Source of the DNA: a virus
Length of the DNA: 22,637 nucleotides
Direction: 5' to 3' (one strand)
IMG/VR virus record: IMGVR_UViG_3300025301_002500
Location: 1-22,637 of that record
Part shown: in pieces, positions 1-22,637 of the stretch
Position numbering within the stretch: position 1 is the stretch's first letter
Layout of the letters: the number at the start of each line of letters is the position of its first letter
Made by a program: the position numbers and the translations under genes
The notes under the pieces: model-generated
Seen by the model: only the letters and a program-made list of their open reading frames with translations
Database searches by the model: none
Told to the model about the DNA's origin: nothing

Positions 1-1
1 C

Positions 2-123
2 ACCAGTGTGTTGGAGGGAATGAACAACAAGATCAAGGTGATCAAGCGGGTGGCCTACGGCTACCGGGATAACGACTACTTCTTTCTGAAGATAAAAGCA
101 GCATTTCCCGGTAAAGCGCGATG
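2..123 (+). pseudogene. ISL3-family transposase, C-terminal end (cut by window start)
   Basis: Reading frame 2 from the first base gives 40 residues ending in TGA at 121-123. They include LEGMNNKIKVIKR, then AYGYRDNDYFFLKIKAAF, which I recognise as the C-terminal end of ISL3-type (IS204/IS1001/IS1165) DDE transposases. The Glu of LEG-NNKIK is in the position of the family's last catalytic acid. The gene is cut by the window edge, so whether it is intact cannot be told. It runs opposite to the prophage genes. The stop codon is followed almost at once by phage sequence, so the IS end is either inside the last codons or deleted. Confidence 0.8.
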
Positions 124-135
124 AACCTTTTTTGG
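110..135. other. IS/prophage junction
   Basis: Minus-strand phage coding runs up to about 128, and plus-strand transposase coding ends at 123. Read from the phage side, the IS would begin GGTTCATCGCGC, so the terminal inverted repeat may overlap the last transposase codons with the terminus near 127. ISL3 elements usually make 8-bp duplications; the 8 bases after 127 (TTTTTTGG) would be the copy on this side. This is an inference, because the other IS end is outside the window. Confidence 0.5.
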
Positions 136-160
136 CCGGTTTGATGTATCGCTTGGTCAC
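128..160 (-). pseudogene. DUF2635-like tail gene, N-terminal stub interrupted by IS
   Basis: A GTG at 158-160 lies 2 bases after the DUF1834 stop and is preceded by AGGAGG with 7 bases of spacing. It opens a frame reading VTKRYIKPAKK before the IS begins. Short proteins of the Mu gp38/DUF2635 type start in a similar way (basic, xVKPA) and sit at exactly this place, between gp37 and the tail sheath gene. Only about 11 codons remain here. The gene should continue on the far side of the IS if this was a simple insertion. The family assignment rests on position plus a few residues. Confidence 0.5.
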
Positions 161-162
161 GG

Positions 163-714
163 TTATGCCTCCTGGTTACCCGTGGGGATTTCTGCATAGG
201 TCTCAGTAGCCGGGCCATCGCCCACCTCGTGGGTGGCGCTGTAGATGGCGAAATCAGCCAGCTGTGAAATATCGGCATGGCTCAGGTTCACCGCCTGCTG
301 CCAGCTCACCGCCCACAACGCCATACCGTTGCGGTCTGACCCGCCGCTGTAGAGATTGTCTGCGGCGATGTTTTCCGGGCGCTGCATGCTGTTCAGCCCC
401 CAGTCGTTACCCTTCACCAGGCGCATCAGGGCCTCGGTGTAGTCCAGAGCCACGACATCTCGGTTTGCGCCCGGCACGTCTTTCACTACCAGGTAAGCGA
501 CCCAGCGCACGCGCACCTGGTTGGTTCGGTTGTCTACCAGGGCCGGGATCTGCACGGCCGCAACCAGCACAGCCGGTGCCCGGCGGCTCACGCGCTTCAG
601 CTCTTCCATGTCAAAGCGGCCGCCGTGGGTCTGGCAGTCTTTCAGCTCTGGCAGCGCGGCCTTGATGGTCGCCACGATGGCGTCTCTGACCTGGTTGATG
701 TCTCCGGTTTTCAT
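163..714 (-). CDS. DUF1834 / Mu gp37-like protein
   Basis: This 183-residue protein starts MKTGDINQVRDAIVATIKAALP, typical of DUF1834 (Mu gp37) proteins. They act in virion assembly between head completion and the tail sheath gene; their exact job is not established. No signal peptide or membrane segment is visible. The central part carries VLVAAVQIPALVDN and WVAYLVVKDV, which fits a small beta-rich head-tail or tail-terminator fold, but that is inference. Its ATG overlaps the stop of the upstream virion morphogenesis gene (ATGA, 711-714). The last codons carry the AGGAGG that serves the next, IS-broken gene, so this is the last intact phage gene before the insertion. Confidence 0.8.
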   Translation of the reverse strand: MKTGDINQVRDAIVATIKAALPELKDCQTHGGRFDMEELKRVSRRAPAVLVAAVQIPALVDNRTNQVRVRWVAYLVVKDVPGANRDVVALDYTEALMRLVKGNDWGLNSMQRPENIAADNLYSGGSDRNGMALWAVSWQQAVNLSHADISQLADFAIYSATHEVGDGPATETYAEIPTGNQEA

Positions 715-1172
715 GCTTGCTCCAGGTGCCGGTCCAGCCAGGCGTCTGCCTCGGCCTGGATATCGGCCAGATCATTATCGGAAAAGCCCAGGTATGGGCG
801 AGCCGGTACACCTGCAGGCCCTGGGGCCATGTCCGGCGTACCGCCGTGCTGGTGGATGGCGGCGTACACCAGGTTTGAGCCAACCAGCACTTGGCCGCGC
901 TGAACCTCAAACGTGATGCTGTCAATCAAATCGCCTTCGCCTTCCAGGGGCGATTTGCCGCCTTTTCGACTGGCGGCGTAGTCGTCAGACCAAGGCGCCC
1001 AGGGCGTACCATCCGGGGCCTCTTTGTCGGAGCTGAGGCGCCGGCGGGTCTGGCTCTCCACCAGGCTGCCCAGCTGCTCGCCCAACTGATCAAGCTCGGG
1101 GTTGGCCAACCGATCAATACGCCGCTGCAGGCGCTCGATGCCGGAGAAATCCGTGGTCAGCGCAATGCTCAC
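711..1172 (-). CDS. Phage virion morphogenesis protein (Phage_tail_S, Mu G-like)
   Basis: This 153-residue protein has the family pattern: an N-terminal helical part (FSGIERLQRRIDRL), then RRRLSSDKEAPDGTPWAPWS, then LIDSITFEV, VLVGSNLVYAAIHQHGG and a C-terminal PARPYLGFSD. The PDGTPWAPWS and YAAIHQHGG blocks are diagnostic of the virion morphogenesis/tail completion family. It acts at the head-tail joining stage. The start is GTG at 1170-1172, with AGGAGG 5 bases upstream. The nearby ATG at 1172-1174 is out of frame. It overlaps the DUF1320 stop (GTGA). In Mu the G gene lies between F and I; here it is after gp36, an arrangement seen in other Mu-like phages. Confidence 0.88.
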   Translation of the reverse strand: MSIALTTDFSGIERLQRRIDRLANPELDQLGEQLGSLVESQTRRRLSSDKEAPDGTPWAPWSDDYAASRKGGKSPLEGEGDLIDSITFEVQRGQVLVGSNLVYAAIHQHGGTPDMAPGPAGVPARPYLGFSDNDLADIQAEADAWLDRHLEQA

Positions 1173-1585
1173 ATCAGCCTCCTGTTACGGCCCCACCGGC
1201 GCGGGCGGGACGTGATCTCGGGCTTGATGCTGGCCGGGGCGCTCTGGTCAACGCCCAGGCTTACCTCGCCCTTGGCGATGGAGCGCAGCAGCTGCACCGC
1301 TTTCTCGCGACGGGTCCGGCGTTGCTCGGTGGCGGTGTCGGCCTCTGGCGAGAGGGTGTCAAAGGCGATATCCACGGCCAGCTTGGTCAGGATGCGCGGC
1401 ACGAACGGCAGGGGCAGCCGGTACTGCTGGCCCACATAGGTGTCGATCTCGGCGTCTGCATCCTCCAGGGCCTGCTCGACCACTTCGGCGTCCACCTGGT
1501 TGTCGCCGTCACGGTCGGCGGCGATCAGCAGGGCGTCTTCGCCGAAGCGGGTCTGCAGGTCCTGGAGCGTGGCGTACACAGCCAT
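1169..1585 (-). CDS. DUF1320 / Mu gp36-like protein
   Basis: The 138 residues begin MAVYATLQDLQTRFGEDALL, then DADAEIDTYVGQQYRLPLP and LTKLAVDIAFDTL. This is the standard DUF1320 (gp36) pattern of a small helical protein resembling head-tail connector adaptors of other tailed phages. A role at the portal-tail interface is inferred from that resemblance. It starts with ATG one base after the stop of the upstream gene and overlaps the next gene by 4 bases. The C-terminus is Arg-rich (ITSRPRRWGRNRRLM) after the conserved helical core. Nothing in it looks damaged. Confidence 0.88.
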   Translation of the reverse strand: MAVYATLQDLQTRFGEDALLIAADRDGDNQVDAEVVEQALEDADAEIDTYVGQQYRLPLPFVPRILTKLAVDIAFDTLSPEADTATEQRRTRREKAVQLLRSIAKGEVSLGVDQSAPASIKPEITSRPRRWGRNRRLM

Positions 1586-1586
1586 A

Positions 1587-2129
1587 TCAGGCCTCCTGGC
1601 CTCCGGCCGGGCGCACGACCAGGCGCGGCTCGTTCTGGATGGCCTCCAGCTGCTCGTCGGTCAGCCGGCGGGTGTCCAGGACTGTCTCGGTCTGGCCAAA
1701 CTGGAAGCCGGCCCGGCGGAAGCTCGGCGTGGTGGAGCGCACGGCAATGCGCTTTACTTCGGGCTCCCTGGATTCTTCGGGCTCTTTGGCCGCTTCTTTC
1801 CCGTTGTCCGCCTTCGGTTTCTCTTCCGAATCCTTGGTGTTGTCACTGTCGCCCCCGTCATCTGCCGGTGATGCCTGGTCGCCCTCCTGGTTGTCCGGGG
1901 CGGCGGTGGATGCCTGCTCTTTGGCGGGCTCCTGGTTCTTGGCATCGTCCTGGGGCTTGTCACCTTCCTGGGGAGCGCTGGCGTCCTGCGCTTTGTCCTG
2001 GTCCTGGCTCTGCGCAGCATCCTGCGGCTTCACCTCATCCTGGGTGCTGTCGCCTTCCTGCGGCTTGGCTTCCTGCTTTTGCGCTGCAGGCTTGGTGCTT
2101 TTGTTCTTGCTCGCGTTGGTGGCAGCCAT
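1587..2129 (-). CDS. FluMu_N-domain (gp35-like) protein with long disordered acidic N-terminus
   Basis: The 180-residue product has two parts. Residues 1 to about 125 are low complexity, almost only A, K, Q, D, E, P, S, T, with recurring PQEGD, PQD and QDQDKAQD-like units. The C-terminal ~55 residues (IAVRST, SFRRAGFQFG, RRLTDEQLEAI, EPRLVV) match the FluMu_N/HI1506 type found after the major head gene in Mu-like phages. I start it at ATG 2127-2129, which has AGGAGG 5 bases upstream; a TTG six codons earlier is less likely. The gene follows the terminator-like hairpin at 2161-2188, so it depends on read-through or an unseen promoter. Its function is unknown. Confidence 0.75.
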   Translation of the reverse strand: MAATNASKNKSTKPAAQKQEAKPQEGDSTQDEVKPQDAAQSQDQDKAQDASAPQEGDKPQDDAKNQEPAKEQASTAAPDNQEGDQASPADDGGDSDNTKDSEEKPKADNGKEAAKEPEESREPEVKRIAVRSTTPSFRRAGFQFGQTETVLDTRRLTDEQLEAIQNEPRLVVRPAGGQEA

Positions 2130-2160
2130 CACGGCCTCCTGTCTCAAAGGTTTAGGCTTT

Positions 2161-2188
2161 AAAAATGGCCGGCCTCAGCCGGCCATTT
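2161..2188 (-). terminator. Intrinsic terminator after the major head gene
   Basis: On the minus strand, AAATGGCCGGC and GCCGGCCATTT form a perfect 11-bp stem with loop TGAG, followed by a short T run (five Ts counting those in the stem). It starts 25 bases after the major head protein stop. A terminator directly behind the most heavily expressed head gene would lower expression of gp35-gp37 relative to the capsid. Confidence 0.8.
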
Positions 2189-2212
2189 CTGGGTCACGTC
2201 AGGCCTGGGTTA

Positions 2213-3133
2213 TCAGCCCTGGCCGGTGGAGCCGTAGGCCATCTGCCAGAAGCTGAAGCCAGCAGCGCCACGGGCTTCCGCGCCGTACAGGTATTTCTTT
2301 TTCAGGAACACGTTGTCGCTGTTCATGTCGGTCTGGCTCACGAACGTGGGCGCTTTGCGCTCCTGGTAGATGAACGGCTTGACCGGCTTGGTGGTATCCA
2401 GCAGGTACCACGCGGTGTCGGATGTCAGGCGGGCAGACACCACCACCTTGGCCGTGTTCTTGTAGGGGTTAACCTTGCCGTCTTCGAGGCGATCCGAGTT
2501 CATCAGCGCCCGAGCCGTGTCTTCCAGGGCCGGCGGTACCAGCAGCACGTTGGGCTTGATGTTCAGCGGGCGCTCTTCGTCATCCTTCATCTTGCGCAGG
2601 GCCGTGCGGGCGGCACCAAGCGAGGCCTGTGCAGCCGCCAGGGTAGCGTGACTCAAGGGCGCGACACCCTTGTTGCTGACGCTCACGGTGCTGCCATCTT
2701 TCTTGCCAACCGGGTGGTCGGTGTCGAAGAACGGCTGGCCGTCATACGCCAGTTCGGTGAAGCCTGCGTTTACCAGGTCAAACACCAGTTCATCCGGCAG
2801 GTGCGCGGAGCTGTAGCCGGCCATCTCGGCCTCGGGACCGTAGATGCCCAGGGAGTCGTCTTCGATGTCGTTGCGGTCCACCTCAATGGTGGCTTCAAAG
2901 TCATCGTTGATTAGGGTGTAGCCCTGGCCCTTCAGCTGCTTGACCACCTTTTCACCGACCCACTTACGCATGGCCGGGAAGCGTTCCATCCACTTGTAGC
3001 GGTTCTCACCGGAGGTGGATGTAACCTTCATGGCGATTTCCTGCCATTCCGGCTCGGCGGCTTTCAGGGCTCGGTTAAACGTGGTCTTCAGGTTGATGAA
3101 GATCCCGTCGAGTGCGCTCTTGTTTACAATCAC
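2213..3133 (-). CDS. Major head (capsid) protein, Mu gpT family
   Basis: This 306-residue protein is recognisable as Mu-like major head subunit gpT: N-terminal LDGIFINLKTTFNRAL, then YKWMERFPAMRKWVGEK, FEATIEVDRNDIEDDSLGIY, FFDTDHPVG, NVLLVPPALEDTARAL and the C-terminal GFSFWQMAYGSTG. It should adopt the HK97-type capsid fold and build the icosahedral shell. The GTG start at 3131-3133 has GGAG 7 bases upstream and lies 12 bases after the cement-protein stop. A strong hairpin terminator follows. Its place after protease/scaffold and cement genes is canonical. Confidence 0.95.
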   Translation of the reverse strand: MIVNKSALDGIFINLKTTFNRALKAAEPEWQEIAMKVTSTSGENRYKWMERFPAMRKWVGEKVVKQLKGQGYTLINDDFEATIEVDRNDIEDDSLGIYGPEAEMAGYSSAHLPDELVFDLVNAGFTELAYDGQPFFDTDHPVGKKDGSTVSVSNKGVAPLSHATLAAAQASLGAARTALRKMKDDEERPLNIKPNVLLVPPALEDTARALMNSDRLEDGKVNPYKNTAKVVVSARLTSDTAWYLLDTTKPVKPFIYQERKAPTFVSQTDMNSDNVFLKKKYLYGAEARGAAGFSFWQMAYGSTGQG

Positions 3134-3145
3134 TGTCGTTCTCCT

Positions 3146-3547
3146 TTACTCGACCCAGACGCCGCCAGACTCGACAGCCAGCACCTTGCCCGATGCAGAG
3201 CGGGTGCCTGCGCCGTCGGTACCGGCAACGGTCTCGTCGTCCAGAATGAAACAGTTTTTACCGACCAGATCCTGACCCACGGGGTCAGTGCCGGAGTTCT
3301 GCCAGAGGAAGGCCTGGCCACGGCGCACGCGCACAAAGGCGTCACCATCGGCACCACCGCTGTTGTCCACGTGTTCCTCGGCACGGCCGATGTAGGTCAG
3401 GCCGGTAGCTTCGGAGCCCGGTACCAGCATGCCGCTGGCATTCACGGCCACCTGGGCCCCCATGAAGATTTCCGCGCCGGCGGCCACGGCAAACGGGATC
3501 AGCTCGCCGTCACGGTTCGGGGTCATACGGTCTTGGGTGAGTGCCAT
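3146..3547 (-). CDS. Capsid cement / decoration protein (DUF2190-like)
   Basis: The 133-residue, Gly/Val/Ala-rich beta protein begins MALTQDRMTPNRDGELIPF, then AAGAEIFMGAQVAVN and LTYIGRAEEHVDNSGG, ending GKVLAVESGGVWVE. This pattern belongs to small proteins encoded between protease/scaffold and major capsid genes in Mu-like phages, usually annotated as capsid cement or DUF2190-like. It would bind the outside of the capsid shell. The start overlaps the protease stop (TAATG at 3545-3549), and the major head gene begins 12 bases downstream. A structural role is strongly suggested by position; the decoration role is inferred. Confidence 0.75.
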   Translation of the reverse strand: MALTQDRMTPNRDGELIPFAVAAGAEIFMGAQVAVNASGMLVPGSEATGLTYIGRAEEHVDNSGGADGDAFVRVRRGQAFLWQNSGTDPVGQDLVGKNCFILDDETVAGTDGAGTRSASGKVLAVESGGVWVE

Positions 3548-4620
3548 TACGCCAGCCCTCCGTAGGTTTTGAGATCCTCTTCGGAGTTGCCAAACATGCC
3601 GGCAATCTCGCGGGTCTCTGCGTTAAGGGCCTTTGAATCGCCGGGCACGTCCCGACCATCCAGCCCGGAATCCCCAGTGATTGCCGGGGCGCTGGCCACG
3701 AAGTCCTGGAAGCGCTTCAGACCGCCATCAGTGCGACACTGAGCCTTGTGGTACTCCACGGTGGCCGGGGCAATCTTGCCGTCTTCCACTGCCTGGTTAA
3801 TGGCGGTGTCGATGGCGTCGGTCTGGCGCTTCTCCTCGATGTCGGCCAGCTTCTTCTCCGCGTTGGCGGCGCGAGTCTGGGCCTGGTCGAAGTCGGCGCG
3901 GGGCACGTACTTGTCGAGGCTGGGGGTCACCTCACGGTTTTTCGCGGTTTCCAGGTCTTCCTGAATCCGGTTCAGAGCAGTCAATGCCTGCTGCTCTGTT
4001 GCGTCTTCAGGCAGACCCAGCCGCTTGAGCAGTTCTTTCCACACGGGGAATTCCTCCTGGTGGGTTTGCTGGTTCAGCGCTTTCAGCGCCAGGTTGGGTT
4101 GGTTGGTCAGGCCCGCGCTGGTCAGCCGTACAATCTGGCGCTCGTCGCGGGTAAACAGGAAAACGGGGGAGAGGTAGCGGTATTCCTTCGCCTTCAGCTG
4201 CTCGGCAGCCTTGGGAGTCCATTCAAAGCGGCCCCACACGGAGCCCTCGCGCACTTCCATTTCTTTCACCCAGGCCGCTGCCGGGGCGTCCTCGCCTTTC
4301 GGGGCTCGGTGCTCGCTGGCGTGCTCCCAGTCAATGACCAGGTCCATGCCGCGCAGGATGAACTGATCCACCACAGCCTGGGGGTTGGGGTTGCGCCAGG
4401 TCCGGCCATCGCGGCCGGTCAGCACCTCCCCAGCGGGTAGCAGCTCCACCCACTCCGGCACCTCGCCAGGGGGCAGCTCAACATTCAGCGCCAGGCGCTC
4501 GCCCGGGGCCGGCTCGGTGTTTAGGGCCTTGGCCAGGCCAACGCTCGGAGCCGATGCGAGACCCAGGGCAATGGCGGTGGCCATGGAGCGGCCGGTGTGA
4601 AGTACAAGTGTCTTAGTCAT
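3547..4620 (-). CDS. Phage protease/scaffold protein, Mu gpI family
   Basis: This 357-residue protein has the Mu I pattern: WVELLPAGEVLTGRDGRTW, then VIDWEHASEHRAP with the conserved His of the protease, AAAWVKEMEV, RYLSPVFLF and LTSAGLTNQPNLALKALN. From about residue 190 it becomes charged and helical (heptad-like near 240-290), as expected of the internal scaffold segment. The protease matures the prohead and itself. The first ~35 residues (MATAIALGLASAPSVGLAKA within them) resemble a hydrophobic leader and are not typical of the family. There is no Shine-Dalgarno before the ATG, although the leader is strikingly conserved with that of the endopeptidase gene. It is the first gene of the head operon. 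Confidence 0.88.
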   Translation of the reverse strand: MTKTLVLHTGRSMATAIALGLASAPSVGLAKALNTEPAPGERLALNVELPPGEVPEWVELLPAGEVLTGRDGRTWRNPNPQAVVDQFILRGMDLVIDWEHASEHRAPKGEDAPAAAWVKEMEVREGSVWGRFEWTPKAAEQLKAKEYRYLSPVFLFTRDERQIVRLTSAGLTNQPNLALKALNQQTHQEEFPVWKELLKRLGLPEDATEQQALTALNRIQEDLETAKNREVTPSLDKYVPRADFDQAQTRAANAEKKLADIEEKRQTDAIDTAINQAVEDGKIAPATVEYHKAQCRTDGGLKRFQDFVASAPAITGDSGLDGRDVPGDSKALNAETREIAGMFGNSEEDLKTYGGLA

Positions 4621-4627
4621 GGGGCCA

Positions 4628-4684
4628 CACTATCGGCGCCGTGCCGATGGCGTGGTCATGAGGGAGTTCAGGGGTGGTTTTCAG
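4628..4684 (-). promoter_or_regulatory. Late promoter PI: activator-type element plus -10-like box (copy 1)
   Basis: A 27-base block at 4658-4684 (plus strand ATGAGGGAGTTCAGG..., ending GGTTTTCAG) recurs with one change at 11843-11869. Both copies lie 38 bases before a start codon. Between block and ATG, CGCCGATA (minus strand, 4631-4638) also recurs at the same distance. GATAGT could be a -10 box; transcription would then begin almost at the ATG, and the 27-base block would sit near -37 to -63, where Mor and C bind in Mu. No -35 is evident for this proximal model. Confidence 0.6.
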
Positions 4685-4740
4685 GGTGGCGGGGCGCCAC
4701 AAAAAGAAGGGCCGCTGCGGGAGCGGTCATTGGCAGAGGC

Positions 4741-4769
4741 AGATTATCGGACGCGCCCATGGTTGGCAA
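4741..4769 (-). promoter_or_regulatory. Possible sigma70-type promoter upstream of the protease gene
   Basis: On the minus strand GATTGCCAAC is followed, 17 bases after TTGCCA, by TAATCT. The same arrangement (GATTGCCAAC, 17 bases, TATTCT) occurs at 11890-11918. Transcripts from here would carry a leader of about 115 bases. It could be a second promoter or a conserved activator-related site. Confidence 0.5.
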
Positions 4770-4901
4770 TCGCCCGCGAGGGCATTTAACACCCATTTAA
4801 AAACGTTTTTTGGGGTTCTGCCCCTGCCATGGTAGCCCCAAGCCCTTTAAGGGGCTTCTAGGGCTTCTGAGGGCGTTTTTATTTTTGGCGGGTTTTCGGC
4901 G
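4770..4901. other. Gene-free end of the packaging operon with alternative hairpins
   Basis: Behind the MuF-like stop at 4902 there is no gene. The segment holds repeated AGCCCC/AAGCCCT words and their complements (4835-4867), which allow several mutually exclusive hairpins, and a small GGGG-CAGAA-CCCC hairpin (4813-4825) near an A-run/T-run. I see no clean intrinsic terminator, although a termination function would fit the position ahead of a late promoter. Confidence 0.4.
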
Positions 4902-6152
4902 TTAATCGCGGATCGTTTCGCCTCGGTTTCGGATCTGCTGCAGCTGCTCGTCACTCACCGGCTCCAGGGCTTCCAGGGCCAGCTTTTCCGCCTCGTCATC
5001 ACGGCGGACGGTGGCGGCCCACCACTGGTTGCCGCGCTGGTGCAGAACAACCAGGGTGCGATCATCCTGCCGGATGGCTTCGCCAGCACTCAGGATCTCC
5101 GGCAACGCCCGGTAGTCTCCCACGGCCACGGAGCGGCCACCACTTGCGGCGGCCGGTGTCAGCCGCACCACCTGGCTTTTCGCGCCCAGGGCCTGCTGGG
5201 CCCTGCGGCCAATCACGCCGGCCGGCAGTTCACCCGCAGGCTTGGCCGCCCACTCGTCCAGGATCGGCGAGGCCATGACATCCCGAACGGTTGCCCGCGC
5301 CAGGCGCTGATCCACCGTGTCGGCCTTGTCGGCCAGCTGGCCGCGCAGCACGCGCACCCGATCCTGCCCCGGGTTGGAGGACCAAGCGGGATGCAGCCCC
5401 TGGTCTACCTGGGTGATCTCGCCGGTGCGGCGGTTGGTGTAACTGACCGTCTCGGTGGGCGGCGGCTCCCGGCGCACTGGCATCACCTGGCGTTGCCTGC
5501 GGCCGGTTGGCAGCCCGGTCTCCGGGTTGATCTCCAGCTCTGCCATGGGTTTCTGTATGCCTTCACGCTCCATGCGCTCGGCCTCGGTGCGCGACACCTG
5601 GCGCACCCGGCACTTGCAGCCGTAGCCGTTGGGCGGCATGTGGTCCCGCCACCAGGGGTGGTCTACCGGCAGCAGCGTGCCTGCCCACTTCACGTGCTCA
5701 TCCCGGTGGTTCTCACTGGGCCCCAGCTCATACAGCAGGAATGGCAGGGTTTCCTTGGTACGCTGCGCCCGTTGCCACTGGCCGGCGGCCCGGGCGCTGC
5801 GCAGGTTGGACTGGTAAATGGTTTTCAGGCGGCGGGGTGAGCCCAGCTGCACCTCCTCACGCTCGCCGGTTTCCGGGTCGATCAGCTCCTTAACGCCCCA
5901 CCAGCCTTTTTTCTGCAGCTTGGGTTTCACCTCGGCTGCAAAGTCCCGGAAGGTTTTACCCTCGGCCAGGGCTTCATCCAGCCCGGCACGGATGTCGTCC
6001 AGGATGTCCAGTTTCATGGCCTTGGCCACGGTGAACGCGTGGGCGTGCTCCTGGCCCCATACGTCCCGGTAATCGAAACCTACCCGCAGATCCTTGTCGC
6101 GGAAGTAGTCCAGAGCGTCACGGGGAACCGGGCCTGCGCTGAAGTTGGCCAT
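4902..6152 (-). CDS. MuF-like head morphogenesis protein (Mu gp30/F)
   Basis: The 416 residues begin with a MuF/SPP1-gp7 domain: FRDKDLRVGFDYRDVWGQEH, AMKLDILDDIRAGLDEAL and TFRDFAAEVKPKL, then IYQSNLRSARAAGQW and the Cys/Gly signature PPNGYGCKCRVRQVS near residue 180-195. MuF proteins are minor head proteins bound near the portal and packaged with DNA. From about residue 300 a separate domain follows (VVRLTPAAA, DYRALPEILSAGEAI, RTLVVLHQRGNQWWAATV). This resembles the small nuclease-fold (PBECR-type) tails often fused to MuF; that reading is inference. The ATG overlaps the portal stop (TGATG). Confidence 0.88.
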   Translation of the reverse strand: MANFSAGPVPRDALDYFRDKDLRVGFDYRDVWGQEHAHAFTVAKAMKLDILDDIRAGLDEALAEGKTFRDFAAEVKPKLQKKGWWGVKELIDPETGEREEVQLGSPRRLKTIYQSNLRSARAAGQWQRAQRTKETLPFLLYELGPSENHRDEHVKWAGTLLPVDHPWWRDHMPPNGYGCKCRVRQVSRTEAERMEREGIQKPMAELEINPETGLPTGRRQRQVMPVRREPPPTETVSYTNRRTGEITQVDQGLHPAWSSNPGQDRVRVLRGQLADKADTVDQRLARATVRDVMASPILDEWAAKPAGELPAGVIGRRAQQALGAKSQVVRLTPAAASGGRSVAVGDYRALPEILSAGEAIRQDDRTLVVLHQRGNQWWAATVRRDDEAEKLALEALEPVSDEQLQQIRNRGETIRD

Positions 6153-7717
6153 CAGTCGTCCCTCGCATCGCCGAGGCCTCGGGCCTTAAAGGCACTGGCC
6201 GCTAGGCGGCGCACCAGTTCGGTTTCGTCCATCTCTTCCAGGGCTTCGCCCAGGCGGTTCAGGAAGTCGTTTTCGTCGCCGCCTTCCTCGGCCACGCGCT
6301 GCGCCAGGCGTTCGATCGGGTCCAGCATCGGGGCCAGCTGGGGCTGCCACTCGTCTTCGGCTTCGGCGATTTCGTCAAAGTCCGGCTCCTGTTCATCCAC
6401 CACCGATTCCCGGTTTTGAGCGGTGTTTAAAGACCGGTTAGGGGCGGTTTCAGGGGGCGGGCTCTGCGGGGCCTGGCTGAGAATGTGGGCGCCTTCGTCC
6501 GGGTCTGGCAGGCCGAGCTTGTCGGACATCACCGAGCTTTCCACGCGCAGCCCCAGCGGTACCAGATCCTTCACCGCAGATACCAGCTGCTGGATGTTCT
6601 CCGGCTGAGGAATGTGGATGCGGATGGTCGGGTACCGGCGCTGTACGCCGTAGTTCAGATCAATGAACGGCTTGACCAGGTCACGCGCCAGGGTGTGGTC
6701 CAGGTGCTTGGCGTCGGCCCGCTGGATGTCTTCACGCACATCGTTATGCACGGTGGCCTGCGACTGGCTGGAGCCATCATCAGCGGTCATGGTCTGGCCC
6801 AGTACCGCCTTGGAGGTTTGCTTGTCCACCCACTCGGCCAGGCCCTGGAACAGCTCAGCACCGCCCCGGGTGTTGGCGATTTCCTGGAACTCGATCTTCA
6901 TGCCTTCGGGCAGGATGGCCGCTGCATCCGAGCCCAGGTTGGCCACGGCCGCCCGCAGAATATCCACCTCGTCCTGCTTGGCGTTGCTGTTGTAGCGGCC
7001 CAGGCGCAGCGGCATGCCGAACACTTCGGCAAAAGCCAGCCAGTCTGTGAGCGTGTAACTCTTGGCCATGTACGACACGGCCACCAGGCGGGCCAGACCA
7101 CCGCGCAGCGGGATGCCGGATTTCAGGCGGGGCTTGTGAACGATGAATTTGAACGGTGACAGCGGGATGCCCTCGGCCACGTTGTTCTGGTCGATCAGGC
7201 GCAGCTGCCGGCCGGTGGCCTGGTCAAACCGGAAAAACCGGGGGTCACGCCACACGTATTCCCGGGGCCACCACTCGCCGCCACGGGTGGCCCACATGAT
7301 CTCGGCCACCGAATAGCCCTTGCCCAGGGCGTCCAGCAGATCCTCCACCAGGGTGCCAAAGGCAGCATCGCGCACCAGGTCGCGCACGGCATCGGCCAGG
7401 CGCACATCGGCGGCCTCATCAGACGCGGCCTCTACCTGGATATCCAAGCCACTCACGGCCCGCTTACGGGTGCCCAGCACAGAGGCGTAATGGGGCTCAC
7501 GCTCTTCCATTTCCTCGGCCAGGGTCAGGTAGTCGTGGCCATCGTTATTGGCGGCGGCCCGCAGGATCATGCCCAGGCGATCGGGCGTCAGGTTATCGGC
7601 AATGCTGTTGTGCCAGGTCTGGCGCACGCCGGTCAGTGAGGGTGCGGCCAGCTCCTGTTTCAGCTCGGCCTTGCGGATCGGGCGGCCGCTCGCGTCGACA
7701 ATGGGTGATTCCGCCAT
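6152..7717 (-). CDS. Portal protein, DUF935 family (Mu gp29)
   Basis: The 521-residue protein matches DUF935 portals: SLTGVRQTWHNSIADNLTPDRLG, MEEREPHYASVLGTRKRAV, YSVAEIMWATRGGEWWPREY, RFFRFDQATGRQLRLID, VHKPRLKSGIPLRGGLAR, DWLAFAEVFGMPLRLGRY and GQTMTADDGSSQSQATVHND. It forms the portal ring through which DNA enters the head and to which the tail is joined. The last ~120 residues are an acidic, Pro/Glu-rich tail (SPPPETAPNRS, EPDFDEIAEAEDEW) ending in a helical segment. The start overlaps the terminase stop (TAATG) and the stop overlaps the MuF start. Confidence 0.93.
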   Translation of the reverse strand: MAESPIVDASGRPIRKAELKQELAAPSLTGVRQTWHNSIADNLTPDRLGMILRAAANNDGHDYLTLAEEMEEREPHYASVLGTRKRAVSGLDIQVEAASDEAADVRLADAVRDLVRDAAFGTLVEDLLDALGKGYSVAEIMWATRGGEWWPREYVWRDPRFFRFDQATGRQLRLIDQNNVAEGIPLSPFKFIVHKPRLKSGIPLRGGLARLVAVSYMAKSYTLTDWLAFAEVFGMPLRLGRYNSNAKQDEVDILRAAVANLGSDAAAILPEGMKIEFQEIANTRGGAELFQGLAEWVDKQTSKAVLGQTMTADDGSSQSQATVHNDVREDIQRADAKHLDHTLARDLVKPFIDLNYGVQRRYPTIRIHIPQPENIQQLVSAVKDLVPLGLRVESSVMSDKLGLPDPDEGAHILSQAPQSPPPETAPNRSLNTAQNRESVVDEQEPDFDEIAEAEDEWQPQLAPMLDPIERLAQRVAEEGGDENDFLNRLGEALEEMDETELVRRLAASAFKARGLGDARDD

Positions 7718-9285
7718 TACAGCAGTCCTCCTCGGTTACGGAATCCGGCGGTGGCTCGCACCGGGCGGTGGTGTCTGTGTTCGGGGCCCCGGCGGATGGC
7801 TTCGTAGCCATACTCCAGCTCGGCCTGCTGGTGGCTGGCGTAGTAAGCCAGGGCCAGAGCAATGGCCGCGTCGCCGTGGCGTGATTTGTCGGCGCCGGTT
7901 TTGGCGTCCGGCAGTTTGGGTATGCCCTTGATCACCTGCAGGGCGCGGAGGTCGTCCAGCACATCGGCGTCTTTCGGTAACACAATGCCGCCGTCTTCAA
8001 ACGCGGCTTTGAATCGGGGCATGGAGTCCAGGTACCAGGACTGCGATAGCATGACCGCCTCCACACGCTCAGACCCATACTCTTCCTGGGCCTGCTCGGC
8101 CAGGTACTGGCCATTGCCCCGGGCATCCAACGCGCCATACTGCAGCCGTGGCAGGCGATCCACGATGTAGAACAGGATCTGCTCTTGCTGCTTGAACGGC
8201 ATGTTGCGCAGCTCCACCAGGAACGGCACCCGGCGCTGCAGCTGCTGGCTGATCGCCATGGGGGCAATCACGGTTAAGTCGGCGGTGCGGCCGAAGTCCT
8301 CGCCAAAGGCGTGGCGCTCTTCCGGGTCCAGGTCTTTGAGCAGTGGCAGCAGGTGCGTCTCGCACCAGTCGCGCACCTCGGCCTGGCGCAGATGCTCCGG
8401 CCAGGCGTTGAACTCGGTGGTGCCCTCAAAGCGCACCACCGGGGCCTCGTCCATGCAGGCCTCAATCATGGCCCGCGACAGGTAGGCACCGCCACCGGAT
8501 TTCGGCACGCAGTAGTATTCTTCCAGGGCGTCCTCACGGGTGGCGGTGTCGCGCAGGAGGTCGGCTTTCCACTCGTCCTCTTTCTCCTGGCTCCACTCAT
8601 CGCCCTTGATCTGGCAGATGCGCTGGTACAGGCCCTCTTCACAGGCGTCATCCAGGGTGATGCGGTGTACGCTGTAGCGTTTCTTGCCTGCGCGGCTGTC
8701 CTGGATCAACTCGTTAAACAGGTTGTCTGTGCCGTTGTGGGTGCTGATCAGGCGCACCTTGGCGCCCCACATTGTCAGCGCCAGGGCGGCTTTCAGTACT
8801 TCGGCCAGGCGGTCGTGGAAGGCCGCCTCATCAATGGTGACGTTGCCCTGCATGCCCCGCAGGTTGCTGGGGTTGGAGCTGAGCGCCTGCACCTTGAAGC
8901 CAGAGGCGAAGTGCACCACGAAGGTGAGAATGTCCTTGTCGTCATCCTCCAGCACTTCTTCCTGGATATCGCCGGCAGCCCGATCAAAGGCCTTGGCCCA
9001 CATGGCCACGGCCTGGATAAACTCCCGGGCCATCTCCTTGCTGGAGCCCACATAGAAATGGTTGGTGCCGCCTTCCGTTCTGGCCAGACTGGCAGACAGG
9101 GCCGCGTCTGCAGCCTCTGCCCAGGTAAGACCTGTTCGGCGGGATTTCTCGGCGATCTTCAGCGGGGAGTCGTCGGCAATCCAGCGCTTCTGATATCCCA
9201 GCAGGATCTCGTCAGAGTCGAACTTCTGCAGGTCTTCCAGGCCGACCTTTACGGCCTGGTAAATGGCACTCTGCTGCATGCTCAT
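7717..9285 (-). CDS. Large terminase subunit, Mu gp28 type
   Basis: This 522-residue protein packages DNA by headful translocation. The ATPase domain has a degenerate Walker A (KSRRTGLTW, residues 47-55) and Walker B NVTIDEA (D152, E153), with the coupling motif region LISTHNG near 185. The C-terminal RNase H-like nuclease carries GEDFGRTADLTV with a likely catalytic Asp, then ALDARGNGQYLAEQ and RHGDAAIALALAYY, the usual three acidic clusters. The length fits gp28 homologues. Its ATG overlaps the small subunit stop by one base (TGATG), and its stop overlaps the portal start. Confidence 0.94.
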   Translation of the reverse strand: MSMQQSAIYQAVKVGLEDLQKFDSDEILLGYQKRWIADDSPLKIAEKSRRTGLTWAEAADAALSASLARTEGGTNHFYVGSSKEMAREFIQAVAMWAKAFDRAAGDIQEEVLEDDDKDILTFVVHFASGFKVQALSSNPSNLRGMQGNVTIDEAAFHDRLAEVLKAALALTMWGAKVRLISTHNGTDNLFNELIQDSRAGKKRYSVHRITLDDACEEGLYQRICQIKGDEWSQEKEDEWKADLLRDTATREDALEEYYCVPKSGGGAYLSRAMIEACMDEAPVVRFEGTTEFNAWPEHLRQAEVRDWCETHLLPLLKDLDPEERHAFGEDFGRTADLTVIAPMAISQQLQRRVPFLVELRNMPFKQQEQILFYIVDRLPRLQYGALDARGNGQYLAEQAQEEYGSERVEAVMLSQSWYLDSMPRFKAAFEDGGIVLPKDADVLDDLRALQVIKGIPKLPDAKTGADKSRHGDAAIALALAYYASHQQAELEYGYEAIRRGPEHRHHRPVRATAGFRNRGGLL

Positions 9286-9833
9286 CAGGCAATCCCGAGA
9301 ATCTGTTTCTTGATCTCGCTCACGCCGTCAGCGGTCAGGCCCTGCTGCCTGGCGACGGTTTCAGCCGCTTCGGCCGCTTCCTGGACAACTTCCTTGCGCA
9401 CCTCGGCCGCCCACTTCTTCTGACCGAGAGACACCCGGCCGATCTCGGCCAGGGCGCGGGTGACGCTGCCCAACTGCTTGGCCGCCTTGGCGGGGTCTTC
9501 CTCTGCCTTGCGCATGGCAATGGCAATGCGCAGCAACTGGTCCTGGACAATGCGGGCCGTGGCATCAATCAGGTGGCCGCTTTGGTCTTCCTGATCCGTG
9601 GCCATGGCGCGGGCCAGCTCGGTGGTTTTCCGAACGTCGCCCATCGCCTCCTCGAACTCCTCCTGGAGGTCCTGACCATAACGATGGACCGAAGACCGCG
9701 ACACCTTGAAGCCTCGCTCCTCCAGCCAGTCGGTCAGCCCTTCGTAATCCTGGAAGCCGGAGCTGACCAGGCGCTGGTTCAACTCCTCCCGCAGCTCCTG
9801 CGGAAGGTCAAACACCTTTGAACGCGGCGGCAT
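9285..9833 (-). CDS. Small terminase subunit, DUF3486 (Mu gp27)
   Basis: The 182-residue protein starts MPPRSKVFDLPQELREELNQRL, then FQDYEGLTDWLEERGFKVSRSSVHRYGQDL, the DUF3486 helix-turn-helix signature. A long helical region follows (TARIVQDQLLRIAIAMRKAEEDP), then QKKWAAEVRKE. DUF3486 proteins precede the large terminase in Mu-like phages and act as the DNA-recognition subunit; that role is inferred from HTH and context. It starts 3 bases after the upstream stop, and its own stop overlaps the terminase start. Confidence 0.88.
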   Translation of the reverse strand: MPPRSKVFDLPQELREELNQRLVSSGFQDYEGLTDWLEERGFKVSRSSVHRYGQDLQEEFEEAMGDVRKTTELARAMATDQEDQSGHLIDATARIVQDQLLRIAIAMRKAEEDPAKAAKQLGSVTRALAEIGRVSLGQKKWAAEVRKEVVQEAAEAAETVARQQGLTADGVSEIKKQILGIA

Positions 9834-9836
9834 GGC

Positions 9837-10136
9837 TTACGCTCCCGGCCGGGGGCGTGCAACGCCTGGCACGTTGGCCCGGCCTTCGGCGGCATCCTCG
9901 CCACGGCTGGTCAGTGTCGCAATCCAACCGGCGCGGGGCTGCTGCAGAATCACCAGGCCTTGCTCTTCCAGCCAGGCCAGATCCGTGTGGAGCTGGTCCT
10001 TGCTGACGTGATGGCCGTAGTTGCCGGCCAGCTCATCACCCAGGCTGTACTCATTGGAGGTGAACTGATTGCGGCGCGACAGAATGCGCAGAATGCCCAG
10101 GCGGCGGCCCTTGGTTTGAAAGTCCTGATAGCTCAC
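9837..10136 (-). CDS. VpaChn25_0724-type phage protein (Mu gp26-like, winged helix)
   Basis: The 99 residues (MSYQDFQTKGRRLGILRIL, then NEYSLGDELAGNYGHHVSKDQL, TDLAWLEEQGLVIL, WIATLTSRGEDAA) have the look of a compact winged-helix domain. They match the small family found between DUF2730 and DUF3486 genes in Mu-like phages. The start is GTG at 10134-10136, overlapping the DUF2730 stop (GTGA), with GGGAGG 9 bases upstream. A DNA-binding role in packaging or late regulation is possible but not shown by the sequence. The C-terminal ~15 residues are a Pro/Arg tail. Confidence 0.8.
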   Translation of the reverse strand: MSYQDFQTKGRRLGILRILSRRNQFTSNEYSLGDELAGNYGHHVSKDQLHTDLAWLEEQGLVILQQPRAGWIATLTSRGEDAAEGRANVPGVARPRPGA

Positions 10137-10519
10137 TGGCCTTGGCCTCCCTTGTTGTTGAGCAGGTAGTTGTTGACCATGGATAACTGGTGGGAGAGCG
10201 CCCGCATTTGCCCGGACACCCCCGAGAGATCTTCCGCGACATCGTTAAGCCGCTCGTAAACCTTGGATAAATCCTGGTGCGTGGGGGCGCCATCCAGCTT
10301 GCTCTCGAACACATCCTGCCGGCGCTCGCCCCGGGCCACCCGCTCTTCCAGTTGCCGGTGCTGCTCTTCCAAGTCTTCGCGCACCACGTTGATGGCGGTG
10401 GTATTGGCCTTGGACTTGTTGGTGATATGCGTGTAGGCGAACAGCGCAGCTAACCCGGCCAGCTGAATAAAGCCCATCCAGAATCTGGCGGCCTCGTAAT
10501 CAAACTGGGAAAAGTCCAT
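10133..10519 (-). CDS. DUF2730 membrane-anchored coiled-coil protein (Mu gp25-like)
   Basis: Starting at ATG 10517-10519, the product is 128 residues. It has one N-terminal membrane segment (FWMGFIQLAGLAALFAYTHI), then a long coiled coil (VREDLEEQHRQLEERVARGERR; LSKVYERLNDVAEDLSGVSGQM). This is the DUF2730 layout. The ATG overlaps the DksA-like stop (TAATG). An alternative ATG at 10552 would add 11 Pro/Arg-rich residues lying wholly inside the upstream gene. The function is unknown; neighbours suggest a lysis or late accessory role at the inner membrane. Confidence 0.8.
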   Translation of the reverse strand: MDFSQFDYEAARFWMGFIQLAGLAALFAYTHITNKSKANTTAINVVREDLEEQHRQLEERVARGERRQDVFESKLDGAPTHQDLSKVYERLNDVAEDLSGVSGQMRALSHQLSMVNNYLLNNKGGQGQ

Positions 10520-10743
10520 TACCCCCCCCGGCGGTCGTGGTCTGTCTGGCATTCAACGCAGCGCACGGCGCTGGGGTTGGCGTTCAGCCGGGCCGGGCTT
10601 AGCGGCTCCTCGCACTCCTTGCAAAGTCGCTGGCCGTTTACCTCCAGCGGCTGCTCGGTCGGGGCGCTGCGGGCCTCGTCTATCCCGGCCTGGCGCAGGC
10701 GCTCGGTCAGCGCTTGCGCGCCTTCGTAAACCCACTCATCCAC
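10519..10743 (-). CDS. TraR/DksA-type C4 zinc-finger protein
   Basis: This 74-residue protein carries LCKECEEPLSPARLNANPSAVRCVECQ, the C4 zinc finger (CxxC-x17-CxxC) of short TraR/DksA proteins, after a helical N-terminus (DEWVYEGAQALTERLRQAG). TraR binds the RNA polymerase secondary channel and mimics DksA with ppGpp; whether this copy does so is not known. I chose GTG at 10741-10743 because GGGAGG lies 8 bases upstream and it overlaps the holin stop (GTGGATGA). An ATG at 10764 is the alternative. Small TraR-like genes beside lysis genes are common in Mu-like and P2-like phages. Confidence 0.82.
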   Translation of the reverse strand: MDEWVYEGAQALTERLRQAGIDEARSAPTEQPLEVNGQRLCKECEEPLSPARLNANPSAVRCVECQTDHDRRGG

Positions 10744-11314
10744 GGGCCTTGCCTCCCATTCCATCCATCAGTTTGTCGAGCAGGCCCCGGCCGTCCTGAC
10801 CGGCAGTGGTGCGCTTGTCGCGGCTGCGGGCGCCGATATTGATGCCCAGGATGGACAGGGCGATGCCCCACATGGGCGTGAGCGCAGTCACGGCATTGAT
10901 CAGAGCGGCGGCATTGCTCGGCTCAGACACTATGGCCCAGGCGATGGCCGCCGACTGGATCAGCCAGGTAAGCGCCACCATGTAACCGAACGTGGGGCGC
11001 CACCGGCGCACGTAGCCGTCTTGCGCGCTGGCCTCGGCCCGCATGGTTTTGTTGATCTCGGTCAACCGGGTGGTCTCGGCCTCAATCACCATGCGGCGCA
11101 GTTCGCGCTCGTGCTCCCGCTCGGCGGCCTGCAGTTTGGCCAGGGCCTGCGGGTCTGCCTGGATGGCTTTATGGACCGCCTCGGGGCTGTCCTCCACACC
11201 CAGCACGCTGGCAATCAGGGTTCCTGCAGCGCCTCCGGCAGGCCCCAGGGCGCTGCCCAGCAGCGGGGCTGCCTTGCCGATAACCTCTTTAACGCCGGCC
11301 CAACTCCAGTCCAT
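10736..11314 (-). CDS. Holin, three-TM family
   Basis: The 192-residue product starts at ATG 11312-11314, overlapping the endopeptidase stop (TGATG). It opens MDWSWAGVKEVIGKAAPLLG, then a small hydrophobic stretch ALGPAGGAAGTLIASVLG and a charged helix (LQAAEREHERELRRMVIEAE). Two good membrane helices follow: YMVALTWLIQSAAIAWAIV and NAVTALTPMWGIALSILGI. The RRWRPTFGYMVALTW signature is typical of the 3TM holin family first noted in gene-transfer agents. It permeabilises the inner membrane to let the endolysin out. A longer upstream reading exists but lies inside the endopeptidase gene and is rejected. Confidence 0.87.
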   Translation of the reverse strand: MDWSWAGVKEVIGKAAPLLGSALGPAGGAAGTLIASVLGVEDSPEAVHKAIQADPQALAKLQAAEREHERELRRMVIEAETTRLTEINKTMRAEASAQDGYVRRWRPTFGYMVALTWLIQSAAIAWAIVSEPSNAAALINAVTALTPMWGIALSILGINIGARSRDKRTTAGQDGRGLLDKLMDGMGGKARG

Positions 11315-11805
11315 CAGCCGGCCCTCCGCAGTGCTTCTTCCATGGTGTGGATGCCTTCCAGGTAAACCGTGCGGCCGTTGACCTTCACGGCGGTCAGCAG
11401 CTGGCGCCGGGGTTCTTCGCCAGGGGCAGCCATGCCCACATGCACCCATTGGCCGAACTCGTGAATAACCTGGTCAAATGGCACGGCGCTGGCTTCGTAC
11501 CAGCGGGCCACCTGGTGGGGCGTGTGACCGCTCACGGAGATATCCGCCGCGAGGCCGGGAACGTGGGCGCTGGTAGAGCTGCCACCGATGCGGCTGTTCA
11601 GAGCGGGCGGCCTGTAGCCGGAGCTGATAAAGATCGGCCCCAGGGCATCGCGCGCTGGCTGCAGCCCACGGCGGGCCAGGTGGTGGAGGTTGGAGAAAAC
11701 CGAGCTACCCTCGGGAACCGCCATGCTGATCTCAAGGCGCGCGGCGGTCTGCGAGCGGGTGAACTCGTCCAGGTAAAAGTTGGGAGATAGCTTCTGTCGT
11801 TTCAT
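11314..11805 (-). CDS. M15 peptidase endolysin (D-Ala-D-Ala carboxypeptidase-like)
   Basis: The 163-residue protein carries the M15 zinc-peptidase motifs: ISSGYRPPALNSRIGGSSTSAH (S79-A-H81), AADI with zinc ligand D88, and WVHVGM with H122. The N-terminus (LSPNFYLDEFTRSQTAARL) is the usual start of the M15_3 phage type. It cleaves peptidoglycan cross-links during lysis. There is no signal peptide, so release depends on the holin downstream. The ATG has no Shine-Dalgarno, and the leader is nearly identical in layout to that of the protease gene. It is the first gene of the lysis-packaging operon, the place of Mu lys. Confidence 0.9.
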   Translation of the reverse strand: MKRQKLSPNFYLDEFTRSQTAARLEISMAVPEGSSVFSNLHHLARRGLQPARDALGPIFISSGYRPPALNSRIGGSSTSAHVPGLAADISVSGHTPHQVARWYEASAVPFDQVIHEFGQWVHVGMAAPGEEPRRQLLTAVKVNGRTVYLEGIHTMEEALRRAG

Positions 11806-11813
11806 GCCCGCAG

Positions 11814-11869
11814 GTTATCGGCGGGCGGCCGCAGCGGCGGCTATGAGGGGGTTCAGGGGTGGTTTTCAG
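11814..11869 (-). promoter_or_regulatory. Late promoter Plys: activator-type element plus -10-like box (copy 2)
   Basis: The 27-base block at 11843-11869 matches 4658-4684 in 26 positions. CGCCGATA (minus strand, 11816-11823) recurs 11 bases from the ATG, exactly as at copy 1. GATAAC would be the -10-like hexamer. The TTCAG word occurs twice in the block, 13 bases apart. The 37-base gap between block and start codon is conserved in length though not in most of its sequence. Confidence 0.6.
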
Positions 11870-11889
11870 AGGGGCGGGAAAGTGAGGGA

Positions 11890-11918
11890 AGAATAACCGG
11901 AGGGCGGCGTGTTGGCAA
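11890..11918 (-). promoter_or_regulatory. Possible sigma70-type promoter upstream of the endopeptidase gene
   Basis: Minus strand TTGCCA, 17 bases, TATTCT, inside a shared GATTGCCAAC word. It is the counterpart of 4741-4769, but its distance to the start codon is 36 bases shorter than there. It lies just behind the stop of the 68-residue gene (11926). Confidence 0.5.
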
Positions 11919-11925
11919 TCCGCTC

Positions 11926-12132
11926 CTACTTGAAAGGACTCCGATGGCGCAAAGTGTTGAGCCTTTGGCGCCAGTCCTCTTTTTCTTCGGTGTCGCTGAT
12001 CGCTGCCAGCCATTGCCGGATCTGCGCTGGGCGGCGACTCAGGGTGATGTTTAGCGCCTGGTGCCAGCGCTGCTTGTCTCGCTCGATATCGGCCCGCTGG
12101 TCAGCGGGAAGCTCTGCCAGGTTATAGCTCAC
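11926..12132 (-). CDS. Small hypothetical protein after the Mor-like activator
   Basis: The 68 residues (MSYNLAELPADQRADIERDK, then LSRRPAQIRQWLAAISDTEE, ending LRHRSPFK) are charged, probably all helical, with no membrane segment. I do not recognise a named family; the position directly behind Mor is often filled by a small hydrophilic protein in such phages. The start is GTG at 12130-12132, overlapping the Mor stop by 11 bases, with GGAG about 8 bases upstream. It is the last early/middle gene before the lysis promoter region, so it might modulate the activator, but that is speculation. Confidence 0.7.
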   Translation of the reverse strand: MSYNLAELPADQRADIERDKQRWHQALNITLSRRPAQIRQWLAAISDTEEKEDWRQRLNTLRHRSPFK

Positions 12133-12517
12133 CGAACAGCTCCGCCTGGTTATCGCTGGGCAGATCCTCGGCCAGGATCTCCCACACGCGGCGCTCGGTC
12201 AGCTGGTACCGGCGGGCGAGGCGGCGGGCCGAAACACCCTCCCGGTGCTCAGCCTGCATGCGGCGGTTGCGGGCGCGCTTGATCGCGGCGCTGGCCGTGG
12301 GCACATCAAACTCTTCCAGGCCGTAGTGGCAGGACAGCAGCCGGGCCGCCTCCAGCCCCAGCAGCTCGGCCAGGGGGTGAGCCTCGGGCATTTTCACAGG
12401 CACGCGCAGGCGGGTGCCGCCATAGGCGGCAACCAGCTTGCGAGTGGCTTCCAGGCCGATGATATCGCTCATTTCCTTCAGTGACATTGGCAGGTGCTCG
12501 GTATCCCACTCGCTCAC
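12122..12517 (-). CDS. mor: Mor/C-family transcription activator
   Basis: This 131-residue protein fits the Mor family: an N-terminal dimerisation part (MSLKEMSDIIGLEATRKLVAAYGGTRLRVP, HPLAELLGLEAARLL), then a basic linker and C-terminal HTH (VSARRLARRYQLTERRVWEILAE). In Mu, Mor activates the middle promoter and its relative C the late promoters. Only one such gene is seen here, so it probably does both jobs. The likely targets are the repeated elements at 11843-11869 and 4658-4684. The start is GTG 12515-12517 with GGAGG 5 bases upstream. Confidence 0.88.
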   Translation of the reverse strand: MSEWDTEHLPMSLKEMSDIIGLEATRKLVAAYGGTRLRVPVKMPEAHPLAELLGLEAARLLSCHYGLEEFDVPTASAAIKRARNRRMQAEHREGVSARRLARRYQLTERRVWEILAEDLPSDNQAELFGEL

Positions 12518-12518
12518 A

Positions 12519-13034
12519 TCAGCCTCCGGTTTTTCGGTTGGTGTCGAACTTTGAGGGGTCCACGCCCAGCTTGCGCATTTGCTCTTCCCACTTGCGCCGC
12601 GACTCTTCCTGGGTCTCTTGCAGGCCCTGCTGCTTCTCCACGAATCGCGGACGGTCGTTGTCGGCTTCGGCGGCTGGCTTCTTGGCCTCGGGAGCCACGA
12701 TGGCCAGCACCTGTTTGAGGTAGTTGTGGTTCTTGAGCGGCTTGGTTTCGCCCCGGTGGCGCTTCTCGTGCAGGCTGCGGACGGTGTCCTGCAGGCCCGC
12801 CACCAGGCTGTCCCGGTCGGCCAGTTCCAGGGTTTCCTGGGCCAGCTTCAGGGCGCGGGCATTACTCAGGTCAGACTTGGCCGGGCGGAACAGGCCCAGG
12901 TATTGAACCAGCGGCCGTGCCAATGGGCGGCCCAGGCCAGACAGAAGGCCTAGCAGCTCGCTGCCTGCGTCGTCCTGGATGAGCGCTTCCAGCTGAATAT
13001 GGCTGTGGCAGATGGGACAGCGGCCTAGCTTCAT
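12519..13034 (-). CDS. Hypothetical protein with N-terminal CxxC
   Basis: The 171 residues begin MKLGRCPICHSHIQLEAL, a single CPxC-H pair like half a zinc ribbon. Then comes a helical region (ELLGLLSGLGRPLARPLVQYLG; LSNARALKLAQETLELA) and a charged coiled-coil-like C-terminus (QQGLQETQEESRRKWEEQMRKLG). I do not recognise a named family. A gene of this look between GemA and Mor is common in Pseudomonas-type Mu-like phages. It overlaps GemA by 4 bases (ATGA) and is followed 1 base later by the Mor start. A role in replication or DNA binding is possible but unproven. Confidence 0.72.
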   Translation of the reverse strand: MKLGRCPICHSHIQLEALIQDDAGSELLGLLSGLGRPLARPLVQYLGLFRPAKSDLSNARALKLAQETLELADRDSLVAGLQDTVRSLHEKRHRGETKPLKNHNYLKQVLAIVAPEAKKPAAEADNDRPRFVEKQQGLQETQEESRRKWEEQMRKLGVDPSKFDTNRKTGG

Positions 13035-13630
13035 TGGCTACCGCCCTCCCGGTGCGCTTCCAGCCACGCCTCCGGCATCATGTAGTGAGCGCAAAGACGG
13101 CCCAGGCACTTCCGATTTCTGCGCCAGTTCTGAGGCAGTTCCGGATGCAGCCGTTCGATGTCATCCAGCGACATGGCCCGTGCCTTCATGGCCGTCTCCA
13201 GTGAGTCCAACAGCCGGCGCTTTTCCAGCTCTACGTCCAGGGCTGCAATCAGCGCCCGCAGATGTTCCGGCTTCTTCAGCCAGGCCACCTTGGCAATGCC
13301 GGTTTGCTGCCTTGCGATCGCATCGGCATAGCTCCAAGGCGCTTTCATCTCGGCCAGTAGTGCCTCCACTTTCTGGAGCATCGGCTCCCGGTCCAGGTTG
13401 TGAGGAGTGCCTGGGTGCTGGGCAACCCGTTTCTTTGGCCGGGCCTTGAAGCCGCGATCCTTGAGGTGCTGAAGCACCTGGTAAAGCTCTGCCACGTTGC
13501 AGTCTGAGCAGGAACGCTTGCCGCCAGTGACGGTAGCGATCATCTGGCGGTAGGTGTCTTCGTCCAGCGCCAGTTGCTTGCGGGCAATGTGGATCTGAGC
13601 CAGGACTTTTTTACGGTTTGTCGCGGTCAT
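13031..13630 (-). CDS. gemA: GemA regulatory protein (Mu gp16, DUF1018)
   Basis: The 199-residue protein matches the GemA/DUF1018 pattern: ATNRKKVLAQIHIARKQLALDEDTYRQMI, then VAELYQVLQHLKDRGFKARP, KVEALLAEMKAPWSYADAIARQ and LKKPEHLRALIAAL. In Mu, gemA alters host gene expression and DNA supercoiling by an incompletely known mechanism. The C-terminal ~50 residues (LDDIERLHPELPQNWRRNRKC) extend beyond the conserved core and add a Cys/His-containing tail. It overlaps both neighbours by ATGA. Confidence 0.9.
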   Translation of the reverse strand: MTATNRKKVLAQIHIARKQLALDEDTYRQMIATVTGGKRSCSDCNVAELYQVLQHLKDRGFKARPKKRVAQHPGTPHNLDREPMLQKVEALLAEMKAPWSYADAIARQQTGIAKVAWLKKPEHLRALIAALDVELEKRRLLDSLETAMKARAMSLDDIERLHPELPQNWRRNRKCLGRLCAHYMMPEAWLEAHREGGSQ

Positions 13631-14040
13631 TTGCTGGCATCCAAATCAGGCTCCAGGATCTCCAGATCCGGGAAGTGCTTTTTCAGGTGCCGAACCAGGC
13701 TCTTCGGTGTGTTCCAGTAAGGCATGAATGCGCAGGTTTTCAGTGCCGTCATTTCGTCTGCCCTTTTCTTTCCGAAAACCTTCTTAAGGTCTTTGTATTG
13801 GCTCAGCTTCCATGGCCGGGTGCGATAGGGCTTCCAAAACATTGCCTGAGGATTTTCAGGCTCGCCGTCGGCTGTGGCCCGTGTCCACTCACCTCTTATC
13901 CAGCCGTCCACATACACCGCGACTACAAGACGCTCCTTGTCCACCTGCTTTTCGAGGCTAATCTCATGGCCTCCAGCGAAAGCTTTCACACTGCCAAATA
14001 CCCCTGAAAGCCTGTCTTCAATCTGTTGCCACTTGTTCAT
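13627..14040 (-). CDS. Conserved hypothetical early protein
   Basis: This 137-residue protein (MNKWQQIEDRLSGVFGSVKAF, LVVAVYVDGWIRGEW, MFWKPYRTRPWK, CAFMPYWNTPKSLVRHLKKHF) is rich in aromatic and basic residues and has an alpha/beta look. I do not recognise a named family. The ATG at 14038-14040 has GGAGG 7 bases upstream and overlaps the preceding stop (ATGA); an upstream TTG is less likely. It is cotranscribed with gemA. The WIRGEW and PYWNTPKSLVRHLKK blocks would be good seeds for a homology search. Confidence 0.7.
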   Translation of the reverse strand: MNKWQQIEDRLSGVFGSVKAFAGGHEISLEKQVDKERLVVAVYVDGWIRGEWTRATADGEPENPQAMFWKPYRTRPWKLSQYKDLKKVFGKKRADEMTALKTCAFMPYWNTPKSLVRHLKKHFPDLEILEPDLDASK

Positions 14041-14291
14041 CGACAATCCTCCACTGGGATGTAATGGGCCTTAAGGGCCTTTACCTGGGAGATCAAATCA
14101 GCGTCAACGTCGTCTTCACGCATGCGTCGAATCAGCTCCGCTTTTGCTTCTGCAAAGCGGGGTGATGCAAACTCCCAGCCTTGCTCGCCTGCGCACCACT
14201 CCGGGCGTTCTTTGATAATCCATGCATCCACCTGGGCCGCCCGCATCTCACCACGCAGAATGTCGGTTTCATCAAATCCAAATGCCTTCAT
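14037..14291 (-). CDS. Small hypothetical early protein
   Basis: The 84-residue, acidic protein begins MKAFGFDETDILRGEMRAAQ, then AWIIKERPEWCAGEQGWEF and FAEAKAELIRRMREDDVDADL. It is probably helical and has a single Cys. No family is recognised. Both ends overlap neighbours by ATGA, so it is translationally coupled within the accessory block between DUF3164 and gemA. That block varies most among Mu-like phages and often carries anti-host functions. Confidence 0.65.
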   Translation of the reverse strand: MKAFGFDETDILRGEMRAAQVDAWIIKERPEWCAGEQGWEFASPRFAEAKAELIRRMREDDVDADLISQVKALKAHYIPVEDCR

Positions 14292-14527
14292 GGGGCGCCC
14301 CTTCGATCATTTTCTCTATTTCGTGACCGGTCACGTTCAATGCGCTCCGCGTCGTCCAACACCAGCCGCACCACGTATTCGGTTTTGTCTTCATAGCCCC
14401 GGGCCCTGGCGTTGCTGGCGATCAGCTCGCGCTCACGCCGGGCAAGGTCCATCTCCATGCGCTTCATTCCAAGGCGCTGTTTTCGCTCACGCTGCCGGCG
14501 CTTGCGCTCGGCATCTGTCTTGGCCAT
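14288..14527 (-). CDS. Small basic hypothetical protein
   Basis: The 79 residues begin MAKTDAERKRRQRERKQRLGM, a strongly basic N-terminus, followed by MDLARRERELIASNARARGY, EDKTEYVVRLVLDDAERIER and a basic tail. The pattern of basic N-terminus plus a GYEDKTEYVVRLVLDD strand/helix resembles small phage proteins with a ribbon-helix-helix or MetJ-like look, so DNA binding is likely but not proven. It overlaps the upstream zinc-finger gene by 41 bases in another frame and the next gene by 4. Confidence 0.68.
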   Translation of the reverse strand: MAKTDAERKRRQRERKQRLGMKRMEMDLARRERELIASNARARGYEDKTEYVVRLVLDDAERIERDRSRNRENDRRGAP

Positions 14528-14708
14528 GGCTTACAGCTCTCCTTTTCCGGGCCGCCCTGGATGGCAATTGCGCGTAGCAGGCTTTGCAGGGCTGCTGTGT
14601 CTTACCGTGTTTGGTGTAGAAGAACTCGGCATCATCCGGCCAGAACTCGTCACACTTGGTGCAGCGCCGTTCGGTGCCTAGCTCTGTGGTCTTTGTCATG
14701 GGGGCCAT
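14487..14708 (-). CDS. Small zinc-ribbon protein (CxxC...CxxC)
   Basis: The 73-residue protein contains RRCTKCDEFWPDDAEFFYTKHG then PCKACYAQLP: two CxxC pairs 20 residues apart, a zinc-ribbon like that of small phage HNH-associated or transcription-linked proteins. I chose ATG 14706-14708 because GGAGG lies 5 bases upstream; three codons later is another ATG. The longer upstream reading crosses the two hairpins at 14736-14776 and is rejected. The C-terminus (AARKRRAVSHGQDRCRAQAPAA) overlaps the next gene by 41 bases. Confidence 0.65.
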   Translation of the reverse strand: MAPMTKTTELGTERRCTKCDEFWPDDAEFFYTKHGKTQQPCKACYAQLPSRAARKRRAVSHGQDRCRAQAPAA

Positions 14709-14735
14709 AGCTCCCTCCGGTCGGCTGCTCATCAG

Positions 14736-14776
14736 TGCCAGGCCACCACGCCTGGCAGACGCCCCGGCTGGGGCGT
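14736..14776 (-). other. Two tandem perfect hairpins in the early operon
   Basis: TGCCAGGC/GCCTGGCA (8-bp stem, 6-base loop, 14736-14757) is followed after one base by ACGCCCC/GGGGCGT (7-bp stem, 4-base loop, 14759-14776). Both are perfect. They fill more than half of the 73-base gap between genes. There is no T tract, so they are not intrinsic terminators; an mRNA-processing or stability element is more plausible. Confidence 0.6.
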
Positions 14777-14781
14777 TTCGC

Positions 14782-15045
14782 TCAATGGGTTTTGGGCTTC
14801 TCATGCTGGTAATTGGGCCGACGAAGCACTTCCTCATTTGTGACGTCATACCGTTCCCGGATCCAATCACGCATGGCTTCAACGCCAACAAGCGCTAGTT
14901 TTTTCATGCCTTCCCGCTGACTCTCGTCAACCGCGTCACCGTGAAATTCCACTGCAATGGCCAATCCCTCGGGAAGCTGCTGGATCTCAATGGTTGCTCC
15001 GTTTACAGCGCCGGTTTCGGGCTTGGCATTGTTTTCGTTGTTCAT
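14782..15045 (-). CDS. Small hypothetical acidic protein
   Basis: The 87 residues (MNNENNAKPETGAVNGATIE, LPEGLAIAVEFHGDAVDESQ, KKLALVGVEAMRDWIRERYD, EEVLRRPNYQHEKPKTH) have an N-terminal beta part and a C-terminal helix. The family is unknown. The ATG at 15043-15045 has AGGA 7 bases upstream. It is one of very few genes in this operon not overlapping its neighbours: a 12-base gap to the small ORF upstream and the hairpin spacer downstream. Confidence 0.65.
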   Translation of the reverse strand: MNNENNAKPETGAVNGATIEIQQLPEGLAIAVEFHGDAVDESQREGMKKLALVGVEAMRDWIRERYDVTNEEVLRRPNYQHEKPKTH

Positions 15046-15057
15046 GCTTAGATCCTT

Positions 15058-15168
15058 TTAAAATTGGGCTACCTGGAGTAGACGGAAGGAACGTCCAACC
15101 TGGACGATCAGCCAATCGCTTGGCCGATCCTTCCGTTCCCTCGCAAACTTCGCTTCGTAGTAATTCAT
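15058..15168 (-). CDS. Possible 36-residue small protein
   Basis: ATG 15166-15168 follows the DUF3164 stop by 12 bases, has GGGAG 8 bases upstream, and reads MNYYEAKFARERKDRPSDW... to TAA at 15058-15060. The product would be basic with a hydrophobic C-terminal half (WLIVQVGRSF). Its coding stretch contains the three-way-junction fold at 15082-15136, so the ORF may be incidental to an RNA element, or the fold may regulate its translation. Confidence 0.4.
   Translation of the reverse strand: MNYYEAKFARERKDRPSDWLIVQVGRSFRLLQVAQF
15082..15136 (-). ncRNA. Candidate structured RNA: compact three-way junction
   Basis: On the minus strand, P1 ACGGAAGG/CCTTCCGT (8 bp) encloses P2 ATCGGCCAA-GCGA-TTGGCTGAT (9 bp with one G-U) and P3 CGTCCA-GGT-TGGACG (6 bp), leaving only two unpaired junction bases. 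The P2 loop GCGA is a GNRA tetraloop. On the plus strand the G-U pair becomes an A-C mismatch, so the fold suits the phage transcript. Function is unknown: it could be a cis-regulatory or processing element, or a small RNA. Confidence 0.5.
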
Positions 15169-15180
15169 TGCCGGCACTCC

Positions 15181-15801
15181 CTACAGGGCCGCCACATCCA
15201 GCGAGATCTGGCGGTAGGCGCCATCCTCGCCCTGGCGTTCATAGAAGCGCAGGTAGCTCTTGCTGCCGGTCACCTGGATGGAATCCATGATGGCCTGCAT
15301 GGCCTGCTGCCATTTTTCGTTCTTGATGTTCAGGCTGCGCAGGCCAAGAACGCGGGCGGTGCTGATCTTGCCGGCACTGTCCGTCTGGAAAGCATGCTCA
15401 ACCAACGCCTGCACCTCGGAGCTGCTGCCGGCCGTCCACTCGTGGATGCACTGGTCGATCAGTTCCTTCGCCACCTGCAGGCGCTCGTCGAACGCCAGGT
15501 GATCCGCCACGGCGCGCACAATCCGGTATTGGCCATCGAACGAAGAGAGCGTGACGTTGCCCTTCTTGCCGCCGTAGTTGGTGTCGTACTCCCGGGCGGA
15601 CAGTTCCAGGAACGCTTCCACTTCCGTGGAGATCTCCGATTTCACGCGGCGCATTTCTTCCTGCAGCGCCATCACCTTGCCGATGACTTCTTGCACCAGA
15701 TCATCGCGCAGCCGGTCGATATCCTTAATCTGCTCCACGGGCACCAGGTGGCCCTTGGCGTTGCGGCGGAATTGGTCCGCGTTGTTGGCTTGCATGTTCA
15801 T
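15181..15801 (-). CDS. DUF3164 family protein
   Basis: Starting at ATG 15799-15801 the protein has 206 residues: FRRNAKGHLVPVEQIKDID, DDLVQEVIGKVMALQEEMRR, then NVTLSSFDGQYRIVRAVAD, LQVAKELIDQCIHEW and LGLRSLNIKNEKWQQAMQAI. This is the conserved DUF3164 pattern of transposable-phage early regions. Its role is unknown; the N-terminal half is a helical coiled coil and the C-terminal half mixed. GAGG lies 9 bases before the chosen start; ATGs at 15816 and 15795 are alternatives. The stop is followed by the small ORF and three-way junction. Confidence 0.85.
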   Translation of the reverse strand: MNMQANNADQFRRNAKGHLVPVEQIKDIDRLRDDLVQEVIGKVMALQEEMRRVKSEISTEVEAFLELSAREYDTNYGGKKGNVTLSSFDGQYRIVRAVADHLAFDERLQVAKELIDQCIHEWTAGSSSEVQALVEHAFQTDSAGKISTARVLGLRSLNIKNEKWQQAMQAIMDSIQVTGSKSYLRFYERQGEDGAYRQISLDVAAL

Positions 15802-15812
15802 AGGGCTCTGCC

Positions 15813-16169
15813 TCATGTGGTTAGGGGTTTGGTCGGTTTAAGCGAGCGGTTACGGCAGCTCGCAATGCCACGGCGTTTCGGGTGGCGCTTGTGGTGCAGC
15901 GGCTCGAACGGCCGCACGTTGTTCCGTGGCAGGCCATCCAGCTGCTGGGCAATTTCCTCGGCTTGCTCCTGGAGGACCTCTTCACGGATCAGCCGCACGC
16001 GCACCTTTGTCTGCGATGGCGTCAGTGGGAACGGAGCACCCAGCAGGTGCTCGTAGCGGGCCGGATCCGCGAGGTACTGATCCAGCGTTACTCCGTGCTT
16101 GTGCACCAGGTGCGCCGCGTACACGTCGGCGTGGTGTTCCAGATAGGCGGTTGGGTACATGCGGCTCAC
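15813..16169 (-). CDS. Hypothetical early protein
   Basis: The 118 residues start MSRMYPTAYLEHHADVYAAH, then LVHKHGVTLDQYLADPARYE, TKVRVRLIREEVLQEQAEEI and a strongly basic C-terminus (HHKRHPKRRGIASCRNRSLK). The N-terminal half is helical with several His. I recognise no named family, though short proteins of this look occur between MuB and DUF3164 in related phages. The start is GTG at 16167-16169, overlapping the upstream stop (GTGA), with GGAGG 6 bases upstream. Confidence 0.68.
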   Translation of the reverse strand: MSRMYPTAYLEHHADVYAAHLVHKHGVTLDQYLADPARYEHLLGAPFPLTPSQTKVRVRLIREEVLQEQAEEIAQQLDGLPRNNVRPFEPLHHKRHPKRRGIASCRNRSLKPTKPLTT

Positions 16170-16405
16170 AGGTCACCTCCAGCTTTTTGGTAACGCTTCG
16201 CGAACTCCACCGCGACTAGCAGGTTGTTTGCGATATTGGCGGCCTCATCCAGAGAGAGCTCCAGGCACAGAGAAGCTGCTGAATCCTCATCACTGAGCTG
16301 ATGAATGTTCAAAGAAACAGGCCTCACAGGGTCTGCAGCATCACTGTCAAATCGGGCATCGATTGTCGCCTCGTCAGGGTTTGTGGCGCGGGTTAGATGT
16401 GCCAT
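16166..16405 (-). CDS. Small hypothetical early protein
   Basis: The 79-residue acidic protein (MAHLTRATNPDEATIDARFD, VRPVSLNIHQLSDEDSAAS, LCLELSLDEAANIANNLLVAVEFAKRY) shows a beta strand followed by a long C-terminal helix. No family is recognised. The ATG at 16403-16405 is preceded by GAGGAGG with 8 bases of spacing, one of the better ribosome sites in the operon, which suggests high expression. It sits 3 bases after the Cys-rich HTH gene and overlaps the next by 4. Confidence 0.65.
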   Translation of the reverse strand: MAHLTRATNPDEATIDARFDSDAADPVRPVSLNIHQLSDEDSAASLCLELSLDEAANIANNLLVAVEFAKRYQKAGGDL

Positions 16406-16408
16406 AGA

Positions 16409-16729
16409 TTAATCCTCCTCAATCGAGCTGTTCGGACAGCCGCTGCGGCATGCTCGGTATAGCCGGACGCGTTGCGCGTTTGTGGCAGCGAAAGGTTGGC
16501 GCTGACAGTCCAGACACTCACGAACCGAGATCCGGCCAAGCACAGGACAGTCAACCGACGCACCCATAAGCTCTCCCTCAACGCGCTTGCGCAGGTTTGT
16601 AAGATCGCCCGGGTACTTCCCCTTGAGTGCCTGGCTGATCATGGCGGCCGACACGCCCAGTCGCTTGGCAACGCGGTTTTGGCTGCTGTGACTGCAGGCG
16701 GTCTCAAGACTCCGAAGCCAATCACTCAT
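16409..16729 (-). CDS. HTH protein with C-terminal Cys cluster
   Basis: The first ~50 residues form an XRE-like helix-turn-helix (SSQNRVAKRLGVSAAMISQALKGKYPG). The second half carries four to five Cys: VDCPVLGRISVRECLDCQRQPF and LYRACRSGCPNSS, a likely metal or Fe-S site. This HTH-plus-Cys protein is a recurring gene behind MuB in Mu-like phages and is usually called a transcriptional regulator. Its target is unknown. It overlaps the upstream winged-helix gene by 8 bases. Confidence 0.75.
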   Translation of the reverse strand: MSDWLRSLETACSHSSQNRVAKRLGVSAAMISQALKGKYPGDLTNLRKRVEGELMGASVDCPVLGRISVRECLDCQRQPFAATNAQRVRLYRACRSGCPNSSIEED

Positions 16730-17336
16730 CGTTTGTCTCCTTCGGCCAGACCACAGTGCCGGTGTTGGGATCGAAGACCTGTTTGATGCGCTGCACCATC
16801 GGAGCTTGCGGGCCGGAATAACGGCTGGGAATCATCCGGTACCTGGCCGCTCTTCCAGGTTGGCCGGGCTTCACGCAAGCCAGATAACCGGCCTTGTTCA
16901 GGTGGTGAACGTAGTCTTTGGCCTCGTTCTCTTTCACTGGGTGGCTATCAGTGCTGGCCTGCACAGCCAGCTCGCGGAAGTTGAATTCGCCAACGATGCG
17001 CATGGTGCGCCACATCTGCTCACGACCCCGGCCCTGGGTAACCGGTTTGCCGTCCTTTGTGACGCGCGGGGCCTCAATGCCGCAGTCGTTTTGGAGCGTC
17101 CACCAGAGGGGGACGCTGCGCGGATCCTTCGGCGGTACCGGCGGGTCAATTTGCGCCAGGTAACCGGCGTTGGTCAGGCCGTGCACGTAGGTGTGCAGCG
17201 TTTTCTCATTGATCCGGGTGGCATCCTCCAGATCCGCAAGCCGGAAACGGCGGAGCTTCCGGATAGCTTCCCAGATTACCTGGCGGCCTTCCGGCCGACG
17301 GGCGTTGGCGCTGAGGTGTATAGGCTTGCGCGGCAT
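16722..17336 (-). CDS. Tandem winged-helix protein
   Basis: The 204-residue protein contains two similar units. Near residues 17-60: GRQVIWEAIRKLRRFRLADLE ... TYVHGLTNAGYLA. Near 102-155: GREQMWRTMRIVGEFNFRELA ... DYVHHLNKAGYLACVKPG. Each ends in an alpha-helix with NAGYL/KAGYL and a short wing, so it is an internally duplicated winged-helix DNA-binding protein. The partner or operator is unknown. It starts 3 bases after MuB, with GGAGGG 8 bases before the ATG, so it may assist transposition or act as an early regulator. Confidence 0.75.
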   Translation of the reverse strand: MPRKPIHLSANARRPEGRQVIWEAIRKLRRFRLADLEDATRINEKTLHTYVHGLTNAGYLAQIDPPVPPKDPRSVPLWWTLQNDCGIEAPRVTKDGKPVTQGRGREQMWRTMRIVGEFNFRELAVQASTDSHPVKENEAKDYVHHLNKAGYLACVKPGQPGRAARYRMIPSRYSGPQAPMVQRIKQVFDPNTGTVVWPKETNDE

Positions 17337-17339
17337 CAG

Positions 17340-18080
17340 TTACACCCTCCGTTTCGGCGCTTCGCCGCTGTAGATGGGACGGTCTCCCCAGGTGGCCAGG
17401 TCCATCTCGTCGGTGCCGTTGCCCAAGGCCTCCTGGCGGATTAGTTCGATGTTCACGCAGATTCGGCGGGCGGCCCCGCGTGAAACGTCAACGACTTTCT
17501 CCAACAGGTCCTCCGCAATCGTCACTTCCCGGCAATAGAGTTTCGCCAGCTGCTTTGCATCGGACAGATCGCACGGCTGCGCCGGTACCCAGCTGAGCAT
17601 GCGGTTGTGAAAGCGCTCCCACTCGCGCAGCTTGGCGGGCAGCAGCTCCTCGCCGATCAGGAGGATGGCGGCATTGCTGGATTCGTAGATGTCGCGGATC
17701 ACTTCCACCGCTTTTTTGGTGACGATGTGATCCATCTCGTCAATGATCAGCGGGCGGCCCGACAGCACCAGCTGTTCACTGATCTGGTCGGCCATCTCGT
17801 AAAGGGTTTTGGCGGGGGCGATGCCCATCTCGGTCAGAATCGACGACAACAACGCCTTCTTGGTCCAGGAGCTTTTGCACTCCACGTAATAGGCACGGTG
17901 GCGATTGGCACAGTATGCCGCTGCGGTGCTCTTGCCCCAGCCGGAAGGCCCATAAAAGGCCACCAGGCCAGGCAGGTGCGAGGGCCGATTCATGGCGGTC
18001 TGCAGGGCGCCGTTGCACCGGGCCACGTTGGTCAGTGGTGCAGTGGTCAAGTTGACCTGTGGTTCGAATTGCGACATCAT
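17340..18080 (-). CDS. muB: MuB-type AAA+ ATPase, transposition target activator
   Basis: The 246-residue ATPase has Walker A GPSGWGKS (residues 44-51), Walker B PLIIDEMD (110-117), sensor-like AILLIGEELLPAKL and an arginine-bearing C-terminal lid (DVSRGAARRICVNIELIRQEAL). MuB forms ATP-bound filaments on target DNA, attracts the MuA transpososome and gives target immunity. Mu's own B has 312 residues with an N-terminal HTH; this copy starts directly at the ATPase and lacks that domain. ATG 18078-18080 or the next codon (GGAG upstream) is the start. Confidence 0.93.
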   Translation of the reverse strand: MMSQFEPQVNLTTAPLTNVARCNGALQTAMNRPSHLPGLVAFYGPSGWGKSTAAAYCANRHRAYYVECKSSWTKKALLSSILTEMGIAPAKTLYEMADQISEQLVLSGRPLIIDEMDHIVTKKAVEVIRDIYESSNAAILLIGEELLPAKLREWERFHNRMLSWVPAQPCDLSDAKQLAKLYCREVTIAEDLLEKVVDVSRGAARRICVNIELIRQEALGNGTDEMDLATWGDRPIYSGEAPKRRV

Positions 18081-18106
18081 TTTCTCCGTTTTTGGGTAGT
18101 ACCTTC

Positions 18107-18130
18107 CCGCCTGCGTTGCCGCGCAGGCGG
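18107..18130 (-). other. Hairpin between A and B
   Basis: CCGCCTGCG and CGCAGGCGG form a perfect 9-bp stem with a 6-base loop in the 66-base A-B gap. No T run follows on the minus strand, so it is not a standard terminator; it might set the A to B ratio by processing or attenuation. Confidence 0.55.
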
Positions 18131-18146
18131 TCTCTTAAAGGCCAGT

Positions 18147-20408
18147 TCAAGCGCCCTTGATCTGGCCGAAATCTTCGTAGAAATCCTTCATTGCTTTGCA
18201 CTCTGCGCTCTCCGGGTAAAGCCGGTGGAAGCGCTCATCTTCAGTGGGCACAGAAGCTCCGGACTTCAGTTTCTCGTCGATCCCCAGCCAACGGCGGAAC
18301 CGCTGCTCAGGCGTGTCCTGGCGAATGGGTGTGACGGGTGCAAGGCGGGTTTCCTGCTCAAACTCTTGCTTGAATTGAGCTTCCATCTCGCGGTCTTTCT
18401 CAGACACTAGGCGTTCAGGTTGGCGGCCACGACCAGCAGCCAGGCCGGCCTGCTCTAGTCGATCGGTTGAGTATTCGGTGGCGCGGAACTGAACGGCCTC
18501 AATGTTCTGGCTCTGGGCAATCCGGTGCTCCAATACCGCCTGGGGAATGTCTTTCTTGATTTCCTTACCGAAGGCCTTGATCTCCCGGGCCTGCTCAGCC
18601 ACCAGTTGCTTCTGGCGGCGTTTGATAGCTGCTGCCATTTCCTGTTTGCTGATGCCTTCCACTTCCGGGCACACCGCCCAGCACAGGAACCGCCCATCGG
18701 CGTAGACGGCCAGGCGGCCGATATCCTGCTCGTCGTAACGAAGCTCGACCTGTTTGCCTTCCATCAACCCCATCTCGCCGTTGAGGTCCCGGTAGTAGCG
18801 GGTATCAAACTGGATGCCCTTCTTGCCGACAACGCGGGTGCCCGCTACCGGGGCCAGCAGCTCATCCAGGGCGTGAACGTTGGAAATTCGGCGGATCTCA
18901 TGCGGGCTTTCGTTCGCCATCTGCCAGGGAGTCTTGCCGTTCAGACCAGAGTGCGGGTTGTGGGCGTAAACGTGGTCCGCCCACTGATCCAGCTTTTCCT
19001 GAAGCTCTGCAGCCGTTAGCTGAACCTCGATCTCACCGCCTTCCATGACGCGCCGGGCGAAGGCCTTACGGGCTTCAATCTCCTTCTTCTCGGCGACGCT
19101 GTGGCCACAGAACCCGGGGAGCAACTCCAGCAAGCCATGGCTCATGGTCTGGAAGGCGCGCTCGATGCTCGCTTTTTCCTCGGAGGCGAACGGCAGGCAG
19201 ACAAACTGGTTGATGTCCAGATCACGCAGCAGGCCGGTGAACTCGTCCGCCAGGTAATCCTTGCCGTTGTCGGTTTTGACACCCTCAGGCACACCCCAGT
19301 CCAGGATGCAGCGGCGGGTGACCTGCTTGACGGCCGCAGCGGTTGAGGTCTTGCTGACAAAGAACTTCAAGCGCTTGGAGTAGAGGTCGATGGCGCCAAC
19401 TACCGTGTGCCGGCCGTCGATCAGCCCCCAGTCACCCGGCGTGGAGTCCAGCTCCCAGAGCTGGTTGACGCGCACGATGTGCTCGTCCTGGTCGCCAAAG
19501 CCGGACATGTACACGTTCTTCCAGCGGTCCGGGTTGGTGATGTAGGTCCACAGCTGCGCGTGCTCTTTTTTCCATGTCGACATGAACGCCTGGATACGGC
19601 GCAGCGACACGATGTTGAGATCCGGATATTCCGCTTCCAGGAATTCCTTGATGCGCTTGGCCTTGATCTGGGGGTATTTCACCATCGCCCCGAGGACGAC
19701 CTTGTACAGGCGCTCGTTGGTGAAGATCTTTGACTGTCCGGCCCGGGTGCCGTAGCCATCCGTCAGTGCCCAGATGCCGCCGTTATGCATCTGCCAGTCC
19801 CAGCGCCGGATAGAGCCTTCACTGAGGCTCGGGCGCCCGGCTCGATGGTTAATGTGCTCCATAACCCACGCCGGCGGCGTGATATCCTCGCGGTTTACTT
19901 GGTTCGCGAAATCCCCATGGGCCTGCCGCTTCGTCAGGCCGGTTTCACGCATGTGGTGAGCCGCAGCCCGAACAATCCAGTTGCGGGCCTCGGCACGCTG
20001 GCGCTTCCGGCTGTTCTTGGGCAGGGCGGAGAACTTGGCACGCCCATCGGCAATGCTCTGGAGCCGCTCCTTTTCAGAACGCAGGCGCTTGTCCGCTTCG
20101 GTTTCAGCCATCGCTTCGGCAGCTTCCCGCGCCTCCCGTGCCTTGCGCTCCTCCAGGGCGATGAGCTCAGCAGTCAGTCGGGCGGACTCTTCCGCATTGA
20201 CCAGCTTTTTCTGCAGGTCTTTCGGCAGATCATCGAACGCGTGGAAGATGGCCTCGCCGCCCCGGACAGGTTTCCGCTCGGCCACGGGCCAGGGGCGCTC
20301 GCCCTTCTTCGGGCGTCCGTTGGCGGCCCGCTTGTTGATGGCTCGCCGTGTGAGTCCTGCCAGTTCGGCGATTTCCTGCTGGCTGTAAACCGGCTTCTGA
20401 CTTCTCAT
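18147..20408 (-). CDS. muA: MuA-type DDE transposase
   Basis: The 753-residue protein starts with a MerR-like wHTH (SQQEIAELAGLTRRAINKRAANGRP) and GEAIFHAFDDLPKDLQKKL, then a charged coiled coil (80-125), the end-binding I-beta/I-gamma part and the RNase H catalytic core. The catalytic triad is D321 (WELDSTPGDW), D380 (VKTDNGKDY) and E416 (KASIERAFQ). A beta-barrel follows (MEGKQVELRYDEQDIGRLAVY), then a helical C-terminus for MuB contact. It cuts and joins both phage ends for integration and replicative transposition. It is longer than Mu A (663). Confidence 0.96.
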   Translation of the reverse strand: MRSQKPVYSQQEIAELAGLTRRAINKRAANGRPKKGERPWPVAERKPVRGGEAIFHAFDDLPKDLQKKLVNAEESARLTAELIALEERKAREAREAAEAMAETEADKRLRSEKERLQSIADGRAKFSALPKNSRKRQRAEARNWIVRAAAHHMRETGLTKRQAHGDFANQVNREDITPPAWVMEHINHRAGRPSLSEGSIRRWDWQMHNGGIWALTDGYGTRAGQSKIFTNERLYKVVLGAMVKYPQIKAKRIKEFLEAEYPDLNIVSLRRIQAFMSTWKKEHAQLWTYITNPDRWKNVYMSGFGDQDEHIVRVNQLWELDSTPGDWGLIDGRHTVVGAIDLYSKRLKFFVSKTSTAAAVKQVTRRCILDWGVPEGVKTDNGKDYLADEFTGLLRDLDINQFVCLPFASEEKASIERAFQTMSHGLLELLPGFCGHSVAEKKEIEARKAFARRVMEGGEIEVQLTAAELQEKLDQWADHVYAHNPHSGLNGKTPWQMANESPHEIRRISNVHALDELLAPVAGTRVVGKKGIQFDTRYYRDLNGEMGLMEGKQVELRYDEQDIGRLAVYADGRFLCWAVCPEVEGISKQEMAAAIKRRQKQLVAEQAREIKAFGKEIKKDIPQAVLEHRIAQSQNIEAVQFRATEYSTDRLEQAGLAAGRGRQPERLVSEKDREMEAQFKQEFEQETRLAPVTPIRQDTPEQRFRRWLGIDEKLKSGASVPTEDERFHRLYPESAECKAMKDFYEDFGQIKGA

Positions 20409-20842
20409 TTACGGGCCTCCAGGTACCGCTTCAGGGCGACTTTCTGCTTTTTCAGGTCAGCCTCCATTTTTTCGATGCGCCCGAACTCGGCCAGCACTGC
20501 CTCATCCCCCACCAGAACGGAGCAGCCCCTGTAACGGGCCAGCAGGTTGGTAAGGCAATAGGATCCCGTGGCCTGCTCGAAGGCGGCGGCGTATCGGAAC
20601 GGGAAGTTGTGGTCGGCCCGGCTTTCTGCGGTGTACGCGTCCAGCATGTACTTGCTGATTTCGCGCCCGGTCAGGCGGCTCATCTCGGCAGCAACGTGGT
20701 GCCGGTCCTGGTCTGCGTGGCGGAGCGCATCGGAAAGCGCTTCGCGCAACGGCAGGTCCAGGTCGAGGTTGCCGGCGGTCGGTGCAGTAGGTGTCGGGAT
20801 CTGGAAGAGATCCAGGGTTAGAGAGTCGCGGACTTTTTTCAT
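20405..20842 (-). CDS. Hypothetical early protein between Ner and transposase
   Basis: The 145 residues (SLTLDLFQIPTPTAP, LPLREALSDALRHADQDRHHVAAEMSRLTGREISKYMLDAYTAES, FPFRYAAAFEQATGSYCLTNLL) contain an HTH-like core around RHHVAAEMSRLTGREISKYM, and end in a coiled coil (FGRIEKMEADLKKQKVALKRYLEARK). Such proteins are common in front of MuA in B3/BcepMu-like phages; I know no established function. DNA binding is likely. The ATG has GAGGGGGG 9 bases upstream, 2 bases after the Ner stop. Confidence 0.78.
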   Translation of the reverse strand: MKKVRDSLTLDLFQIPTPTAPTAGNLDLDLPLREALSDALRHADQDRHHVAAEMSRLTGREISKYMLDAYTAESRADHNFPFRYAAAFEQATGSYCLTNLLARYRGCSVLVGDEAVLAEFGRIEKMEADLKKQKVALKRYLEARK

Positions 20843-20844
20843 GT

Positions 20845-21222
20845 CTACGCACCCCCCTCAATGTTTACATTGATGGAACTGCTGCGTGTAGTAGACTTGT
20901 TTTGTTGGTTTTCGGATAACTTTCTTGGTCTTTTCGATCCAGGATTATGGGTCGGGGCGCCTCCAACGCCTCTTAGTGGCCTGCGGTCGTCGTATCGGCT
21001 TGGCCAGATGGTTTCCGGGGACACTCCAAGCGCTTCGGCAATGATCCGCTCTGCATTCGGGTAGGGCTTATCCAGGGCCTGCCTGACCAGAGTGGGCGCA
21101 TAGCCGTAGTGAATGGAAAGTTTCCGCATCGTCCAGCCCGCCTTTTCGAGGGCGCACTTGATGTCTGCGGGGTGCCAGTCTTGGGGAAGGCTGGCTTTTT
21201 TTGGGTGTATAGGTCTGTTCAT
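20845..21222 (-). CDS. ner: Ner-like DNA-binding regulator
   Basis: The 125-residue product from ATG 21220-21222 carries the Ner domain: DWHPADIKCALEKAGWTMRKLSIHYGYAPTLVRQALDKPYPNAERIIAEALGVSPETIWPSRY, a HTH that in Mu lowers early and repressor transcription during lytic growth. Mu Ner is about 75 residues; here ~45 extra basic, Ser/Asn-rich residues follow (GSKRPRKLSENQQNKS). A TTG at 21241-21243 would add seven residues but has no ribosome site. It is the first gene of the early operon, divergent from the repressor. Confidence 0.88.
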   Translation of the reverse strand: MNRPIHPKKASLPQDWHPADIKCALEKAGWTMRKLSIHYGYAPTLVRQALDKPYPNAERIIAEALGVSPETIWPSRYDDRRPLRGVGGAPTHNPGSKRPRKLSENQQNKSTTRSSSINVNIEGGA

Positions 21223-21261
21223 AGTTTTATACGGTAAGCCCAATAAATATGGCTGTCAACC

Positions 21262-21289
21262 ACTATAAAATGGTTCCAGCTTTAAACAA
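21262..21289 (-). promoter_or_regulatory. Early promoter (Pe) with half-operator in the spacer
   Basis: Minus strand TTGTTT, 16 bases, TATAGT. The spacer contains AAAGCTGGAACCA, a repressor half-operator copy, so repressor binding would block polymerase directly. A TTGACA at 21254-21259 (minus) lacks a -10 at a proper distance. Confidence 0.6.
21271..21283 (+). promoter_or_regulatory. Repressor half-operator O1 (TGGTTCCAGCTTT)
   Basis: This 13-base word recurs inverted at 21344-21356, and its last 11 bases directly at 21364-21374. It lies between the -35 and -10 of the early promoter. Three copies of a word of this length around the repressor-Ner divergence are best explained as operator units. 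Confidence 0.65.
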
Positions 21290-21343
21290 ATTGGGTTTTT
21301 AATCAAAGATAAGCCAAGTTATTGGTTTTTCTCGGATAAAAAC

Positions 21344-21374
21344 AAAGCTGGAACCATGATTTAGTTCCAGCTTT
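21344..21374. promoter_or_regulatory. Palindromic operator O2 before the repressor gene
   Basis: AAAGCTGGAAC (21344-21354) and GTTCCAGCTTT (21364-21374) are perfect 11-base inverted arms around a 9-base centre. The right arm ends 2 bases before the GGAGG of the repressor, so binding would repress the repressor's own gene. Confidence 0.75.
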
Positions 21375-21389
21375 CGGAGGGCTTTTAAG

Positions 21390-22067
21390 TTGGAACCAAA
21401 AAAATTGGGGAAAATGCTGAAGGAGTGGCGCGCCCAGGCGAATTTGGGGCCGGTTAAAGACGCCTGCAAAGTCCTGGGCGTCAGTCATGGCGCACTTGGA
21501 ATGTATGAGAGAGAGGAGTCGTTGCCAGACGTCGACTTTCTGGCCGTGTTCGCGGAGAAGACCGGCGCCAACTTCTTCAGTCTTCTGGAGGCGCGGCTGC
21601 GCAGCGGGAAAACAGAGCAGGCCCGCGACCTTGCTGACCTCATGGCCAGCAAGGGCCTGGACGTTGTAAGGGCTCAGCTACCCCGGGGCACCATGGACCC
21701 CGGGCGCTTCATCGCAGAATCGGCGGGCATTGACGGTCTGACGTTCACCAGGGAGTGGCTGGAGCGCAAGGGTGTGCAACCCAAAGACCTGGTGTTTACC
21801 AGGGTGCCGGATGACACCATGTCTCCGACTGTCAGAGAAGGGAACCTCGTCGTGATTGATGGCACCAGGGATTCCTTTGCCACCGATGGGATCTACGCCA
21901 TGATGATTGATGGTGAGATCGCTGTTAGGCGCGTTCAGCGGCACTTTACGGGCGGCATTATCTTCAGGTGCGACAACCAGGCCTACGCAGACCAGCACCT
22001 TTCGTCGAAAGAAATCGAGGACTTGTTTATAATGGGGAAGGTGATCTGGGCGGGCGGCGAGATGTGA
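21390..22067 (+). CDS. Lysogeny repressor (HTH plus S24/LexA-like domain)
   Basis: The 225-residue protein has an N-terminal XRE-type HTH (LGKMLKEWRAQANLGPVKDACKVLGVSHGALGMYERE, residues 6-42) and a C-terminal S24 fold with VPDDTMSPTVREGNLVVIDGTRD (Ser145). The second catalytic residue, normally Lys in a VKR motif, is Arg here (EIAVRRVQ, 179-182), so self-cleavage is doubtful. The start is TTG at 21390 with GGAGG 9 bases upstream; ATG 21414 would cut into the HTH. It is the only plus-strand phage gene and should silence the early operon through the operators at 21271-21374. Confidence 0.87.
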   Translation: MEPKKLGKMLKEWRAQANLGPVKDACKVLGVSHGALGMYEREESLPDVDFLAVFAEKTGANFFSLLEARLRSGKTEQARDLADLMASKGLDVVRAQLPRGTMDPGRFIAESAGIDGLTFTREWLERKGVQPKDLVFTRVPDDTMSPTVREGNLVVIDGTRDSFATDGIYAMMIDGEIAVRRVQRHFTGGIIFRCDNQAYADQHLSSKEIEDLFIMGKVIWAGGEM

Positions 22068-22300
22068 AAAGCTGCAACTGTCGCAATCCATCCGCCACGG
22101 CGTCATTTTTGCGTTAATCCAAGCGTCCGTGGCAGTTTCCTTAAATTGCGCTTTACCTTCCCTTGAAGGCCTTTAATTACGCGGCTGTCCCACCATATCC
22201 GCCGTCATCCCACCTCTTCCCATCATTCTCATAGCAAATGGCATGTCACAGTTGCTGACGCATCTGTATATGTAGCTTGCAGTTTATGTGTGTGACTGGG
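22068..22300. other. Gene-free left-end region with AT-rich direct repeats
   Basis: No convincing ORF is present. CCTTAAATTGCGC (22139-22151) and CCTTTAATTACGC (22170-22182) are imperfect direct repeats 31 bases apart; a weaker relative (CATTTTTGCGTTA) lies at 22104-22116. These could be internal transposase or regulator sites. A small inverted pair CCTT/AAGG (22155-22168) follows the repressor gene, but I see no clear intrinsic terminator. Confidence 0.45.
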
Positions 22301-22427
22301 GTAGGGCAAGGAGGCAGGAATGCTGTGCCTAAACTCTGTTTTCAGGAAACAGGGCAAAGGTCAGGAAAAAGATTGGAAGCTAATTTGTGAAAAAATGGCG
22401 GGCACTGTCAGGGCACCATTTGGGCAC
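22301..22427 (-). other. Proposed phage left terminus and transposase-binding repeats
   Basis: Read on the minus strand from 22427: TGTGCCCAAAT, GGTGCCCTGAC, AGTGCCCGCC give three GTGCCC words in exact 11-base phase. Further in, TTCCTGACCTTTGCCCTG (22351-22368) and TTCCTGCCTCCTTGCCCTA (22302-22320) are related repeats about 49 bases apart. TGT at the end, a ladder of related sites and distances of about 60 and 108 bases resemble the L1-L2-L3 layout of Mu. The exact terminus is inferred. Confidence 0.5.
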
Positions 22428-22432
22428 AAGCC

Positions 22433-22464
22433 AAAAAAAAGGACCTGCGTTTTCACGCAAGTCC
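22433..22464 (-). terminator. Intrinsic terminator of the tRNA-Arg gene
   Basis: Minus strand GGACTTGCGT-GAAA-ACGCAGGTCC forms a 10-bp stem (one G-U) with a GAAA tetraloop, followed by eight Ts (22433-22440). It starts 10 bases after the encoded CCA. Confidence 0.92.
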
Positions 22465-22474
22465 TTGATATTCA

Positions 22475-22551
<77 letters not shown>

Positions 22552-22590
22552 ATTCGAAACCGCGAATTACTCGTCAATTTCGAGTGCGCA

Positions 22591-22619
22591 ATCTTACGTG
22601 CGCGGGGGGCGTCTGTCCA
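22591..22619 (-). promoter_or_regulatory. Promoter of tRNA-Arg
   Basis: Minus strand TGGACA (22614-22619), 17 bases, TAAGAT (22591-22596), followed by a GC discriminator (TGCGC). The start would lie about 33 bases upstream of the mature 5' end. The discriminator is typical of stringently controlled stable-RNA promoters. Confidence 0.75.
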
Positions 22620-22637
22620 GCCCCAGAGCTCAACTCA

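Follow-up and report, generated by a model that had tools for sequence, protein, structure and literature searches.

The question raised by this locus is what a sequence cassette repeated upstream of two phage genes does, and why part of it keeps an identical distance to both start codons. The window, that is, the whole 22,637-base virus record analysed here, is part of a Mu-like transposable prophage with its genes on the minus strand, and its gene order comprises the Ner region, a MuA-type transposase (phrog_310), a MuB-type ATPase (phrog_296), a GemA-like protein and a Mor/C-family activator, with further genes for lysis, terminase, portal, an F-like protein, protease and the major head protein. 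Tail genes are absent from the record, whose left end (window 1–124) codes for the C-terminal end of an apparent IS transposase (LEGMNNKIKVIKRVAYGYRDNDYFFLKIKAAFPGKAR); truncation of the prophage, or a cut made by an IS, is thus possible. A tRNA-Arg gene adjoins the prophage end (about 22480–22551). Between the F-like gene and the protease, a phased TTTTTAAATGGG/GTTAAATG repeat (4771–4815) is kept in relatives; Mu carries TTTTTAAACCGGTATTTAACGG at the equivalent place, immediately right of the gyrase cut site, and the phased repeat may represent the right arm of a strong site for gyrase. The features used below are as follows:

3547–4620, minus strand: head maturation protease, first gene of the head operon (phrog_328, E 2.1e-87; Shine-Dalgarno energy −3.1)
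4618–4620, minus strand: protease ATG, predicted transcript start
4627–4632, minus strand: putative −10 hexamer TAGTGT (P2), 6 nt before the protease ATG
4657–4672, minus strand: predicted activator dyad of the protease promoter, CCTGAACTCCCTCATG, 10/12 to CCTGAA-N4-TTCAGG
4658–4684, minus strand: 27-base block, protease copy, holding the upstream CTGAA half-site
4741–4769, minus strand: candidate sigma70-like promoter P1 of the protease, TTGCCA (4764–4769), 17 nt, TAATCT (4741–4746)
11314–11805, minus strand: M15 peptidase endolysin, first gene of the lysis operon (phrog_894, PF08291; Shine-Dalgarno energy +0.3)
11803–11805, minus strand: endolysin ATG, predicted transcript start
11812–11817, minus strand: putative −10 hexamer TAACCT (P2), 6 nt before the endolysin ATG
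11842–11857, minus strand: predicted activator dyad of the lysis promoter, CCTGAACCCCCTCATA, 9/12
11843–11869, minus strand: 27-base block, second copy (lysis)
11890–11918, minus strand: candidate sigma70-like promoter P1 of lysis, TTGCCA (11913–11918), 17 nt, TATTCT (11890–11895)
12122–12517, minus strand: Mor/C-family late activator, 131 aa, helix LTERRVWEIL (phrog_836, E 1.8e-35; PF08765, E 1.8e-10)

The initial annotation had described the cassette at 4621–4769 with a copy at 11806–11918, and both are present on the minus strand as described. The 27-base block common to the protease and endopeptidase genes (4658–4684 versus 11843–11869) is identical at 26/27 positions, the CGCCGATA box and the −10 lie at equal distances from the ATGs at 4620 and 11805, and GATTGCCAAC (4762–4771 and 11911–11920), followed by TAATCT/TATTCT, lies at distances that differ between the two genes. 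No further copy of the block was found in the window record. It is not the whole block that is conserved as a site but a 16-bp inverted repeat, CCTGAA-N4-TTCAGG, located at its downstream edge. Counted from the A of the ATG, both dyads occupy −52 to −37 and both −10 hexamers −12 to −7, separated by a GC-rich spacer of 24 nt in which no −35 hexamer was found in either window copy. Because the −10 box opens with an in-frame stop (TAG or TAA), the ORFs cannot be extended upstream. The earlier placement of a −10 near the ATG is supported by comparison with relatives, and its proposed form, GATA(G/A)(T/C), is replaced by the conserved hexamer TAGTGT/TAACCT (TANNNT) two bases downstream. The composite pattern (dyad at ≥9/12, N24, TANNNT, N6, ATG) occurs twice in the window, whereas 200 first-order Markov shuffles of the window gave 0.00 on average; the repeat is real and significant. 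A candidate RNA hairpin flanking the −10 (GCCGC...GCGGC), judged by eye, was kept by some members only, so that hexamer and spacing are conserved and the pairing is not.

Neither ATG has a Shine-Dalgarno sequence, as had been noted, with duplex energies of −3.1 (protease) and +0.3 kcal/mol (endolysin), versus −5.4 kcal/mol or stronger at 19/23 other window starts examined; a good Shine-Dalgarno is also missing at four other window genes. The promoter pattern of leaderless genes, TANNNT 6–7 bp before the start and no Shine-Dalgarno, is found at both window genes, TAGTGT and TAACCT each standing 6 nt from the ATG. In phage B23 (KY939598), the two site-bearing genes have the weakest Shine-Dalgarno among 47 annotated starts, and TANNNT-N6-start occurs at these two genes only. 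Comparative evidence favours the earlier proposal that the transcripts may be leaderless or nearly so.

B23 and the IMG/VR relatives have the arrangement twice and no more, ahead of the protease gene and ahead of the gene that opens the lysis operon; in B23 these genes head the lysis and protease/capsid operons. The first lysis gene varies between phages (M15 peptidase, membrane protein, another 153-aa protein), and the box from promoter to ATG is constant. One relative (L037) resembles L034 up to the dyad (0.83) and, from there on, B23 (0.98, then 0.96 in the gene); the junction is therefore swapped as a module. Such mosaic junctions, with L037 passing from L034-like to B23-like around the dyad, would also suit an RNA or DNA element without a promoter role (terminator, packaging or recombination site) that was copied before two operons, but its fixed register to the ATG, its position before the first gene of a late operon, the missing T-run and the co-occurring activator gene make this explanation highly improbable.

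Since the window record has no tail genes, the third copy that had been suggested before the tail operon was sought in relatives, and none with the full ruler (dyad, −10 and ATG at these spacings) was found in B23 or in G001 (protease 94% identical), which have two sites each. B23 (KY939598.1) has an 11/12 dyad at 28421–28436, between the DNA circularisation gene and the next gene, that lacks a −10 at +24 and is conserved in L244. Chromohalobacter phage YPCBV-1 and Halomonas-group prophages carry a similar dyad (GCTGAAGNCNTTC) with the −10 at a nearly equal offset, and the ATG lies further downstream, by ~19 nt behind GGAGG at the protease and by ~40 nt behind GGAG at the lysis gene. As dyad and −10 are kept but the ATG is displaced behind a Shine-Dalgarno, the promoter ruler is common to both groups and the leader is where they differ. 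These sites were found by a core search, a prior general search for repeated dyads (L210–L215) having yielded mostly chance coding repeats. In YPCBV-1 (OP380511.1, about 10560–10830), the start of the lysis gene is present twice with N between the copies, which suggests an assembly duplication. No obvious copy of the arrangement was found in phage B3 or Shewanella phage MuM16-2. Because the relatives come from few independent lineages, counts over them overstate independence.

The pair formed by GATTGCCAAC and TAATCT/TATTCT is predicted to be a separate, clade-restricted sigma70-like promoter (P1; TTGCCA-N17/18-TANYCT). Within the Marinobacter-phage clade, both operons keep P1, whose sequence is nearer the sigma70 consensus than that of P2; P1 might therefore be the true late promoter, with the dyad as an operator or RNA hairpin in its leader (CCUGAA-N4-UUCAGG could fold) and the −10-like box incidental. 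However, other Mor-positive phages that share the dyad/−10/ATG ruler have no P1, and its distance to the dyad varies (32–34 nt at lysis, 57 or 66–68 nt at the protease), whereas the dyad-to-−10 and −10-to-ATG distances are fixed; a P1 transcript would have no Shine-Dalgarno ahead of its first ORF, and the window dyads pair too weakly for a stable hairpin. We regard P1 as a quite improbable late promoter, and P2, with its dyad, as the better candidate.

The initial annotation had taken the whole 27-base block for a Mor/C-family site. Comparative evidence favours the assignment to this family and narrows the likely site to the 16-bp dyad. The same phage encodes an activator of this family (PF08765 and phrog_836 on 12122–12517), and the dyad has the form of a Mor-type element (16 bp, 5-bp inverted repeats, 6-bp spacer), being perfect in B23 and most relatives, versus 9 and 10 of 12 positions in the window copies. 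The Mu Mor element, likewise of 16 bp with 5-bp inverted repeats, is centred at −43.5 and substitutes for the −35 (PMC4390567); with transcription starting on the A of the ATG, the dyad here would be centred at −44.5. In all aligned activators from CTGAA-dyad phages, T-E-R opens the predicted recognition helix, also where overall identity is low, the equivalent position being S-Q-P in Mu C and S-D-R in Casadabanvirus/D3112-like activators. In four relatives (L232, L233, L240 and L241), the activator gene ends 10–13 bp ahead of the lysis dyad. A fold model of the activator, moderately confident (pLDDT 74.5), placed Mu C (9L0X) and Mor (1RR7) at ranks 1–4 and 7, with no PDB match at E<0.001, and searching PDB sequences with a profile gave no match. 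The window copies have an extra CTGAA half-site 13 bp upstream, and as the PDB transcription complex 9L0X contains four Mu C copies (chains G–J), a second dimer might contact this half-site.

A blind scan of viral contigs with the pattern CCTGAANNNNYTCAKG-N24-TANNNT-N6-ATG matched 45 stretches. Matches outside the B23 clade precede GH108 lysozymes, M15-like peptidases, DUF2213 head genes and proteases; they include distantly related transposable phages, with the site before lysis or head genes, and some matches at short ORFs are chance. A Mu-type transposase was found in 11/13 matched contigs tested. PF08765 (Mor) was found in 11/17 matched contigs, versus 2/40 controls that matched with loose spacing only (Fisher P 4e-6); the six Mor-less matched contigs are fragments of ≤13.2 kb or an unrelated match, and both Mor-positive controls turned out to have real sites, one ahead of a small membrane protein and the other ahead of a peptidase. 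Among loose-spacing matches, spacings of 24 and 6 formed the largest of 145 bins (11 sites), followed by 24 and 7 (6 sites), with a mean of ~1 per bin. When a perfect dyad was required, 398 Pseudomonadota genomes gave zero matches; with a looser dyad, sites were found in 2/163 genomes of the host family, Marinobacter halodurans (G074) and G221, the latter with a pair 7.3 kb apart. The proposed link between Mor and the site draws on this co-occurrence and on helix conservation, and in part it arises because Mor and the site are both traits of Mu-like phages.

Taken as a whole, the sequence evidence (dyad, fixed 24- and 6-nt spacings, no Shine-Dalgarno or −35, Mor-family co-occurrence) leads us to infer binding, activation, a transcript 5′ end at the ATG and leaderless translation, and we estimate at roughly 0.8 the probability that the two copies are Mor/C-activated late promoters of a Mu-like phage giving leaderless mRNAs. 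A dimer of the 12122–12517 activator would bind the 16-bp dyad, replace the missing −35 and recruit sigma70 RNA polymerase to the TANNNT −10, and transcription would begin on the first base of the start codon, give or take about 2 nt. No space would then remain for a ribosome-binding site, the leading protein of the lysis operon and that of the protease/capsid operon would each be made from a leaderless mRNA, and the downstream genes of both operons would rely on their own Shine-Dalgarno sequences. Many relatives appear to work likewise.

Transcription starts 5–9 nt past the −10 are all known, and P2 could be the late promoter with a start several bases upstream of the ATG, leaving a leader of 3–8 nt that lacks a Shine-Dalgarno and is not strictly leaderless. 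A few members have 7–8 nt between −10 and ATG, and a Mor centre at −43.5 would put the start 1 nt before the ATG; against this, the base before the A of the ATG is a pyrimidine, the preferred initiator context, in 34/36 distinct sites, and the 6-nt gap sets the seventh base, the usual start, on that A. A short leader is therefore improbable, and a start at the A of the ATG is preferred.

On the reading as leaderless late promoters, key lysis and head genes are predicted to be translated without a ribosome-binding site, late promoters of many Mu-like phages gain a fixed-ruler definition, and a likely binding site is proposed for a large activator family. The open-access literature searched yielded neither a paper on leaderless late promoters of transposable phages nor a description of the late control of many such Mu-like phages. 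A more speculative idea, which we consider doubtful, is that leaderlessness is itself regulatory, a transcription-translation gate on lysis and head assembly that spread across transposable phages: ribosomes would ignore the Shine-Dalgarno-less first ORFs on P1 or other upstream transcripts, so that protein would come solely from activator-started leaderless mRNAs.

Among known systems, the Mu middle promoter Pm with Mor shares the 16-bp element, 5-bp inverted repeats, 6-bp spacer and lack of a −35 (PMC4390567), and its centre at −43.5 would be close to the −44.5 expected here for a start at the A of the ATG; the half-site here is CCTGA/TCAGG, late operons would be driven, and the ATG sits at the predicted transcript start. 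Mu Plys and PI with C share the same two genome positions, a related activator family and a site upstream of the −35 (PMC4461284). Mu lys and I have Shine-Dalgarno-like sequences before their starts (CAGGGAAGC and AGCAGGAC) that are absent here, and the Mu C helix reads SQPQIY, compared with TERRVW in the window activator.

Casadabanvirus (D3112, DMS3, LESphi4) shares an arrangement in which GTTGAACCCCTTC precedes lysis and protease genes with the ATG 51–52 nt from its start, and the protease version of this element occurs in 122 phage records; the dyad there is degenerate, the −10 is CACGAT/CACCAT, not TANNNT, and the activator helix is SDRWIW. In DMS3 (NC_008717.1, 19037 and 19163), the predicted protease ATG is in frame with the annotated start and 126 nt upstream of it, which suggests that the annotation begins 126 nt too late; the corresponding ATG of D3112 does not share the reading frame of the start annotated there. 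The ruler can thus correct start-codon annotation, as for the DMS3 protease. Leaderless genes of D. radiodurans have TANNNT about 6–7 bp before the ORF (PMC12340547), and share with the window genes this −10-to-start spacing and the absence of a Shine-Dalgarno; the promoter here differs in having a putative activator dyad and in being restricted to phage late operons.
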